64,000 nt of DNA, from positions 1 to 64,000 of the forward strand of contig JAHFCE010000014.1 in assembly GCA_023249675.1 (NCBI GenBank). Direction: 5' to 3'. A program made the translations under genes and the position numbers. Positions 1 to 64,000 of this stretch are shown here, piece after piece. The notes below the pieces were generated by a model. That model searched no databases and was not told the origin of the DNA. It saw only the letters and a list, made by a program, of their open reading frames with translations. How positions within the stretch are numbered: position 1 is the stretch's first letter; each line of letters begins with the position of its first letter. This DNA comes from Elusimicrobiota bacterium (lineage in GTDB: Bacteria > Elusimicrobiota > Elusimicrobia > UBA1565 > UBA9628).

Positions 1-1294
1 CAGGTTGGGCGCCCTTGGAGACGCGCTTTTTGAAGGCGTCGAGTACCCGCGGTCGGCGCAGGCTTTTCGCGGTGTGGCCGGCCAGGATCGGATGGGTGCC
101 CTCCCATATTTCATTGACCAGCGCGTCGTCGGCGAGGCGGTTGAGCGGGGAGAAGTCGTCGAGAATTCCATGGCCGCCAATGAGCAGCTGCGCCTCGCGC
201 ACGAGGGCGCTGCCGCGGCGCGATATCTCGACCTTGAGCAGGGGCACGAGCGCCTCGGCGTCGGGCGAGCCCTCCTCGAGCGCGTCGAGGCCGCGGTAGA
301 AGGCCGCGATCATGCCCGCATGGAGGGTCTGCATCGACTGAAGGCGCGCGGCGACCGAGGAAATGGCGGTGAGCGGCCGGCCGTAGGCGGTGCGCCACTG
401 GGCGAAGGTTCGGGCCTCGAGGACGGCGCGCCCCGCGAAACCGAGCGCCGCGGCCGCGACATGCAATCGTGAAACCGAGAGAATGTCTTGGACCAGCAAA
501 ACGAGGCCTTCGCGGGGTTTCCCGATCAGCTCGGCGCGGGCTCCTTGATATTCGACCTCGACCGTGGCCTTGCCGCGCGTGCCGCCGATGGGTTTGAGCC
601 TCAGGATTTTGTGGCCGTTGAGCGAGCCGTCCGCGCGCTTGCGCTTCACAAGGAAGAGCGCCACCACGCCCAGGGGCGTCTTCGCGGTCGTGACCCACAG
701 CTCTCCGGGGTTGGAGCAGAACCACTTGGTGCCTGTCAGCGACCAGGTCCCGTCCGGGTTCGGCGCCGCGGCCGTTTCGTTGGCCGCGACGTTCGAGCCG
801 CTTTGGCGTTCGGTGATGAACTGCCCGCCCGTCAGCGCCCACTCGGGATCGTCGGAGCGCAGCTTGGGCAGAAGGACTTTTTTCTGCTCGTCGGTGCCGC
901 GTTTTTCTAAGAGACCGATCAGGCCTTCGGTCATCGCAAGGGGACAGGTGATTCCGCCTTCGCCCGCGTAATTGGCGAGGACTGCGCGCGTCATCCGTTC
1001 GGTGAGCGACAACGGCCCGACGCCGTAGATCGCGCGCGCCAAGTGCCGCCGCGCTTCGATCTGTTCGGGGCAGTAGCGCACGGCGCCGTCCACGAGCTGG
1101 GGCAGGTTCTCCGTCTTGTGCGAGGTCTGGATGAGCGCGTCAAGCGTTCCCGCGACGAACGCTCCGAACTCGGCCGTGCGCGCGCGGCCCGGCGGCGTCA
1201 GCCGCGAGCCGGCGGCGGCCGCAAATTCGGCGTCGGCCCCCCAGATATTCAGGCCGCGCGTTCCGGGATAGTCGGGCAGAGCCGCGTTTTCCAT
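1..1294 (-). CDS. Acyl-CoA dehydrogenase, AidB-like (partial, C-terminus off window)
   Basis: This is an acyl-CoA dehydrogenase superfamily flavoprotein, expected to oxidise an acyl thioester at C2-C3 with FAD. The 431 codons in view start at an ATG (M-E-N-A-A-L-P). They contain the flavin and substrate loop TERQSGSNV followed by a W-x-L-x-G-x-K-W-F-C-S segment, and near the visible end the C-terminal helical signature LIGGHGILDD...NEIWEGTH. The TERQ-G-S motif and a predicted length above 500 residues favour the AidB/adaptive-response subfamily over short-chain enzymes. It is divergent from clpP with 34 bases between the start codons. A TATCCT box lies six bases before the ATG, suggesting a leaderless transcript. 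The reading frame continues past base 1, so the end is missing. The exact substrate is unknown. Confidence 0.85.
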   Translation of the reverse strand, partial: MENAALPDYPGTRGLNIWGADAEFAAAAGSRLTPPGRARTAEFGAFVAGTLDALIQTSHKTENLPQLVDGAVRYCPEQIEARRHLARAIYGVGPLSLTERMTRAVLANYAGEGGITCPLAMTEGLIGLLEKRGTDEQKKVLLPKLRSDDPEWALTGGQFITERQSGSNVAANETAAAPNPDGTWSLTGTKWFCSNPGELWVTTAKTPLGVVALFLVKRKRADGSLNGHKILRLKPIGGTRGKATVEVEYQGARAELIGKPREGLVLLVQDILSVSRLHVAAAALGFAGRAVLEARTFAQWRTAYGRPLTAISSVAARLQSMQTLHAGMIAAFYRGLDALEEGSPDAEALVPLLKVEISRRGSALVREAQLLIGGHGILDDFSPLNRLADDALVNEIWEGTHPILAGHTAKSLRRPRVLDAFKKRVSKGAQP

Positions 1295-1328
1295 GAACCG
1301 AGGATAGGAAATTTGCTTCAATGCGGCC
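1295..1328. promoter_or_regulatory. Divergent leaderless promoters, acyl-CoA dehydrogenase / clpP
   Basis: On the minus strand TATCCT (1306-1301) ends six bases before the dehydrogenase ATG. On the plus strand TG-C-TTCAAT (-10 hexamer 1317-1322) ends six bases before the clpP ATG. Neither start has a Shine-Dalgarno sequence. Sigma-70 normally initiates six to seven bases after the -10 hexamer, so both messages would begin at the start codon. The clpP hexamer is a weak match. Confidence 0.45.
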
Positions 1329-1958
1329 ATGAATCTCATCCCCCAAGTCATTGAGCGCGCTACCCAGGGCTCCGTCATCGGCTACGACATCTACTCGCGG
1401 CTGCTGAAGGATCGCATCATCTTCGTCGGCGGCTACGAGGGGGAGTTCACCACCGACTCGGCCAACTGCCTCATCGCCCAGCTCCTGTACTTGGACTCAG
1501 ACGACAGCACCAAGGACATTAACCTGTACATCAACAGCCCCGGCGGAATGGTCACGGCCGGCCTCGCGGTCTACGACACGATGCAGTTCATCAAGTCGCC
1601 GATCACGACCATCTGCATGGGCATGGCGATGAGCTTCGGCGCGGTCATCCTCGCGGCGGGCTCGAAGGGCAAGCGCTACGCGCTTCCTAATTCGCGCATC
1701 ATGATCCACCAGCCGCTCGTGGGCGGGATCTCCGGGCAGGCGACTGACATCATCGTTGAGGCCAAGGAGATGGCTCACACCCGCAAGATCCTCGAGGAGA
1801 TCATGGCCAAGCACTCCGGCCAGACTTTTGCGAAGGTCTCCGCGGACATGGAGCGCAACTACTACATGTCGGCCGAGGAAGCCCTGAAGTACGGGATCAT
1901 CGATGAAGTGATCATGGGCGCGAAGGCTGTCGCCCTCGGCGCCATCCCGAAGAAGTAG
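1329..1958 (+). CDS. clpP: ATP-dependent Clp protease proteolytic subunit ClpP
   Basis: ClpP is the serine peptidase barrel that degrades proteins unfolded by ClpX or ClpA in the cytosol. The 209-residue length is normal for the family. The nucleophile is Ser102 in GMAMSFGAVILAAG and the catalytic histidine is His127 in RIMIHQP, 25 residues later as in E. coli. The acid is probably Asp173 in SADMERNYYM. The usual GQAASM motif reads GMAMSF here, so the enzyme is somewhat divergent, but the triad is complete. The INSPGG oxyanion strand is present at 68-73. No clpX or trigger factor gene is adjacent. A 17-bp perfect hairpin follows the stop codon. Confidence 0.95.
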   Translation: MNLIPQVIERATQGSVIGYDIYSRLLKDRIIFVGGYEGEFTTDSANCLIAQLLYLDSDDSTKDINLYINSPGGMVTAGLAVYDTMQFIKSPITTICMGMAMSFGAVILAAGSKGKRYALPNSRIMIHQPLVGGISGQATDIIVEAKEMAHTRKILEEIMAKHSGQTFAKVSADMERNYYMSAEEALKYGIIDEVIMGAKAVALGAIPKK

Positions 1959-1970
1959 CGAGCTTCGTGT

Positions 1971-2007
1971 ACAGAGCGGCCCGGCTCAAAGAGCCGGGCC
2001 GCTCTGT
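1971..2007 (+). terminator. Perfect 17-bp hairpin after clpP, no U-tract
   Basis: The arm ACAGAGCGGCCCGGCTC (1971-1987) is followed by loop AAA and its exact reverse complement (1991-2007). No T-run follows on either strand, so it is not a classical intrinsic terminator. It may be a 3' stabiliser or part of a factor-assisted terminator between clpP and the hrcA promoter. Confidence 0.55.
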
Positions 2008-2032
2008 CAAAATGAGCAATCAAATGGAGGGA

Positions 2033-2089
2033 TTGACAACTTTACTTTCTTGGGTTAAAATGTTGGCAGTCGATTGGATGGACTGCTAG
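2033..2089 (+). promoter_or_regulatory. hrcA operon promoter with variant CIRCE operator
   Basis: A strong sigma-70 promoter is visible: TTGACA (2033-2038), a 17-base spacer and TAAAAT (2056-2061). Directly downstream lies TTGGCAGTC-N9-GACTGCTAG (2063-2089). The CIRCE consensus is TTAGCACTC-N9-GAGTGCTAA. Each arm differs at two positions, and the inner C-to-G change in one arm is matched by G-to-C in the other, so the inverted repeat is conserved. It sits just downstream of the -10 box, over the expected start of transcription, where HrcA binding would block initiation of the chaperone operon. Confidence 0.85.
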
Positions 2090-2103
2090 TATCCGCCGCT
2101 GAC

Positions 2104-3201
2104 ATGAGACAACTCAAACCCGAGGTCGTCCAGGAGCGCAAGCGCCACCTTCTTCAGTGGATCGTGCACTATTTCGTCAAAACCTCGAAGCCGGTCTCGT
2201 CTTCGCTGATCGCCGAAGAGGCGGGTCTTGATCTGTCGAGCGCCAGCATCCGCAGCATCCTGCAGGAGCTCGAGAACGATGGCTTCCTGCATCAGGCCCA
2301 CACCTCCGCGGGCCGCGAGCCCACCGACAAGGGCTACCGCTTTTTCGTGGACTACCTGTCCGGCGTCCAGCGCCTGGCCGCTTCCGAAAAGGAGCGCATC
2401 GAGGAGCAGTACAAGAGCCGCATCGAGGAGCTCGACACCCTGCTGTCGGAGACCTCGCGCCTGCTCTCGCGCGTCTCGCATGGCGCCGGCATCGTGCTCT
2501 CGCCGCACATGGGCAGGCAGTCGATCAAGCGTCTTGAATTATTGCCCCTCGGCGGCCGCAATGTTCTCGGCGTGCTGATCACCGACTCGGGCCTCGTCCG
2601 GCATTGGCCGATTTCCCTTGCGTTCGCTCCGAGCGCGCGTCAGGTGAACATGCTCAACCGCTTCCTCAATGAGAACATCCGCGGCGTCAGCGTGGACCAA
2701 GCACAGACCATGGTCACAGCCAAGCTCTCGCAGATGGAGCGCGAGTTCTCGGAGCTGGCGAGTCTGGCGGGGGAGCTTCTCACCGAGGTCGGCCGAGTGG
2801 TCTCGCCCGAGGCGATCTACATCGAGGGCGCGAACAATATCTTAAGTCAGGCCGAGCAGTTCGGCGACTTAAAGACGGTTCAGTCGTTGATGCGCGTCAT
2901 CGGCGAGAAGGACCGCCTCGCCGTCATGCTCGAAAAGGAGCTTGAGGACGGCGCTTCCCTGCCCGCGCGCGTGCGCGTGCGCATCGGGGCCGAGAGCGGC
3001 CTGCCGGAGTTCAAGAACGCGAGTCTCGTCACGCATGTCTATCGCCACGGCGACCGCGTGCTCGGCGTGCTGGGCATCATCGGCTCCAAGCGCATGGAAT
3101 ATTCGCGCATGATCGGCCTCGTCGATTTCGTCGGCCGGCTCGTCGAGGCGCGTCTCAAGGAATGGGACATCGAGACTTACGGGTTGGAGGAGGAGCAGTG
3201 A
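2104..3201 (+). CDS. hrcA: Heat-inducible transcription repressor HrcA
   Basis: HrcA represses class I heat-shock genes by binding CIRCE, and it is folded by chaperonins. The N-terminal winged helix contains KPVSSSLIAEE and SSASIRSILQELENDGFLHQAHTSAGR-type text, which ends in the family hallmark P-T-D-K-G-Y-R-F-F-V-D. The C-terminal dimerisation domain follows, ending in LGIIGSKRMEYSRMIGLVDF. I chose ATG 2104, giving 365 residues. An in-frame TTG at 2074 lies inside the CIRCE repeat and would add an unusual ten-residue extension. No clear Shine-Dalgarno is visible. The stop codon overlaps the grpE start by four bases, and the operator just upstream implies autoregulation. Confidence 0.95.
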   Translation: MRQLKPEVVQERKRHLLQWIVHYFVKTSKPVSSSLIAEEAGLDLSSASIRSILQELENDGFLHQAHTSAGREPTDKGYRFFVDYLSGVQRLAASEKERIEEQYKSRIEELDTLLSETSRLLSRVSHGAGIVLSPHMGRQSIKRLELLPLGGRNVLGVLITDSGLVRHWPISLAFAPSARQVNMLNRFLNENIRGVSVDQAQTMVTAKLSQMEREFSELASLAGELLTEVGRVVSPEAIYIEGANNILSQAEQFGDLKTVQSLMRVIGEKDRLAVMLEKELEDGASLPARVRVRIGAESGLPEFKNASLVTHVYRHGDRVLGVLGIIGSKRMEYSRMIGLVDFVGRLVEARLKEWDIETYGLEEEQ

Positions 3202-3776
3202 GCGACGAGTTCCGGCGCAAGGAGGCGGCCGCTCCCGTCGGCGAGGCTCCCATTGAGCCTGTCGCAGAGGAAGCGGCTTGCGCGCGCGGCGCCGACAAGG
3301 GGCCCGTTTCGGAGCAAGCCCCCGCGCCGGACTACTATGCCCAGCTTCTGCGCTTGAAGGCCGAGTTCGAGAACTACCGCAAACGCGTGGATCGCGAAAA
3401 GCCCGAGTGGTACAAGCTCGGCGCCGCCGGCGTGCTGGCGAAGCTGCTTCCGTTGTTCGATCTTCTTCGCCATGCTCATGAGGACATCAAGGCGGGTCAC
3501 GCCGCAGACACGCCGCTCGCCCAGGGCATGGACGCGATTTTCCGCGAGTATGAAAAGCTTTTCAGGGAAGAAGGCGTCACGCCGATGGACCCGCTGGGCA
3601 AGCCGTTCGACCCGCATTATCACGAGGCCCTTGGTTTCGTGAACAGGCCGGGCATCGCGGAAGGCGCGGTGGCCGACGTGCTGCAGGCCGGTTTTCTCTT
3701 GGGAGACAAGGTTTTGCGCACCGCCAAGGTGCGACTACAAAAGAATGATCCTGACTTGACGGAGGTTGCGATATGA
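3198..3776 (+). CDS. grpE: Nucleotide exchange factor GrpE
   Basis: GrpE promotes ADP release from DnaK in the chaperone cycle. The 192-residue protein has a low-complexity acidic N-terminus. A helical segment beginning [18 protein letters not shown] follows (typical GrpE coiled coil), then the beta-wing domain with [20 protein letters not shown]. The start is GTG 3198, which overlaps the hrcA stop as GTGA and follows a strong GGAGGAGGA at 3186-3194. It overlaps dnaK as ATGA. Both overlaps imply translational coupling within the heat-shock operon. Confidence 0.95.
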
Positions 3777-5644
3777 GCAAAATCATCGGCATCGACTTAG
3801 GCACTTCGAACACGGCGGCGTCGGCGATGGAGGGCGGCAAGCCGACCATCATCCCCTCGGCCGAGGGCACTAGCATCGGCGGCAAGGCGTTTCCGTCCTA
3901 CGTGGCGTTCGCCAAGGACGGCCAGCTCCTCGTGGGCGAGCCGGCGCGCCGCCAGGCCGTGGCCAACCCGGAAGGCACCTTCATGGCCTTCAAGCGCAAG
4001 ATGGGCACGGACTTCAAGTACAAAACCCCGGACGGCAAGGAGTACACGCCCCAGCAGCTTTCCGCCTTCCTCCTGCAGAAGGTGAAGCGCGACGCGGAGG
4101 CTTTCCTCGGCACGACGATCGATAAGGCGGTCATCACCGTGCCCGCCTACTTCAACGACAACCAGCGCCAGGCCACCAAGGACGCGGGCACGATCGCGGG
4201 CCTGGAGGTCGTGCGCATCGTCAATGAGCCCACGGCCGCCTGCCTCGCCTACGGCATCGACAAGAAGGGCAAGGACGAGAAGATCATGGTCTTCGACCTC
4301 GGCGGCGGCACGCTCGACGTCACGATCATGGACTTCGGCGGCGGCGTTTTTGAAGTGATATCGACCTCGGGCGACACCCAGCTCGGCGGCACGGACATGG
4401 ACAACGCGATGGTCGACTACATCGTCGATCATTTCAAGAAGGAGACCGGCGCGGACGTCCGCAAGGATCCGATGGCGCTGCAGCGCGTGCGCGAGGCCGC
4501 GGAGAAGGCCAAGATCGAGCTCTCGAGCACCTTCGAGACCGACCTGAACCTGCCGTACCTCACGGCGATCGACAACGCGCCGAAGCACTTGACGCTTAAG
4601 ATCAGCCGGGCGAAGCTTGAGACGCTGGTTGAGCCGATCGTCAAGCGCTGCAAGACCAGCATGGAGCACGCGTTGACCGACTCGAAGCTCAAGAGCTCCG
4701 ACATCACGAAGGTCATTTTGGTCGGCGGGCCGACGCGCATGCCGATCGTGCAGAAGTTCGTCGAGGACTACGTCGGCAAGAAGCTCGAGCGCGGCATCGA
4801 CCCGATGGAGTGCGTGGCCGCGGGCGCGGCCGTGCAGGCCGCGGTGCTCACCGGCGAGGTGAAAGACGTCCTGCTTCTCGACGTCACGCCGCTGACGCTC
4901 GGCATCGAGACCTTGGGCGGGGTCATGACGCCGGTCATCGAGCGCAACACGACCGTCCCGGTCGAGAAGTCCCAGACATTCTCCACCGCCGCGGACAACC
5001 AGCCGGCCGTGACCGTGAACGTCCTCCAGGGCGAGCGTCCCAAGGCCACGGACAACGTGCCTCTTGGAAAGTTCGACTTGGATGGGATTCCGCCGGCGCC
5101 GAGGGGAACTCCCCAAATCAAGGTGACCTTCTCCATCGACGCGAACGGCATTCTCAGCGTCAAGGCCGAGGATCTGGGCACGAAGAAAGCGCAGCACATC
5201 ACCATTTCCGCGTCCAATAAGTTGGACAAAGCGGAGATCGAGAAATTCGTCAAGCAGGCCGAGCAGTTCGCCGATGAAGACAAGGCGTTCAAGGAAAAGG
5301 TGGCGGCCAAGAACGAGTCCGACACTCTCTTGTTCTCCGCTGAGAAAGCCCTGAAGGAGCACGGCGACAAGGTTTCCGCGGAGGACCGTCAGAATATCGA
5401 TCGCGGCATCTCGGATCTTAAGGAGGCGCTCAAAGGTGATGACCTCGCGGCCATCAACACGGCCAAGGAGGCTTTGCTCAAGGCGTCTCACAAGCTCGCC
5501 GAGGAGATGTACAAGTCCGAGTCGGCGAAAGCCGGGGCGGCGGCCGGAACAAGCGGCGCCGCAGACGGTGGGGCCGGGGCCCCGGGCGCTTCGAAGGACG
5601 GCGTCGTCGACGCAGAGGTTGTCGATAATCAGGAGAAGTCCTAA
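3773..5644 (+). CDS. dnaK: Chaperone protein DnaK (Hsp70)
   Basis: This is the Hsp70 ATPase that binds and releases unfolded polypeptides with DnaJ and GrpE. The 623-residue protein carries all signatures. The N-terminal phosphate loop is [11 protein letters not shown]. The second is [13 protein letters not shown], and the third is [14 protein letters not shown]. The substrate domain contains [14 protein letters not shown] and ends in a helical lid plus a Gly/Ala-rich tail with [10 protein letters not shown]. The N-terminal motif reads [10 protein letters not shown] rather than the commoner DLGTTNS, a conservative change. GGAGG precedes the ATG, which overlaps the grpE stop. Confidence 0.98.
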
Positions 5645-5657
5645 TTGACTGGCCTTT

Positions 5658-5688
5658 GGCGTCTGGCACCCGAAGGGTGCTAGACGCC
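5658..5688 (+). terminator. 14-bp hairpin between dnaK and dnaJ
   Basis: GGCGTCTGGCACCC, loop GAA, and GGGTGCTAGACGCC form a 14-bp stem with one G-T pair. No T-run follows and dnaJ starts 18 bases later, so full termination is unlikely. A partial attenuator or an RNA-processing site that sets the dnaK:dnaJ ratio is the more natural reading. Confidence 0.5.
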
Positions 5689-5705
5689 GCCGGGGCTAAA
5701 ACGAA

Positions 5706-6827
5706 ATGGCCGAAGACTACTACTCGCTCCTGGGCGTACCCCGGAACGCCACCGATACGGAGATAAAATCCGCTTATCGCAAGCTGGCCATGAAGCATCA
5801 TCCGGACCGCAACCCCGGAAATAAAGAGGCCGAGGCGAAGTTCCGGCAGATCAACGGCGCTTACGAGGCGTTGTCGGATGTCAAGAAGCGCAAGCTGTAC
5901 GATCAATACGGCGAAGCCGGGGTCAACGCCGGGGGGCAGGGCGGCCCCGGTTTTGAGGGCTTCGGCCAGGGGGTCGACGTCAACGAGGTTTTCGGCGACT
6001 TGTTCGAAAACCTGTTCGGAGGCCAAGGCGGTCAAGGCGGCCGACGGCGGACCGCGCGCGGCAACGATCTCAAGTACGAGACCACGATCTCCCTTGAGGA
6101 CGCGTTCAAGGGCGCCCAACTCCCGCTTCATTTTCAGCGCGTGGAATCTTGCGGCGGCTGCCGCGGCTCCGGGGGCAAGCCGGGGTCGGGCGTCAAGCGC
6201 TGCACGCAGTGCCGCGGTTCCGGGCGCGTGCAGGTGTCCCAGGGCTTCTTCGCGATGTCCCAGACCTGCTCGCGCTGCGGCGGCGAAGGCCAGATTGTCG
6301 AGGATCCCTGCAAGGACTGCCGGGGCCAGGGCCGCGTGCGCAAGGAGGCCGAGCTCAAGGTCAAGATCCCTCCGGGCATCTACCATGGCGCGACCTTGCG
6401 CATCTCCGGCGAAGGCGAGGCCGGTCCGCGCGGCGCGCCGGCGGGAGACCTCTATCTTGAAGTCCACATCAAGCCCGATCCGCGCTTCGAGCGCCATGAG
6501 GACGACCTGTCCGTGCACGCGCATGTCGACATCGCGACCGCAGCACTCGGGGGCACGGTGACGGCACCCACGATCGACGGCGAGCCCGTGACGGTCAAGA
6601 TCGCGCACGGCACCCAGGGGGGCGCGACGCTGCGCGTGCGGGAGAGGGGCATGCCGAAGCTCCACGGCCGCGGCCGCGGGGACTTGCTCGTCCATGTCCG
6701 CGTCGAGGTTCCGCGCGACCTCACGGCGAGGCAGAGGGAGCTGCTCGAGGAGTTCCACAAGACCTTGCACGACGAGCCTGCGAAAGGCGACGGCGGCGTA
6801 TTCGGCCGCATCTTCGGCAAAGATTAG
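5706..6827 (+). CDS. dnaJ: Chaperone protein DnaJ (type I Hsp40)
   Basis: DnaJ delivers clients to DnaK and stimulates its ATPase. The J domain (1-70) contains the HPD triad at 32-34 in [10 protein letters not shown] Gly/Phe-rich linker ([14 protein letters not shown]) follows, then four CxxCxGxG zinc repeats ([32 protein letters not shown]), then the C-terminal beta-barrel substrate domains. The 373-residue length is typical for full-length DnaJ. It is fourth in the heat-shock operon and three bases separate it from rsmE. Confidence 0.97.
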
Positions 6828-6830
6828 GAG

Positions 6831-7604
6831 ATGCCCCAATTTCTCGTCGCGCCCGAGGACGTGAGCCTTTCCTCGTTCCGCCTGCGCGCCTCAGAGGCCT
6901 TCCACGTCGTCAAGGTGATGCGCCTGGGCGCCGGTGCGGAGCTCGACTTGTTCGACGGCAAGGGCGGGCGCTTTAAGGGCGTCATCGAGGCCGTGCACGC
7001 CGACGGCTCGGTGACCGGCAAGGTCACGGAGACGATCAAGGCCGACGACCTTCGCGCGCCGGTCAACCTCAATCTTTATCTCGGCTTGCTCAAAGCGAGC
7101 CATTGGGACTACGCGCTCGAGAAAGGCACCGAGCTTGGCGTGTCGTCCTTCACCCCGCTTTTGACGCCGCGCACCGTCGTGCTTCTGCATGAAGTCGAGC
7201 GCACGAAGGCCAAGGCCGAGCGCTGGTCGCGCCTGATCATGGCGGCGGCCAAGCAATGCGGTCGCGCCGACCTGCCGCCCGTGCGCGACGCCGTGCAGTT
7301 TCGCGACGCGATCCGCGAGCTGAAGGACAAGGGCCTCGTCCTCCTTGCGTGGGAAGGGATGAAGGGTGCGACCGCGGGAGACATCCTCGGTCCGGCCTTG
7401 CGCGGCGCGGCCTCAATCAACGCCCCGAAGCCTCTTGAGGTGAACCTTTTCATCGGGCCTGAAGGCGGCTTTTCCGAGGAAGAAGTGGAACTTGCGCGTG
7501 CTGAGGGCGCGATCGCATTCGGACTGGGCCCGCGCATTTTGCGCGCGGAGACGGCGGCTATCGCGGCCGCGGCGCTCGTGCAGTACGAGCTGGGGGGCGT
7601 GTGA
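6831..7604 (+). CDS. rsmE: 16S rRNA (uracil-N3)-methyltransferase RsmE
   Basis: RsmE methylates U1498 of 16S rRNA using SAM through a SPOUT knot fold. The 257-residue protein has the N-terminal PUA-like region with HVVKVMRLGAG. The central part contains KASHWDYALEKGTELGV. The C-terminal knot contains the family signature IGPEGGFSEEEVELA and GLGPRILRAETAAIAAAALVQ. Location after dnaJ is common in bacteria. The stop overlaps the next start as GTGA. Confidence 0.95.
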   Translation: MPQFLVAPEDVSLSSFRLRASEAFHVVKVMRLGAGAELDLFDGKGGRFKGVIEAVHADGSVTGKVTETIKADDLRAPVNLNLYLGLLKASHWDYALEKGTELGVSSFTPLLTPRTVVLLHEVERTKAKAERWSRLIMAAAKQCGRADLPPVRDAVQFRDAIRELKDKGLVLLAWEGMKGATAGDILGPALRGAASINAPKPLEVNLFIGPEGGFSEEEVELARAEGAIAFGLGPRILRAETAAIAAAALVQYELGGV

Positions 7605-8122
7605 CGGCTCTCGAGGCTGAAGACGGGGTCTCACCCGCGGCCGCGCAGCAGCTGAAGATCATCGCCTTCGCGATGGGCGGCGGGCTCACATTGATGGCCG
7701 GGCTTATCTTCTGGTCGTACCTGAACGCCGCGGCAAAGAGACCGACGCCGAACGAAGTGCAGTCAATCAACACCTTGACTACCGTGGTCATGGTCGCGGC
7801 GCTGCTCGCGATCGTCGCTTCGGAAGTCGTCTGGCGCGTCATCGTGCGCAAGACGCCGGGGGCGCTGAGCGCCCGCGTCTCGACCGCCTACATCGCGCGC
7901 CTGGCCTGCCGCGAGGGCGCGGGCCTGTTTGGCATGACGGTCGCCTACATCGCCGCTCTCAACGGCGTCCTGCGCGCGTATCCAGCTTATTGGGTCAACC
8001 TCGCGCCTTTTGTCCTGTTCCTGCTCTTCCTGGCGACGCATTGGCCCTCGGCTGAGACACTGACCGCTGAAGCGAGCGAAGTCTTCAGCACCGATCTCGC
8101 CCCACCCGCCCTTGATTTATAG
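7601..8122 (+). CDS. Hypothetical four-helix membrane protein
   Basis: I do not recognise this family. The 173-residue protein has about four hydrophobic helices, near residues 19-42, 60-84, 108-125 and 132-148, joined by short charged loops. A soluble acidic tail follows. It starts at GTG, overlapping the rsmE stop as GTGA, so it is probably translated as the last member of the heat-shock operon. That suggests, without showing, a membrane stress role. No catalytic motif is visible. Confidence 0.7.
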   Translation: MTALEAEDGVSPAAAQQLKIIAFAMGGGLTLMAGLIFWSYLNAAAKRPTPNEVQSINTLTTVVMVAALLAIVASEVVWRVIVRKTPGALSARVSTAYIARLACREGAGLFGMTVAYIAALNGVLRAYPAYWVNLAPFVLFLLFLATHWPSAETLTAEASEVFSTDLAPPALDL

Positions 8123-8140
8123 CTATTTTATAGCTATACT
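8112..8140 (+). promoter_or_regulatory. Toxin-antitoxin promoter with paired ATAGCTAT palindromes
   Basis: TTGATT (8112-8117), a 17-base spacer and TATACT (8135-8140) form a good sigma-70 promoter. The spacer and -10 contain two copies of TTATAGCTAT (8117-8126 and 8128-8137), 11 bases apart, about one helical turn, each with the palindrome ATAGCTAT. This is the expected layout for an operator bound by a ribbon-helix-helix antitoxin that autoregulates the pair. Confidence 0.65.
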
Positions 8141-8149
8141 ATTCCGGCA

Positions 8150-8498
8150 ATGAAATTCGCCCAAGATAACGAAGCGAGCCTTTGGTTGCGCGACTTCGTG
8201 CCTGATCCGGACAATTTTGACTGGGACGCAGGCAACAGGACGAAGAATGCGAAACACGGGGTTCAGAGCGAAGAGATCGAATCCATCTTTTGCCAGGGGA
8301 AATTCGTTTTTGTCGGAAGAATTTTCGAGCCCGCGCATGATGAATGGCGGGGTCTTATCTTGGGCCAGAGCGAGGCGGGGGCGCCGGCTGGCCTTGATCA
8401 TGACGCGCAGGGGTGACCGATTACGGCCGATCTCGTGCCGACAGATGAGGTCAGGTGAAAGGAGGCTGTATGAGACGAGTATCCAAGAGCACTCGTAG
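8150..8498 (+). pseudogene. brnT: BrnT-type toxin (DUF497), single-base frameshift
   Basis: BrnT toxins are small RelE-like ribonucleases. The first frame starts at ATG 8150 and holds the family opening NFDWDAGNRTKNAKHGVQSEE. At a run of five Gs (8377-8381) it goes out of frame and stops at 8416. The missing C-terminal half is in the next frame: RRLALIMTRRGDRLRPISCR and then SGERRLYE, ending at 8498. Removing one G restores one BrnT-like protein of about 115 residues. Either the toxin is inactivated or the G-run was misread. The tail overlaps the antitoxin start, as in intact modules. Confidence 0.75.
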
Positions 8499-8718
8499 GG
8501 ACGTGCAAATTTCAGAGTTCGACAAGCGGGACCTCGGGCACGATATTGCCCGAAGCCGATCGGCGGTCGTTGTGCGCCCGCGAACACGGCAGCTGCCGAC
8601 CTCGATACTGCTCGATGCAGGCATCGTTGACAAACTTAAACAAAAAGGCGGCAAGCGCGGCATCGGCTACCAGACCATGCTCAAGATCATCGTCCATGAG
8701 CATGTGGATGAGTATTGA
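8470..8718 (+). CDS. BrnA/CopG-like antitoxin
   Basis: This is the partner antitoxin of the preceding BrnT-like gene, expected to bind the toxin and repress the shared promoter as a ribbon-helix-helix dimer. The 82-residue protein starts at ATG 8470 after AAAGGAGG. The C-terminal part, LPTSILLDAGIVDKLKQKG then RGIGYQTMLKIIVHEHV, matches the strand-helix-helix plan with the common G-Y-Q-T motif. Unlike the toxin it is intact. The pair is isolated between the heat-shock operon and the HIT gene, which suggests past acquisition. Confidence 0.7.
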   Translation: MRRVSKSTRRDVQISEFDKRDLGHDIARSRSAVVVRPRTRQLPTSILLDAGIVDKLKQKGGKRGIGYQTMLKIIVHEHVDEY

Positions 8719-8792
8719 GGGGGCCTGGTGGGCCTGCGGGAATTCCGGACGCAGTCCCAATGGACCCAGCGCGAAGGGGGAGCCGAGGACCC

Positions 8793-8821
8793 TTGCCCGC
8801 GGGGGACCATAAGGATATAAT
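8793..8821 (+). promoter_or_regulatory. Leaderless promoter for the HIT gene
   Basis: TTGCCC (8793-8798), exactly 17 bases, then TATAAT (8816-8821). The TTG start codon begins seven bases after the -10 hexamer, so the message would start at the codon. There is no convincing Shine-Dalgarno at the right distance. Confidence 0.6.
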
Positions 8822-8828
8822 CATCCCG

Positions 8829-9167
8829 TTGGTTGACTGTCTTTTTTGCCGGATCGTCCGACGCGAGATTCCCGCCCAGATCGTCCATGAGGACGAGCAG
8901 GCGTTGGTCTTCAAGGACATAACGCCCCAGGCGCCGACGCATTTATTGGTGGTCCCGAAGAGGCATTTGGGCTCGCTGTCGGCGTCGACGGATGGGGACA
9001 TTGCCCTTTTGGGGCACCTGCAGAGGGTCGCGTGCCGGCTCGCCGAGGGTGCGGCGCTCTCTTCGTTCCGTCTCGTGATGAATAACGGGAAAGGCGCGGG
9101 GCAGTCTGTGGATCATCTGCACTATCATTTGTTGGCCGGTCGGCCGATGGCGTGGCCTCCGGGTTGA
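8829..9167 (+). CDS. HIT family nucleotide-binding hydrolase
   Basis: HIT (histidine triad) proteins of the HinT group hydrolyse nucleoside phosphoramidates and acyl-adenylates. The 112-residue protein has DCLFCRIVRREIPAQIVHED at its start, the usual family opening with two cysteines. DITPQAPTHLLVVPKRH follows, and the active-site triad is SVDHLHYHLL (His-x-His-x-His). I chose TTG 8829 because the family starts immediately before D-C-x-F-C and a promoter points at this codon. Longer upstream frames contain only low-complexity sequence. Confidence 0.9.
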   Translation: MVDCLFCRIVRREIPAQIVHEDEQALVFKDITPQAPTHLLVVPKRHLGSLSASTDGDIALLGHLQRVACRLAEGAALSSFRLVMNNGKGAGQSVDHLHYHLLAGRPMAWPPG

Positions 9168-9210
9168 ATACTCTTCATTCCGTCTCTGGAAAGGTGGTGA
9201 ATTTCTAACT

Positions 9211-9408
9211 ATGGTTTTTATTAAACTGCGCGAAGGCGAGGGTCTCGAAGAGGCCCTGCGCCGCTTCAAGCGGGAGTGCGAACGCAACGGCGTCCTCAAA
9301 GAGGTCAAACGCCGCGAGCGTTATATGAATCCCGCCATGAAGCGCAAGCTGAAGGCCGCCGAAGCGCGCCGCAAGCTGCGCCGCTCCAAACGTCGTCGCG
9401 TACCCTAG
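9211..9408 (+). CDS. rpsU: 30S ribosomal protein S21
   Basis: S21 is a small basic protein of the 30S subunit involved in translation initiation. The 65-residue protein starts M-V-F-I-K-L-R-E-G-E and contains LEEALRRFKRECERNGVL, then a highly basic tail, all typical. AAGGTGGTGA lies about 10 bases before the ATG. It is the first gene of an rpsU-dnaG-rpoD cluster, the classical macromolecular-synthesis operon order. Confidence 0.97.
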   Translation: MVFIKLREGEGLEEALRRFKRECERNGVLKEVKRRERYMNPAMKRKLKAAEARRKLRRSKRRRVP

Positions 9409-9436
9409 CATTGGTTGATGGGCCGGCGCCGCGTCG

Positions 9437-11206
9437 ATGAGCGGCGTCGGTCCGTCCGATTTTTCGAGATTTCATTTGGCTCTGATACCTCCCGAGACGC
9501 TGGAACTCATCCGGTCCCGGCTCGACATCGTCGAGCTGGTGGGGGAGTATGTTCCGCTGACGCGCGCCGGCCGCAACATGAAGGCGCGTTGCCCATTTCA
9601 CCAGGAACGCAGCCCGTCGTTCATCGTCAGCCCCGAGCGCCAGACGTTCCACTGCTTCGGCTGCGGTGAGGGCGGCGACGCGTTCTCGTTTGTGATGAAA
9701 TCCGAGAGCCTCTCGTTCATGGAAGCCGCCGAGAAGCTCGCCTTGCGCGCGGGCGTGAAGATCGAGGCCGACCGCGAACTCGGCCCGGCGGACAAAGAAC
9801 GCATCAGGATCCGCGAGGCTAATGAGTTCGCCGCGCTGCATTATCATGAGCTGCTGAAGAAAGATGCCGCTGCCGAATCTGCTCGCGCTTATGCCGCCAA
9901 GCGCCATCTGAGCAAGGCTTCGGTGGAAGGTTTCCTGCTGGGTTTCGCTCCACGCAACGGTACGCTGGTCGGTGCGGCGACCAAGAAGGGATTTACCGCT
10001 GACTTGCTGGTCAAGTCCGGTCTTGCGGCTAAGCGCGCTGACGGCTCGCTTCGCGACTACTTCTTTGATCGATTCATGTTTCCCATTCGTGATGTGAAGG
10101 GGGCATTCGTTGGTTTCGGCGGCCGCACGCTCGGCGACGGCGAGCCCAAGTATCTCAACACCGCTGAGACGCCCGCCTTCTCGAAGAGCAAAGTGTTGTA
10201 CGGCTTGTATGAGGGCCTCGCCGAGACGCGCAAGGCGCGCAAGGCTCACTTGATGGAAGGCTACATGGACGTGATCGCTTCCCACCAGCACGGCCTGAAG
10301 ACCGCGTGCGCGCCCCTGGGCACGGCGCTCACACCCGAGCATGCGCTCTTGATCAAGCGCTACGCCGACGCGGTCGCGATCGTCTTTGATGCCGACAACG
10401 CGGGCCAGAACGCCGCGGTGCGCGGCGCGGAGACGGCCCTTGAGTCCGGCCTGACCACCCGTGTTGCCTCCGTGCCCGAGGGCAAGGATCCCGATGAGTT
10501 TCTGCACGCGAAGGGTCTGGCGGCGTTTCAGGCGGCGCTCAATGAAGCCCAAGACCTCGTCGCGTTCAAGACCGAGCTGCTCATCAAACGCGTGGGCGAG
10601 CTCACGCCCGAGGCCAAGTCCGCGATCGCCAAGGACGTGATGTCGACGATCGTCCGCTGTCCCGATGAGATTTTGAAGGACGAGTGGGTGCGGCGCCTCG
10701 CCTCGCGTCTTGGCCTCAACGAGGAGTCGCTGCGCCGCTCCGGGGGCAAACTGATTCCGCAAAGCGCTCGGCGTCAGACGGTCGCTTCTGCGCCGGCCCC
10801 CGGTTCCACCGCGGTCAAAGCGGCCGTGCTTCCAGTCGGCGACCTGCAGCTGCTTGGCGTGCTGTTCAAGACGCCGGCCTCAGCATCGGAGGTCTTGACC
10901 TCCGATCTCGAGTCCGCCTCCGCGCGTGAGATCGTCGCGGCGCTGTGCGCGCTGCCGCTTGAGGGAAAATGGGGGCCGCGGCTGCTTGACGCGCTGCAGC
11001 CGGCCGAGCGCGCGGTCGCCTCGCGCCTGTTGGGCGACGAGCTGGGATATGACGATCCCGATATTTACCTTCGCGCGCTGCTGGGCAAACGGCGCATGCA
11101 GCGCCGTGTAAAAGAAATCGAGCCGTTTGTTGTATCGGGAAAGGATCCGGGACTGCGCGACGAGTACCACCGCCTCGTTGCGCAGCTGAAGGGCACCAAG
11201 CGCTGA
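9437..11206 (+). CDS. dnaG: DNA primase DnaG
   Basis: DnaG makes RNA primers at the replication fork. The N-terminal zinc ribbon has Cys52, His55, Cys73 and Cys76 ([11 protein letters not shown] ... [10 protein letters not shown]). The catalytic TOPRIM core contains [10 protein letters not shown] and [12 protein letters not shown]. The C-terminal region of about 150 residues is the helicase-binding part and is poorly conserved. The 589-residue length is normal. The start codon is not fixed by a strong Shine-Dalgarno; a start about 16 residues later at the I-P-P-E-T segment would also fit the family. Confidence 0.95.
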
Positions 11207-11219
11207 GGTAAGGAGAGAT

Positions 11220-12941
11220 ATGGCGATTGCGACGAGTCAGGCGATGAAGAACTTGATCGGCCTCGGGAAGGAGCACGGCTATCTGACCCTTGAGGAGATC
11301 AGCCGCACCGTGTCGGCGGCGAACATGAAGTCCGAGGAAATGGACGAGCTCATGACAGCACTCGAGGACCTCGGCATTGAGGTCGTCGACCGCAAGAAGC
11401 CCACCGCGAACCCGGCGCCCGAGCGCGGGCGCGAGCGCTTCTCCGAGGATTGGGGAGGCACGTCGGACATCTCCAACTCGATTCGCATGTACCTGTCGGA
11501 AATGGGCCGCGTGCCCCTGCTTAACCGTGAAGAGGAAGTGACTTTGGCGCGCAACGTCCGGGAGCGCGAGAAAGAACTGCGCATGCTCGTGCTCGAGTCG
11601 CCCGTCACGATGCGCGAAATCCGCTCGTGGGAAACGCTCATCGAGGCGCAGGAGATGACTCCCAAAGAGCTCATGCCGCGCGGCCGCAAGACGAATGCCG
11701 AGCTGTCCGGGATGCGCCGCAAGATGAGGTCGGTCGCGATGTTCATCGCGAAGGCTGAGAAGCAGATGGCCGCCCTTCGCGCGAAACTTCTGCCCCAGAA
11801 GCTCAAGCCCCAGCGCCGCATCAAGCTGCAGAAGAAGATCGAGCAGATCAATAAGCTCGTGATCGCGGGGATTCTCAATCTCAACCTCAACCAGGACAAG
11901 ATCAAGCGGCTGACCAATAAGATCAAGAACCTGGCGGGCAAGATCGAGGAGTGCCGCGACGAGATGGAGCGCTACCAGCGCCGTTACGGCTGTTCTTATG
12001 AGGAGCTCAAGACCTATTTCGCCGCGCTCAAGAAAGGCAAGATGCGCCCCGAAGCGTTTCGCGCGAAGACCGGCTACGCTCCGACGGCCGTCGAGGCCGC
12101 GATGGAGAACATGGAGGCGGTTGTCGACCGCCTCGACCGCATCCAGAATACGCTGCCGATTCCGATCGATCGCTTCCTCGAACTCAACGACAAGATTATT
12201 CGTCTTGAGGACACGATCCTTGAGGACAAGCTCAAGCTGATCAAGGCGAACCTGCGCCTGGTCGTCTCGATCGCGAAGAAGCACGTCAATTCGAACCTGG
12301 AGCTGTCCGACCTGATCCAGGAAGGCGGCCTCGGCCTCATGAAGGCCGTCGAGAAGTTCGAGTACAAGCGCGGTTTTAAGTTCTCGACCTACGCGACGTG
12401 GTGGATTCGACAGTCGATCAACCGCGCCATCGCCGATCAGGCGCGTACGATCCGCATCCCCGTCCACATGAAGGAGCTGATCTCGAAGCTCACGAAGGTG
12501 ACCCGGCGCTACCGCCAGGAGTGCGGCCGCGAGCCGAGCCTCGAGGAGTACACGCGTTCCCTGCATATCAGCATGGACAAGGTGAAGAACGTCCTGAAGA
12601 TCATGCAGGAGCCGGTCTCGCTCGCCACGCCGATCGGCGAGGACGAGGACAGCTACCTCGAGGACTTCATCGAGGACAAGACGACCGCCGCGCCGTCCAA
12701 CACCGCGTCGAGCTTCCTACGCAAGACTGAGATCGAGAAGGTGCTGTCATCGCTGACCGATCGCGAGGCGAAGATCATCAAGCTGCGCTTCGGCATCGAC
12801 TCCGGCTATCCCCGCACGCTGGAGGAAGTGGGCCGCCTCTTCCGCGTCACGCGCGAGCGCGTTCGCCAGATCGAGGCCAAGGCCATCCGCAAGCTGCGTC
12901 ATCCGTCCCGCAGCAAGGGCCTGCGGGACTACCTCGATTAG
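11220..12941 (+). CDS. rpoD: RNA polymerase primary sigma factor RpoD
   Basis: This is the housekeeping sigma-70 that recognises TTGACA and TATAAT. Region 1.1 is at the N-terminus. Region 1.2 is [20 protein letters not shown], followed by a lysine-rich non-conserved insert. Region 2 contains [19 protein letters not shown] and [16 protein letters not shown]. Region 4 ends in [20 protein letters not shown] with the -35-binding helix. It has 573 residues. AAGGAGAG precedes the ATG. It is third in the rpsU-dnaG-rpoD operon. Region 2.4 is conserved, consistent with the canonical -10 boxes seen across the window. Confidence 0.97.
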
Positions 12942-12942
12942 C

Positions 12943-13230
12943 ATGCGACGGCACCGTCATCCGGCTCTCGAGACGGCCGTCTTCGCGGCGGCCCTGCTGC
13001 TGTCGGCGTTCATCGCCCGCGAATTGTGGCGCCGCCGGCCGATCGTCTCCTCTCCAATGGAAAGAGGAAAGCGGCTGACCCAGCCATATGGCGAGGACAT
13101 GCCGCTTCCAAAGTCTTTTGGTCAAGCGACCCCATCTCACCGCACCGAGCAGGCCGTGAGCGGCGTGGCGCCCATCAAGCTCACGCGCGTGCAGCGCCGC
13201 AAGCCCAAGGCCGTTCCCGTTCCCAAGTAA
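12943..13230 (+). CDS. Hypothetical small membrane-anchored protein
   Basis: I do not recognise this 95-residue protein. It has one hydrophobic helix (about 10-25) after a basic N-terminus, then a polar region with a very basic, proline-rich tail (RVQRRKPKAVPVPK). This suggests a single-pass inner-membrane protein with a charged domain. It begins one base after the rpoD stop, so it should be co-transcribed with rpoD. Confidence 0.55.
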   Translation: MRRHRHPALETAVFAAALLLSAFIARELWRRRPIVSSPMERGKRLTQPYGEDMPLPKSFGQATPSHRTEQAVSGVAPIKLTRVQRRKPKAVPVPK

Positions 13231-13238
13231 CCCGGCTG

Positions 13239-13913
13239 TCAGCGGTGCGGTCGGAGGAGGTCGCGCAGGTACTCGGCGGCCAGGTCCTTCGCGCCGAGGC
13301 CGACTGCGATCGCGACGGCGAGGCCGATTGAGCCGGTGAGAATTTGAACCGTCGGGATCAGTATTTGGGGGCGCACGCCGATCTGCTCGAGGGCGATGAC
13401 GCCCGCGGCCCCGATGGCCACGACTTGAGCGGCGGTCGCGATGACAGCGCCCCCGCGGATCGAATTGGCCGCGGCGGCGTTCTGCAGGATGTGCGCGAGC
13501 AGGCGGCCGAACAGCAGGCCTGCAAAGAGGATCAGCACGGCCGCGATCAAGGAGGGGAGGATCGTGACGAAGCGCTCCAGCAGCTCTGAGACCACGGTCA
13601 TGTTCACGGCATTGGCGGCCGAGACGATGAACAGGAACAGGATGAACCAGTGGGCGACCCAGGCCAGCGCGAAGGTCGGGGACTTGCCGAGACCGAGGCG
13701 GGCGAGTACCTCGTTGGCGCCGATGCGGGCGGTGTGATCGTCGAGGCGTAGTTTGCCGAACGTGACTTCGATCACAGTCCGGACGGCCCGGGCCAGGAAC
13801 ATCCCGACCAGCAGCAGGAGGAAAGCGGCCGCGAGGGTGGGGATGGCGCCCGAGAAACGATCATACGCCCCTAGAAACGGCTCGACGAATAGCCGGATGA
13901 GGTTCTGTCCCAT
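13239..13913 (-). CDS. MscS-like membrane protein, conserved-TM-helix family, short form
   Basis: The 224-residue protein has four to five transmembrane helices. Its last helix and loop, GSIGLAVAIAVGLGAKDLAAEYLRDLL, resemble the pore-lining TM3 of MscS. The duplicated motif (LIAAVLILFAGLLFGRLLAHIL and an earlier equivalent) matches the conserved-TM-helix family (PF05552). The MscS beta domain and cytoplasmic cage are absent, so it is a minimal form and gating is uncertain. A TG-C-TAGAAT box ends six bases before the ATG, indicating its own leaderless promoter inside the end of the upstream gene. Confidence 0.65.
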   Translation of the reverse strand: MGQNLIRLFVEPFLGAYDRFSGAIPTLAAAFLLLLVGMFLARAVRTVIEVTFGKLRLDDHTARIGANEVLARLGLGKSPTFALAWVAHWFILFLFIVSAANAVNMTVVSELLERFVTILPSLIAAVLILFAGLLFGRLLAHILQNAAAANSIRGGAVIATAAQVVAIGAAGVIALEQIGVRPQILIPTVQILTGSIGLAVAIAVGLGAKDLAAEYLRDLLRPHR

Positions 13914-14251
13914 GGGGCGATTCTAGCATGTTGCTCTTCCGACATTGTCTTGAGCTGTTCGTCGGCGCGGCGCACTTTGCGGCGGGCCCTCATTTTCACG
14001 GGCTTTTCGATGAGGCCATCGACCGGCTTGAGGGAGGCGAATGGGTCGACGATGCTCAGCGTGATCGCCTGGCCAGAGCCGATGCGCACCGACCCGGTGA
14101 CGCCGCCGGCGGGCAATGTGAGCTGCCGGCTCATGATCTGGCTCATCAAGGGGTCGTGAGCGACGATGGGAGTGGTCATTTCCGCGGCGGCGGACAGGGC
14201 CGCCAGAGTCGTCATCGCCGCGAGGATCGCCGTCTTGAGTTCTGTTTTCAT
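13871..14251 (-). CDS. Hypothetical secreted protein
   Basis: I do not recognise this 126-residue protein. A signal peptide is clear (basic start, then AILAAMTTLAALSAAAE). The mature part is polar with a basic stretch (KPVKMRARRKVRRADEQ). GGGAAAGGAC lies upstream of the ATG. The last 43 bases overlap the start of the MscS-like gene, and the final dozen codons are Ser/Arg-rich, so the true end might be eroded. Confidence 0.55.
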   Translation of the reverse strand: MKTELKTAILAAMTTLAALSAAAEMTTPIVAHDPLMSQIMSRQLTLPAGGVTGSVRIGSGQAITLSIVDPFASLKPVDGLIEKPVKMRARRKVRRADEQLKTMSEEQHARIAPWDRTSSGYSSSRF

Positions 14252-14314
14252 GTCCTTTCCCTCTGAGAGGATAGCGGGAAAGGATATCGTCGATCAGAGT
14301 CTTCGGACCTGGAA

Positions 14315-14335
14315 GGGCCTAGGACCTAGGGCCTA
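14315..14335 (+). repeat. Tandem heptad repeat GGGCCTA/GGACCTA
   Basis: Three contiguous heptads, GGGCCTA, GGACCTA and GGGCCTA, end at the stop codon of the following minus-strand gene. Related heptads (GGGCTAA, GGACCTA, AGGACTA, AGGCCTA) occur at 15402-15439 on the other side of the same gene. Their function is unknown. Confidence 0.5.
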
Positions 14336-15337
14336 TTGGGCCGAGGCGGCGGTGGGCGTGGGCTTGACGCCCTCGACGCCGTCGTTCGCGTCCCTGGTCT
14401 TGAAGGTCGCGGCGCCGCCCGTGATGATGCGGTCGCTCTCCTCTGCGGCCTCCTTGATCTTGGTGTAGGTGTAGGTCCGGCTGTCGGCTTGGGCCTGAGC
14501 GTCCCGGCCTGCGATCTTGATGACCCCGCGATCGTCGTTGCCGGCCACGTTGCCTGGGGCTTCGTCTGAGGCAGATTCGGCGCCGAAACCCCCCATCATG
14601 TCGCCCTGATCGCCGGCGAATTCGGCGCCGAGGTCGCGCGCGGAGGGGGGTGCCGCGCTCTTGTCCGGCAGATCGGTCGAGCGCTCGGCGGCGCCTTTAG
14701 CGCCTTTCTGGGGATTGGCGTCGGTCGCGCTGGCGGTGGGCTGCGTCGTCCCGCCGCCGCTGCTGGCGTCCCACATCGCTTTGCTCTTGTCCGCCACCTC
14801 TGCCTGCGTCTTGTCCTTGGCATCTTGAGCGGCGAATTTCTCCTTCAATCCCGGCACGGCGCTCATGGGGCGGGGCATGCTCGAGACCCCATTGACGCCG
14901 TCCGAGGTGCCGCCGAGAGTGACCGTGCCGTTGCCGAGGTCCATGGCGTAGCGCCCGTCGCCCATGTCGATGATTTTCGCGTCCGGCGTGAGTTTTTTCT
15001 GCTCATCCATGGCCTTTTTTAGTTCCGTTTTCCGTCCCGTCGAGTCCTTGAAAGGCTTGATGGGATCGTCATCCTTCAACGCGCAGGAGATGTGCTGGCA
15101 GTCCTTCGAGGCCCATTCTTTGCCCGCGGGCGGGGTATAGGCGGCGATCGTCTGGGTCGGGTTTCCGGCGCCGGGACCGGTCATGAAGCCATTTTGGCAT
15201 TGGGTGTCGTTGGGCAGGCAGACGCCGGAAGAGGCGCCGTTTTTGAATATCCCGGCATTGGGCGCACTGAGGGTTTGGGCCATCGCGGCCGAAGCCGTCA
15301 TCAGGAGGGCTGCGGCGAGGGGGGTTGTGATGTTCAT
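14333..15337 (-). CDS. Hypothetical secreted protein, Ala/Gly/Thr-rich
   Basis: I do not recognise this 334-residue protein. I chose the ATG at 15337, which gives a clean signal peptide (MNITTPLAAALLMTASAAMA). It follows GGGAG, whereas the longer frame starts inside a structured leader. After cleavage there are two cysteine pairs in the first 100 residues (GVCLPNDTQC and DCQHISCAL), suggesting disulphides outside the cytoplasm. A long low-complexity region and a C-terminal charged helix follow. The 187-base gap to the next gene holds heptad repeats and a GGCGC-TCAAG-GCGCC hairpin. Confidence 0.6.
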   Translation of the reverse strand: MNITTPLAAALLMTASAAMAQTLSAPNAGIFKNGASSGVCLPNDTQCQNGFMTGPGAGNPTQTIAAYTPPAGKEWASKDCQHISCALKDDDPIKPFKDSTGRKTELKKAMDEQKKLTPDAKIIDMGDGRYAMDLGNGTVTLGGTSDGVNGVSSMPRPMSAVPGLKEKFAAQDAKDKTQAEVADKSKAMWDASSGGGTTQPTASATDANPQKGAKGAAERSTDLPDKSAAPPSARDLGAEFAGDQGDMMGGFGAESASDEAPGNVAGNDDRGVIKIAGRDAQAQADSRTYTYTKIKEAAEESDRIITGGAATFKTRDANDGVEGVKPTPTAASAQ

Positions 15338-15462
15338 GTGCGTTCTCCCGTCTTTCCGGTGAGCCCCCACAGCATAGCCCCGGGGCGCCTTGAGCGCCAT
15401 GGGGCTAAGGACCTACTTGTCAATAGGACTAAAGGCCTACTCCGCTTGCCCCATCAGGAGGG

Positions 15463-15491
15463 TTGACTGTTGCCCGCGCTTATCCTAATAT
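15463..15491 (+). promoter_or_regulatory. Promoter of the phosphohexomutase-enolase operon
   Basis: TTGACT (15463-15468), 17 bases, TAATAT (15486-15491). Unlike the leaderless promoters elsewhere, this one leaves a leader of about 27 bases containing AAGGGG (15515-15520 region) before the ATG. Confidence 0.55.
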
Positions 15492-15524
15492 GCCGCCCAC
15501 GATCCACCAGGCTCAAGGGGCTCA

Positions 15525-17003
15525 ATGATCAGATTCGGCACTTCCGGTTGGCGCGGCGTCGTTTCGGACGACTTCACCTTTCAGAACGTCCGCAAGGTCG
15601 CCCACAGCATCGCGGGCTGCGTGAAGGAAAGCTCCGAGGTCGGCTACAACAGCGACGAGTACCGCCAGTTTCTGGCGAGAACGGCTCCAAGCCGCGTGCC
15701 GACCGTCGTCGTGGGCTACGACACGCGCTTTCAGTCCGAGGACTTCGCGCACGAGGTCGCCATGGTGTTCGCCAACGACGGCATCCGCACTTTGCTCTCC
15801 CGCGCCGATCTGCCGACTCCCGCGGTCGCCTGGGCCGTGCTCGCCAACAAGGCCGTCGGGGGCGCTATGATCACCGCCTCGCACAACCCCAGCCAGTACA
15901 ACGGCTTTAAGTGGCTGCCCTACTGGGGAGGCTCCGCCTCCCCGGAGGTGACCAACGATCTGGAGCGGCGCATCGAGCTGCTCGGCGACCACGCGGTCAA
16001 GACCATGTCGGACGAGCGCTCGGCCAAGGAAGCCTGGACCGACACGGTGGACTTTCGCAAGTCTTACTTCGATCAGCTCGAAAGTCTGTTTGACGTGAAG
16101 GCGATCAAGAAGGCGAAGCTCAAGGTCGCGGTTGACGCGATGCACGGCTCGGCGCGCCTCTATCTGCGCTCGTTCCTGGAGGAGCGTCTGGGCGTCGAGG
16201 TGTTCGCGCGCCATGAGGAGCGCGACGTGCTCTTCGGCGGCATCTCGCCCGAGCCGACGCCCGAGTCCACGGCCGGCCTGGCCGAGCAGGTCAGGAAGCA
16301 GAAGCTCTCGCTTGGTCTCGCCTGCGACGGCGACGGAGACCGTTTCGGCGTCATCGACGCGGGCGGCGCCTGGATCCAGCCGAATGAGGTCATCGCGCTG
16401 GCTTATGAACATCTTGTGGTCAACCGCGGCCTGAAGGGCAAGGCGGCCCGCTCGGTCATGACCTCGCACTTCATCGATGCCGTGGCCAAGTCGCACGGCT
16501 CGGAGACGCGCGAGACACCGGTCGGCTTCAAGTACCTCGGCGAACTGCTGCGTTCGGGATCGTTCCTCCTCGCCGGCGAGGAGTCGGGCGGCTTGTCGAT
16601 TCGTGGGCATGTTCCCGAAAAAGACGGCATTCTCGCCTGCGTGCTCATGCTCGAGCTGGTCGCGTTCGAGAGGAAGCCGCTGTCCATTGTGCGTGACCGA
16701 CTCTTCAAGAAGCTCGGCGCCTTTCACGGCGCGCGCCTGAACTACAAGATGGAGCGGCTGAGGGACATCATCGAACTCGAGGGTCGACTCAAAGTCAAAC
16801 CTCCCCTTGAGTTGGCCGGCGCCTCCGTGTGGCGCATCGACCAGTCCGACGGCTTCAAGTTCATTCTGCGCGACGGCGCGTGGCTCGGTCTGCGCAGTTC
16901 CGGCACCGAGCCGGTGTTCCGCGTGTACGCTGAGGCGCACACGCCCAAGCGGCGGTCTGAGATGATCGATGCCGGCAAGAAAATGCTCCGGGGAAAATTT
17001 TAA
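15525..17003 (+). CDS. Phosphoglucomutase/phosphomannomutase family protein
   Basis: Alpha-D-phosphohexomutases interconvert 1- and 6-phosphosugars. All four domain signatures are present in 492 residues. They are the start IRFGTSGWRG, the phosphoserine loop MITASHNPSQYNGFK, the metal loop CDGDGDRFGVID, the sugar-binding loop GEESGGLSIRGHVPEKDGI, and the phosphate-binding loop RSSGTEPVFRVYAEA. Whether it prefers glucose, mannose or glucosamine phosphates cannot be told from these motifs. It shares one base with the enolase start (TAATG), so sugar-phosphate metabolism is coupled. Confidence 0.9.
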   Translation: MIRFGTSGWRGVVSDDFTFQNVRKVAHSIAGCVKESSEVGYNSDEYRQFLARTAPSRVPTVVVGYDTRFQSEDFAHEVAMVFANDGIRTLLSRADLPTPAVAWAVLANKAVGGAMITASHNPSQYNGFKWLPYWGGSASPEVTNDLERRIELLGDHAVKTMSDERSAKEAWTDTVDFRKSYFDQLESLFDVKAIKKAKLKVAVDAMHGSARLYLRSFLEERLGVEVFARHEERDVLFGGISPEPTPESTAGLAEQVRKQKLSLGLACDGDGDRFGVIDAGGAWIQPNEVIALAYEHLVVNRGLKGKAARSVMTSHFIDAVAKSHGSETRETPVGFKYLGELLRSGSFLLAGEESGGLSIRGHVPEKDGILACVLMLELVAFERKPLSIVRDRLFKKLGAFHGARLNYKMERLRDIIELEGRLKVKPPLELAGASVWRIDQSDGFKFILRDGAWLGLRSSGTEPVFRVYAEAHTPKRRSEMIDAGKKMLRGKF

Positions 17004-18310
17004 TGCCGGCCCGGTGCGCGAAGATCGAGTTCGTCCGCGCGTTGGAAATCCTCGACAGCCGGGGCCTGCCGACGGTGTCGGCGAGCGTTGTTTTATCGGA
17101 TGGAGCTGAAGGCTCCGCGGGCGTGCCGAGCGGCGCCTCGACCGGCGAGCACGAGGCTGTCGAGCTGCGCGACGGCGACAAGGCGCGCTACTTCGGCAAG
17201 GGCGTGAGAGCGGCCGTTGCAAACATCGAGGGCGAGCTCGCCCGGGCCGTGAAGGGCCTTGACGCCGCCGATCTCGCGGGGCTCGACGCGAAGATGGCGG
17301 CGCTCGACGGCACGCCGAACAAGGGCCGCCTCGGCGCCAACGCGATCTTGGCCGTCTCCCTAGCGGCGGCCCGCGCGGCGGCGGCCTCTGCGAAGCGGCC
17401 GCTGTACGCGTTTCTGCGCCAGGCTTACGGAATCAAGTCCGACCGCTGGATCCTCCCTGCGCCGATGCTCAACGTCGTCAACGGCGGCAAGCACGCGGAC
17501 TCCGGCCTTGACGTGCAGGAATTCATGATCGTTCCGACCGAGGCGCCGTCGTTTCGTGAGGGCCTGCGCTCTGGGGCCGAGATCTACCAGATCCTCAAGA
17601 AGAAACTCTCCGCCATGAAGATGACGACCGCCGTCGGCGACGAGGGCGGCTTCGCGCCCCGGCTCAAGACCCATCTGGAAGTGCTCGAAATCCTCGCTGC
17701 GTCGATCGCCGAGGGCGGCTACCAGGGCAAGGTCCGCTTGGCGCTCGACTGTGCCGCGAGCGAATACTTCAAGGACGGCAAATATATCCTCGAAGGAAAG
17801 CCTCTGACATCGGCGGAGATCGCGGATGTGTACGCGTCGTGGGCTTTGAAGCATGGCATCGTTTCAATTGAGGATCCGTTGGACGAGGATGACTGGGCGG
17901 GTTGGAAGGCGATGACCGCCAAGCTGGGCGACCGCCTGCGCCTGATCGGCGACGACCTGTTCGTGACCAATCCCAAGCGCCTTGCCCGCGGCATCAAGGA
18001 AAAATCGGCCAACGCCATCCTCATCAAGCTCAACCAGATCGGGACGCTCACCGAGACCGTGCAGGCCGTCGCCGATGCGCAGAAGGCCGGGTTCTCGACG
18101 GTCATCTCGCACCGTTCGGGCGAGACCGAAGACGCGTTCATCGCGGATCTGGCCGTCGCGCTCAACGCGGGCGCGATCAAGACCGGCGCGCCGTGCCGCT
18201 CAGAGCGCCTGGCGAAGTACAACCGCCTCCTGCAGATCGAGTCGGAGCTCGCGGGCAAGGCCTCCTACGCGGGCAGCGCCTCTTTCGCTGCCGCGGCCCC
18301 AGCGCGGTGA
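17003..18310 (+). CDS. eno: Enolase
   Basis: Enolase dehydrates 2-phosphoglycerate to phosphoenolpyruvate. The 435-residue protein shows GASTGEHEAVELRDGD near the N-terminus, NVVNGGKHADSGLDVQEFMI, GDEGGFAP and the magnesium ligands in SIEDPLDEDDW and GDDLFVTN. The catalytic lysine segment is AILIKLNQIGTLTET and the SHRSGETEDAFIADLAVA loop follows. The closing segment TGAPCRSERLAKYNRLLQIE is typical. It overlaps the upstream stop (TAATG) and the ftsB start (GTGA). Confidence 0.98.
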   Translation: MPARCAKIEFVRALEILDSRGLPTVSASVVLSDGAEGSAGVPSGASTGEHEAVELRDGDKARYFGKGVRAAVANIEGELARAVKGLDAADLAGLDAKMAALDGTPNKGRLGANAILAVSLAAARAAAASAKRPLYAFLRQAYGIKSDRWILPAPMLNVVNGGKHADSGLDVQEFMIVPTEAPSFREGLRSGAEIYQILKKKLSAMKMTTAVGDEGGFAPRLKTHLEVLEILAASIAEGGYQGKVRLALDCAASEYFKDGKYILEGKPLTSAEIADVYASWALKHGIVSIEDPLDEDDWAGWKAMTAKLGDRLRLIGDDLFVTNPKRLARGIKEKSANAILIKLNQIGTLTETVQAVADAQKAGFSTVISHRSGETEDAFIADLAVALNAGAIKTGAPCRSERLAKYNRLLQIESELAGKASYAGSASFAAAAPAR

Positions 18311-18615
18311 AGGATCGGGTCCGGCGCGCGTCCGACTTCGTCCGCGCGCACTGGGGCCGTCTGTTGACCGGCGGCGCATTGCTCGCCATATTTTTTGGCA
18401 ACGGCGGTTTCCGCTCGCTCACGCGCAACTGGCTTGAGCTTCGCCGCCTCAATAGGGAAATTATCGCGCTCAAGCGCGAAGAGCAAGAGCTGGACGTCCG
18501 CCTCAAGGCCCTGCGCTCTGGCGACGGCCCCATCGAGCGCCTCGCCCGCCGCGAACTCGGCTACATCAAGAAAGGCGAGATCGAATACCGCTTTCCTCCG
18601 CCCGAGAAGAAATAA
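18307..18615 (+). CDS. ftsB: Septum formation initiator FtsB/DivIC
   Basis: FtsB-type proteins link FtsQ and FtsL at the division septum. The 102-residue protein has a short cytoplasmic N-terminus, one membrane helix (about 20-32), a leucine-rich coiled coil (LELRRLNREIIALKREEQELDVRL) and the typical end ERLARRELGYIKKGEIEYRF. Position after eno is common for this gene. The start is GTG, overlapping the enolase stop as GTGA. Confidence 0.85.
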   Translation: MKDRVRRASDFVRAHWGRLLTGGALLAIFFGNGGFRSLTRNWLELRRLNREIIALKREEQELDVRLKALRSGDGPIERLARRELGYIKKGEIEYRFPPPEKK

Positions 18616-19376
18616 TGCGGCCGGTCTTGTTGGCCTGCGGTCCCGTGAGGCTGTACGGCTACGGCGTGGCGATCGCGTTCGGCGGCATCATCAGCGCGCG
18701 GCTGCTTTGGCTGCGCCGCGAGAAAATGGGTCTGCGCGATGAAGAATCCTTTTGGGCGCTGATCAACCTCGTCGTGCTGGCGGGTTTTTTTGGCGGCAAG
18801 ATCTTGTTCCTGCTCCAGTCCGGCTGGGGCGGCCTTTCGCTTGCGAACGGCTATTCGGCGTTCGGCGGTTTTATCAGCGTGCCGCTGTGCGTGGCGTTGT
18901 TCGCGCGCTGGAAGAAGATTGCCGTGCTCAAGCTGGCCGACTACGTGTTTCTGTGCGCGCTGTTCTGGCACGCGTTCGGCCGGCTCGGCTGCTTTCTCGC
19001 CGGCTGCTGCTATGGCCGGCCGACCGAGCTCCCCTGGGGCGTCGTGTTCCGGGACCCCCGCTCGCTGATCCCGCCGGAACTGCTCGGCGTCCATCTCCAT
19101 CCGGTCCAGCTCTATGAGGCGGTGGGCGATTTGCTGATTGCGTCCGTCCTCTGGCGCGTCCTGCGCGCGACCGAGGAGGGGAAATATCGCCCCGGCCTCG
19201 TCGCGGCCGGCCATTTCGCCGCGTACGGCGTTCTGCGCTTCTCCCTTGAGTTCCTGCGCGGCGACACCATGCCGCTGCTGGGGCCGCTCTCCCAAGGACA
19301 GGCGTTCGGTCTGGGGCTCATCGCGGCTTCGGCGGGGATGATGGTCTGGAGGAGCCGATGCTCCCCATCCTGCTGA
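18615..19376 (+). CDS. lgt: Prolipoprotein diacylglyceryl transferase, copy 1
   Basis: Lgt transfers diacylglycerol from phosphatidylglycerol to the lipobox cysteine of prolipoproteins in the inner membrane. The 253-residue protein has about seven membrane helices. Its signature is HAFGRLGCFLAGCCYGRPTELPWG, the variant form of the GRxGN motif with Cys in place of Asn. The essential Arg and Glu are in RFSLEFLRGD. A HPVQLYEAV segment matches the family. It is followed, with a 19-base overlap, by a second lgt-like gene. Confidence 0.88.
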   Translation: MRPVLLACGPVRLYGYGVAIAFGGIISARLLWLRREKMGLRDEESFWALINLVVLAGFFGGKILFLLQSGWGGLSLANGYSAFGGFISVPLCVALFARWKKIAVLKLADYVFLCALFWHAFGRLGCFLAGCCYGRPTELPWGVVFRDPRSLIPPELLGVHLHPVQLYEAVGDLLIASVLWRVLRATEEGKYRPGLVAAGHFAAYGVLRFSLEFLRGDTMPLLGPLSQGQAFGLGLIAASAGMMVWRSRCSPSC

Positions 19377-20095
19377 AGCTCGGGCCGCTTGACCTCTCGA
19401 CTTACGGCGTGCTCGTCGCACTCGGCTGGCTTGCGGGCGTGCGCTGGCTCATCTCCCGCCGCGCGGCCATGGGGTTGGGTGAAGAGCAGGTCTGGGGCAT
19501 CGTCTATTGGGTATTCGGCGGAGCCTTCGTCGGCGGCAAGATCATGTATTTCCTCGTGACGCCCGGTTCGTTTGCGTTCACGGTCGAGGCCCTACGCTAC
19601 GGCTTTGTCTTCTACGGCGGGCTTCTGGGCGGCCTCGCGGCGGGCCTGTGGCATGCTCACCGATGCAAGCTTGCGTTTCTCAAGCTCGCGGACTGGTGCG
19701 CGACGGCGTTGGCCCTCGGCCACGGCATCGGGCGCCTGGGCTGTCTCGCGGCGGGCTGCTGCTACGGCCGCCACACGGATTTGCCGTGGGGCGTAGCGCT
19801 GGCCGGCGACTCTTCTCGTCATCCGACCCAGGTCTACGAGGCGGTCTTGAATCTGGCCTTGTTTGCAGTCCTGGTTCGGTGGGCCCTGCCGCGCGTCGAG
19901 GATGGGCGTTGGCGGCCTGGGAGCGTGCTCGCCGCCTACGTGCTCGGCTATGCCATGCTGCGCTTCGCCGTCGAATTCCTGCGCGGCGATGATCGCGGCG
20001 CCTTCGTCGCGGGCTTGTCGCCCTCGCAGTGGGTGGCGCTTGCGGCCGCGACGGCGACGTGCGCGGCCCTCGCCGTCCGAAAAAAATCCATATGA
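19358..20095 (+). CDS. lgt: Prolipoprotein diacylglyceryl transferase, copy 2
   Basis: This is a second Lgt homologue of 245 residues in the same operon. It has the same plan: STYGVLVALGWLAGVRW, a YGGLLGGLAAGL segment, GRLGCLAAGCCYGRHTDLPWG, HPTQVYEAVLN and RFAVEFLRGDDRG. The active-site Arg and Glu are kept. It is clearly paralogous to the preceding gene yet diverged. Copy 2 retains the YGG motif typical of authentic Lgt, whereas copy 1 has FGGF there. Either both act on different lipoproteins or copy 1 has changed substrate. It overlaps the next gene as ATGA. Confidence 0.9.
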   Translation: MLPILLKLGPLDLSTYGVLVALGWLAGVRWLISRRAAMGLGEEQVWGIVYWVFGGAFVGGKIMYFLVTPGSFAFTVEALRYGFVFYGGLLGGLAAGLWHAHRCKLAFLKLADWCATALALGHGIGRLGCLAAGCCYGRHTDLPWGVALAGDSSRHPTQVYEAVLNLALFAVLVRWALPRVEDGRWRPGSVLAAYVLGYAMLRFAVEFLRGDDRGAFVAGLSPSQWVALAAATATCAALAVRKKSI

Positions 20096-21003
20096 AGAAA
20101 CGCCTGATCGTGGAGAACGACCTGCCCCGCTTGGACGCATTTCTCTCCAAAAATCTGACCGGCTTCAGCCGGGCCTTCCTCAAGGACATGATCGGCCGCG
20201 GCCAAGTCCAGGTGGACGGCGCTGTCGTCGATGCCGATGAGCCGGTCCGGGAGGGCCAGCGCGTCGAGGTTGAACTCCCGGAGTCGGCCTCCGCTTCCAA
20301 CGACGATTTTGAGTCCTGGGTGCTGTATGAGGACAAGTGCCTGCTCGTCCTCAATAAGCCCTCCGGCCTGCTGATGCACCCGCTGGGAGACTCCTGGCTG
20401 AAGAGCCCAGAGGCGGCGCGCGCGGGCCTTGAGACGAACCTCGCCGCCGAGCTCTCGGTCCATCGTCCCGCCATCCTGAAGGCGGGCACGCCGAGATGCG
20501 GCATCGTCCACCGTCTTGACCGGCCCACGAGCGGCGTGCTCGCTGTCGCGAAGGATCCCGAGACCTACGCCGCGATCACCGACATGTTCAAGGAACGCTT
20601 CATGGACAAGACCTACCGCGCGATCGTGCGCGGCGTTCCGCCGGCGACCACGCGCGTCTCGGCTCCCATCGGCCGCGAGCCGGGCCTGCGCAAGATCGTG
20701 GTGACCCCGCTCGGCAAGCCCGCCGAGACGTCCTTTCGGGTCGTCGCGAAGAAGAAGATCGCGGCGTTGGTCGAGGCGAAGCCCTTGACCGGCCGCACCC
20801 ATCAGATCCGCGCCCACCTGGCCTACCTCGGCCACCCGGTGATGGGCGATCCCGAGTTCGACCGCCGCGGCGTGCCCTCGGCGCCGCGCCTGATGCTGCA
20901 CGCCTTTCGCCTGGCTTTCGAGCACCCGTTCACGGGACGTCCGGCGCTGTTCGAGGCGGCGCCGCCCGCCGACTTCAAGCAGTTTTGGGGGTCCTTGCGT
21001 TAA
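20092..21003 (+). CDS. RluA/RluD family pseudouridine synthase
   Basis: RluA-family enzymes isomerise specific uridines, often in 23S rRNA. The 303-residue protein has an N-terminal S4 RNA-binding domain (RLDAFLSKNLTGFSRAFLKDMI). The catalytic domain contains GIVHRLDRPTSGVLAVAKD, in which the Asp of HRLD is the nucleophile. ALVEAKPLTGRTHQIRAHLAYLGHPVMGD follows. The layout fits RluD or RluC, but the target uridine cannot be named. The start ATG 20092 overlaps the lgt stop as ATGA; frames starting further upstream lie inside lgt. Confidence 0.92.
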   Translation: MKKRLIVENDLPRLDAFLSKNLTGFSRAFLKDMIGRGQVQVDGAVVDADEPVREGQRVEVELPESASASNDDFESWVLYEDKCLLVLNKPSGLLMHPLGDSWLKSPEAARAGLETNLAAELSVHRPAILKAGTPRCGIVHRLDRPTSGVLAVAKDPETYAAITDMFKERFMDKTYRAIVRGVPPATTRVSAPIGREPGLRKIVVTPLGKPAETSFRVVAKKKIAALVEAKPLTGRTHQIRAHLAYLGHPVMGDPEFDRRGVPSAPRLMLHAFRLAFEHPFTGRPALFEAAPPADFKQFWGSLR

Positions 21004-21023
21004 CGGAGAACCTCTGTTAAAAT
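20995..21023 (+). promoter_or_regulatory. Leaderless promoter for the HEAT-repeat gene
   Basis: TTGCGT (20995-21000), 17 bases, TAAAAT (21018-21023), then seven bases to the ATG. The -35 overlaps the end of the upstream gene. Confidence 0.55.
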
Positions 21024-21030
21024 CTGGATC

Positions 21031-21888
21031 ATGACGGCGACCGCCTGGCTGTTGGCTGCTCTCCTCTCGGCGCCCGTGTGGGCCGCGCCCGTCGCGGCTT
21101 TTGCCTCCACATCATGGAACGAGGAGCAGACTTTACTTGATCTTCTGCGCGACCGCGATCCCGAGGTGCGCCGCCAGGCCGTGCGCGCGCTGAAGGCGTG
21201 GGTGCCTCATCGCAACAACATACGCGAGCGCGTTCTCGACATATTCAAGAATTCCTCCGAGGACCTCGCGGTCCGCCGTGAGGCCGCCAAGACGCTTTCT
21301 GTCGTCTCGAGCAACAGCGACGTCTCCGAGGCGCTTCTCGAACAGGGCAAGCGCGGCGGCGACGACGTCGGACTGCGCGCGGTCTCCTACAAATCCCTGT
21401 ACTGGGCGGCGGTGCGGCGCTCCGACGTGCGCGACGAGTTGCTCGATGCGGCGCGCCGCGAGAGCGATCAGACCGTCCGCCTTGCCGCGATCTGGGCATT
21501 GTTCGCCGTCAACGATAGCAGCGTCAAGGATGTCCTTCGTGACATCGCCCGCCGTGACGATGAGACCGTCCGCGTCGAGGCCCTCAAGAGCCTGTACGGA
21601 TTGATGGGTGACAGCGACGTTCGCGACCTCGCCTACAGCCTTGCCCGCGACTCGGGCACGCCCGCCGTTGTACGCCGCACCGCGATCCTTCTGAACTCCA
21701 ACCATGCGACCTCGGCGCAGACGGACATGCTCGAGACGATTATGAAGTACGACCGCGACCCCGCGATGCGCGCGGCCGCGATCATCGCGCTCGGCAACCC
21801 TCGCTCCGAGGAGCTGCAGACGCATTTCCACCTGATCCGCACCGATCAAGACGGCGTCCTCATCAACGACCCGCTCGATGCGCAGTAG
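21031..21888 (+). CDS. Secreted HEAT-repeat protein
   Basis: HEAT repeats form helical solenoids for protein binding. The 285-residue protein has a signal peptide (TATAWLLAALLSAPVWAAPVAAFA). It then has about seven repeats of roughly 32 residues, each with a pattern like LLDLLRDRDPEVRRQAVRAL, including DVSEALLEQG, DVRDELLDAA and DVRDLAYSLA units. The partner is unknown. It is probably periplasmic. It has its own leaderless promoter and is followed after three bases by the DUF423 gene. Confidence 0.75.
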   Translation: MTATAWLLAALLSAPVWAAPVAAFASTSWNEEQTLLDLLRDRDPEVRRQAVRALKAWVPHRNNIRERVLDIFKNSSEDLAVRREAAKTLSVVSSNSDVSEALLEQGKRGGDDVGLRAVSYKSLYWAAVRRSDVRDELLDAARRESDQTVRLAAIWALFAVNDSSVKDVLRDIARRDDETVRVEALKSLYGLMGDSDVRDLAYSLARDSGTPAVVRRTAILLNSNHATSAQTDMLETIMKYDRDPAMRAAAIIALGNPRSEELQTHFHLIRTDQDGVLINDPLDAQ

Positions 21889-21891
21889 CCG

Positions 21892-22248
21892 GTGAGCTCG
21901 GCTCTGTGCACGCGTCTTGGCGCCGGCTTCATGTTTCTCGCCGTAGGGCTTGGCGCTTTTGGCGCGCACGCGCTGAAGACGCGCTTGTCGCCGGAGATGC
22001 TGGCGGTTTTCGAAACGGGCGTGCGCTACCAGGTCTATCACGCGCTCGCGCTGCTTCTCCTGGCGGCGCTGCGCGGTCCGGGCAAGGCGGCCTGGTGCTT
22101 CACGGCCGGGATCGTCCTGTTCTCCGGCAGCCTCTACCTGCTCGCGCTCACCGGGGTCAAAAAGTGGGGGGCCGTCACGCCGATCGGCGGCGTCCTATTT
22201 TTAATCGGCTGGCTGATTATGCTGCTCGGCCGCGGCGCGGAATGGTAG
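21892..22248 (+). CDS. DUF423 family membrane protein (YgdD-like)
   Basis: This is a 118-residue protein with four transmembrane helices. The family signature is the first loop AVGLGAFGAHALKTRLSPEMLAVFETGVRYQVYHALALLLL, of which GAFGAHALK and the YQxYHA motif are diagnostic. TPIGGVLFLIGW near the end also fits. The function of DUF423 proteins is not established. The start is GTG, three bases after the upstream stop. Confidence 0.85.
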   Translation: MSSALCTRLGAGFMFLAVGLGAFGAHALKTRLSPEMLAVFETGVRYQVYHALALLLLAALRGPGKAAWCFTAGIVLFSGSLYLLALTGVKKWGAVTPIGGVLFLIGWLIMLLGRGAEW

Positions 22249-22251
22249 AAT
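22246..22251 (+). promoter_or_regulatory. Leaderless -10 box for proline dehydrogenase
   Basis: TG-G-TAGAAT, an extended -10 box, spans the stop codon of the DUF423 gene and ends seven bases before the ATG of the proline dehydrogenase gene. No Shine-Dalgarno is present. Confidence 0.5.
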
Positions 22252-22258
22252 CGCGCCG

Positions 22259-23101
22259 ATGCGAGCGCTCACCTTTCTGGCCCGTCGTTTCGTCGCGGGC
22301 GACGACGTCACCGACGCGATCGATGCCGTCCGCGCGCTGAACGCCGAGGGGCTCAAAGTCACGCTCGACAACTTGGGCGAGGACAGCCGCGACCAGGCGC
22401 AGGCGCTTGCGGCCGCCGAGGAGAACCTCTCGATGCTGCGCCGCATCGCGGAGTCCGGCGTGGACGCGAACATTTCGCTCAAGCTCACCCAGCTCGGCCT
22501 TGCGTTCGATGAGCGGCTCGCGAAGGACAGCCTCCTGCGCATCGTCGAGGAGGCCGAGCGGTGCAAGAATTTCGTGCGCATCGATATGGAAGGCTCGCAA
22601 TGGACGCAGAAGACGCTCGACCTATTCTACTCCCTTCACGACCGGCATCCCGGCGTGGGCATCGTGCTCCAGGCCAGCCTGCGCCGCACCGAGGCCGATG
22701 TGAAGGACGCCGTCGCGAGAGGCGCGCGCGTGCGCCTCTGCAAGGGCGCTTACAAGGAAGCCGTGTCGGTCGCTTTTTCGGACAGGAAGGAAGTAGATGC
22801 GAACTATGACGCGTGCGCGCGGCTTCTGGCGAAGGCGCCGGCCCCGGCCATCGCGACGCACGATGACGCGCGCATCACGGCGGCTCTGAAGGCGTTCGAC
22901 GCGGCGGGCCTGGCCCGGTCCGACTATGAGTTGCAGATGCTGTACGGCATCCGCAGCAAGCGCGCGCGCGAGCTGCGCGCGCAAGGCCGCATTGTCCGCA
23001 TTTACGTCCCTTACGGGACGCACTGGTTGCCGTATTTCTACCGACGCATCCGCGAGCGCAAGGAAAATCTCCTGTTCGTCTTGAGGAACTTCTTCGAATG
23101 A
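22259..23101 (+). CDS. Proline dehydrogenase
   Basis: This is a FAD-dependent enzyme that oxidises proline to pyrroline-5-carboxylate and passes electrons to quinone. The 280-residue single-domain protein has VTLDNLGED near the start, NISLKLTQLGL, FVRIDMEGSQ, GIVLQASLRRTEAD, RLCKGAYKE and YGIRSKRARELRAQG with YVPYGTHWLPYFYRRIRER at the end. The last motif holds the substrate-binding arginines. No pyrroline-5-carboxylate dehydrogenase is in this window. It overlaps the tdh start as ATGA, so proline and threonine catabolism are co-expressed. Confidence 0.93.
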   Translation: MRALTFLARRFVAGDDVTDAIDAVRALNAEGLKVTLDNLGEDSRDQAQALAAAEENLSMLRRIAESGVDANISLKLTQLGLAFDERLAKDSLLRIVEEAERCKNFVRIDMEGSQWTQKTLDLFYSLHDRHPGVGIVLQASLRRTEADVKDAVARGARVRLCKGAYKEAVSVAFSDRKEVDANYDACARLLAKAPAPAIATHDDARITAALKAFDAAGLARSDYELQMLYGIRSKRARELRAQGRIVRIYVPYGTHWLPYFYRRIRERKENLLFVLRNFFE

Positions 23102-24120
23102 AAGCCCTATTAAAAAAATCGCCGTCGCCGGGGGCGTCCTACGAGGCGACGGACAATCTGCGCATCAAGCCGGACGAGGTCTTGATCAAGGTTCACCGGG
23201 CGTCCATTTGCGGATCGGATCTGCCCATCTACGCCTGGAACTCGTGGGCGCCCGGGCGCTTCAAGACGCCGAGCACGTTCGGCCACGAGTTTTGCGGGAC
23301 GATCGAGGAAGTCGGCGCGTCCGCGCGCGACCTTCGGAAGGGCGACTTTGTCTCCGTGGAGAGCCATATTTTCTGCGGTCTGTGCTATCAGTGCCAGAAC
23401 GGCCAGCGCCACGTCTGCCGCGAGATGAAGATCATCGGCGTGGACGGCCCCGGCGGCTTCGGCGAGTACGCGGCCGTGCCCGCGCGCTGCGCGTGGAAGC
23501 ACAGCGACGATTCGCTGCGCGATCTCGGCTCGCTCCTCGAGCCGTTCGGCAACGCCGTGTACTCGGTGCTGGTCGAGCCCGTCGCCGCGAAGTCGGTGCT
23601 CGTGATGGGCTGCGGCCCGCAGGGGCTGTTCTCAATCGCCGTGGCGAAGGCCTCGGGCGCTGATCGCATCGTCGCCGTCGAGGGCTCGCGCTACCGCGCG
23701 GAACTCGCGCTGCGCATGGGGGCCACGACCGTGGTGTCGCCCGAGGAGGACCCGATCGCGGCCGGCAAGGTGAAGGATGGGTATGATGTCGTCTGCGAGA
23801 TGTCCGGCGCGCAGGCGGCCATCACCGCGGCCTTCAAGTGCGTGCGCAGCGGCGGCCGCATCACCGCGTTCGGCATCCCCGCGAAGAAGGTCGAGCTCGA
23901 TTGGGCCAACGACCTGATCTTCAAGGGCGTGCGCGTGCACGGTATCGTCGGCCGGGAGATCTTCGAGACGTGGTACAAGGCCGATCGCCTGCTGCGCTCG
24001 GGTGCGATCGATCTCAAGCCCGTCGTGACGCACACTTTCCCGCTGAAGGACTACGCGGCGGGCTTCGCGGTGATGACCGCGCCCGCGCGCGACTGCGGGA
24101 AAGTCGTTTTCGTGCCCTAG
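23098..24120 (+). CDS. tdh: L-threonine 3-dehydrogenase (zinc-dependent)
   Basis: Tdh oxidises L-threonine to 2-amino-3-ketobutyrate with NAD. The 340-residue medium-chain dehydrogenase has catalytic-zinc ligands Cys38 (ASICGSDLPIY) and His63-Glu64 (FGHEFCG). A structural zinc site is formed by Cys93, Cys96, Cys99 and Cys107. The Rossmann loop is VMGCGPQGLFS. The ICGSD, SVESHIFCG and GVDGPGGFGEYA segments match Tdh more than sorbitol dehydrogenase. Glycine C-acetyltransferase (Kbl), which uses its product, lies 2.1 kb downstream, which supports this assignment. Confidence 0.82.
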   Translation: MKALLKKSPSPGASYEATDNLRIKPDEVLIKVHRASICGSDLPIYAWNSWAPGRFKTPSTFGHEFCGTIEEVGASARDLRKGDFVSVESHIFCGLCYQCQNGQRHVCREMKIIGVDGPGGFGEYAAVPARCAWKHSDDSLRDLGSLLEPFGNAVYSVLVEPVAAKSVLVMGCGPQGLFSIAVAKASGADRIVAVEGSRYRAELALRMGATTVVSPEEDPIAAGKVKDGYDVVCEMSGAQAAITAAFKCVRSGGRITAFGIPAKKVELDWANDLIFKGVRVHGIVGREIFETWYKADRLLRSGAIDLKPVVTHTFPLKDYAAGFAVMTAPARDCGKVVFVP

Positions 24121-24123
24121 ACG

Positions 24124-24747
24124 ATGATCTACCTGAAAGGCCATCTGGCCCGTCCGCTCGACGCGGTTTTGTCGGCCCCGAGTCGCCTTGCCGTCCTGCG
24201 CGCGTTGGCGCGCGCCAAGACGCCACTCTCGGGACGGGCTCTCGCTCGCAGCGCAGGCGTCAATCACCAGGCGGCGGCCATGGCGCTCGCGGCGCTGGCC
24301 AAGCTCGGGCTCGTCGAGCGGCGTCCGGCGGGCCGCTCGGATCAGTGGCGGCTCGACCGGCGGCGCTGGCTCACCTCCGAGCTTCTACTGCCTCTTCTTG
24401 AGCGCGAAGGCGATCACGCCGACGCCGTCGTCGATGCGATCAAAAAGAGCCTGCGCGGCAAGGCGGCGGCCGTCCTTCTTGGCGGCCTGACCGCGAAGGG
24501 ACGCCTTGAGCCGGACCGACCCATCGAGCTCGTTGTGGTGGAGGGCGCGATGGGCCGTCGGACCTTATCCGAGGCAGTCCGCGGCCTGACGGCGTTGATG
24601 AAAGAGCAGTGGTTTCTGAGTCTTGAGGTTCGCGTCCTCACGCGCCGCGAAGCCGTCCGCGCGGTCGCTCTCGAGGATCTGTGGGAGCTTGTGCCTGTCG
24701 AGGGGCCGCCCTCCTACTTTGCGGCGGGCACGACCGACCAGCGATAG
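24124..24747 (+). CDS. Winged-helix protein with degenerate nucleotidyltransferase-like domain
   Basis: The 207-residue protein begins with a winged helix (about 20-85: SRLAVLRALARAKTPLSGRALARSAGVNHQAAAMALAALAKLGLV). The C-terminal half contains AAAVLLGGLTAKGRLEPDRPIELVVV. This resembles the GSxARG...DxDLxVV active site of minimal nucleotidyltransferases, but the Ser and both metal-binding Asp are lost. It may therefore be a transcriptional regulator with a dead enzyme domain. It follows tdh by three bases and may regulate amino-acid catabolism. It overlaps the convergent membrane gene by 34 bases. Confidence 0.6.
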   Translation: MIYLKGHLARPLDAVLSAPSRLAVLRALARAKTPLSGRALARSAGVNHQAAAMALAALAKLGLVERRPAGRSDQWRLDRRRWLTSELLLPLLEREGDHADAVVDAIKKSLRGKAAAVLLGGLTAKGRLEPDRPIELVVVEGAMGRRTLSEAVRGLTALMKEQWFLSLEVRVLTRREAVRAVALEDLWELVPVEGPPSYFAAGTTDQR

Positions 24748-26216
24748 TAGGGCGCCGCGCCGCATTCCGGGCACTGCTCCGAGTCGAAGGCGAGCGCGCC
24801 ATCGCAGCGTGCGGCGGGCGACCCGGCGTGATGAAAGAACAGGGGGATCGCGGTGAAGCTGCGCTCCGGGTGGGCGACCGAGCAGGCGCCCGCGGCGTCG
24901 AAGGCGGCGAATAGGCCCTCCTTGCGCGAGAAATCCTTGGAGTTTTCCTTTCGCCAGCCGACGTGGAAATTCAGCGGCCGCCGGTCGCCGGGCGAGGTGA
25001 ATTCGCGCAGCAAGAAAACTTGGGTCGCGAACGCCGCCGCGATCGCGCAGCGGTAGACGAAGCGCTTGTCCGCGCGCGCAAGCCTCGGCAGGGCGGCCGA
25101 GAGCGCGAGGGCACTGAGCAGCGCGGGCAGAGAGTAGTATCGCAGGGAGCTTGTGTGACGGAAGAGAATGAACACCGCCGCGAAAGCCGCCGGCCACAAA
25201 AGCACGGTGCGTTCGTGGAAGTCCATACTTTTGTCGTGCCAGGCGCGGGTGCAGTTCCAGGCGAGCAGGCCGGCGAGGAAAAAGCCCCAGGCATAAAAAA
25301 GCGCATTCACAAGGCCGGGCAGTTGGTAGGAAAATAACCGTTCGAACACGACGGGCCCCGCGAAAATCTGGATAAGCGGAACGAGATGCCACACGATGAA
25401 GGCGCTGATCGTCAGGCCGAACAGAAGGAAGAGCGGGCGGCGGACGCGCGTAAAAATCTCTAATAGGACCTCGTCGGGTGCGCGCTGGACGGCCGCGGCG
25501 GCCAAAAGGGGCAGGAGAACGAGTGCTATGAGCAGCGGCGGGCGGTGCGCGACCCACAATTCGTCGGTGAGGGGGTACTTGATGAGCGCCAGAACGATGC
25601 CGGCTGCGAGCGCTGACGCCGCGTCGCGCAGGCGGGGCCGGGCCTGCTCCTCACTGAGCCACGCGGCGCGCGCGCCGAACAGCACGACAAGCGAGGCCGG
25701 AATCGAGAGATAGATGAAATGGTTCTGCACGCCGATCCAAGTGAGCGCCACAAGGGCGGCGGCACCCCGCGGCCGGGCCAGGGCGGCGAGCGTGCCGAGG
25801 ATCAGGATCGGATGCAGCGCGTACACTTCCCAGGCCAGGCGCGATTTCATCAGGAAGTAGGCCGACCCCGCGCAGAGAAGGGCCCAAGACGCGGCCGCCT
25901 TCGGCGAGATGCGCCGGCGCAGATGGAGCCAGAGGCCCGCGAGCGCTGCCATGTTGAGCAGGGCGCCCGGCAGCCGCAGGGTCTCGAGCGTTATGCCCCG
26001 CGCGGCGAAGACGGCCGACACGAGGCAGGCGTACAGCGGGCCCGTGTAATGGTTCATCTGGTGGGGCGTATAGACTCCGCGCTCGCGCAGGCGCTGGGCG
26101 AAAAGGCCGATCCAGGCCTCATCGAGCGACATCGCGGGAACAGCGCCCAGCCGTGCGAGCAGGCACGCCGCGCACAGCGCGAGGAGGAGGAGCGACGCCG
26201 CGTCGGTGCGCTTCAT
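24714..26216 (-). CDS. Integral membrane glycosyltransferase (ArnT/PMT-like, GT-C fold)
   Basis: The 500-residue protein has about eleven membrane helices. It carries the GT-C signature near the N-terminus, VPAMSLDEAWIGLFAQRL, in which Asp-Glu lies in the first extracytoplasmic loop. PHQMNHYTGPLYACLVSAVF follows, a layout shared with ArnT and dolichyl-phosphate-mannose transferases. It should transfer a sugar from a polyprenyl-phosphate donor outside the membrane. The acceptor is unknown. A soluble C-terminal tail contains C-P-E-C-G-A-A near the end. It is divergent from kbl. I chose the ATG at 26216 because a -10 box sits seven bases upstream. Confidence 0.75.
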   Translation of the reverse strand: MKRTDAASLLLLALCAACLLARLGAVPAMSLDEAWIGLFAQRLRERGVYTPHQMNHYTGPLYACLVSAVFAARGITLETLRLPGALLNMAALAGLWLHLRRRISPKAAASWALLCAGSAYFLMKSRLAWEVYALHPILILGTLAALARPRGAAALVALTWIGVQNHFIYLSIPASLVVLFGARAAWLSEEQARPRLRDAASALAAGIVLALIKYPLTDELWVAHRPPLLIALVLLPLLAAAAVQRAPDEVLLEIFTRVRRPLFLLFGLTISAFIVWHLVPLIQIFAGPVVFERLFSYQLPGLVNALFYAWGFFLAGLLAWNCTRAWHDKSMDFHERTVLLWPAAFAAVFILFRHTSSLRYYSLPALLSALALSAALPRLARADKRFVYRCAIAAAFATQVFLLREFTSPGDRRPLNFHVGWRKENSKDFSRKEGLFAAFDAAGACSVAHPERSFTAIPLFFHHAGSPAARCDGALAFDSEQCPECGAAPYYRWSVVPAAK

Positions 26217-26241
26217 GGGGGACATTCTATATAATCGCCGC
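26217..26241. promoter_or_regulatory. Back-to-back leaderless promoters, glycosyltransferase / kbl
   Basis: The 25 bases between start codons contain ATTCTATATAAT. On the plus strand TATAAT (26230-26235) ends six bases before the kbl ATG. On the minus strand TAGAAT (26229-26224) ends seven bases before the glycosyltransferase ATG. The two -10 hexamers touch, so both promoters cannot be occupied at once. Confidence 0.65.
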
Positions 26242-27453
26242 ATGATGATTGAGAACGACGGCTTGATGGATTTCCTCGACGCCGAGATCGCCCAGCTCAA
26301 GGCCGAGGGCCGCTTCGTGGCGTTGCGCGTCTTGACGGGCCACCAGGCGCCGGTTTCGATCGTGGACGGCAAGAGGGTCGTCAATCTGACCTCGAACAAC
26401 TACCTCGATCTCACGGGGCATCCCAAGCTGAAGGCCGCCGCGAAAGCCGCGATCGACACGCACGGCGTCGGGACCGCCGCCGTGCGCCCCATCATCGGCA
26501 CGCAGGACATTCACTTGGCTCTCGAGCGCAAGCTCGCCCAGTTCAAGGGCACCGAGGCAGCGCTCGTCTTCCAGTCCGGCTTCACCGTTAACGTCGCTTG
26601 TTGTCAAAGCCTGATGAGCGGCGCGAACGACTTGTTGATCTCCGATGAGCTTAACCACGCCTCCATCATCGACGGCGCGCGCCTGGCCAAGGCCGCGCGC
26701 CAGGTGTATGCGCACAAGGACATGAAGGCGCTCCGGGCGATCCTTGAGTCGCCGCAAGCTCGGGGCGCGCGGCGCAAGATGATCGTGACGGACGGTGTGT
26801 TCTCCATGGACGGCGATTTGGCGCCGCTTCCGGAGATCGTCGAGCTTGCCGAGTCCTATGGCGCGTTCGTCATGGTGGACGACGCGCACGCCTCCGGCGT
26901 CATGGGGGAGAATGGCCGCGGCACGCCGTCTCATTTCAAGGTCGCCGAGCGCGTGCAGGTCTCGATCGGGACGCTGTCGAAGGCGGTGGGCGCTGTCGGC
27001 GGCTACGTCGCGGGCCGCCGCCGTCTGATCGACTATCTCATCTCGACTGCGCGTCCCTTCACTTTTTCAAGCTCGCATCCGCCCTCAGTCATCGCGACCT
27101 GTTCCGCCGCCATCGACGTGATGCTTGAGGAGCCGGAGCGCATTCAGAAGTTATGGCAGAACGCGGTCCATTTCAAGGAGGGCCTCAAGAAGCTCGGCTT
27201 CAACACCGGCGCCTCGCAGACGCCGATCACGCCCGTGCTGATCGGCGACACAAAGAAAGCCCAGGAGTTCTCCGCCCGCCTCTTTGCGGAGGGCGTATTC
27301 GCGCTCGCGATCTGCTTTCCGATCGTGGCCCGCGGCAAGGACCGTCTGCGTACGATCGTGAGCTCCGGTCACACCGAAAAGGACCTCGATTTCGCTCTCG
27401 AGAAGTTCGGCAAGGTCGGACGAGAGCTCGGCCTGGTCCCGGGAGTGGTATAA
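26242..27453 (+). CDS. kbl: Glycine C-acetyltransferase (2-amino-3-ketobutyrate CoA ligase)
   Basis: This PLP enzyme cleaves 2-amino-3-ketobutyrate with CoA to glycine and acetyl-CoA, completing threonine breakdown started by Tdh. The 403-residue alpha-oxoamine synthase shows NLTSNNYLDLTGHPKL, GVGTAAVRPIIGTQDIHLALE, DELNHASIIDG, VMVDDAHASGVMGENGRGTP and the PLP lysine in GTLSKAVGAVGGYV. The same fold includes 8-amino-7-oxononanoate synthase. The R-P-I-I-G-T-Q segment and the nearby tdh favour Kbl. I chose ATG 26242 (a second ATG follows at once), six bases after TATAAT. Confidence 0.87.
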   Translation: MMIENDGLMDFLDAEIAQLKAEGRFVALRVLTGHQAPVSIVDGKRVVNLTSNNYLDLTGHPKLKAAAKAAIDTHGVGTAAVRPIIGTQDIHLALERKLAQFKGTEAALVFQSGFTVNVACCQSLMSGANDLLISDELNHASIIDGARLAKAARQVYAHKDMKALRAILESPQARGARRKMIVTDGVFSMDGDLAPLPEIVELAESYGAFVMVDDAHASGVMGENGRGTPSHFKVAERVQVSIGTLSKAVGAVGGYVAGRRRLIDYLISTARPFTFSSSHPPSVIATCSAAIDVMLEEPERIQKLWQNAVHFKEGLKKLGFNTGASQTPITPVLIGDTKKAQEFSARLFAEGVFALAICFPIVARGKDRLRTIVSSGHTEKDLDFALEKFGKVGRELGLVPGVV

Positions 27454-27454
27454 T
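27449..27454 (+). promoter_or_regulatory. -10 box for the radical-SAM/prenyltransferase operon
   Basis: TG-G-TATAAT, a consensus extended -10, overlaps the kbl stop codon and ends ten bases before the ATG of the polyprenyl synthase gene. Transcription would start within about four bases of the ATG. No Shine-Dalgarno is visible. This would make the following seven genes a separate unit from kbl, although read-through is possible. Confidence 0.55.
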
Positions 27455-27464
27455 CGAAGTCCCC

Positions 27465-28412
27465 ATGCCGATTTCCCTGCTCAAGGTGGAAGATTCTCTG
27501 ACCCGGGTCCGCTCGGGGCTCGAGAGCCGCGCCCGGCGCATCGAAGGGCGCGTCGGCCAAGAATTGGCCGCCCACATCGGCCGGCCCGGCAAGATGCTGC
27601 GCTCGCGCTTTGCTTTGCTTCTGGCGGGCGCTTTGGGCGTGGACCAGGAGAAGGCCGAGGGTGTGTCCCGGGCCATGGAGCTCGTGCATAACGCGAGCCT
27701 GCTCCACGACGACTGCGTAGACGAGGCCGACCTGCGCCGCGGCCGCTCGACCCCCAACAAGATTTTCGGCACCACCGTCGGCCTCTTGCTGGGCGACCTT
27801 GCTTTCTCACAGGGCCTCGAAGAGGCCATCGACATTTCGCCCAACGCGCCCAAGCTTTTGGTGACCGCCGTGCGCGAGATGACGGTCGGCGAGCTCCAAG
27901 AAGAGTTTTTGAAGGGGTCTCTGGAAGTGACGGTCGACGCCTATATGGGCGTCGCGTCGAGAAAGACCGGCGCCCTCTTTGAATGGGGGGGCGCGGTCCT
28001 GTCCGAGCTCTCGCCCTTCCCGCATGAGCAGAGCGACCCACCGCGCCTGGCCTGCGCGGCCGGAATTCTGCTCCAAATCGTGGACGACATCCATGATTAC
28101 ACTTTGACGCAGCGCGTTTCCGGCAAGGACGAAGGCCAGGACCTGGCCAACCGCCGCCTGACCTTGCCGTGCATCTACGCCCTGCAGGATGCGGGCGCGC
28201 GCGAGACATTCCTCGCGTTGTGGAACGCGCCGAAGCCCGACGCGGCCAAGATCGCCGCCCTCCTGAAGGAACGGGGGCCTATTCAGACAACGCGCAGCCA
28301 CGGCCGCGAAGTCGTGGACTCGATGCTCGCGATGATCAAAAAGCTGCCGTGCAAGGCCGAGGCCGCCGAGCTCGGCTTCTTCGTTGAGCTCATGGCGAAG
28401 AGGGAGTTCTAG
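27465..28412 (+). CDS. Polyprenyl diphosphate synthase
   Basis: Trans-polyprenyl synthases condense isopentenyl diphosphate onto allylic diphosphates. The 315-residue protein has GKMLRSR (42-48, diphosphate binding) and the first aspartate motif DDCVD at 82-86 in HNASLLHDDCVDEADLRRG. The second motif is DDIHD at 207-211, followed by a KDEGQDLANRRLTLP segment. These are class I features of medium/long-chain enzymes such as octaprenyl or heptaprenyl synthases. Chain length is not predictable here. The gene heads an operon that also has a UbiA-type prenyltransferase, so its product may be that enzyme's donor. Confidence 0.88.
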   Translation: MPISLLKVEDSLTRVRSGLESRARRIEGRVGQELAAHIGRPGKMLRSRFALLLAGALGVDQEKAEGVSRAMELVHNASLLHDDCVDEADLRRGRSTPNKIFGTTVGLLLGDLAFSQGLEEAIDISPNAPKLLVTAVREMTVGELQEEFLKGSLEVTVDAYMGVASRKTGALFEWGGAVLSELSPFPHEQSDPPRLACAAGILLQIVDDIHDYTLTQRVSGKDEGQDLANRRLTLPCIYALQDAGARETFLALWNAPKPDAAKIAALLKERGPIQTTRSHGREVVDSMLAMIKKLPCKAEAAELGFFVELMAKREF

Positions 28413-28414
28413 AC

Positions 28415-28855
28415 GTGTCGTACGAAGCCCTGCTGCGCAAAGCGTGGAAAAGCGGGGACTTCGTCGTCTCGGAGACCGAAGCGGCCTCGGCCGATCCGGC
28501 GGATGAGGCGAGCCGGCGTAAAGTCCGGCGAGAAGTCGAAGAGATTGCGGCGCGCGAGTCTTGGGATGCGAATTCTTGTCTCGTTGCCCACAAAGAGGGG
28601 ATTATGAAACTTGCTCCATTCGTGAAGTTCCGGGAAGAGAAGTTCGGCGCGGTGCTTTTCGAGACGCGCTCCGAGAAGGTCTACACGTTGAGCCCCACGG
28701 GCGCGGCCGTCGTGCGCGAGGTCATCGCGGGCGCTCAGTCGTCGAACCTCGTCGCCAAGCTCAAGGAAAAGTTCGAGGATCCGACCGGCAAGATGGCGAC
28801 GGAGGCCGCGTCGTTTCTCGCCCAGCTGCGGGAAAAAGGCCTGATCGTCGAATAA
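28415..28855 (+). CDS. PqqD-like peptide chaperone/recognition protein
   Basis: PqqD/MftB-type proteins bind RiPP precursor peptides and present them to radical-SAM enzymes. The C-terminal 83 residues fit this family: APFVKFREEKFGAVLFET, VYTLSPTGAAVVREVI and a helical end. The annotated 146 residues start at GTG, two bases after the upstream stop, and include a 63-residue charged helical extension. An internal ATG at 28604 after AGAGGGG would give a protein of typical PqqD size, so the extension is uncertain. The gene is eight bases upstream of the first radical-SAM gene. Confidence 0.72.
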   Translation: MSYEALLRKAWKSGDFVVSETEAASADPADEASRRKVRREVEEIAARESWDANSCLVAHKEGIMKLAPFVKFREEKFGAVLFETRSEKVYTLSPTGAAVVREVIAGAQSSNLVAKLKEKFEDPTGKMATEAASFLAQLREKGLIVE

Positions 28856-28863
28856 AGGACGCC

Positions 28864-29844
28864 ATGACCACCGAGACCGCCGCCCACCCCGAGTCCCAGT
28901 CCACCTCCGACCTGGCCGCGCCGCTGTACGTGGCCTGGCAGATCACCAACGAGTGCAACCTCGCCTGCCTGCACTGCATCGAGGAAAGCGGCCCCGGGAA
29001 GGCGTTTAAGGACGAGCTGACGACCGAACAGGCCTACGGCATCATCGATCAGCTGGTGAAAAGCGAGGTTCCCTACGTTTCGTTCTCCGGCGGCGAGCCC
29101 ATGGTCCGGTCCGATTTCTTCGGCATGGTCGAGCGCATCACGACAGGCGGCGTCGGCCTCAAGATCGAGACCAACGGTCACTTCCTGACTCGGGAGAATT
29201 GCCGACGGCTCAAGGACTTCGGCGTGAAGGCGGTCCAGGTTTCCCTCGACGGCGCGACCCCCGCGTCGTTCAACAAGATGCGCGTGCACGGCCGCCTGGA
29301 GTCGGCGCTTGACGGCGTCAACAACCTGCGCGAAGCGCGGATTCCCATCGAGATCAATTTCGTGCCCGCCAAGTTCAACATCCAGGAGATCGGCGCGGCC
29401 GTGGATCTCGCGCATGAGATCGGCGCGTACTCGTTCTACACCGGCAAGCTGATGTTCACCGGCAACGCGGTCCGCACCTGGGCCATCACCGCCCCCGACG
29501 AGTCTGATTACCCGCAATTCTTCGATACGCTGCGCCTGAAGACCGAGCAATACAAGGGGCGGATGCGGGTCTACTTCCATGAGATGGGCCTGCTGGAAGA
29601 GCTTCGCTACCGCCTTGAAAATCCGGCGGCCCTGTTCATCATTCTTCCCAACGGCAAGGTGAAATTGATCAACGCCTTGCCTTTCACCTGCGGCGATCTC
29701 AGGACTGACACGCTCGGCCAAGTTTGGGCGCAGTTCCAGAACGCCTGGAAGAGTCCGCGTGTCGCGGCCTTCATCGACCGCCTGGCCGAGGACCCGGGCA
29801 TCGTTTCCCGCCTGCATCAGTGGGAAGAGGTCGGCGGACGATGA
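28864..29844 (+). CDS. Radical SAM protein 1, MftC/PqqE-like, degenerate SPASM
   Basis: This radical-SAM enzyme is expected to modify a peptide. The iron-sulfur motif CNLACLHC has Cys31, Cys35 and Cys38. SGGEP (74-78) binds the SAM amino group, and LKIETNGHFL and VQVSLDGA are further core strands. The C-terminal 70 residues follow the SPASM plan (ILPNGKVKLINALPFTCGDLRTDTLGQVW) but keep one cysteine, Cys275, so auxiliary clusters are probably absent. It has 326 residues. AAAGGAC precedes the ATG. It is closely paralogous to the other two radical-SAM genes of the operon and overlaps ubiA as ATGA. Confidence 0.85.
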   Translation: MTTETAAHPESQSTSDLAAPLYVAWQITNECNLACLHCIEESGPGKAFKDELTTEQAYGIIDQLVKSEVPYVSFSGGEPMVRSDFFGMVERITTGGVGLKIETNGHFLTRENCRRLKDFGVKAVQVSLDGATPASFNKMRVHGRLESALDGVNNLREARIPIEINFVPAKFNIQEIGAAVDLAHEIGAYSFYTGKLMFTGNAVRTWAITAPDESDYPQFFDTLRLKTEQYKGRMRVYFHEMGLLEELRYRLENPAALFIILPNGKVKLINALPFTCGDLRTDTLGQVWAQFQNAWKSPRVAAFIDRLAEDPGIVSRLHQWEEVGGR

Positions 29845-30758
29845 GCGACGTCTTCGCCGCCCCGCACGCGCCGGCCGAGCAGACCTTGGTCATGAAGGCG
29901 GCCTCGGTCGTGCGCTACCGATTCTTTTTGTACGCCGGTCTGCTCCCGTATTTTTTGGGAGCCGCCTGGGCGTACGGCGTGGAGAAAACCTTCAATCCCG
30001 GTGTATTTTCCCTGGGCCTTTTCGGCATTTTCCTTTCCGTCGTCGGCGTGGAGAGTTTCAACGAGTATTTCGACGCGAAGATGGGAACCGATCGCGTCTT
30101 CAATCCCGACGCGGAGGAATACATTCCCGAGTGGATGTTCTATGTCGGAATTGCCGCGTTTGCGCTGGCCGCGGGGATCGGCTTTCATCTGGCGCGGCAA
30201 GGCGGTTGGCCGATCATTCTGTACACGCTGCTCGGGGGCGCGGCCGCCGTTTGGTACGTCGGCCCGCCCATTCGTTGGGTGTATCGAGGATTGGGGGAAA
30301 CCGTCATCGGGTTGTCCTATGGCCCGTGGATGGTTCTGGGTTCGCTGCACCTTCACACGCAGCGCTTTTCGTGGGGCGCCTTGCTGGCGTCGTTGGTGCC
30401 CGGTTTATTGATCATGTCGTTGGCGACCGTGAATAATATTCCTGATTTTCATCAGGACCGATTGGTGGGAAAGAAAAATCTGGTGGTTCGTCTGGGACGG
30501 AAGAACGGAAGATATTTGTATCTCGGCCTTTCCGCGTTGGGACTGTTGATCATCCCGTTGGGCGTGCTCGCCGGGATATTCCCCACACTGACGGTCCTGG
30601 CCGCTTTGGCGGGCCTGCCGCTGTGGATCGTCAGCCTGCGCGCGGGTCGCGACACCTGGGACACTCCCCGGCTGTTTATGCCCGCCATCCGCGCGATTGT
30701 CCAGTGCTATGCCCTCGCGACCAGCGTGTTTGCGGTCTGCGTCGCCCTCGGCCGATGA
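29841..30758 (+). CDS. UbiA-family prenyltransferase
   Basis: UbiA enzymes attach polyprenyl chains to aromatic or quinone rings in the membrane. The 305-residue protein has about eight to nine helices and both aspartate motifs: NEYFDAKMGTD (74-84; Asn74, Asp78, Asp84) and DFHQD (202-206) with KKNLVVRLGRKNG after it, as in MenA-like members. No menaquinone or ubiquinone genes are adjacent. Instead it lies between two radical-SAM genes, with ATGA overlaps on both sides. This suggests that its acceptor is made by this operon, which is an inference. A role in ordinary quinone synthesis remains possible. Confidence 0.85.
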   Translation: MSDVFAAPHAPAEQTLVMKAASVVRYRFFLYAGLLPYFLGAAWAYGVEKTFNPGVFSLGLFGIFLSVVGVESFNEYFDAKMGTDRVFNPDAEEYIPEWMFYVGIAAFALAAGIGFHLARQGGWPIILYTLLGGAAAVWYVGPPIRWVYRGLGETVIGLSYGPWMVLGSLHLHTQRFSWGALLASLVPGLLIMSLATVNNIPDFHQDRLVGKKNLVVRLGRKNGRYLYLGLSALGLLIIPLGVLAGIFPTLTVLAALAGLPLWIVSLRAGRDTWDTPRLFMPAIRAIVQCYALATSVFAVCVALGR

Positions 30759-31714
30759 GAATTCAAGCCTTCGCCGCTCCGACCATGGTCACCTGGCAGT
30801 TGACCCGGGACTGCGATCTTGCCTGCCTGCATTGCTGCACCGACTCCGCGCCGGGCAAGGCGCTGCCGGGCGAGTTGTCGCGCGCGCAGGCGTTGAAGCT
30901 GTGCGCTGAGATCGCGGCGGCGGGCGTGCCCTACGCGATGATCGTTGGGGGAGAGCCGACGTTGGTTCCTCATTTCACGCAAGTCTGCAAGACGCTGTCG
31001 GACGGCGGCGTGCTGCTCAAGATCGAGACGAACGGACAGAACTTCGATGTGAACGCCCTCAAAGGCCTTGGGATCAGATCCGTCCAGATCTCCTTGGATG
31101 GGGCCTCGCAAGCCGTGTATGGACGGCAAAGAGTCAACGGCGTTCTGGAGAAAGCGGTCGCGGCGTGCCGTGCGACCGTTGCCGCGGGACTCCCGCTCGA
31201 GATCACGTTCGCCCCGACAAAACTGAATATCTTTGAGGCCGAGGCGGTGATCGATCTCGCGCTCTCGCTCGGCGCCTTCCGCTTCAACACGGGCCGGCTC
31301 ATGCGTCTGGGCACGGCCGCCAAGCTCTGGGACCGCCTCGAGCCGACGAAGTCTGAATACGCGGCGTTTTTACGCGTTCTGGCGCGTAAGGAACGAGAGC
31401 TCGCGGGCCGCCTGGAGCTGTGCTACAAGCCTTTTTCTCTGGAGGAGGAAATGGCGGATCGCGCCGGTCAGCCCTCCGGCACATTATTGGTGCTTCCCGA
31501 TGGGCGGGTCAAGGTCGCAGCGCCCTTGCCTTTTACCTGCGCCGATCTCACGTCGCAAACCATCCTCCAAGCTTGGGAGTCCTACAAGATCGCCTGGGCG
31601 GACCCGCGCGTGCGCGCCGGGCTTGAACGCCTTGCCGCCGAGCCGTCGGCGGCAGCACAGGCCAATCACTGGATCTCGCTGGACGCAGTCAACGCTCTGC
31701 CGGCCGTGGTCTGA
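30755..31714 (+). CDS. Radical SAM protein 2, MftC/PqqE-like, degenerate SPASM
   Basis: This is a second paralogue of 319 residues. The cluster motif is CDLACLHC (Cys20, Cys24, Cys27, with an extra Cys28). VGGEP (64-68) binds SAM, and LLKIETNGQ and VQISLDGAS match copy 1. The C-terminal region, LVLPDGRVKVAAPLPFTCADL, aligns with SPASM but has only Cys262. It starts at ATG 30755 overlapping the ubiA stop. It lies 19 bases before the small peptide gene, so it is a candidate for the enzyme acting on that peptide. Confidence 0.84.
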   Translation: MRIQAFAAPTMVTWQLTRDCDLACLHCCTDSAPGKALPGELSRAQALKLCAEIAAAGVPYAMIVGGEPTLVPHFTQVCKTLSDGGVLLKIETNGQNFDVNALKGLGIRSVQISLDGASQAVYGRQRVNGVLEKAVAACRATVAAGLPLEITFAPTKLNIFEAEAVIDLALSLGAFRFNTGRLMRLGTAAKLWDRLEPTKSEYAAFLRVLARKERELAGRLELCYKPFSLEEEMADRAGQPSGTLLVLPDGRVKVAAPLPFTCADLTSQTILQAWESYKIAWADPRVRAGLERLAAEPSAAAQANHWISLDAVNALPAVV

Positions 31715-31733
31715 CCGGCAAATAAGGAGACAC

Positions 31734-31853
31734 ATGAACGACCAGAAAACCGTGACGGATGCCAAGGCCGAGCCGAAGCTCGCTTGGGAGACGCCCTCTC
31801 TTGAGGAAGTTTCCGAGCGCGTGATGGCCCAGCCCTACATCCGCTTCACCTGA
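31734..31853 (+). CDS. Candidate RiPP precursor peptide, 39 residues
   Basis: A short gene with AAGGAGA (31724-31730) and an ATG encodes 39 residues. The N-terminal half is charged and lysine-rich. Then comes KLAWETPSLEEVSERVMAQ, with a W-E-x-P-x-L-E-E pattern often seen in RiPP leader regions. It ends in PYIRFT, with a lone tyrosine at residue 35. The stop overlaps the start of radical-SAM gene 3 (TGATG), so translation is coupled. PQQ and mycofactocin precursors are also short peptides whose tyrosine is modified. A precursor role here is inferred from size, position and motif. Confidence 0.65.
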   Translation: MNDQKTVTDAKAEPKLAWETPSLEEVSERVMAQPYIRFT

Positions 31854-32815
31854 TGGACCGGAGGGGGGCGTCCGTAGGCGACTACGGCGCCCCTCTCTTT
31901 CTTGCCTGGCAGTTGAGCAACCGCTGCACGGGCCGTTGCCTGCACTGCTGCGAGGAGTCGGGGCCGGACAAGGCCTGGCCCGATGAGATGAACCGCGAGC
32001 AGGCCTTGTCGCTCACGCGCCAAATCGTCGAGAACGGCATCGCCTACGTCGCCTTCGGCGGCGGCGAGCCGATGGGCTGTCCCTGGGTGTGGGATATATT
32101 TAAGACGCTGACCGAAGGTCATGTCGAGATCAAGATCGAGACCAACGGCCTCGATCTCGATGATGCGGCCTGCGACAAGCTGAAGGCTCTCAACGTCGCG
32201 TGTGTGCAGATCTCTATTGATGGGGCCACAGCCGCGGTGCACGAAAAAATTCGTCCGGGTTCGGGCTACGCGCCCGCGTGGGCGGCCATCGACCGTCTGG
32301 TCAAGCGCGGCCTAGAACCCGAGTTGGTGTTCATTCCCACCCGCATCAACGTGAATGATGCCGTCGCCGTCTACGAACAGGCCGCCAAGCGCGGCGTGCG
32401 TACCTTCGTGACCGGCCCGATGATGCGCCTGGGCCGCGCCGCGCACGCTTGGGAGTCCTTGGCCTGCACCGATGCGGACTGGTCCGAGGCCGTCATGAGT
32501 CTTAAGGCGGCCGCGGCCGCGCTCAAGGGTCCGCGCCTGGCCGTCTATCCTTGGGGCATCCAGCAGGAGATGGCCACCCGCGCCGAGAGCCCTCAATCCA
32601 TGGTCTTGGTGGTGCCCAATGGACGCGCCAAGCTCCTCAATGCCTTGCCCTTCGCGGTTGCGGACCTTAAAAAGGAAAGCCTGGCTTCAGCCTGGCCCAA
32701 GGTCGGCGCCGCCTGGCGCTCCAAGGAAGTCCAGGACTTCGTGCGTCGCGCCCAAACCGAGACCGATCTGCTCAAGCACGCCAACGAGTGCTGGGATCTG
32801 GCTATTGTAGGGTAG
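31853..32815 (+). CDS. Radical SAM protein 3, MftC/PqqE-like, SPASM cysteines absent
   Basis: This third paralogue has 320 residues. The cluster motif is CTGRCLHC (Cys25, Cys29, Cys32) and GGGEP (69-73) follows. EIKIETNGLDL and VQISIDGAT match copies 1 and 2, as does the stretch C-L-H-C-C-E-E-S-G-P-D-K after the cluster. The C-terminal region VVPNGRAKLLNALPFAVADL has lost even the last SPASM-position cysteine, so only the SAM cluster is expected. It starts at the peptide's stop codon. It is the last gene of the operon before a 70-base gap. Confidence 0.84.
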   Translation: MDRRGASVGDYGAPLFLAWQLSNRCTGRCLHCCEESGPDKAWPDEMNREQALSLTRQIVENGIAYVAFGGGEPMGCPWVWDIFKTLTEGHVEIKIETNGLDLDDAACDKLKALNVACVQISIDGATAAVHEKIRPGSGYAPAWAAIDRLVKRGLEPELVFIPTRINVNDAVAVYEQAAKRGVRTFVTGPMMRLGRAAHAWESLACTDADWSEAVMSLKAAAAALKGPRLAVYPWGIQQEMATRAESPQSMVLVVPNGRAKLLNALPFAVADLKKESLASAWPKVGAAWRSKEVQDFVRRAQTETDLLKHANECWDLAIVG

Positions 32816-32885
32816 GACCAAAGACTTTCCTTGGCTTGCCCGATGGGCCCATGCCTCCGGCGCCGCCGCCTGCCATACTATGGCC

Positions 32886-34241
32886 ATGGTGACCAAACAG
32901 ATCAAGCAGGCCGTGGCCGGGGCGCTCGTATGCGCCATGACACTCGGTATTCCGGGCTTCCCTTGTTATCAGGCGCTTGCGCAAATGTCGGTGGCGCGCG
33001 CCGGCGGGGCCGCGGCTGTTCCCGGCGGCGTCGGCGCCGCGGGAGCCGTCTCGATCCCAGTCTCCGGAGTCCAGCCGCTTGCTCCGAGCGGTCTCGTGCC
33101 CGGCATGGCGGCGCCGGTCTCTTTGTTTGCGCCGTCTCCGTCGGTCATCGTGCCTCAAGCGTCCAACGGCTTGGCGCCTGTGGGTCCGGCTGCCGCCGCG
33201 AAAATTCCCAGCGCGATGGCCAAGCCTTTGTCCGTGATCCCTTCTCGCTCGGTCCCCACGACGTGGAGCACGCTCCAGCGCATCGGCGGCTTGGCCGCCA
33301 AGGCGACGGTTGACGACGCGGCCTCCGCCGAAGCCGGCCGCGGCATCGGCGCGGCGTTCGACGGCAGCGCTTCGGCGGCCGACGACCTGTTCGCGGCTCC
33401 CGTCGCGGCGAAGCAGTCTTCTTGGAGCCTGCTCAAGGCGGGCACGTTGAGCGCGGCCGCCGCCGCGGTCGCGATGCCTCTTCCGGCGCTTGCCGCACCG
33501 GCGGCGCAGACCGTCTCGGCGGCGCCCTCTTTGCCGATGCCGATGGAGACCGGCTCGATCATAGTCCTCGGTCTTGCCGCGGTCGGTTTAGGCATTTTCC
33601 TCTACAATGTGAACCTGGCCGTGACGGGCTGGCGGGACATGCGGCGCGGCGAGCGCCGCCACAAAGCCTTCACCCACGCCTTATCAGTGCGGGACCGCCA
33701 CGCCGCGCGCTTGAAGCAGGAGACCGGCGCCGTGCACGTCGCCGCGTTGGAGACGTCTTTAAACCATTGGGAGCTGCTCGCCTACCACAACGACCCGGCG
33801 AAGCTTGCCGCGCAGAAAGCCATGCCGGCCATCGAGGGCCTTCCGGTGCGAGCGGAGCTCATCACCCCCGCCGCCATCAAGCGGTTTGTCATGGGCACCG
33901 ATCGGTGGGCCCAACCCGCGCCTTTCCGGCGTCAGGGCGCGCGGTTGAGGAGTCCTCTTGTTAGGGCATTGTTGATCGGCGCGGCGGCGGCTACGCCGCT
34001 GATGCTGCTCACCGCGGTCGCCACGGCGGCGCCGCTCGCCGCGGCCGTGCCCCTCGCGATGGTGGGCGGCGGGGCTGCCTTCTCGATGCTCTCATTTTTT
34101 ATCTTTTTCCTCATCTCGCACGGTGTCTTCGACCGCTCTTTGGCGGAGGCGCTTCTCATCGGCGTCATCGCCGGTTTCGGTCATCCCTGGATCGCCTTCT
34201 TCGTCGGCCTTCTCTTAACTCACGATCACACCGAAGAGTGA
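32886..34241 (+). CDS. Hypothetical exported/membrane protein with Ala/Pro-rich ectodomain
   Basis: I do not recognise this 451-residue protein. It has a signal peptide (KQIKQAVAGALVCAMTLGI then a cysteine), about 180 residues of Ala/Pro/Ser-rich sequence, and a transmembrane helix near 222-245 (SIIVLGLAAVGLGIFLYNV). A soluble helical domain and two or three C-terminal hydrophobic helices follow, ending in HDHTEE. I chose ATG 32886: a TG-C-CATACT box ends six bases before it. An ATG two codons upstream is also possible. It follows the radical-SAM operon and could be a partner or export component, but nothing in the sequence shows that. Confidence 0.55.
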   Translation: MVTKQIKQAVAGALVCAMTLGIPGFPCYQALAQMSVARAGGAAAVPGGVGAAGAVSIPVSGVQPLAPSGLVPGMAAPVSLFAPSPSVIVPQASNGLAPVGPAAAAKIPSAMAKPLSVIPSRSVPTTWSTLQRIGGLAAKATVDDAASAEAGRGIGAAFDGSASAADDLFAAPVAAKQSSWSLLKAGTLSAAAAAVAMPLPALAAPAAQTVSAAPSLPMPMETGSIIVLGLAAVGLGIFLYNVNLAVTGWRDMRRGERRHKAFTHALSVRDRHAARLKQETGAVHVAALETSLNHWELLAYHNDPAKLAAQKAMPAIEGLPVRAELITPAAIKRFVMGTDRWAQPAPFRRQGARLRSPLVRALLIGAAAATPLMLLTAVATAAPLAAAVPLAMVGGGAAFSMLSFFIFFLISHGVFDRSLAEALLIGVIAGFGHPWIAFFVGLLLTHDHTEE

Positions 34242-34253
34242 GCTCACTTTTTT
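34237..34253 (+). terminator. Short palindrome with T-run
   Basis: AGTGAGCTCACT is self-complementary and is followed by TTTTTT. The stem with a realistic loop is only four pairs, so termination would be weak. It overlaps the stop of the exported-protein gene. Confidence 0.35.
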
Positions 34254-34315
34254 ACAAGCGTCGTTGAGCTATCGGCCGGCGGGCGGGCCTCCGGGCGTCC
34301 TGCGTGAGAAGGCCG

Positions 34316-34762
34316 TCAGGATTCCGAAGCAGGGAACAGGCCGGTCTTCTTGGCTTCCGGCTTGGAGCGATCGACGATGAGGGTCACGCCGACATCAAGG
34401 CTCGCGCCGAGAGCCGCCAGCCAGCGCAGGTCGTCGCGCTCGAAGGTGATCGGCGGGGGGGCCTTGCAGAACAAGGTGCAGACCATCTGCACCTTCGCTT
34501 GGCCGGAGATCTCTCCGATCTTTTGGGCGACGGGCGCGATGCGCTTGATCATAGCGCGCAGGTGGTCGGCCAGAGCCACGCTGTATGGCGCGACCGCGTC
34601 GAGCGCGTAGCCATGGTCTTTGAGGAGCGCTCCGAAGGTGCCGGTGCGGTCGCCGATCTTCCAAGATTCGTCGGGCTTGATGGCGAGCTTGGCCTCGATC
34701 GCGGCGGCCGTGAGCGTCGCGCTCGTGATCAGGAGACGGACGGAGGTCATCTCTCTCTGCAT
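34316..34762 (-). CDS. DUF4279 domain protein
   Basis: The 148-residue cytosolic protein fits the DUF4279 plan. It has an N-terminal strand SVRLLITSATLTAAAIEAKLAIKPD, then KIGDRTGTFGALLKDHGY, then HLRAMIKRIAPVAQKI, and a C-terminal LAALGASLDVGVTLIV segment. The function of this family is unknown. I chose the ATG at 34762 because a near-consensus promoter ends six bases before it; another ATG lies four codons in. It is downstream of purH on the same strand, but the strong promoter suggests independent expression. Confidence 0.65.
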   Translation of the reverse strand: MQREMTSVRLLITSATLTAAAIEAKLAIKPDESWKIGDRTGTFGALLKDHGYALDAVAPYSVALADHLRAMIKRIAPVAQKIGEISGQAKVQMVCTLFCKAPPPITFERDDLRWLAALGASLDVGVTLIVDRSKPEAKKTGLFPASES

Positions 34763-34768
34763 GACGCG

Positions 34769-34797
34769 ATTGTAGCCCGCCTCCGGCGGGGCGTCAA
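34769..34797 (-). promoter_or_regulatory. Leaderless promoter for the DUF4279 gene
   Basis: On the minus strand TTGACG (34797-34792), exactly 17 bases, TACAAT (34774-34769), then CGCGTC and the ATG. This is the clearest leaderless promoter in the window because both hexamers and spacing are near ideal. Confidence 0.75.
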
Positions 34798-34803
34798 GAG
34801 CGG

Positions 34804-36327
34804 CTAATGCTTGAAGTGGCGCACGCCCGTGGCGACGAGGGCGATGCCGCGCCCGTCGGCCGCCTGGGCGGCGTCCTTGTCTTCGGCGGCGCCTCCGGGA
34901 TGGATGACGGCGCTCACCCCTCCCTCGGCGGCGGCCAGGATATGCTCGGCGGTGAGCGCGCCGTCCGAGGCCAGGACCAGGGGCTCGCCGACGGCCAGGA
35001 TCGGGTGGCGCTCCTGGGATTTGACGAGGGCCAGGCGCGTCGCGTCGAGCCGCGAGGTCTGTCCCGAGCCGACGCCGATGACGGCGGTCCCGCGCGCGAT
35101 GACCGCGGCGTGCGTGCGCGCGTGCATGGCCGTGTGCCAGGCCGCGATCAGGCCGCGCATCTCGCGATCGGTGGGTTGGCGGCGCGAGACGGTCTTGAGG
35201 TCGCCGAGGAAGGGGAGCTGGTCGCGTTCTTGGACGAGCATGCCGCCCGCGACCGCGCGCAGGTCGAGCTCGTGCGCGGAGATCAGCTTCGAGGGCAAGG
35301 TGACGAGGCGGATATCCTTCTTGGTCTTGAGGAGCTGGAGCGCCTTGGGGGAGAACTCCGGGGCGGCGATGCAGGAGACGAATTCCTCCGCGAAGAACGC
35401 GGCGGCGGCGGCGCTGACCTCGACGTTGACCGCGGCCGTGCCGCGGAAGCACCCGCGCGGATCGCCCGCGTAGGCGCGGCGCGCGGCTTTCGCGAGGTCT
35501 TCTCCGCAGGCGAATCCCGCGGGCACGCCGTGTTTGACGATGGCGCAAGCCGGTTCGTGAAACGCGTTGACGAGCTCCCACGCGGTCTCAAGATCGAGGT
35601 AGTGGCCGTAGACGAGCGGGCGGCCGAGGTGGAGCTTGGCCGCATTCAGGCCCCACGGCCGGGCGCCGGACAGGGTGTAAAAGGCTCCCGACTGGTGCGG
35701 GTTCTCGCCGTAGCGCAGGTCGGCGGATTTCTTGAGCGCGATGACGACTTCGTCGGGGAACTCCTCCCACTGGCCGCCGAGGTATTGCGCGACCGTCGAG
35801 TCGTAGTAGGCGCAGTAGTGGAAGGCCTTGGCGGCCAAGGTTTGGCGCCGGTCGGGCAGCATGCGGTCGTAGGCCTTGAGCGTGTCCACCGCCTGTTGGT
35901 AGTCGTCCGGGTCGCACAGCGCGATCACTTGCTTGAAATTGCGCGCGGCGGCGCGCAGCAGCGCGGGGCCCACGGGGTCTACGTAGGCGAGGACCTCGTC
36001 TTGGCTCAGCGCGGGATCGGCCGTGGCCGAGGAGAGGGGGTAGAGATTGACGGCGACGAGGTCCACGCGCGGCTTCTCATCGGTGACGGCCGCGATCAGC
36101 TTCGGGTGCAGGAGGCCGAGCGCGTCGGCGGGCAGGCGCTCGCCGATAAACTCGGAGATCGTCTTGTGCGGCGCTTGCGCGTGGCGCAGGGCCGTGGAGG
36201 TGGGGCCCGTGGCCACGAGCTCAAAGCCCAGTCCGATGAGCGCCTTGGCGAACTCGACGACGCCGGTGCGGTCGGCGACGTGAAGCAAAGCGGTGCGCAC
36301 CCGCTCGCGGTCCTTGCGAGGCGTCAT
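34804..36327 (-). CDS. purH: Bifunctional AICAR formyltransferase / IMP cyclohydrolase
   Basis: PurH performs the last two steps of IMP synthesis. The 507-residue protein has the N-terminal MGS-like cyclohydrolase domain (RTALLHVADRTGVVEFAKAL ... KTISEFIGERLP ... HPKL). The formyltransferase domain contains RYGENPHQSGAFY, IVKHGVPAGFACGEDLAKA, and near the end GQTSRLDATRLA and VLASDGAL, with A-V-I-H-P-G-G near the C-terminus. The catalytic Lys-His pair is in VKHG. No other purine genes are adjacent. Confidence 0.95.
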   Translation of the reverse strand: MTPRKDRERVRTALLHVADRTGVVEFAKALIGLGFELVATGPTSTALRHAQAPHKTISEFIGERLPADALGLLHPKLIAAVTDEKPRVDLVAVNLYPLSSATADPALSQDEVLAYVDPVGPALLRAAARNFKQVIALCDPDDYQQAVDTLKAYDRMLPDRRQTLAAKAFHYCAYYDSTVAQYLGGQWEEFPDEVVIALKKSADLRYGENPHQSGAFYTLSGARPWGLNAAKLHLGRPLVYGHYLDLETAWELVNAFHEPACAIVKHGVPAGFACGEDLAKAARRAYAGDPRGCFRGTAAVNVEVSAAAAAFFAEEFVSCIAAPEFSPKALQLLKTKKDIRLVTLPSKLISAHELDLRAVAGGMLVQERDQLPFLGDLKTVSRRQPTDREMRGLIAAWHTAMHARTHAAVIARGTAVIGVGSGQTSRLDATRLALVKSQERHPILAVGEPLVLASDGALTAEHILAAAEGGVSAVIHPGGAAEDKDAAQAADGRGIALVATGVRHFKH

Positions 36328-36518
36328 GAGAGGGCCTTCGTTGCGGTGATCTTCATAAATTTATCAAGAAGGGGAACGACAGGTGCCTTCTTCATCGTGC
36401 GCCTTCATGTTCGTTTGCCGTTCAACCGTTGATCTATTAGTAAAGAAATTGACATCCAAGAGCTTGGCGGTTATGCGCCGACGCCACCAAACGAGGCCGC
36501 CGGCTGGTCTAGCCAATG
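36328..36518. other. Intergenic edge of the integron cassette array
   Basis: No gene is seen. On the minus strand after the R''-type core at 36525-36519 come TTGGC...GCCAA and AGCCG...CGGCG inverted segments and GCATAAC, reminiscent of attC material. I could not find a convincing closing GTTRRRY core, so the array boundary is unresolved. AT-rich sequence near 36350-36370 and 36430-36450 precedes purH. Confidence 0.4.
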
Positions 36519-36525
36519 GTTAGGC
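36519..36525 (-). other. R''-type attC core of cassette 3
   Basis: GCCTAAC on the minus strand fits RYYYAAC, overlaps the TAA stop of the antitoxin gene and pairs exactly with GTTAGGC at the start of the cassette. The rest of this attC is not clear. Confidence 0.6.
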
Positions 36526-36795
36526 CCCGTGAGGTCTAAGTTCTTTTGCGATTCGTTCCGACAAGAACATCTTCAAGAGCGACTGATAGGGCACGTCCCG
36601 CTTGTTTGCCAGAAGCCGAAGCTCCTCAATCATCGATCCGGGGAGGCGAAGAGAAATGGACTTAAGAGAGGGCCGTAGATTGGGGAAAATGACGTTCTTT
36701 CCCTTCTTCCAGTCCACATAGTCAGCTGAGTCGTGCGAGGCCCAAAAAGTCCGCTCGTCCGCCTCACTCTTAAACTTCGGGATCTTATTCTTCAT
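36520..36795 (-). CDS. CopG-type antitoxin (cassette 3)
   Basis: This is the antitoxin of a BrnT-like toxin. The 91-residue protein starts M-K-N-K-I-P-K-F-K and contains KFKSEADERTFWASHDSADY, the recognised opening of the CopG antitoxin family (PF12441). A ribbon-helix-helix segment (SISLRLPGSMIEELRLLANK) and PYQSLLKMFLSERI follow. I chose the ATG at 36795 by family alignment; it lies within the toxin's 3' end (11-base overlap). It should neutralise the toxin and repress the cassette promoter. Confidence 0.85.
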   Translation of the reverse strand: MKNKIPKFKSEADERTFWASHDSADYVDWKKGKNVIFPNLRPSLKSISLRLPGSMIEELRLLANKRDVPYQSLLKMFLSERIAKELRPHGA

Positions 36796-37090
36796 GATTT
36801 TTGTAGGCCTCATTTTCCGAGCGGCTCATGTCGCGAGCTGAAATGACCCGGACCAAGTGCTTTCGTGCGGTGAAAACGAGGAAAAGAAGCCGTGCTGTAT
36901 CGGCGCGGCCGAGCACGAAAAAACGATGTTCCGAATGCGAGTGCGCTTCATCGGGTGCGACCACGAGTGGCTGATTGAAGAAAATCTGTTCGCACTCAAA
37001 CGGACTGACCTTGTGCTTCCGCCAGATTTTCTCGGTGTTCTCCTTGTCCCAGTCAAATCCGAGGTACCTGGATAAATCTGTTTCGCTCAC
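36785..37090 (-). CDS. brnT: BrnT-type toxin (DUF497, cassette 3)
   Basis: This is a RelE-fold ribonuclease toxin. The 101-residue protein has LGFDWDKENTEKIWRKHKVS, FECEQIFFNQPLVV, EHRFFVLGRAD and VRVISARDMSRSENEAY, matching DUF497 throughout. The start is GTG 37090, six bases after a TATACT box, so even this acquired gene appears leaderless. Unlike the BrnT-like gene near 8 kb, this one is intact. The toxin precedes its antitoxin, the usual order for BrnTA. Confidence 0.85.
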   Translation of the reverse strand: MSETDLSRYLGFDWDKENTEKIWRKHKVSPFECEQIFFNQPLVVAPDEAHSHSEHRFFVLGRADTARLLFLVFTARKHLVRVISARDMSRSENEAYKNHEE

Positions 37091-37096
37091 TGTAGT

Positions 37097-37126
37097 AGTA
37101 TACTATGGACATATACATACTGTCAA
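37097..37126 (-). promoter_or_regulatory. Promoter of cassette 3 toxin-antitoxin operon
   Basis: On the minus strand TTGACA (37126-37121), 18 bases, TATACT (37102-37097). The -10 lies in the palindrome AGTATACT, a likely repressor half-site. The GTG start begins six bases downstream. Confidence 0.7.
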
Positions 37127-37138
37127 GGCGCAAAGGGA

Positions 37139-37217
37139 GCCTAACGCCACGCTGTGCCGCGCGCGCTACTGGAGTTCCCTGAAGAAAGCGCGCGTCGGCA
37201 CAAGCGCTTAGTTAGAC
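37139..37217 (-). other. attC recombination site between cassettes 2 and 3
   Basis: On the minus strand it runs from R'' GTCTAAC to R' GTTAGGC (RYYYAAC and GTTRRRY). The 79 bases between form an imperfect inverted repeat: GCGCTTGTGCCGACGCGCGC pairs with GCGCGCGCGGCACAGCG, leaving unpaired bases on one side. Extrahelical bases of this kind are the strand-selection signal of attC sites. Confidence 0.85.
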
Positions 37218-37235
37218 GCCGATCAGGTGCTTCGC

Positions 37236-37523
37236 TCACCGGAGATGAACGACCAGGTTGCTATGCAGTGCATCAGCGATTTTGGAAAGGGTTTCCAGAG
37301 TCAGGTTCTGGTCGGCCCGCTCAATTCGGGAAATGACGGACTGAGTCGTTCCGATGGCTTTTGCCAGTTGGCCCTGGGTCAGTTTCGCCCGTTCCCGTGC
37401 TTTGGCGATCTCAATGGCCATGCGAACCTCAATCCCGGCCTTTTTATAAGCGGCCTCCCATTGCGGGCTTTTCTCCGCTATGGAAAACACCTCATCTAGG
37501 GACATGCCGCCTTTCTTCTTCAT
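37236..37523 (-). CDS. higA: HigA-like XRE antitoxin (cassette 2)
   Basis: The 95-residue protein has a helix-turn-helix of the Cro/CI type: ARERAKLTQGQLAKAIGTTQ then SVISRIERADQNLTLETLSKIADAL. It should neutralise the HigB-like toxin and bind the palindromic operator upstream. I chose the ATG at 37523 (M-K-K-K-G-G-M), which overlaps the toxin stop by four bases and has AGGAT just upstream. Confidence 0.88.
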   Translation of the reverse strand: MKKKGGMSLDEVFSIAEKSPQWEAAYKKAGIEVRMAIEIAKARERAKLTQGQLAKAIGTTQSVISRIERADQNLTLETLSKIADALHSNLVVHLR

Positions 37524-37876
37524 AAATCCTCCCAGCCGCGCCGGCTGATCCAATCAGCCATCGCTTTGCGCGCCCGTTCAATCTCCACGTCAGGCACTTT
37601 CGCAGACTTCTTTAAGAACGCATTCGTGACTACAACTATGTCCTTCCAAAACGAATAAAGAAACCGATGTTGATGGTGCTGAAGAATGACGCGCAGTTCC
37701 CAGACGCCATCCCTGAGGTGCTTCCCGTAGTCTTCCGGGAGATCTATGCCCATTTCTGAGAGTGCCACAAACCAGCGTTTAGCCTTGGCTTGATGGCTGA
37801 CTCCCATTGCTCGAGCATAGTCGCATGCCTGGCAACGGCCGGTCTCCGATCTGTAGAAATGGACTCGATATTTCAC
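37520..37876 (-). CDS. higB: HigB/RelE-type toxin, Gp49-like family (cassette 2)
   Basis: This is a ribosome-dependent mRNA interferase candidate. The 118-residue protein contains LRDGVWELRVI, HRFLYSFWKDIVVVTNAFLKKS and KVPDVEIERARKAMADWI, the standard pattern of the phage-derived Gp49-like/HigB family (PF05973). The start is GTG 37876, nine bases after a TATACT box. The toxin gene is first in the operon, as in other higBA loci. Confidence 0.87.
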   Translation of the reverse strand: MKYRVHFYRSETGRCQACDYARAMGVSHQAKAKRWFVALSEMGIDLPEDYGKHLRDGVWELRVILQHHQHRFLYSFWKDIVVVTNAFLKKSAKVPDVEIERARKAMADWISRRGWEDL

Positions 37877-37885
37877 GCTAATCTA

Positions 37886-37913
37886 AGTATAGCATATACG
37901 CTATATATGTCAA
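37886..37913 (-). promoter_or_regulatory. higBA promoter with TATAGC-N6-GCTATA operator
   Basis: On the minus strand TTGACA (37913-37908), 16 bases, TATACT (37891-37886). A perfect inverted repeat TATAGC-N6-GCTATA (37888-37905) covers the spacer and part of the -10. It is the expected binding site for the HigA-like repressor. Confidence 0.75.
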
Positions 37914-37944
37914 GGGCCCCGAGAAGCCGTTTGAGTGCCTCGGC

Positions 37945-38019
37945 GTCTAACGGGTGGCTGAACGGCGGCGGCTACTGGCGCTCCTTACTGGCCGCCGGCC
38001 GTTCAAGCCGATGTTATGC
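37945..38019 (-). other. attC recombination site between cassettes 1 and 2
   Basis: On the minus strand it runs from GCATAAC (R'') to GTTAGAC (R'). The 75-base element folds: GGCTTGAACGGCCGGCGGC pairs with GCCGCCGCCGTTCAGCC with extrahelical bases. R'' begins one base after the antitoxin stop codon, as is usual for cassettes. Confidence 0.82.
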
Positions 38020-38020
38020 G

Positions 38021-38269
38021 TCAAACTGCGTACTGGTGAATCAGTTCCGAGACGAACGTCTGATACGGAATGCCCATCTGCTTGGCTTTCTGCTTGATGT
38101 TATCTAAATCATGACTATTGACCCGGATATTTAAGACGGCATCCTTTTTGCGCCTAGCTATGGCTTCGGCTATCCGGTCAAATTCAGCCCTTTTCACAGG
38201 CCGATATTCACCGCGGACCAATGCCGCTTCGATCGCCTTCTCGCTGCGACTAAGCTTAATTTTTTTCAT
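38021..38269 (-). CDS. Ribbon-helix-helix antitoxin (cassette 1)
   Basis: The 82-residue protein has a charged N-terminus (KKIKLSRSEKAIEAALVRGE) and a C-terminal strand-helix-helix: VLNIRVNSHDLDNIKQKAKQ then MGIPYQTFVSELIHQY. It belongs with the CopG/BrnA-like antitoxins that pair with small basic toxins. I chose the ATG at 38269 after GGAGAG; it overlaps the toxin stop by four bases. Confidence 0.82.
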   Translation of the reverse strand: MKKIKLSRSEKAIEAALVRGEYRPVKRAEFDRIAEAIARRKKDAVLNIRVNSHDLDNIKQKAKQMGIPYQTFVSELIHQYAV

Positions 38270-38523
38270 GAAAGCTCTCCCTGACGCCATTTCTTTGTGA
38301 ACTTCCGGCTGGGATAAAGGGTCTTAAGGAATATCTCATCGCCACGCTCCACATAAGGCGCGATCCAAATATACCCATGCAGTTCGAAAAGAAGAACATT
38401 TTGATGTGCTCTCGCCGGATTCTCCCTTGCGCCCAGCGGCGTCGCTTTCAGAATCTCCTCGAACGAGACGCCCCGCGTACGTTTCAATAATTCGCTTTTA
38501 CGGGAATCCCATCGAATGATCAT
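38266..38523 (-). CDS. BrnT/RelE-like toxin (cassette 1)
   Basis: This is an 85-residue small basic protein. It begins MIIRWDSRKSELLKRTRGVS, followed by FEEILKATPLGARENPARAHQNVL, GYIWIAPYVERGDEIFLKTLYPSRK and a basic tail. The R-G-V-S-F-E-E-I and I-F-L-K-T-L-x-P-S-R-K pattern is shared by toxins coded next to CopG-type antitoxins. Assignment to the BrnT superfamily is probable rather than certain. It starts at ATG 38523, eight bases after a TACACT box. Confidence 0.75.
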   Translation of the reverse strand: MIIRWDSRKSELLKRTRGVSFEEILKATPLGARENPARAHQNVLLFELHGYIWIAPYVERGDEIFLKTLYPSRKFTKKWRQGELS

Positions 38524-38531
38524 CTGCGATT

Positions 38532-38561
38532 AGTGTAATACATAACGTATATACAAGTCAA
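38532..38561 (-). promoter_or_regulatory. Promoter of cassette 1 toxin-antitoxin operon
   Basis: On the minus strand TTGACT (38561-38556), 18 bases, TACACT (38537-38532). The spacer has the palindrome GTATATAC (38547-38554), a likely operator. The ATG is eight bases downstream of the -10. Confidence 0.6.
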
Positions 38562-38641
38562 GGCGTAGGGCTATGGCTGTGCAGATTCCTTGTATGTCCG
38601 TGAGCGTTAATTGGACGCATAACTTATGAGATAGCATGAAC

Positions 38642-38726
38642 GAGCCGGTACCCGCCGGGAGTTCAGTATAACGCGGGTTGCTCCCGTGAGGGAGCCTATC
38701 CGCACAGAACACGGAGGTACCGGCTC
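38642..38726 (+). promoter_or_regulatory. Stem that would hide the transposase Shine-Dalgarno in read-through RNA
   Basis: GAGCCGGTACC (38642-38652) and its exact complement GGTACCGGCTC (38716-38726) bracket 63 bases. Within these is a small hairpin GCTCCC-GTGA-GGGAGC (38680-38695). The right arm covers part of the GGAGG at 38713-38717. RNA entering from outside the element would form the stem and block translation. Insertion sequences often protect themselves this way. Confidence 0.55.
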
Positions 38727-38727
38727 A

Positions 38728-39834
38728 ATGAATTATAACACTGTCGTCGGAATGGATGTACATAAGAAAACGATCGTGGTTGCTGTGCTGCCGCACGAAT
38801 CAAATAGCGCCACCGAAACAGCAACCATCGAGAACCATCCGAAAGCAATCGAGAAGCTTGTGCGGCGCTTGACGCTGCGAGGGCCGGTGGAGTTTGTGTA
38901 TGAAGCGGGTCCCTGCGGATACGCGGTGCACCGTCAGATCACGCAGCTCGGGCAACGGTGCATTGTGATTGCTCCGTCACTGATACCGGTCCGACCCGGT
39001 GACCGCGTGAAGACGGACCGACGCGACGCGGAGAAGCTGGCGAGTTTTCACCGTTCGGGGGAGTTGACGGAGATTCGTGTCCCGACGCGAGAAGAAGAGG
39101 CGGCGCGAGATTTGCCGCGAGTGCGAGAGGATGCGCTTAGGGACAGATTGCGTGCCCGAAACAGATTGTCGAAATTCTTGCTGAGGCAGGGGCGTATATA
39201 CGAGGGGACGAAATCCTGGGGCGTGACCCAGCGGGTGTGGCTAAAGACACAGCGTTTCGAGTGGATGGCGACACAACAGACCTTTGAGGCTAATATGCGG
39301 GCGCATGAGGAATCAGAAGCTCGCCTTGAAACATTAGATCAGCAGATGCTGGATCTGGCTCAGCATCCGGCGTATCGCACGTCGGTCCAGTACTTGAGAG
39401 CGCTCAAAGGGGTCGACACCTTGGGGGCTCTCACGTTGATCGTTGAAGCGCAGGATTTCAAACGCTTCAAGAAGGCGCGCGGATTCATGGGCTTTACCGG
39501 TCTGGTCAGCTCGGAGTTCAGCTCAGGCGACAAAATCCGCCGTGGGCACATCACCAAAGCAGGCAACACCCACATTCGTCGGGTGTTGGTAGAAGCCGCC
39601 TGGTCTCAGCGTCATCGCGATTTAGTGAGCCGCGAGCTTGCCGCGCGGCGCAAGGGTTGCCCGGCAGAGGTCATTCGAATCGCAAAAAAAGCGCAGACGC
39701 GGCTACATCGAAAGTATTGGCGAATGACAAGCAAGAGTAAGCTAAATCAAGTGACTGTCGTCGCGGTGGCGCGAGAATTGGCGGGTTTCGTGTGGGCGAT
39801 TGGCCAGCAAATTCCAGCAACAGCAGCAGCCTAA
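38728..39834 (+). CDS. IS110 family transposase (DEDD recombinase)
   Basis: The 368-residue protein has the RuvC-like DEDD domain first. Asp10 is in VVGMDVHKKTIVVAVL, the Glu is in EFVYEAGPCGY, and the Asp pair is in VKTDRRDAEKLASFHRSGELT. The C-terminal transposase_20 domain contains LKGVDTLGALTLIVEAQDF, GFMGFTGLVSSEFSSGDK and RRGHITKAGNTHIRRVLVEAA, with the serine required for recombination expected there. It starts at ATG 38728 after GGAGG; a longer frame begins in the element's left end without a ribosome site. It appears intact. Confidence 0.93.
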   Translation: MNYNTVVGMDVHKKTIVVAVLPHESNSATETATIENHPKAIEKLVRRLTLRGPVEFVYEAGPCGYAVHRQITQLGQRCIVIAPSLIPVRPGDRVKTDRRDAEKLASFHRSGELTEIRVPTREEEAARDLPRVREDALRDRLRARNRLSKFLLRQGRIYEGTKSWGVTQRVWLKTQRFEWMATQQTFEANMRAHEESEARLETLDQQMLDLAQHPAYRTSVQYLRALKGVDTLGALTLIVEAQDFKRFKKARGFMGFTGLVSSEFSSGDKIRRGHITKAGNTHIRRVLVEAAWSQRHRDLVSRELAARRKGCPAEVIRIAKKAQTRLHRKYWRMTSKSKLNQVTVVAVARELAGFVWAIGQQIPATAAA

Positions 39835-40268
39835 CGGAGAAGCAATAGCTTGGAGAGTCCTGGTCCCGGAGGCGAGGCAGCGGAACGGAGAACCCTCGGG
39901 CATACTCTGTGCAGTGGAGATGAAAATCTATCCATGACGCACGTTGTGAGATCGAGGCAGCTCCCGACGAATCATAATCTTGCGTCCCTGCGCGCCTTCG
40001 GGCGAGTAACACGCGAATATCAGTTTGATTCACCGTCGAGAAACGCTTCGCTTTCGGGTCCAGGGCTCTCCAGGGACGGGCCGGAAATAAATAATCGTCG
40101 TGGCTACGGCAGGTTGACTGGCTCGTTCATATCAGTATGCGGTTCCGCATAGTATGGTGACAAAAAATGTCGAGATTGCGAATTGTGGTTGAAAAACAAA
40201 CGAAGTGCCAGAGTTGTTGGAAATATTAATCCGACAAACACCGCAACGCCGGGCGGCCTATCACCCTG
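39835..40268 (+). other. Non-coding right end of the IS, candidate bridge/seek RNA, and flank
   Basis: The 285 bases from the transposase stop to the right inverted repeat carry no gene. In IS1111-group elements this position encodes the structured RNA that guides target choice. I see short pairings but did not fold it, so the RNA call is inference. After the element, AGTATGCGG-TT-CCGCAT (from about 40134) forms a small hairpin. The remaining 110 bases to ligA are AT-richer with no recognisable feature. Confidence 0.35.
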
Positions 40269-42706
<2,438 letters not shown>

Positions 42707-42717
<11 letters not shown>

Positions 42718-43141
42718 GAAGCTCCTCCTTCAGCGCGATCATTTCAAGCGCGGCCAGAGCGGCTTCTCGGCCGCGGTCCATCCTGCCCTTCGTGCGCGCC
42801 AGCGCCTGCTTCTCGTTGTTGGGAGTGATGACGCCGAGGATCACGGGCAGGCGCGTGTCGAGCGAGATCCGGTGCAGGCTTTGCACGAGCGAACGCGCGA
42901 GGTGGTCGTTCTGCGGCGTTTGGCCTTTGAGCACGCAGCCGAGCGCGACCACGGCCTGGTAGCGATTGGTCTTGGCGAGCTCCTGCACGGCCCAGGCGAT
43001 TTCCCAGCCGCCGGGAACCTCGACGACCTTGAGTTGGGAGTCGTTGAAGCCTTCGGACTTGAAGGTTCTCAGACAACTTGCGAGCAGGCGCGAGGTCACT
43101 TCTTCGTTGAACCGCGACTTGACGATGGCGATTCTTTTCAT
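42707..43141 (-). CDS. ribH: 6,7-dimethyl-8-ribityllumazine synthase
   Basis: RibH condenses the pyrimidine from RibD with dihydroxybutanone phosphate to form lumazine. The 144-residue protein begins KRIAIVKSRFNEEVTSRLL and has VVEVPGGWEIAWAVQELAK, VVALGCVLKGQTPQNDHLA and LPVILGVITPNNEKQALAR. The H88-equivalent catalytic histidine lies in the NDHLA segment. The usual GxxTxH motif (KGET.H) reads KGQTPQNDH here, slightly altered. The start overlaps the ribBA stop as ATGA. Confidence 0.93.
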
Positions 43142-44379
43142 CGCAATTCCTCCGGGACGGTCAATAGGTGGCCGAGTTTCTCGCGTTTCGTGCGCAGGTA
43201 GCCGGCGGTATGTTTGGTGGGCGGAATCTGCAGGTGCACGCGCTCGGCGACCGTGAGCCCATAGCCCTCGATGCCGACGATCTTGCGGGGGTTGTTGGTG
43301 AGGATGCGGATCGAGGTCAGGCCTTGGTCGGCCAGGATCTGCGCGCCGATGCCGTACTCGCGCAGGTCGGGCTTCAGGCCGAGCGCTAAGTTGGCCTGGA
43401 CGGTGTCGAGGCCTTTGTCCTGCAGGGCGTAGGCCTTGATTTTGTTGATGAGGCCGATGCCGCGGCCCTCTTGATTGAGGTAGACGAGCACGCCGCGGCC
43501 TGCGGCCGCGATTTGCTTGAGCGCCGCCTCGAGCTGGAGGCCGCAGTCGCACTTGGCCGAGAACAGCGCGTCGCCCGTCACGCAGGAGGAGTGCACGCGC
43601 ACCAGCACGTTTTTGGCGCCCTGCACCGTGCCTTTGACCAGAGCGAGGTGAACCTTGCCGGTCAGCGTTTCCTCGTAGACGCGGAGCATGAAGTCGCCGT
43701 GTTTGGTGGGCAGCTTGGCGCTCGCCCGGCGCTCGACGAGGCGGTCCTTGCGGCGGCGGTGCTCGATGAGGTCGGCGATCGTGATGATCTTGAGCTTGTG
43801 CCCGCGCGCGAATTTCATCAGCTGCGGTGTGCGCGACATCGTGCCGTCGGCGTTGAGAATCTCGCAGATGACGCCCGAGGAATTTAAGCCCGCGAGGCGG
43901 GCGAGGTCGACGGCGGCCTCGGTGTGGCCGGCGCGCACGAGCACGCCGCCTTCTTTTGCGCGCAGGGGGAAGACGTGGCCGGGGCGGCCGAGGTCCTCGG
44001 GGCGCGTTTTCGGATCGATCAAGGCCTTGATCGTGATCGCGCGGTCGCGGGCCGAGATTCCGGTGCTCGTGCCCCGTTTGGCATCGACTGAGACGGTGAA
44101 CGCCGTGTCCCTGCCCGGCGCGGAGCTCAAGGAGGCCGAGGGGTCGATCATCGCGCGGAGCTTGAGGGCGTCGAGGCGCGCGGCCGGCAGCGGCACGCAG
44201 ATCAGGCCGCGCGCGTGCACGGCCATGAAGTTGACGGCGGAAATGCCGCATTTCTCCGCGGCGATGACGACGTCGCCCTCGTTCTCGCGGTTGGGGTCGT
44301 CGACGACGACCACCATGCGCCCCTTGCGGATGTCGGAGATCGCGTCTTCGATGCGGTCGAAACCTTTCGCGGCCTTCAT
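43138..44379 (-). CDS. ribBA: Bifunctional DHBP synthase / GTP cyclohydrolase II
   Basis: RibBA supplies both riboflavin precursors, dihydroxybutanone phosphate from ribulose 5-phosphate and the pyrimidine from GTP. The N-terminal RibB domain has VVVVDDPNRENEGDVVIAAE and RAGHTEAAVDLARLAGL. The C-terminal RibA domain has the zinc cysteines in SCVTGDALFSAKCDCGLQL, then LNQEGRGIGLINKIKAY and SIRILTNNPRKI. It has 413 residues. I chose the ATG at 44379 after AGGAG; a TTG five codons upstream is less likely. It overlaps ribE as ATGA. Confidence 0.95.
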   Translation of the reverse strand: MKAAKGFDRIEDAISDIRKGRMVVVVDDPNRENEGDVVIAAEKCGISAVNFMAVHARGLICVPLPAARLDALKLRAMIDPSASLSSAPGRDTAFTVSVDAKRGTSTGISARDRAITIKALIDPKTRPEDLGRPGHVFPLRAKEGGVLVRAGHTEAAVDLARLAGLNSSGVICEILNADGTMSRTPQLMKFARGHKLKIITIADLIEHRRRKDRLVERRASAKLPTKHGDFMLRVYEETLTGKVHLALVKGTVQGAKNVLVRVHSSCVTGDALFSAKCDCGLQLEAALKQIAAAGRGVLVYLNQEGRGIGLINKIKAYALQDKGLDTVQANLALGLKPDLREYGIGAQILADQGLTSIRILTNNPRKIVGIEGYGLTVAERVHLQIPPTKHTAGYLRTKREKLGHLLTVPEELR

Positions 44380-44963
44380 GTCTTGCTCCTGCAATTCATC
44401 GCGGCCGCCATGGTGTAGCGGGCGAGAGGGTCGGCCTCGAGGTTCACGCGTTCGCTCATCTTGCGCCGGCCGAGATTCGTGTCCTGGAGGGTGTGCGGGA
44501 CGAGCATGACCTCGAAAAAATCCCGGCCGACGGCCGTGACCGTCAAGCTGATGCCATCGATGGCGATCGAGCCTTTGACCGCGACAAGTCCGCGAAGAAT
44601 CCTGGGAAGCTCAACGCGCAAGCGCCAAAATCTCTTGCCCCAAGGTTCCAGCGCGAGAATTTTTGCGGCGGAGTCCACGTGGCCGCTCACGAAGTGGCCG
44701 CCGACCTCGTCGCCCATCCTCAAGGACGGCTCGATATTGACGGTCTGGCCTATTTTTAGCGCGCCTAAGTTCGTTCGGTTCCAGGTGTCCGGTCCTACGT
44801 CGAAACTGTGTACCCCGTTCTTCGTCTTAATGACGGTCAGGCAGACGCCGTTGACCGCGATCGAGGCGCCGAGTGTGGGATGCGGGATTCCGGCTTTGAC
44901 GGTCAAAGTGGTCGCGGTCTTCTTTTCCACCGTCCCCAAATGATTGATGATGCCGGTAAACAT
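44376..44963 (-). CDS. ribE: Riboflavin synthase, alpha subunit
   Basis: This enzyme dismutates two lumazines to riboflavin and the pyrimidine. The 195-residue protein has the two tandem lumazine-binding domains. The first is MFTGIINHLGTVEKK with GASIAVNGVCLTVI and FDVGPDTWNRTNLG. The second is GHFVSGHVDSAAKI with KGSIAIDGISLTV and LVPHTLQDTNLG. It lies 26 bases after ribD with no gene or recognisable FMN riboswitch between. Confidence 0.95.
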   Translation of the reverse strand: MFTGIINHLGTVEKKTATTLTVKAGIPHPTLGASIAVNGVCLTVIKTKNGVHSFDVGPDTWNRTNLGALKIGQTVNIEPSLRMGDEVGGHFVSGHVDSAAKILALEPWGKRFWRLRVELPRILRGLVAVKGSIAIDGISLTVTAVGRDFFEVMLVPHTLQDTNLGRRKMSERVNLEADPLARYTMAAAMNCRSKT

Positions 44964-44989
44964 AAGTTACTTGGATATTCCGGGAGCCT

Positions 44990-45985
44990 TCACGAAAGGA
45001 CTCCCGTGATGAGCCAGTCTTCGCCGAGGCGCGCGACGCGCGGCGTCTTGATCTTCGGAGCGGCGTTGGGGTCGAGCGCGCCGGAGAGCAGCTTCGGCGC
45101 GAGAAACACGCGCGCCTCGTCCACGAGGCCCGCGCGCAGGAAGGCGGCGTGGATCGTCGGGCCGCCCTCAACGAGCAAGGTTCCGACGCCGCGGCGCGCG
45201 AGGTCCTGGAGCGCTGCGCGCAGGGCCGCGGACGTGCGCGCGCGATAGACAACGGTGGGCGCCGACGCGTCGAAGACGCGGGCGCGCCGTGGCAGGGGGC
45301 GGCGTCCGGCGAGCACCACGCGCAGGGGGTTGCGGCCCGCACCGTGCGCGGTCAGCGCGGGATTATCCTTAAGAACCGTCCCGGAGCCGACGAGAATCGC
45401 ATCGAGCTCGGCGCGCATACGGTGCACGGCCGCGCGGGCGGCCTGACCGGTGACCCAGCGGGACTTTCCGTTGGCCGCGGCGGCCCTGCCGTCGAGCGAG
45501 AGCGCGGCTTTGAGGATGACCCATGGACGCCCGCGGCGCATGCGCGAATAGAAGCCGCGGTTGAGCTCCTCGGCATCGGTTTGGAATTCCGGTAGACGGA
45601 CGGTCTTCGCTCCGGCGCGGCGCAGAAGCGCCAGTCCTCGTCCGGCGACCTTCGGATTGGGATCGAGTGCCGCGCAGACCACGCGGGAGACCCCGGCGTC
45701 GGCCAGCGCCTTGGCGCAGGAAGGATTGCGCTTGCCGGGGAAGGGAGCGCAGGGTTCCATCGTGATGAACGCCGTCGCGCCCTGGGCGCGGGCGCCAGCG
45801 CGGGCGAGCGCCACAGGTTCGGCGTGCGGCTGACCGTAGCCGAGATGAGCACCTTCTCCGATGATCCGGCCGCCTTTGACGAGGACGCAGCCGACGCGCG
45901 GATTCGGGCTTGTGGCGCGCGGGTGGACGCGGCGCGCGAGCGCGAAGGCTCGGGCGAGACATTCGCGGTCCGTGGCGAGGCTCAA
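44990..45985 (-). CDS. ribD: Riboflavin biosynthesis deaminase/reductase RibD
   Basis: RibD deaminates and then reduces the pyrimidine intermediate. The N-terminal deaminase has the zinc site HAEPVALA, with cysteines in PCAPFPGKRNPSCAKAL, after TSPNPRVGCVLVKGG. The C-terminal reductase has RPWVILKAALSLDGRAA, SRWVTG, and LVEGGPTIHAAFLRAGLVDE. It has 331 residues. The TTG start overlaps the stop of the upstream dehydrogenase by four bases (CTTGAG), implying coupled translation. Confidence 0.93.
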   Translation of the reverse strand: MSLATDRECLARAFALARRVHPRATSPNPRVGCVLVKGGRIIGEGAHLGYGQPHAEPVALARAGARAQGATAFITMEPCAPFPGKRNPSCAKALADAGVSRVVCAALDPNPKVAGRGLALLRRAGAKTVRLPEFQTDAEELNRGFYSRMRRGRPWVILKAALSLDGRAAAANGKSRWVTGQAARAAVHRMRAELDAILVGSGTVLKDNPALTAHGAGRNPLRVVLAGRRPLPRRARVFDASAPTVVYRARTSAALRAALQDLARRGVGTLLVEGGPTIHAAFLRAGLVDEARVFLAPKLLSGALDPNAAPKIKTPRVARLGEDWLITGVLS

Positions 45986-47004
45986 GCGGTCACCACGGAT
46001 TTGGGGATGGACTTGTCCGCGTTCGCGGCGAAGAAGGCGGGGATGTCGGCCAGGCGCACCACTCCTTTGATGAGCAGTGCGGTTTTGACCTTGCCCTCGG
46101 ACAGGAGACGGACGGCTTCTCGGAAATGGCGGGGCGTGTGGTGGAAAACGCCGTGAACGGCGATCTGCTTGTAGTGAATGCGGTGGACGTCGAATGGGAC
46201 CATCGTGCCCGGGGCGCAGCCGCCGAACAGACAGACCTTTCCGCCGTCGCGGACCAGCTCCACGGCTAAAATATGGGTTTCGGCTCTGCCGACGGCCTCA
46301 AAGACGTGATCGGGTCCCCGTCCGTCGGCCCAGGCGCGGATCTGTTCCTTGAAGGCTCCGTCCAACGAGCTGAACGATTTCTCCGCGCCGGCCGACAATG
46401 TCGCCGGAAGATGCTCTTTCGATCGTCCCAACACGCCGGCGCGCGCTCCGCGCGCGATGAGCGCGTGCACGAGCATGATCGACATCGGGCCGGCGCCGAT
46501 CACGAGTGCCGTATCGCCGGGTCGGACATCCAGGATCTCGGCGGCGTGGATCGTGGTCGAGAACGGCTCGGCCATCGCGCCGACCTCGAAGGGCACGGAG
46601 GCCTTCAGCGGATGGAGATTGTGCTTCACGATGTGCGCGGGCACGAGATCGTACTCGGCGTAGGCGCCGTTGTGCAGCGTCAGCTTGGGGCATAGGTGGT
46701 TCTGGCCGTGCGTGCACCAGAAGCACTCGTCCATGGGCGCGGAGTTCGCGACGACCACCCGGTCGCCTTCCTTCGCCGACGTCACGCCCCGACCGACGGC
46801 GGACACCGTGCCGGCCAGCTCATGTCCGAAAGGGGAGGGATAGGTCCCGAGGAGAACGGGATGACCCTGGCGGTAGGCCTTGAAGTCGGTGCCGCAGGTG
46901 AGCGCGGCGCCGAGTTTGACGACGACTTCGCCGGGACCGGGCGCGGGCATCGGAACATTTTCGAGGCGGATGTCGCGCGGTCCGTGATAGATGACCCGTC
47001 TCAT
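45982..47004 (-). CDS. Zinc-dependent alcohol/polyol dehydrogenase A
   Basis: This is a medium-chain dehydrogenase of 340 residues. Catalytic-zinc ligands are in LTCGTDFKAYRQG and PFGHELAG. The structural-zinc loop is shortened (ECFWCTHGQNHLC), with three cysteines in it. The NAD loop is LVIGAGPMSIMLVHAL. It resembles sorbitol or threonine dehydrogenases but the substrate is not evident. It overlaps the neighbouring dehydrogenase by four bases and ribD by four bases, so the three are one translational unit. Confidence 0.8.
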   Translation of the reverse strand: MRRVIYHGPRDIRLENVPMPAPGPGEVVVKLGAALTCGTDFKAYRQGHPVLLGTYPSPFGHELAGTVSAVGRGVTSAKEGDRVVVANSAPMDECFWCTHGQNHLCPKLTLHNGAYAEYDLVPAHIVKHNLHPLKASVPFEVGAMAEPFSTTIHAAEILDVRPGDTALVIGAGPMSIMLVHALIARGARAGVLGRSKEHLPATLSAGAEKSFSSLDGAFKEQIRAWADGRGPDHVFEAVGRAETHILAVELVRDGGKVCLFGGCAPGTMVPFDVHRIHYKQIAVHGVFHHTPRHFREAVRLLSEGKVKTALLIKGVVRLADIPAFFAANADKSIPKSVVTA

Positions 47005-48002
47005 TTGGGCACCAGCACCGACTTGAGGGTCTGGCGCGACTTCACGGCTTTCACGGCGTCGTTGAACGAGGAGAATGGGAAAGACATCGGAGCCAAGAGC
47101 AACGGATTGAAGCGCTTGCTCGCGATGAGGTCGAACGACTCCTTCAAATCGGCCAGAGAAGGGGAATATGAAGAGAGGACGGACAATTCGCGATGGTAGA
47201 TCTCATTGAGATCTAATGTCATCAACGGATCAGGATGAAACGACGCGAACACGTTGAGAATTCCGCCGTCGCGCAGCCAGGCGACGCACCGGGCGACGAG
47301 GGCGGGCGTGCCGGCGGAGAAGATGATCGCGTCGAAGCCGCGGCCGGAGCTTTGGTCGCGGCCCAGCCGGGAGAACTCCTCGGCATTGCTCGTTGCCGTT
47401 CCCCAGCGCGCGAACTTCTTCACTCGGTCTGCGTCGAGATCTAGGCCCACGGGCGTCGCGCCGAATAATTTAAGGAGCTGCCCCGTCATCTGGCCGATGG
47501 CCCCCAGGCCGATGATCCCGATGACGTCGCCTGTCCCCGCTCCAATTCTCTTGACGTTTCTCAGGACGCAGGCGAGCGGCTCGGTCTGCGAGGCCGAGAT
47601 CGAGTCGAGGCCCGCGGGCACCTTGAAAGCGGCGTGCTGCGCGTGCAAGGCGGGCACGCGCACGAACTCGGCGAAGCCGCCGGGCTCGATATTGGTCGAC
47701 TTGAATTGGCGGCACATGCTTTCCTGGCCTTTGCGGCAGTAATGGCAGGAGAGGCAGGGAACGTGGTGGGAGACGACGACGCGTTCACCCGCGGGGAAGG
47801 GGGAGCCGCGACCTGCTTTTGCGACCGTCCCGCACAGCTCATGGCCCAGAACGGCGCCTTGGGCGCGCGTGTCGAGCTTCATGAGGTCGGTGCCGCACAG
47901 GCCGCAGACTTCGACCGCCAGAAGAAATTCGCCGTCTCCGATCGTGGGGACCGGAACTTCGGCAAGGGAGGCGTGGCCGTCGCGGGCCAGGATGGCCTTC
48001 AT
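47001..48002 (-). CDS. Zinc-dependent alcohol/polyol dehydrogenase B
   Basis: This is a second medium-chain dehydrogenase of 333 residues. Ligands are in EVCGLCGTDLMKL and LGHELCGTV. The structural zinc loop CLSCHYCRKGQESMC holds four cysteines, and the NAD loop is IIGLGAIGQMTGQLL. I chose the ATG at 48002 (M-K-A-I-L-A-R-D-G), a standard family opening. It is the first gene of the unit running to ligA. Its pairing with dehydrogenase A suggests a heteromeric or two-step oxidation, which is inference. Confidence 0.8.
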   Translation of the reverse strand: MKAILARDGHASLAEVPVPTIGDGEFLLAVEVCGLCGTDLMKLDTRAQGAVLGHELCGTVAKAGRGSPFPAGERVVVSHHVPCLSCHYCRKGQESMCRQFKSTNIEPGGFAEFVRVPALHAQHAAFKVPAGLDSISASQTEPLACVLRNVKRIGAGTGDVIGIIGLGAIGQMTGQLLKLFGATPVGLDLDADRVKKFARWGTATSNAEEFSRLGRDQSSGRGFDAIIFSAGTPALVARCVAWLRDGGILNVFASFHPDPLMTLDLNEIYHRELSVLSSYSPSLADLKESFDLIASKRFNPLLLAPMSFPFSSFNDAVKAVKSRQTLKSVLVPK

Positions 48003-48020
48003 AAAGAGCTGAGTCAATGA

Positions 48021-48027
48021 TAGAATA
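48021..48027. promoter_or_regulatory. Overlapping divergent -10 boxes, TPR gene / dehydrogenase operon
   Basis: TG-A-TAGAAT (48021-48026) faces the TPR gene. On the other strand TATTCT (48027-48022) faces the dehydrogenase-riboflavin operon, with 19 bases to its ATG. The two hexamers share five positions, so the promoters exclude each other. Confidence 0.4.
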
Positions 48028-48037
48028 TCAGGCGCTT

Positions 48038-49201
48038 GTGAGACAAATCCTCATCCTCCTGATGCTGGCGGCGCCCGCCGCCGCGCGAACAACCTCGGTG
48101 ACCGTCGAGATGGACAAGCTGCTTCATGAGGGCATCAATGCCATCTACAGGATGGACTTCGCGGCCGCCGACGCTGCCACGGACAAGGCCATGGCGCTCG
48201 ATCCCGCTTACCCGCATGCTTACCTGGGCCGCGCGGCCATCGACCTCATACGCTTCGCCTACGGGACCGAACAGGCCGACCCGGCGATCGTGAAGACCTT
48301 CGAGGCGAAGATCGCCAAGGCCATCGCGGTCTCCGACGCCTGGCTCAAGACCCATCCCAACGACCCCGATGTCCTGTTCGTGCTGGGCTCGGCCCACGGC
48401 ATCAGCGGCCGCCTGGCTCTCGTTCAGCGCCAGTGGCTGAAGGCTTTCGGACATGGACGGGCATCGATGAAGAGCATTCGCCTGGCCGCGAAGCTTGAGC
48501 CTCAGCTCTACGACGCCCAGCTCGGGATCGGCATGTTCGACTATTACGTCGCCACGATCCCGAAATTCGCCGGTTGGCTCGCGAAAATCCTGCTCGGCGG
48601 GGATCGCGAGCGCGGCATCCGCGAAATTCGCGTCGCGGCCGAGACAGGCGACTACGCGAAGACCGCCGCCCAACTCATTCTTGTTGAGATCTTTCTCGAG
48701 GACAATTTTGGTGCGCGCAATCCCGCCGAGGGCCTGGCGTTGATGCGCGCCGTCCGCGCCCGATACCCCGACAGTCCGATGCTTGATTCCGCGCTGATCG
48801 TCGCGCTCTATGAGGACCGCAAGCTCGAGGAGGCCGTCAAAGAGGCGCGCGAGTACCAGGCGCGCATCAAGGCCGGCCGCTACCCCGCAATGAACTTGGC
48901 CAAGAGCCACGCCCTGCTCGGCACCGTGCTGTGGGCCGTGGGCGACAAGCCGCGCGCGCTCGAGGAGTTCAATGCCGGGGCCGAGGCGCGCGGCGGCGGA
49001 CTGCGCACGCGCTGGACGATCTGGAGCCGCGTGCGCGCCGCTCAGCTCCTCGACGCCCTCGGCCGACGCGCCGATGCGCTCGCCGCGTATCGGGCCGTCT
49101 GCGCGGAAAAAGACGAGTGGGGCTACCACGCGCTGGTCAAGCCGTGCCTGAAGGCGCCGTGCGTCGGTGAGAAATATCCCGGACGCTTCGTCCCGTATTG
49201 A
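48038..49201 (+). CDS. Secreted TPR-repeat protein
   Basis: TPR repeats form protein-binding solenoids. The 387-residue protein has a signal peptide (RQILILLMLAAPAAARTT) and helical repeats. The first is LLHEGINAIYRMDFAAADAA then TDKAMALDPAYPHAYLGRAA, and later ones include AARGGGLRTRWTIWSRVRAA-like and LGRRADALAAYRAV segments. It is likely periplasmic. I chose GTG 48038, eleven bases after TAGAAT. An in-frame ATG at 48017 would add seven residues before the signal peptide and overlap the divergent promoter. Confidence 0.65.
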   Translation: MRQILILLMLAAPAAARTTSVTVEMDKLLHEGINAIYRMDFAAADAATDKAMALDPAYPHAYLGRAAIDLIRFAYGTEQADPAIVKTFEAKIAKAIAVSDAWLKTHPNDPDVLFVLGSAHGISGRLALVQRQWLKAFGHGRASMKSIRLAAKLEPQLYDAQLGIGMFDYYVATIPKFAGWLAKILLGGDRERGIREIRVAAETGDYAKTAAQLILVEIFLEDNFGARNPAEGLALMRAVRARYPDSPMLDSALIVALYEDRKLEEAVKEAREYQARIKAGRYPAMNLAKSHALLGTVLWAVGDKPRALEEFNAGAEARGGGLRTRWTIWSRVRAAQLLDALGRRADALAAYRAVCAEKDEWGYHALVKPCLKAPCVGEKYPGRFVPY

Positions 49202-49207
49202 TATAAT
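49202..49207 (+). promoter_or_regulatory. Leaderless -10 box for speA
   Basis: TG-A-TATAAT, a consensus extended -10, begins at the TPR gene's stop codon and ends five bases before the speA ATG. No Shine-Dalgarno is present. Confidence 0.6.
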
Positions 49208-49212
49208 CCTCA

Positions 49213-51204
49213 ATGCCCACGCCGAAGACCTGGACGATCGAAGCCGCCGAGCAGCTCTACAACCTTGAAGGCTGGGGCCTCAAGTATTTCGGCATCAACG
49301 CCAAGGGCAACGCCACTTTGCAGCCGAAGCGTGCGCCCGAAGGCGCGATCGACATTCTTGACGTCGTCGAGGATGTCGCCTCGCGCGGCATTAAAATGCC
49401 CGTGCTCATCCGCTTCCAGGACATCCTGCGCCGGCGCGTCGCGCTGATCAACGAGGCGTTCGGCGCGGCGATCAAGGAATACGGCTACGATGGGCGCTTT
49501 TTCGGCGTGTACCCGATCAAGGTTAACCAGCTCCGCGAGGTCGTTGAGGAAATCAGCGACGCGGGCCGCGCCTGGCAGTACGGCCTCGAGGCTGGCTCGA
49601 AGGGCGAGCTCCTCGCCGTGCTCGCGATGAACTCCTCCGATTCTCTGACGATCGTCAACGGCTATAAAGACGAGTCGATGATGCGCCTGGCGATGCTCGG
49701 CCTCAAGCTCGGCAAGAAGGTCATCGTCGTTGTCGAGAAGCTCTCCGAGCTCCGCCTGCTGCTCGACGCCGCCAAAGAGGCGGGCGTGCGGCCGCTGGTC
49801 GGCCTGCGCGTGAAGCTCCAGACGCAGGGCTCCGGCAAATGGCGCTCCTCCACGGGCCATTTCGCCAAGTTCGGCCTCACCACTCCCGAGATTCTCGCGG
49901 CTGTGGAAACGCTCAAGGCTGAGGGCCTCGGCGATTGTCTGAAACTTGTGCACTTCCACATCGGCTCCCAGGTCTGCGACATCCGCACGATCAAGGACGC
50001 GGTCAAGGAGGGCGCGCGCTACTACGCGAAACTGCGCAAGATGGGCCTCGGCGTCGAATATCTGGACTGCGGCGGAGGCCTCAGCGTCGACTACGACGGC
50101 ACGCACACAGCGGTCGACAGCTCGATGAATTACAACCTGCAGGAGTACGTGGCCGACGTGGTCTACTCGGTGCAGGAAGTCTGCAAGCAGGAAAAAGTTC
50201 CCGAGCCGAACCTCGTCACCGAGTCCGGACGCTCGATGGTCGCGCACCATGCGCTGCTCGTCGTCAACGTGTTCGGCTCGATCGAGACGGGGGCGACCCC
50301 CATCGAGTTTCGCGAGACGCCCGATGAGCACCAGGTCGTGCGCGAGCTGCGCGAGGCGACCGCGGCCCTCAACCCGAAGAACTTGGCCGAGAGCTTTCAC
50401 GACGGCCAGCAGCATCTCGAAGAGGCGTTCACCTTGTTCAAGCTCGGCTACCTTGGCCTGGAGGACAAGGCCAAGGTCGAGAATCTGTACTGGAAGCTGT
50501 GCCTCGAGATCGGCAAGCTCCTGCCCAAGGCGAAATTCGTCTCCGAGGACCTGCTCGAGATGCAGAAGGCGCTCAACGACCAGTACCTGTGCAATTTCTC
50601 GCTGTTCCAGTCCTTGCCGGACTCATGGGCGATCGGACAGCTCTTTCCCATCATGCCCCTGCACCGCCTCGATGAGGAGCCCACGCGCCGCGCGAGTTTG
50701 GTGGACATCACCTGCGACTCCGACGGCAAGATCACGAATTTCGCCTGCCACCGGAGCGCGGGCGGCACCTTGCCCGTCCACGCGCTCGAGGGCAAGCCCT
50801 ACTACCTCGGCTTCTTCCTGATGGGCGCCTACCAGGCGACGATGGGCGACATCCATAATTTATTCGGCCGCGTCAATGAAGTCCACGTGTTCCAGGACGC
50901 CGCCGAGGAAAAGGGCTACTACATCGAGGAGACGATTCAGGGCCAGACCGTCCGGGACGTTCTTTCCGGCATCCAGTACTCCGACTTCGAACTCGTGCGC
51001 ATGATCAAGGAAGCCGCCGACGCCCGGGTCAAATCCGGGGGCTTAAAGCCCCGCGAGGCCGCCGACCTCGTGGACCGCTACGAGGCGGTCCTGTCCGAGT
51101 ACACCTACGTCGACCACCTGCCGACGGCCGACGAGAACAAGCTCCTGGCGCCGCGCGCGCGCGCCAATGGCGCCGCCAAGGCGTCCGAAATCGTCGCGCC
51201 GTAA
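49213..51204 (+). CDS. speA: Biosynthetic arginine decarboxylase
   Basis: SpeA is a PLP enzyme converting arginine to agmatine for polyamine synthesis. The 663-residue protein begins with WTIEAAEQLYNLEGWGLKYF. The PLP lysine is in FFGVYPIKVNQLREVVEE. HFHIGSQVCDIRTIKDAV, YLDCGGGLSVDYDG and LVTESGRSMVAHHALLV follow, with the C-terminal CDSDGKI and PYYLGFFLMGAYQATMGDIHNLFG segments. Length and motifs fit the large biosynthetic form. No agmatinase gene is nearby. Confidence 0.95.
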   Translation: MPTPKTWTIEAAEQLYNLEGWGLKYFGINAKGNATLQPKRAPEGAIDILDVVEDVASRGIKMPVLIRFQDILRRRVALINEAFGAAIKEYGYDGRFFGVYPIKVNQLREVVEEISDAGRAWQYGLEAGSKGELLAVLAMNSSDSLTIVNGYKDESMMRLAMLGLKLGKKVIVVVEKLSELRLLLDAAKEAGVRPLVGLRVKLQTQGSGKWRSSTGHFAKFGLTTPEILAAVETLKAEGLGDCLKLVHFHIGSQVCDIRTIKDAVKEGARYYAKLRKMGLGVEYLDCGGGLSVDYDGTHTAVDSSMNYNLQEYVADVVYSVQEVCKQEKVPEPNLVTESGRSMVAHHALLVVNVFGSIETGATPIEFRETPDEHQVVRELREATAALNPKNLAESFHDGQQHLEEAFTLFKLGYLGLEDKAKVENLYWKLCLEIGKLLPKAKFVSEDLLEMQKALNDQYLCNFSLFQSLPDSWAIGQLFPIMPLHRLDEEPTRRASLVDITCDSDGKITNFACHRSAGGTLPVHALEGKPYYLGFFLMGAYQATMGDIHNLFGRVNEVHVFQDAAEEKGYYIEETIQGQTVRDVLSGIQYSDFELVRMIKEAADARVKSGGLKPREAADLVDRYEAVLSEYTYVDHLPTADENKLLAPRARANGAAKASEIVAP

Positions 51205-51223
51205 AAAACCGCCGCAGCGCGGC
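51203..51223 (-). terminator. Intrinsic terminator of era
   Basis: On the minus strand GCCGC-GCT-GCGGC is followed by GG and six Ts. It lies just beyond the era stop and overlaps the speA stop codon. Confidence 0.6.
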
Positions 51224-51233
51224 AGAGGCCGGG

Positions 51234-52127
51234 CTACGTCGAGTAGCCGAACTCCTTGAGGGACCGTGGGTCCTTGCGCCAGTCCTTGCGCACCTTGACC
51301 CAAAGCTCGAGCGTCACTGTCCGGCCGAGAAACGCCTCGAGCATGGCCTGCGCGCGCTCGGTCAATCGGTGGAGGTCCTTGCCCGCCTTGCCGATGATGA
51401 TGCCCTTCTGGCCGTCGCGCTCCACGTACAAGGTCGCGAACACGTCATCGGGTTTGCCCTGATTCTCGCGGAAGGTCTCGACAACGACGGCGACGGCGTG
51501 GGGGATCTCATCGTGGTAGAGATCGAAGACCTGCTCGCGCACGATCTCGGAGGCGAAGAAGCGCTCCCAGCGGTCGGAGAGCTGGCCTTTCTCGTAGAAC
51601 GGCTCGCTCTCGGGAAGACGGGCGATGATCTCCGCTTTTAATTCCTCGACGCCCTGGCCCTTGAGCGCGGAGATGCGAAAGACCTTGTCCGCCTTGAGCG
51701 CGGCCGCGTAGGCCGCTTCGATGGCCGCGAGCTTCGTTTCGGGCACGTCGCGGTCGCACTTGTTGATGACGAGCACGACCGGGGTGCCGGGGCGCACATG
51801 AGTGTCGCCGACCTTCCGAGGATCGGCCTCGACGGCGTCCACCATGTAGACGATGAGGTCGGCGTCCTCGCGGATCGCGCGCGCGGATTCGACGCGCAGG
51901 CTTTTTTGCAGTTGGTCGGCGGGCTCATCGATGAGGCCGGGCGTGTCGAGGAAGCAGGCCTGGAATTGCTCGCCTTCGAGGATGCCGAGGATGCGATGCC
52001 GAGTCGTCTGCGGCTTGTGTGAGACGATCGACAGCTTGAACTTGAGTAGCGAGTTCAGCAACGTGGATTTGCCCACGTTGGGGCGTCCGGCGAGGGCGAC
52101 GAAGCCGGCTTTGTGGGGGGTGGTCAA
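51234..52127 (-). CDS. era: GTPase Era
   Basis: Era is a membrane-associated GTPase needed for 30S maturation. The P-loop is GRPNVGKSTLLNSL, switch II is FLDTPGLIDEPA, and NKCD gives guanine specificity. The C-terminal KH domain contains RDGQKGIIIGKAGKDLHRL, then LELWVKVRKDWRKDPRSLKEFGY. It has 297 residues from the TTG start at 52127. That codon aligns with the family's usual start just before the G domain and is seven bases after TG-C-TAGACT. An upstream ATG would add 36 residues of low-complexity sequence. Confidence 0.93.
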   Translation of the reverse strand: MTTPHKAGFVALAGRPNVGKSTLLNSLLKFKLSIVSHKPQTTRHRILGILEGEQFQACFLDTPGLIDEPADQLQKSLRVESARAIREDADLIVYMVDAVEADPRKVGDTHVRPGTPVVLVINKCDRDVPETKLAAIEAAYAAALKADKVFRISALKGQGVEELKAEIIARLPESEPFYEKGQLSDRWERFFASEIVREQVFDLYHDEIPHAVAVVVETFRENQGKPDDVFATLYVERDGQKGIIIGKAGKDLHRLTERAQAMLEAFLGRTVTLELWVKVRKDWRKDPRSLKEFGYST

Positions 52128-52384
52128 GACGCCTAGTCTAGCAATTCGGCCGGGGGCGGGGGCTGTCGGCTCCGCCGGCCGGCACCGCGACCGCGCGGGT
52201 CCTTCGTTTTCAAAAAAATAACGCTTTGTCTGCATGCGTAATTAACATCGCGCGCGCGATGCGAATAGCACTTATTTTTACTTCTTAATTTTTACAAAAA
52301 CGCGGGAAATTGAGCGCATCTGACGGAACAAAAATGGCCGCTCGATCGTATGAAGGTGAGGGCTTTTCAGTCCTTGGAGGAGTG
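52128..52384. other. AT-rich intergenic region between era and the HNH gene
   Basis: The part next to era holds its -10 box (TAGACT, 52140-52135). The centre, about 52210-52310, is strikingly AT-rich for this chromosome, with runs of A and T and a GCGCGCGCGAT stretch. It may mark the edge of inserted DNA with the HNH gene. No gene or clear terminator is seen. Confidence 0.35.
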
Positions 52385-53442
52385 ATGCGAAAAAACCTGC
52401 AATTGCTGACGAATGCGGAGTTGATCGGTTCTCTGAAGTCGCTGGCGGGCGATGAGCGGTGCACCATTGTCTCCGTGCTCCGGCACTTGAATGAATTCGA
52501 TCGCAGGCGGCTGGCGATGGAGGAAGGCTTTCCTTCTCTTTTCGAATATTGCGCGCGGGAGTTGCGCTACGCGCAGGGTGAGGCGGCGCGTCGAATTCAT
52601 GCCGCGCGGGCGGCGTCTAAATATCCGATTCTGTATCGCGCGATCGAGCGCGGGCTGCTGACGTTGACGACGGTTTCACTGATTGCTCCCCATTTGAAAT
52701 GGGACAACTACCGGAGGTTGATCCGGTCGTCCATTGGCCGCAGTACGCGTGAAGTCGAGGCGTTGATCGCTTCGTTGGTTCCGCTCACGGTCGTGCCCGC
52801 TGAGCGCGTTCATTTTGTGGCAGTCGAGGCAACAGTGCCGCGCACCGAAGCCGAAGGCCTCTTCTTTCCGCCGATCGCAGTCGAGTCGCCCGCGACTTTC
52901 CCAGCGCCTTCTTCGATTCCCGCGGAGCTGCCCGCAATTCCCGCCGCGCTTCCCGTTCGGCGCGTGCATTTTTCGTTCACGGCCGATGAGGCGTTCCTGC
53001 GGGACGTCGAGCGTGCGAAAGAATTATCGCGGCACAAATGGCCAGCGGGACGATTGGAGGATGTGTTTGCTGGGGCGATCCAAGCCCTTTTGGAAAAGAT
53101 CGATCCCGGTAAACGGAATCAAAAGCAACGGCGGCGGACAGTCGCATCCGATGCGAGAAGCCGACACATCCCGCAGTCCGTGAGAGACGAGGTCTGGCGC
53201 CGCGATGGAGGGCGATGCGTCTTCGTGTCTTCGGACGGCCGCGTCTGCGGCGCCCGGGCGGGACTTCAGGTTGACCACGTTGCTCCTGGGCGCTCGGGGG
53301 AGTCTCGAATGATCCCGGCAATCTTCGTCTCTTGTGCCGCGCCCACAACGCCTTCGAGGCCCGGCGTGTCTTTGGCGACGCGACCATAGACGCGGCCGTC
53401 GCTCGACGAAGCGGAGCCTTGCGCAGGGGGGTGAAAATATAA
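52385..53442 (+). pseudogene. HNH endonuclease-like gene, frameshifted in the HNH motif
   Basis: The N-terminal part (LLTNAELIGSLKSLAGDERC, then RRRLAMEEGFPSLFEYCARE and YAQGEAARRIHAARAASKYP) and the later HIPQSVRDEVWRRDGGRCVF match a family of HNH nucleases with a helical N-terminus. After CGARAGLQVDHVAP the frame changes. The expected continuation, LGGVSNDPGNLRLLCRAHNA then FEARRVFG, is in another frame and ends at 53442. One base is missing near 53288-53300. The gene is therefore broken or the base was missed. ATG 52385 follows GGAGGAG. Confidence 0.75.
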
Positions 53443-53457
53443 GAAAATGCGGGGGAA

Positions 53458-54567
53458 TTGACCGGTTTATACGTCCACATACCGTTCTGCTCGGTGAAGT
53501 GTTTCTATTGCGACTTCGCCGCCTATTCCGGGCAGAACAAGCTTGCCGACCGCTACCTCGCCGCGCTCGAGGCTGAGGCGGCCCTGCATCCGGCGGCGGC
53601 GCCCGAGACCTTGTACGTGGGCGGCGGCACGCCCTCCGAGCTGACGGCCCCGCAGATCTGCGATTTGTTCGCGCGCCTGCGGCGCGCGTACCCGAATTCA
53701 CGCTTCGTCGAGGCCACTTTCGAGGGGAACCCTGAAAGTCTCGATGAGGGAAAACTCGCCGTTCTCGCGCGCGAGGGCGTGACCCGGCTCTCCATCGGCC
53801 TGCAAACCGCCGATGACGCCTTGCTGCCCGCGATCGGCCGCCGCCACACCGCGGCCGAGTTCTCAGAGATATTCAAGGCCGCGCGTCGCGCCGGCATCCC
53901 GGCGCTGTCGGTGGACCTGATGTTCGGCCTGCCGGGCCAGACGCTCGACAGCTTGCGCGCGACGCTCGACTTCGTTCTGGCGCTGGCGCCGGAGCACATC
54001 TCGCTGTACGGTCTTCAAGTCGAAGACCGTACCTTGTTCGCCAAGCGCGGGGTGTTGGAAGACTCCGACCTCGGCCGAGCGATGTTCGAGCTGTCGATGA
54101 AGGCGCTGGCCCAGGCCGGTCTTGAGCAGTACGAGATTTCGAATTACGCCCGGCCCGGCCACCGCTCCGCGCACAACATCAACTACTGGAAGCGCGGCGA
54201 CTACATCGGCCTCGGCTGTTCGGCGGCCTCTTATTATGGCGGGCGCCGCCAGGCCAACGAGGAGCGGATCCCGGCGTATCTCGACGCCATCGAGAGCGGG
54301 CGGCGGCCGCTCGCTGAGAACGAAGCTCCGAAAGGCCTCGAGGCGCTGGGAGAAGAGGCGTTTCTTGGGCTGCGCTTGATCCGAGGCTTCGAGCCGTCGG
54401 AGGCGCTGCGGTCCGCCTTCGCGGGTCCGTGGACCGTTTTGAAGGCGCGGGGCCTCGTCTGTGAGGACGGACCGCGCTGGCGCCTGACGAGCGAAGGCGT
54501 GTTTCTCGCCAACGACGTTTTTCGAGAGTTCGTGCCGCCGTTTGATCGTGAGGAGGCCGTCCGATGA
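53458..54567 (+). CDS. hemW: Radical SAM protein HemW-like (coproporphyrinogen III oxidase family)
   Basis: HemW binds heme and SAM and probably inserts heme into apoproteins; true HemN oxidises coproporphyrinogen III. The 369-residue protein begins TGLYVHIPFCSVKCFYCDFA, with Cys11, Cys15 and Cys18, followed by LYVGGGTPSEL, GVTRLSIGLQTADD and ISLYGLQVEDRTLFAKRG. The late HNINYWKRGDYIGLGCSAAS fits HemW. The fourth HemN-specific cysteine (CxxxCxxCxC) is absent, which favours HemW. The start is TTG; GGGGGAA lies upstream. It overlaps the PhoH-like gene as ATGA. Confidence 0.87.
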   Translation: MTGLYVHIPFCSVKCFYCDFAAYSGQNKLADRYLAALEAEAALHPAAAPETLYVGGGTPSELTAPQICDLFARLRRAYPNSRFVEATFEGNPESLDEGKLAVLAREGVTRLSIGLQTADDALLPAIGRRHTAAEFSEIFKAARRAGIPALSVDLMFGLPGQTLDSLRATLDFVLALAPEHISLYGLQVEDRTLFAKRGVLEDSDLGRAMFELSMKALAQAGLEQYEISNYARPGHRSAHNINYWKRGDYIGLGCSAASYYGGRRQANEERIPAYLDAIESGRRPLAENEAPKGLEALGEEAFLGLRLIRGFEPSEALRSAFAGPWTVLKARGLVCEDGPRWRLTSEGVFLANDVFREFVPPFDREEAVR

Positions 54568-55865
54568 AGACCTTCGTGCTCGACACCAATGTGATTCTTC
54601 ATGATCCGATGTCCATTTTCTCCTTCGAAGGCTCGCGCGTCGTCCTTCCGCTGACCGTCATCGAGGAACTCGACACCTTCAAGCGCAGCAACGATGAGCG
54701 CGGCCGCTCGGCCCGCTTCGTGTCGCGCAAGCTCGACGAGCTGCGCAAGGGCGGCAAGTTGTCGAACTGGGTTCCGCTCGAGCACGGCGGCAAGCTCAAG
54801 GTCGAGATCCAGGTTTCCGACGGCCTGCCGAAGGCGTTCTCCGCCCATACCAAGGACAATGAAATCCTCTCCTGCGCGCTGTATCTCAAGAAGCAGGGCG
54901 AGAACATCGTCTTCATTTCGAAGGACATCAATCTTCGGATCAAAGCCGAGTCCCTGGGCCTCGAGACGCAGGACTTCGAGAAGGAAAAGGTCGACCTCGA
55001 CGAGCTGTACAAGGGCTGGCGCGAGGCCGCCGTTTCCGGCGAGGAGATCGACGCCTTCTACAAGGACAAGCGTCTACCGACGTCGATCGGCGATCTCATT
55101 CCGAACGAATTCGTGATCCTGAAGGCCGAGGGCACCTCAAAGAGCGCGCTGGCCCGCTACGACCTGAAGACGAAGTCGCTCGTGCCGCTGGTGCGCGCCG
55201 AATCGGCGCCCTGGGGCATCAAGCCGCTGAACATGGAGCAGCGCTTCGCGCTTGAGTTGCTGCTCAACCCCGACATCTCGTTGGTGACCCTTGTCGGCCT
55301 TGCCGGCTCGGGCAAGACCATGCTGGCGCTGGCGGCCGCACTCCAGCAAACGCTCGAGGAGAAGCTGTACCGCCGCATCCTTGTCGCCCGCCCGGTCATC
55401 GCGGTCGGCCACGATCTTGGATTTCTGCCCGGCACGAAGGAAGAGAAGCTGACCAACTGGATGGGCGCGATTTACGACAACCTGTCCTACCTGCTCGAGA
55501 AGCCGAAGGGTGCCCTCGACACGGCGGACATGGACATCCAGATGCTGATGGAAGAGGGAGTCCTCGAGATCGAGGCGGTCACCTACCTGCGCGGCCGGAC
55601 CTTGCCGGGCCTGCTGATCATCATCGACGACGCGCAGAACTTGACGCCGCACGAGATCAAGACGATCATCTCGCGCGCCGGCCAGGGCGCCAAGATCGTG
55701 CTGACCGGCGACCCTCACCAGGTGGACAACTACTACCTCGACGCGGCGTCAAACGGCCTGACCAACCTCGTCGATCGCTTCAAGGGCCAGGGTCTGTTCG
55801 GCCATGTCACCTTCACCAAGAGCGAGCGCTCCGTGCTGGCCGCGCTGGCCTCGGACCTGCTGTAA
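54564..55865 (+). CDS. PhoH-like ATPase with N-terminal PIN domain
   Basis: The 433-residue protein joins a PIN nuclease domain (KTFVLDTNVILHDP with Asp7, then VIEELDTFKR and CALYLKKQGENIVFISKDIN) to a PhoH ATPase/helicase domain. The latter has Walker A GLAGSGKTMLALAAAL and Walker B LLIIIDDAQNLTPHEIKTII, then GAKIVLTGDPHQVDNYYLD. This architecture (YlaK or PhoH2-like) suggests an RNA helicase-nuclease. It lies between hemW and valS with one- to four-base overlaps. Confidence 0.9.
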   Translation: MKTFVLDTNVILHDPMSIFSFEGSRVVLPLTVIEELDTFKRSNDERGRSARFVSRKLDELRKGGKLSNWVPLEHGGKLKVEIQVSDGLPKAFSAHTKDNEILSCALYLKKQGENIVFISKDINLRIKAESLGLETQDFEKEKVDLDELYKGWREAAVSGEEIDAFYKDKRLPTSIGDLIPNEFVILKAEGTSKSALARYDLKTKSLVPLVRAESAPWGIKPLNMEQRFALELLLNPDISLVTLVGLAGSGKTMLALAAALQQTLEEKLYRRILVARPVIAVGHDLGFLPGTKEEKLTNWMGAIYDNLSYLLEKPKGALDTADMDIQMLMEEGVLEIEAVTYLRGRTLPGLLIIIDDAQNLTPHEIKTIISRAGQGAKIVLTGDPHQVDNYYLDAASNGLTNLVDRFKGQGLFGHVTFTKSERSVLAALASDLL

Positions 55866-58489
55866 TGCTCGAGAAAGCCTACGATCCCAAGCCGGTCGAG
55901 GCGGCGCGCCTCGCAGCCTGGGACGCGGCGCGGCTTTCCCATTGCGAGCCTCGAGACGGAGCCCGGCCGTACGCGATCGTCATTCCGCCGCCCAATGTGA
56001 CCGGCGCGCTCCACGTTGGGCACGCGCTCAACAACACGCTTCAGGACGCCTTCATCAGACATCAGCGGCTGACAGGAGCCCAAACGTGCTGGGTGCCCGG
56101 CTGCGATCATGGCGGCATCGCCACGCAGAACGTGATGGAGAAGCAGCTCAAGGCCGAGAAGGCGGACCGCCATGCGCTTGGCCGCGACGCCTTTCTCGAG
56201 CGCATGCAGCAGTGGACGCGAGATTGCAAAAAAACAATTTTAGGCCAACTGCACCGTCTGGGATGTTCATTGGATTGGGAACGCGAGGCGTTCACAATGG
56301 ATGAGCCTCGCGCCAAGGCCGTGTTTCACGCCTTCAAGACGCTCTGGGACCGAGGCTTGATCTACCGCGGCGAGCGGCTGGTGAACTGGTGCGTGCGCTG
56401 CGGGACGGCGTTGTCCGACATCGAAGCAGAAAGAGAAGAACGCAAGGGCGCTCTGTACCACATCCACTACCGCTGCGAGGACGGTTCTGAGGGCGTCGTC
56501 GTCGCCACGACCCGGCCGATCACGATGTTCGGCGATACCGCAGTGGCCGTCAATCCGAAGGACGCGCGCTGGAAGCGCATGGTCGGCAAGAAGGTGTTGA
56601 TCCCGTTCATTGATCGCGCGATCCCCGTTATCGAGGACTCCTACGTCGAATTCGAGTTCGGCACCGGCGCGTTGAAGATCACGCCGGCGCACGATCAGAA
56701 TGATTGGGAGCTGGGCCTGCGCCACAAGCTTCCGGCGATCAAAGCCATCGGTCCGGACGGCAAGCTGACCGAGGCGGCGGGACCTTACGCCGGCCTCTCG
56801 CGCGAGAAGGCGCAGGATCAGGTCGTCGCCGACCTCGAGGCGCGGGGCTTCCTGCGCAAGAAAGAAGATCACAAGAGCGCGGTGCAGACATGTTACCGCT
56901 GCAATTCCGTCATTGAGCCGTTGTTGTCGCTGCAGTGGTTCGTCCAACAAACGGAGTTGGCCAAGGCGCCCTTAAAGGCGTTAGACGCGGGCGAGTTCAA
57001 GATTTATCCCAAGAACTGGGAAAAACCTTACCGTGATTGGCTGGTGAATATCAAAGATTGGTGCGTGTCGAGACAGATCTGGTGGGGCCACCGCATTCCG
57101 GTCTGGTACAAGGACGGGCAGAAACCGCTCGTGAGCCGGGAGTCGCCCGGCGCGGGCTGGACCCAGGATCCCGATGTGCTCGACACCTGGTTTTCCTCGG
57201 CGCTGTGGCCTCTCGCCGTGTTCGGCTGGCCCGAGAAGACCAAGGACCTTGCCGCCTTCTACCCGACCGCAACCCTCGTCACCGGCTACGAGATCCTGTA
57301 TCTTTGGGTTGCCCGCATGCAGATGATGGGGCTGGCCTTCGAGGGCAAGGTCCCGTTCGCCGACGCGGTGATCCATGGCATCGTGCGCGACAAGAGCGGA
57401 AAAAAGATGTCGAAGTCGCTGGGCAACGTGATTGACCCGCTTCTCATGATGGACAAGCACGGGACCGACGCCCTGCGCTTCGCGCTGATGGCGCAGGCGC
57501 ATCCGGGCAAGGACATCGCCTTCGATGAGCAGTCCGTCGTCGGCGCGCGCAATTTCGTCAACAAGCTTTGGAACTCGACGCGCTTTGTTCTGATGAACCT
57601 CCCGCCGCCTGCGGCGGCGGTGTCTTATAGGCTTGAGAAGCTCCCGCGTGGCCGCCTGGAGCTCGCCGATCAGTGGATTTTGTCCCGCTACCAGGCGGCG
57701 CTCGCGAAGGCCCGGACCTCGCTCGACGCCTACGATCCGGCCGCGGCCGCCGAGGCCTTGTATGTCTTCCTGTGGGACGAGTTTTGTGCGTGGTACATCG
57801 AGCTCGCCAAGGCGCGCCTTCTTGGAATCGACGGGGAGGAGAAAGAGAACGCGCGAACGATCCTCGTCTCGGTGCTTGTCGGATCGCTGAAGGCTCTCCA
57901 CCCCATCATGCCGTTCGTCACCGAGGAGATTTATGCCGCGGTCAAGGGATATGCGGGTGAGTCGGCGGAATTTTTACTCCAGGGCGGCTATCAGGACGCG
58001 GGTTGCGATTGGTCGAATCCGGAGGCGGAAAAAGAAATGAGCCGAGTGATGGCCGCCGTGACCTCGATTCGCTCCCTGCGCTCCCAGCTGAACGTTCCGC
58101 CGGGCCTCAAGATCAAGGCCGTCGCCGAGGGCCCGTTTGCGCCGGCCGTGATCGGCCGGCACCGCGCCTACGCGATGTCTTTGGCTCAACTCGAGAGCGT
58201 CGAGCCCGTCAACGGCGGCCGGCCGCCCCAGAGCGCGACCGCCGTCGCCGAGGGCGTGACCTTCTTCATTCCGCTTGCGGGCGTCATCGATTTCGCCAAG
58301 GAGCGCGAGCGTCTGGCCAAGGATCTCGCCAAGGCCGAGGGCGATATTGTGAAGTGCGCCGCGAAGCTCAGGAATCTGTCTGCCGCTGCGAGCGCGCCTG
58401 TGGAGACAGTCGCGCAAGCCCAGGAACAGCATGACGCGGCGCTTGCTCGACGCGACCGTCTCAAAGAGACGATCGCCGTCCTCTCGTGA
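55865..58489 (+). CDS. valS: Valyl-tRNA synthetase
   Basis: ValS charges tRNA-Val and edits mischarged threonine. The 874-residue protein begins with AYDPKPVEAARLAAWDAARL. The class I HIGH motif is PPNVTGALHVGHALNNTLQD (His50 to His53 as HVGH), the CP1 editing domain holds TTRPITMFGDTAVAV, and the KMSKS loop is SGKKMSKSLGNVIDP. A C-terminal coiled coil (FAKERERLAKDLAKAEGDIV) is typical of ValS. The start shares a base with the PhoH-like stop, and the end overlaps the next gene as GTGA. Confidence 0.98.
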   Translation: MLEKAYDPKPVEAARLAAWDAARLSHCEPRDGARPYAIVIPPPNVTGALHVGHALNNTLQDAFIRHQRLTGAQTCWVPGCDHGGIATQNVMEKQLKAEKADRHALGRDAFLERMQQWTRDCKKTILGQLHRLGCSLDWEREAFTMDEPRAKAVFHAFKTLWDRGLIYRGERLVNWCVRCGTALSDIEAEREERKGALYHIHYRCEDGSEGVVVATTRPITMFGDTAVAVNPKDARWKRMVGKKVLIPFIDRAIPVIEDSYVEFEFGTGALKITPAHDQNDWELGLRHKLPAIKAIGPDGKLTEAAGPYAGLSREKAQDQVVADLEARGFLRKKEDHKSAVQTCYRCNSVIEPLLSLQWFVQQTELAKAPLKALDAGEFKIYPKNWEKPYRDWLVNIKDWCVSRQIWWGHRIPVWYKDGQKPLVSRESPGAGWTQDPDVLDTWFSSALWPLAVFGWPEKTKDLAAFYPTATLVTGYEILYLWVARMQMMGLAFEGKVPFADAVIHGIVRDKSGKKMSKSLGNVIDPLLMMDKHGTDALRFALMAQAHPGKDIAFDEQSVVGARNFVNKLWNSTRFVLMNLPPPAAAVSYRLEKLPRGRLELADQWILSRYQAALAKARTSLDAYDPAAAAEALYVFLWDEFCAWYIELAKARLLGIDGEEKENARTILVSVLVGSLKALHPIMPFVTEEIYAAVKGYAGESAEFLLQGGYQDAGCDWSNPEAEKEMSRVMAAVTSIRSLRSQLNVPPGLKIKAVAEGPFAPAVIGRHRAYAMSLAQLESVEPVNGGRPPQSATAVAEGVTFFIPLAGVIDFAKERERLAKDLAKAEGDIVKCAAKLRNLSAAASAPVETVAQAQEQHDAALARRDRLKETIAVLS

Positions 58490-59133
58490 GGCTCGGCGTA
58501 CTCGCCGTTCTTCTTGCGGTCGCGGCTTCGGCGCAGTCGCCGTCCATCTCGACCATGACGGCGAAGGCGAAGACGAACATCGCCGGTTCGCTGCATGCGG
58601 TGATCCATAAGGATGCCGCGGACTGGGAGCCGTTGTCCTTGCGCGAGGGGGGCGTCCCCGGTTCGGCCGACAACTCGGTCTCGCTGAAGGTGCTCAAGGT
58701 CAAGGGTCGCCTGAAGGGCGACCGAGCGAAGGCCAAGGCTACGGCGCGCCTGCACACAGGGGACAAGGACTCGCGATGGCTCGTCATTTCCCTGTATCCG
58801 AAGGCGCTTGAACGCAGGCGGACTCACCTCGAAATCCGCTTTCGTGTCTTTGAAAGTTTCATCGAAGAGGCGCAGGCCGCCGCCGTTACCGTCACGGATC
58901 GCCGCCCGGAAACGCCTCGTGTACGAGATTCCTTCGATCTTCGCGAGGAAGGGACTGAATATCAGGAAGAGCAGCCCGGATCGGGGCAGTTCGTTGTCGC
59001 CGAACTGGACCCGCGTCCGGGAGCTTCTTCTGTCAACTCCGGCCGCCTTGAGACGGCGGAGTTTGCCGACAAGGAGCTGGGCTTCGTGAACCTATCCTGG
59101 TCGGTCAAGGGCGTGCGGGCCGCGGGGAAGTGA
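58486..59133 (+). CDS. Hypothetical secreted protein
   Basis: I do not recognise this 215-residue protein. It starts at GTG overlapping the valS stop, with a short signal peptide (RLGVLAVLLAVAASAQS). The mature part is mostly beta-like and basic in its first half, with no cysteines and no catalytic motif visible. It overlaps the end of the convergent HPPD-like gene by 29 bases. Confidence 0.6.
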   Translation: MRLGVLAVLLAVAASAQSPSISTMTAKAKTNIAGSLHAVIHKDAADWEPLSLREGGVPGSADNSVSLKVLKVKGRLKGDRAKAKATARLHTGDKDSRWLVISLYPKALERRRTHLEIRFRVFESFIEEAQAAAVTVTDRRPETPRVRDSFDLREEGTEYQEEQPGSGQFVVAELDPRPGASSVNSGRLETAEFADKELGFVNLSWSVKGVRAAGK

Positions 59134-59878
59134 CGGCGGCGTACTGAAGCATGTCGGCCTCGACTTGGTCGAGGAGGTCGTCGCCGATCTCCCAGACCTC
59201 GAGGCCCTTTAGACGCGCGGCGATCTTCTTGGCGAGCGCGTCGGGGATGAAGGGCGTCGCCTTGCCGCGCCGGTACTCATTTTCCTTCTCGCCGTAGAGG
59301 CCGAGGAATGTCTTGTCGCGAAACCACGCCTCGCGATTTGACGCGGTCGCAAGCTGCTTGAGCAGCGCGGGACTCGGGTCGCGCTGGACGAACTCAAAAA
59401 AGGTCGCGGTCGGTTTGCCGCCGGGCACCATCCACTCGCCGCTGAACACCTGGATCAGGTCGTCTTCGGCGTCCTTGAGGATCGGCGTGATGAAGTTGAC
59501 GCCGCGCGCGAGGCAGAACTTGTGGAAGCCGACGAGGTCGGGCGTGCGCAGAGCGATATGTTGCCAGTGGCAGCCGCCGCCGCGGTTTTTGAGCATCGTG
59601 CGCACATGCGAGCTGCGCGTCTTGGGCTCGGTGGGCTGAACGACCGCGATGATTGCCTGGTTCGGGACCGAGGGGTTCTTCTCGATGCCGACGCGCGCGG
59701 CGAAGGTCATCGAGGCGGGCTTGTGACCGGGCCAGCTCGAGCGCTTTTCATAGATCAAATCCTCTCTCGATACGCCCAGGATGATCCGGAACAGCGCGTA
59801 GGTCGTCTTGTAAAGGTCGGGCTCGACCAGGAAGGTCATATGGTCCACGACGAAGTTATGGAACGGATGTTTTCTCAT
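59105..59878 (-). CDS. Single-domain 4-hydroxyphenylpyruvate dioxygenase-like protein (VOC)
   Basis: HPPD converts 4-hydroxyphenylpyruvate to homogentisate with Fe(II). Normal HPPD has two VOC domains in about 350 residues. This 257-residue protein corresponds to the catalytic C-terminal domain. The three iron ligands are visible: His13 in NFVVDHMTF, the His of CHWQHIALRTPDL, and the Glu of ATFFEFVQRDP. It overlaps the flavin reductase gene as ATGA and shares an operon with homogentisate dioxygenase and a fumarylacetoacetase-like gene. That context supports a homogentisate role despite the missing half. Confidence 0.75.
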   Translation of the reverse strand: MRKHPFHNFVVDHMTFLVEPDLYKTTYALFRIILGVSREDLIYEKRSSWPGHKPASMTFAARVGIEKNPSVPNQAIIAVVQPTEPKTRSSHVRTMLKNRGGGCHWQHIALRTPDLVGFHKFCLARGVNFITPILKDAEDDLIQVFSGEWMVPGGKPTATFFEFVQRDPSPALLKQLATASNREAWFRDKTFLGLYGEKENEYRRGKATPFIPDALAKKIAARLKGLEVWEIGDDLLDQVEADMLQYAAVTSPRPARP

Positions 59879-60486
59879 GAGGCTTCCGGGCGCGGCAGCT
59901 CGAACGCGTCGTTCGTGCGCGTGTACCAGGCGCCCTCCATGCGTCCGATCGCATGAATGTCTTGGTGCCTTATTTTGCCGTCGTTGTAGAGCGAGTCCGC
60001 GCAGTGAAAATAAACGACTTTGCCGATCACTAAGTTGCCCGCCAGGGCTCCTTCCCCGATTCGCACGATCTGCTGGAGCTCGCATTCGTAAGACACGGGG
60101 CTTTCTTTGACGCGGAACGGCCTTATTTTGACGCTGGGAAGGGGCGTCACCCCGGCCTTCTCAAATTCGTTCACGCCGTACGCATAAGGCGCTGAGGTTT
60201 GGTTCATTTTTTCGGCGTTTTGCTCGTTCACGATGCTCACCGTGAACTGCTTCGTCAATTCAATGTTGATCAACGTGTCTTTTTTCTTTCCGTTGCGGTC
60301 GTTGACCGGCGCGAAGCACACCGTCATCGGATTCGCGCAGATTCCCGTGAAGAACGAGAACGGCGCCAGATTGGGAATCCCGTCCGGCGAGACGGTGGCC
60401 ACCCAGGCGATGGGACGCGGCAGGATCGTCGCGATCATCAGCAGGTAACGGTCGCGTAGCGCCAGAGTCTCCGGGTCGAGCTGCAT
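59875..60486 (-). CDS. Flavin reductase-like / FMN-binding split-barrel protein
   Basis: The 203-residue protein matches the flavin-reductase-like family. It begins with LPRPIAWVATVSPDGIPNLA, then PFSFFTGICANPMTVCFAPV and KKDTLINIELTKQFTVSIVN, and later YECELQQIVRIGEG and NLVIGKVVYFH. Such proteins bind FMN; many supply reduced flavin to oxygenases, while others act on unknown substrates. Its place between homogentisate dioxygenase and the HPPD-like gene suggests a helper role in aromatic degradation, which is inference. Confidence 0.82.
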   Translation of the reverse strand: MQLDPETLALRDRYLLMIATILPRPIAWVATVSPDGIPNLAPFSFFTGICANPMTVCFAPVNDRNGKKKDTLINIELTKQFTVSIVNEQNAEKMNQTSAPYAYGVNEFEKAGVTPLPSVKIRPFRVKESPVSYECELQQIVRIGEGALAGNLVIGKVVYFHCADSLYNDGKIRHQDIHAIGRMEGAWYTRTNDAFELPRPEAS

Positions 60487-60487
60487 G

Positions 60488-61711
60488 CTAGGCCGCCGAG
60501 ACGCCCTGCGTGTCGCGGTTCCAGCTCGTCGGGTAGTCCTTGTCGGCGAGCGGCAGGGCCTGCTTGGCCACCGCGAGCGGCTCGTAGAACGTGTCGAGCA
60601 TGACCGCGAGGTAATCGGAGAGCTTGCCCCGCTCGGCAAACGAGCGCTTGGCCGCCAGGCCGTGCGGTGAATGCGGCAAGGAGCCTGGGTGAAACGTGAA
60701 CGAGCCGGGCTCGACGAGCCCTTTGCGCGCGCCGTAGCTGGTGTTCGCGAAGAACATCACCTCATCGCTGTCCACGTTGTAGTGCGCATACGGCGCGGGG
60801 ACATCGCGCGGATGCCAGCCCTCGATCTGCCCTTTAAAGGTGCACACGGCGAAGCCGTTGTGCGGGGCCGCGCCGGATTGGAAGGTTTGCCGTGTGGGCG
60901 GCGCGGTGTGGATGCGCCGAGCCAGCGGATGGTGGTCGTCGGTGTGGAAGGTGTACGGATAGAGCGCGCCCTCCCAGCCGATCAGGTCGAACGGGTGGTG
61001 GCCCAGGAACAGCTCGGTCACGAAGCCGCCGCCGTGCTTGGTCCAGACGCGGAACAGGCCCTCTTCATCACGCGCGGGCCGGTATTCGGGGAGGCCGATC
61101 TCGGTCTCCACGACCGGGGCCGTCAGGTGCGCCTGGCCGGAGGCATTCAAGTAATGCGGCGCGAACTGGATGGGCAGGCGCGACTCGATGATCAAGAGCG
61201 CGCACTCCTCGCTCTCGAGTTCGACGCGGTAGGTCGTGCCTTTGGGAAGGCTCACATAGTGTCCCTTCCTAAACGGGAGCACGCCGTATTCGGAGGCGAT
61301 GAGACCGGAGCCTTCTTGTATGAACCAGAGTTCGTGGCCGTCGCCGTTGCGGAAAAAACGATCGGCCGGGCAGGACTTCTCGAAATGGGCCGCGGACACC
61401 AACGTCGTGGGCCCATAGACGAGCGGCACGCGGCCGCTGATGTGGTCGCCGTGCGCCTTGAGCCGCCCGGTGCGGATGTGCCAGGGTTGGAGCGGCTGGG
61501 GGGGAAGAAGCCGGGGGCGCAGGTCGAGCGGCAGGCGCTGCGGCTCGCGCACCTGCTGGGTCGGGTACCTGCGGTAATGGTATTTGCGCGACCAGTCGCC
61601 GCTGAAGCCGGCGGCGCCGTGAATCTCTTCGAGTGCGAGCACGTCCGGCTCCGCGTAGAACTCGGTGTGAGGCGTCTTCGGCACGCGCCCGCGGGTGAGG
61701 ATGACGCTCAT
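60488..61711 (-). CDS. hmgA: Homogentisate 1,2-dioxygenase
   Basis: HmgA opens the homogentisate ring to maleylacetoacetate. The 407-residue cupin protein has DGHELWFIQEGSGLIASEYG and FRKGHYVSLPKGTTYRVEL in the N-terminal barrel. In the catalytic barrel it has IGWEGALYPYTFHTDDHHPL, YAHYNVDSDEVMFFANTSYG and SFTFHPGSLPHSPHGL, with the iron-binding His and Glu expected there. It lies between the fumarylacetoacetase-like gene (ATGA overlap) and the flavin reductase. The bacterial short form is about 380-440 residues, consistent with this length. Confidence 0.87.
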   Translation of the reverse strand: MSVILTRGRVPKTPHTEFYAEPDVLALEEIHGAAGFSGDWSRKYHYRRYPTQQVREPQRLPLDLRPRLLPPQPLQPWHIRTGRLKAHGDHISGRVPLVYGPTTLVSAAHFEKSCPADRFFRNGDGHELWFIQEGSGLIASEYGVLPFRKGHYVSLPKGTTYRVELESEECALLIIESRLPIQFAPHYLNASGQAHLTAPVVETEIGLPEYRPARDEEGLFRVWTKHGGGFVTELFLGHHPFDLIGWEGALYPYTFHTDDHHPLARRIHTAPPTRQTFQSGAAPHNGFAVCTFKGQIEGWHPRDVPAPYAHYNVDSDEVMFFANTSYGARKGLVEPGSFTFHPGSLPHSPHGLAAKRSFAERGKLSDYLAVMLDTFYEPLAVAKQALPLADKDYPTSWNRDTQGVSAA

Positions 61712-62721
61712 GCCAGCGCTCCGGTTTTTTTATATTTGAGATGCACTTTACCGCTCGGCTGTCCCGCTTTATTCTTCAAAATCCCGAGAGGCCCCGCGTC
61801 CAGCTCGATGCGGTCGCCGGGCTTGACCCAGCGCGCCATGTCAAGCCCGCAGCCCTTGAAGTAGGTGCCGGAGCCGAGGACATCTCCGGGAAGCATTTCT
61901 TCGCCTTGGGATGCGTGAGAGAGCATGGTCGGGAAATTCCAGTAAGGTTGTGCCCCCTGGGAGCTGCTCCACTCTTTGCCGTTGACGCGCACTTTTAATT
62001 CGGGGATTTTTCCGTTGCATTCGTCGGCGGTCACGAACCATGGCCCGAGGACCGTCGCAAAATCTTTTCCCTTCGCCGGTCCCATGCGGCAGACCATCTC
62101 GTTGCGCTGGATGTCGCGGGCCGAGCAGTCGTTCATCACGATATAGCCCGCGATATGGCGCGAGGCTTCTTTGACGGAAATATTTTTTCCGGATTTTCCC
62201 ACGACGGCCGCGATCTCGAACTCAAAATCAAGCTTGCGCGTGAACGCGGGCCACGGGATCACATCGCCCGGACCGAGAATCGAGCGAGGATTCCCCTTGT
62301 AGAACACGGGCTGGTCGTACCACTCAGGCGGGAGCGGTTCGTTGCGCCGCCGCGAGCCGGCTTTCGCGTGGTCCTCGAAGGCGAAGAAGTCTCGCAGGGA
62401 GCGCGGACGGGGCAGCGGAGCCTTGAGTTTGACGGCGCCTTCCTTCCATGAGACGCGCTCGCCGTGCGGGCCCGCGGGTTCGCCTCTCACCGCGTCGAGC
62501 GCGCGCCTTGCCTCGGTCAGGGACTCGGGGCCGCCGTCGAGAAGGCCGAGGAGGCAGGGGGGCACGAAGAAATTCGCGCGCGCCTCGGGGCGCGCCTTTC
62601 CTGTCCTTCGATACAGGAGCGCCGCGGCGAGGTTCAAGTCCACGATCCGGCCGCCGCGCAAAGCGCCCAGGCGCTCGATAGGACCAAGCGGCGTGGGGAC
62701 ATCAAAAGTGACGAGCTTCAT
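61708..62721 (-). CDS. Fumarylacetoacetate hydrolase family protein
   Basis: The family cleaves fumarylacetoacetate or related acylpyruvates. The 337-residue protein starts MKLVTFDVPTPLGPIERLG. It has PVFYKGNPRSILGPGDVIPW, then LDFEFEIAAVVGKSGKNISV and GYIVMNDCSARDIQRNEM, and VLGSGTYFKGCGLDMARWVK. The Asp-Glu-Glu metal ligands are expected in the F-E-F-E and N-D-C-S-A-R-D segments. Next to HmgA it most likely performs the last step of tyrosine breakdown. A TG-T-TAGAAT box is seven bases before the ATG. Confidence 0.87.
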   Translation of the reverse strand: MKLVTFDVPTPLGPIERLGALRGGRIVDLNLAAALLYRRTGKARPEARANFFVPPCLLGLLDGGPESLTEARRALDAVRGEPAGPHGERVSWKEGAVKLKAPLPRPRSLRDFFAFEDHAKAGSRRRNEPLPPEWYDQPVFYKGNPRSILGPGDVIPWPAFTRKLDFEFEIAAVVGKSGKNISVKEASRHIAGYIVMNDCSARDIQRNEMVCRMGPAKGKDFATVLGPWFVTADECNGKIPELKVRVNGKEWSSSQGAQPYWNFPTMLSHASQGEEMLPGDVLGSGTYFKGCGLDMARWVKPGDRIELDAGPLGILKNKAGQPSGKVHLKYKKTGALA

Positions 62722-62728
62722 GGGCACG

Positions 62729-62734
62729 ATTCTA
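62729..62734 (-). promoter_or_regulatory. Leaderless -10 box of the homogentisate operon
   Basis: On the minus strand TG-T-TAGAAT overlaps the stop codon of the HAD gene. It ends seven bases before the ATG of the fumarylacetoacetase-like gene. Confidence 0.55.
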
Positions 62735-63391
62735 ACATAGTAGGGCGGCGGCCTTCGCGGGGCTGAGCGTTGTGAAGTCGTCGGCCTTGATGCGTGCGAA
62801 CGTAAACTCATCGGGGCGGTGAGAGGTCGTGATGGCGACCACCGGCATGCCCGCGCGCCGCGCGGCTTCCTCGCCGAGAAGGGAATCTTCGAACACCACG
62901 CACTTCTTCGGGGAGACCTGGAGCTTGTCGGCGAGGATCAGGAAGGTCTCCGGGTCGGGCTTGCCTCGCGTCACCATGCCGCCGTCCACGACCGCGTCGA
63001 ACCAGGGCCGCAGCTGAAGGCCGTCGAGGATGAAGGCCACGTTGTCGTCCTTCGAGCCGGTGCCGAGGCCGACATGGTAGCCTCCGGCGCGCGCGCCTTT
63101 TAAAAACGGGAGCAGGCCCTTGGCGGGCGCGCGCTGGGGAAGGTAGAGCTTTCGGTACAGGGTCTCCTTCACGAGGGCGGCGTCGCGCGCCTCTTCGGGC
63201 GGGACGTCGCGCTTGAAGTAATAGCGCAGGACCTCGCGCGTGGGCATGCCCATCGTGTTGGCTCGGAAGTCGGCGAGGTCGATCTCGATGCCGTAGCCGC
63301 GGAAGAAGCTCGTCCATGCCTCCTCGTGCGCGGGCATGTTGTGGCAGACGACGCCGTCCATATCAAGGAGGAAGCCGATCCCGCGTTTCAC
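62732..63391 (-). CDS. HAD family phosphatase (beta-phosphoglucomutase-like)
   Basis: The 219-residue HAD hydrolase has motif I DMDGVVCHNMPAH (Asp nucleophile and Asp acid), a cap domain, motif II GLGTGSKDDN, the lysine in RGKPDPETFL and motif IV VFEDSLLGEEAARRAGM. The phosphoglucomutase/phosphatase subfamily is likely; the substrate is unknown. The start is GTG 63391, six bases after TATCCT. It is divergent from ygfZ with 33 bases between start codons. Confidence 0.85.
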   Translation of the reverse strand: MKRGIGFLLDMDGVVCHNMPAHEEAWTSFFRGYGIEIDLADFRANTMGMPTREVLRYYFKRDVPPEEARDAALVKETLYRKLYLPQRAPAKGLLPFLKGARAGGYHVGLGTGSKDDNVAFILDGLQLRPWFDAVVDGGMVTRGKPDPETFLILADKLQVSPKKCVVFEDSLLGEEAARRAGMPVVAITTSHRPDEFTFARIKADDFTTLSPAKAAALLC

Positions 63392-63424
63392 GGGGATAGG
63401 ATAGCAATCGGCTATAATGAGCGC
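63392..63424. promoter_or_regulatory. Divergent leaderless promoters, HAD / ygfZ
   Basis: On the minus strand TATCCT (63403-63398) ends six bases before the HAD GTG. On the plus strand TATAAT (63413-63418) ends six bases before the ygfZ ATG. Neither gene has a Shine-Dalgarno sequence in this 33-base gap. Confidence 0.6.
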
Positions 63425-64000
63425 ATGGGTTTACGCGCGCTCGACGTTTCGCGGTGGGGGTTCTTCCGTTTCCACGGTCCCGACGTGAAGACGTTTCTGC
63501 AGGGTCTGGTCACCGCCGACCTGAACAAGCTCGCGCCAGGCGCGGGACTCCCCGCGTGCGTGCTCACGCCGAAGGGGCTGCTCGTTGCCGACTGCGAGTT
63601 GTATGAAGAGACGCCGGAAACCATTCTCGCTGTCACCCGCCCTGACGCGGCCGAGGGCTTTTTCGCGGCTTTCGAGAAGAAAATCATGCTGTCGGCCTCC
63701 GTTTTTAAGGCGTTGCGCCCAAAGCAGGCCTGGCTCGTCGTCGGCGAGGGCTTCGAGCGCGGCTTGCCCTGGACGCGCTTAAGCAAGCCCGCCCGGCTTC
63801 TGCTCGGCGTGGATCCGCCTGAGGGTGCGGATTTCTTCACGGACGAGGAATTCAAGGCGCTGCGCGTGAGCGCGGGCTTTCCCTGGTTCGGCGCCGACAT
63901 GAACGCCGAATCTCTTCCGCTTGAGGCGCGCCAGGAAGCGGCGATCAGCCTCGACAAGGGCTGCTACATGGGCCAGGAGACGGTGTCGCGCATCGTGTTT
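63425..64000 (+). CDS. ygfZ: YgfZ/GcvT-like folate-binding protein (partial, C-terminus off window)
   Basis: YgfZ proteins bind tetrahydrofolate and support iron-sulfur enzyme maturation or repair. The 192 codons in view begin RALDVSRWGFFRFHGPDVKT then FLQGLVTADLNKL. They end with the family hallmark KGCYMGQE at 178-185, whose cysteine is characteristic of YgfZ as against the glycine-cleavage T protein. The preceding AISLDKGC segment fits. The gene runs off the window end. The start ATG 63425 is six bases after TATAAT. Confidence 0.88.
   Translation, partial: MGLRALDVSRWGFFRFHGPDVKTFLQGLVTADLNKLAPGAGLPACVLTPKGLLVADCELYEETPETILAVTRPDAAEGFFAAFEKKIMLSASVFKALRPKQAWLVVGEGFERGLPWTRLSKPARLLLGVDPPEGADFFTDEEFKALRVSAGFPWFGADMNAESLPLEARQEAAISLDKGCYMGQETVSRIVF

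Follow-up and report, generated by a model that had tools for sequence, protein, structure and literature searches.

A seven-gene operon encoding a polyprenyl synthase, a PqqD-like protein, three radical-SAM enzymes, a MenA-like UbiA prenyltransferase and a 39-aa peptide was identified in a genome of Elusimicrobiota, and its core was found to be conserved in strict order in Elusimicrobiota and in scattered Pseudomonadota. That these genes constitute a single pathway is well supported. The most plausible interpretation is that of a RiPP-type pathway producing a polyprenylated, probably tyrosine-derived membrane redox cofactor, likely the respiratory quinone of these Elusimicrobiota, although the product and the chemistry are inferred, and we would assign to this interpretation a probability of about 0.5. 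No described pathway with this gene set was found.

Organization of the operon

The operon lies in the window analyzed here, i.e. a stretch of 64,000 nucleotides (contig JAHFCE010000014.1, positions 1 to 64,000, assembly GCA_023249675.1). All seven genes are present on the + strand, separated by gaps of 2, 8, -4, -4, 19 and -1 bases, exactly as given in the first-pass annotation:

27465..28412 (+), polyprenyl diphosphate synthase (PPS), predicted donor of the prenyl tail
28415..28855 (+), PqqD-like peptide-recognition protein (RRE), GTG start
28864..29844 (+), radical-SAM enzyme rS1
29841..30758 (+), UbiA-family membrane prenyltransferase, MenA-like
30755..31714 (+), radical-SAM enzyme rS2
31734..31853 (+), 39-aa precursor peptide, MNDQKTVTDAKAEPKLAWETPSLEEVSERVMAQPYIRFT
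31853..32815 (+), radical-SAM enzyme rS3

Pfam searches assigned the products to polyprenyl_synt (PF00348, 2e-40), PqqD (PF05402, 4e-10; 40.3 bits against a cut-off of 23.4), Radical_SAM (PF04055, 8e-23, 2e-15 and 8e-22 for rS1, rS2 and rS3, respectively; over cut-off in all three) and UbiA (PF01040, 2e-22). The three radical-SAM paralogues keep the CxxxCxxC motif (CNLACLHC, CDLACLHC, CTGRCLHC), which is conserved in orthologues, and in rS1 both CxxxCxxC and GGEP are invariant. By motif, however, none of them is a SPASM enzyme, as only one nearly invariant C-terminal Cys remains in rS1 (C276) and in rS2 (C262), and none in rS3. A model of rS1 (pLDDT 91.7) was closest, among solved structures, to SkfB and PqqE. 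The predicted fold of the PqqD-like protein was closest to that of lasso-peptide B1 bound to its leader (TbiB1) and to PqqD; the Elusimicrobiota copies carry an extra N-terminal helical region of about 60 residues, while a short form of about 83 residues occurs in distant loci.

The Asp residues of the UbiA motifs (NEYFDAKMGTD and NNIPDFHQD) and of the polyprenyl synthase motifs (DDCVD and DDIHD) are conserved in relatives, those of UbiA in 38 loci. The NCBIfam models nearest to the synthase are mostly medium/long-chain synthases, and the Ala at position -5 before its first Asp motif is invariant. The best NCBIfam models for the UbiA protein are those of MenA, all below cut-off (TIGR00751, 65.5 bits against 102; PRK06080.1-3, 106.5 against 264), and in a phylogenetic tree the operon UbiAs lie on the MenA side of the family but form their own group apart from the MenA references.

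The peptide consists of a variable leader, a W-x-x-P-x-[LMI] recognition-like motif and the C-terminal core AQPYIRFT. Its gene has its own GGAG a few bases upstream of the ATG, and a similar AGGAG-type site stands before it in most relatives.

Conservation and distribution of the cassette

The cassette PqqD-rS1-UbiA-rS2-peptide-rS3 is complete and in order in 32 of 38 loci found with rS1, the other six being cut by contig ends. The peptide was found between rS2 and rS3 in every locus spanning that interval, and in 38 of 295 Elusimicrobiota genomes. Its last 8 residues are identical in 41 of 41 loci while being encoded by 24 different DNA sequences, which indicates purifying selection on the core and fits a cofactor precursor better than a bacteriocin. 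Such conservation of order across two phyla and of the core is far beyond chance. The polyprenyl synthase gene is present in the intact Elusimicrobiota loci with one exception, and absent from the nine Pseudomonadota loci. In the trees of rS1, rS2 and rS3 the Pseudomonadota copies form, in each case, one clade nested within Elusimicrobiota, indicating apparent transfer of the cassette as one unit. One of the hosts is a complete Betaproteobacteria genome (CP019169.1), whereas of 299 genomes examined for a wider distribution in Acetobacterales only the seed genome carried the core. Two distant genomes carry a minimal locus of four genes, namely peptide, PqqD, one radical-SAM enzyme (rS1) and UbiA. 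Plasmid-borne homologues were not found beyond mycofactocin-type and generic radical-SAM proteins. In the Pseudomonadota loci no protease is linked to the cassette, and no methyltransferase, hydroxylase, transporter, immunity gene or partner dehydrogenase was found to recur beside it.

Quinone-related genes in the host genomes

The genome from which the window derives (98.6% complete) encodes cytochrome b, a Rieske protein and two heme-copper oxidases, but neither MenD nor MqnA/D, and its two other UbiA proteins are heme O synthases (CtaB) over cut-off. The operon UbiA is the only candidate quinone prenyltransferase of this genome. MenD was found in 0 of 295 Elusimicrobiota genomes and MqnA/D in none of the peptide-bearing ones, while controls detected both families. 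Across these 295 genomes the peptide was associated with cytochrome b (22/39 against 20/256, Fisher p = 9e-12) and showed no overlap with strong MqnA/D hits; among 42 cytochrome b genomes, 22 had the peptide, 9 had Mqn and none had both (p = 4e-4). It should be noted that these genomes are phylogenetically non-independent.

Some observations do not fit this picture easily. Thirty-nine Elusimicrobiota genomes with cytochrome b or CydA have neither this locus nor strong MqnA/D, so absence of the known pathways alone does not prove replacement; a search for a divergent version of the locus next to cydA in a set of CydA-bearing genomes revealed nothing in five loci. Ten operon-bearing genomes lack both cytochrome b and a strong CydA hit, and one genome with the minimal locus also has a second MenA-like UbiA. 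Moreover, all nine Pseudomonadota hosts searched have further UbiA proteins, including ones scoring far higher than the operon copy and taken as 4-hydroxybenzoate and CtaB types, so there the product is not the only quinone.

Discussion

The first-pass annotation inferred one pathway leading to a peptide-derived, prenylated product, unlike PQQ or mycofactocin, and our results support this inference. It would have been undermined by a lack of conservation of the neighborhood, or by UbiA and polyprenyl synthase clustering with ordinary menaquinone enzymes whose partner genes lie elsewhere in the genome; both possibilities were examined and neither was borne out. That the peptide is the scaffold, and that the product is prenylated, remain inferences. 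What we add is a likely role in respiration.

In the proposed mechanism, the PqqD-like protein binds the peptide through its W-x-x-P-x-L segment and presents it to three PqqE/SkfB-like radical-SAM enzymes, which modify the C-terminal core, most plausibly at the single Tyr. A hydroxylated aromatic head group would then be released, or exposed, and the MenA-like UbiA would attach to it a polyprenyl chain made by the adjacent polyprenyl synthase, giving a membrane-soluble redox cofactor, i.e. a ribosomally derived lipoquinone. In operon-bearing Elusimicrobiota it would serve as the respiratory quinone feeding the cytochrome b/Rieske complex or cytochrome bd, and in the few Pseudomonadota hosts it would be an additional quinone. 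The Tyr scaffold, the release step, prenylation of that scaffold and the quinone function are all inferred. More tentatively still, this route may replace the chorismate-based Men and futalosine pathways in these Elusimicrobiota.

Among the closest known systems is the PQQ pathway, which shares a short ribosomal precursor, a PqqD-family recognition protein and a radical-SAM enzyme of the PqqE fold. The peptide aligns without gaps with PqqA from its Trp to the C-terminus, with W, P and Tyr in the same register; this similarity is only suggestive (from 0 to about 14% of shuffles score as high depending on the pair). The position of the Glu that is cross-linked in PqqA (Glu16/Tyr20, M. extorquens numbering; PMC10906245) is occupied by Met (one Thr) in all aligned peptides, scores to the PqqE model are far too low (rS1 84.6, rS2 63.7 and rS3 39.2 bits against a cut-off of 381), the three radical-SAM enzymes have no SPASM cysteines, PqqB/C/F are not found beside the locus, and a membrane prenyltransferase and a prenyl synthase are added. 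The mycofactocin pathway (MftA-MftF; PMC3023750) has in common an invariant peptide C-terminus, an RRE-type protein (MftB), a radical-SAM maturase (MftC, the best or second-best NCBIfam match of each paralogue) and the logic of a redox cofactor, but the scores are far below cut-offs (MftC 130, 98 and 101 bits against 265; MftB 23.5 against 33), the core peptide is different and a prenyltransferase is present. The SynChlorMet cassette (ScmD, ScmE, ScmF) likewise combines multiple radical-SAM enzymes with a PqqD-related protein, yet its matches are far below cut-offs (ScmE 83 of 400 bits, ScmD 17 of 100). With the menaquinone pathways the operon shares a UbiA protein of MenA type with both Asp motifs, paired with a polyprenyl synthase, but not MenD or MqnA/D in the operon-bearing Elusimicrobiota genomes. 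Methyl-plastoquinone is an example of the new quinone types expected in lineages lacking known pathways (PMC13386864), although it was not described there as made from a ribosomal peptide. An anti-phage (viperin) function was not supported, as only weak generic radical-SAM similarity was detected.

It is possible, though we consider it less likely, that the prenylated cofactor derived from the peptide serves particular membrane dehydrogenases, as a lipid-anchored analogue of PQQ or mycofactocin, rather than the general respiratory quinone pool; mycofactocin is re-oxidised through respiration (PMC11778925). The conserved cassette and core are also compatible with this view, and the additional UbiA proteins of the Pseudomonadota hosts, as well as the operon-bearing genomes lacking cytochrome b and a strong CydA hit, would speak for it. 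On the other hand, no partner dehydrogenase recurs near the Pseudomonadota loci, and the quinol enzymes of the window's own genome would be left without any candidate quinone prenyltransferase.

An unlikely alternative is a prenylated RiPP natural product (signal, lipopeptide or antibiotic), in which UbiA prenylates the modified peptide itself. A precursor, an RRE-type protein and radical-SAM maturases are typical of RiPP loci, and prenylated RiPPs, such as ComX and cyanobactins, appear to provide a precedent. However, the core is invariant across two phyla, no transporter or immunity gene recurs near the Pseudomonadota loci, the distribution follows cytochrome b, and RiPP prenyltransferases known so far do not seem to be UbiA proteins.

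The possibility that UbiA and PPS are ordinary menaquinone genes, which happen to sit beside an unrelated PQQ-like RiPP locus, could be raised on the basis of the MenA-like scores and tree position of UbiA, but it is already contradicted by the absence of MenD and MqnA/D from the peptide-bearing Elusimicrobiota genomes, by the separation of the operon UbiAs from MenA references, and by the fact that UbiA lies inside the cassette, between rS1 and rS2, wherever it is intact, was apparently transferred with it and is retained in the minimal locus. Modification of a tetrapyrrole, with the peptide as a scaffold or regulator, is very unlikely, since the similarity of rS1 to AhbD and NirJ and of UbiA to ChlG/BchG is far below cut-off, the nearest solved structures are RiPP maturases, and neither the PqqD-like protein nor the invariant peptide would be explained.

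The common respiratory quinones appear to obtain their ring from chorismate or tyrosine metabolism, while the ribosomally derived redox cofactors described so far, PQQ and mycofactocin, are apparently water-soluble. A compact cassette joining an invariant peptide, a RiPP recognition protein, radical-SAM enzymes and a MenA-type prenyltransferase would bridge these two worlds. A 2026 survey of 26,264 bacterial genomes noted many lineages without any known quinone pathway, and suggested that further quinones await discovery (PMC13386864). The pathway proposed here would explain how a lineage with quinol enzymes but no Men or Mqn markers respires.

Structure of the operon

The operon is exactly as the first-pass annotation had described it, with seven + strand genes separated by gaps of 2, 8, -4, -4, 19 and -1 bases. 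It lies in a 2.6-Mb, 98.6% complete genome whose named relatives are Elusimicrobiota. The features of this region are as follows:
26206-27453, Kbl/BioF-type acyltransferase gene, 11 bases upstream of the operon
27465-32815, + strand, the seven-gene operon
32880-34241, gene for a 453-aa protein with a signal-like N-terminus, directly downstream
Pfam assigns polyprenyl synthetase, PqqD, Radical_SAM (three times, proteins rS1, rS2 and rS3) and UbiA, all over cut-off, while the 39-aa peptide matches nothing in Pfam or NCBIfam. None of the seven proteins passes an NCBIfam cut-off, so NCBI has no named family for them as of June 2026. The acyltransferase gene is directly adjacent to the operon only in some close relatives, so it is probably not part of the pathway. 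The 453-aa protein has no Pfam or NCBIfam match and was not found beside the operon in other loci.

Conservation of the cassette

A scan of one genome per species with rS1 gave 38 loci. In 32 of them PqqD-rS1-UbiA-rS2-peptide-rS3 stand in the same order and strand, and the other six are broken by contig ends. The polyprenyl synthase gene leads the intact Elusimicrobiota loci of that scan, but is absent from the nine Pseudomonadota loci (Acidocella, Acidiphilium, Burkholderiales, Azospirillaceae, the complete genome CP019169.1 and others) and from one further locus, L102. No other gene recurs beside the Pseudomonadota cassettes. In locus L068 (11002-13568), a gene for a 500-aa protein that looks like a Fic-domain protein (HPFADGNGRVAR motif) sits between a short rS3 N-terminal fragment and rS3. 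The contig of locus L060 is labelled Bordetella parapertussis although it is a metagenome bin, and this name should not be taken as host identity.

In phylogenetic trees each radical-SAM paralogue is one clade, and in each of them the Pseudomonadota sequences form one clade nested inside Elusimicrobiota. The simplest history is duplication to three paralogues in Elusimicrobiota and transfer of the whole cassette. In Acetobacterales only the seed genome of 299 has the core, so the transfer is sporadic there.

The short peptide

Between rS2 and rS3 every intact locus encodes a short peptide (39 aa here, roughly 33-52 aa elsewhere) with a variable N-terminus, a W-x-x-P-x-[LMI]-x-[ED]-V-[ST] segment (one locus has Leu for Trp) and the invariant end AQPYIRFT-stop. 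The last eight residues are identical in 41 of 41 loci although 24 different DNA sequences encode them, indicating that selection acts on the peptide. Although these 41 loci were collected by a pattern for that core, the peptides recognized in the survey of the loci themselves were found independently of it. A degenerate pattern for the core hits 38 of 295 Elusimicrobiota genomes, and its reversed control none. From its Trp to its end the peptide of the window is 22 residues, as long as Klebsiella PqqA from its Trp, and aligns with it without gaps, with Trp, Pro and Tyr-Ile in register. However, the Glu that PqqE cross-links to Tyr (PMC10906245) is replaced by Met. Since between 0 of 2000 and about 14% of shuffled sequences scored as high, depending on the pair, common descent is only suggested.

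Two distant Elusimicrobiota genomes, G148 and G238, carry a compact locus of four genes (L091, 8287-10869; L092, 7722-10188). These encode a peptide (...W[VI]KPELTDVSGRVMAQPYIRFT), whose leader holds a CGC motif absent from the other peptides seen, an 83-aa PqqD, one radical-SAM protein (41-43% to rS1, in the rS1 clade) and UbiA (41%). This points to peptide, RRE, rS1 and UbiA as the core, with rS2, rS3 and the prenyl synthase as additions or as unlinked genes.

Predicted enzymes

The rS1 protein was modelled at pLDDT 91.7, and the nearest solved structures are the RiPP maturase SkfB and PqqE, which are also the best sequence matches in the PDB. The PqqD-like protein matches lasso B1 bound to leader peptide, and PqqD. 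Lasso leaders appear to be recognized through a Y-x-x-P-x-L segment, which resembles the W-x-x-P-x-L found here, so binding of this segment by the PqqD-like protein is a reasonable inference. The radical-SAM C-termini lack the SPASM cysteines except one (C276 in rS1, C262 in rS2). The UbiA protein keeps both Asp motifs in 38 loci and scores best with MenA models, although below cut-off. In a tree it lies on the MenA side, away from E. coli UbiA and from the CtaB proteins of the genome, as a group apart from the MenA references, though this tree has long branches and few references. The polyprenyl synthase has an invariant Ala five residues before its first Asp motif.

Link to respiration

The genome encodes a Rieske protein with a split cytochrome b, a second cytochrome b and two heme-copper oxidases. 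It has three UbiA homologues, namely that of the operon and two beside the oxidase genes, which exceed the heme O synthase cut-off. MenD is absent from all 295 Elusimicrobiota genomes, and MqnA/D occurs in 23, of which 20 strongly, none of them peptide-bearing; both searches detect their targets in control genomes. Weak single matches to the MqnA/D family in three cytochrome b-bearing genomes of one family (G104, G193 and G206, family f8) may represent a divergent enzyme or an unrelated binding protein.

When one genome with rS3 at a contig edge (G024, locus L099) was counted as positive, 22 of 39 cassette genomes had cytochrome b against 20 of 256 others (p = 9e-12). Among the 42 cytochrome b genomes, 22 have the cassette, 9 have Mqn, none both and 11 neither (p = 4e-4). 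These p-values ignore phylogeny and are only indicative. With cytochrome bd added, 29 of 39 cassette genomes have a quinol enzyme. About 27 Elusimicrobiota genomes of family f5 (such as G071, G128 and G247), have a strong cytochrome bd subunit I but no MenD, MqnA/D or this peptide core, and their quinone source is unexplained.

Discussion

It is highly likely that the seven genes form one pathway. Full-text searches returned no paper that joins radical SAM enzymes and UbiA with a precursor peptide or with PqqD, although prior mention in work on Elusimicrobia metabolism cannot be excluded; the only paper retrieved when radical SAM, PqqD, prenyltransferase and SPASM were combined concerns thioamidated RiPPs.

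The release step of the proposed pathway has no linked protease. Proteolysis appears to be needed also in PQQ and mycofactocin synthesis, and the Tyr-cleaving radical-SAM enzymes ThiH and HydG suggest that fragmentation without a protease is conceivable.

Three readings share the cassette: a bulk lipoquinone, a specialised prenylated cofactor and a prenylated peptide natural product. Several observations call for caution in choosing among them. The Pseudomonadota hosts have additional, higher-scoring UbiA proteins, taken to include the 4-hydroxybenzoate type. Moreover, 39 Elusimicrobiota with cytochrome b or CydA have neither pathway, so other unknown routes or scavenging exist, and ten cassette genomes lack both enzymes. 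G148, one of the genomes with the compact locus, has a second polyprenyl synthase plus MenA-like UbiA pair (L144, 6377-8187, contig 137), not linked to a peptide or radical-SAM gene in the stretch read, and is without MqnA/D or MenD. Nevertheless, the invariant core, the lack of a recurrent exporter, the MenA-like prenyltransferase and the co-distribution with quinol enzymes favour the first reading, a bulk lipoquinone, to which we assign a probability of about 0.5. A 2026 survey reports many lineages without known quinone pathways and expects new quinones (PMC13386864).
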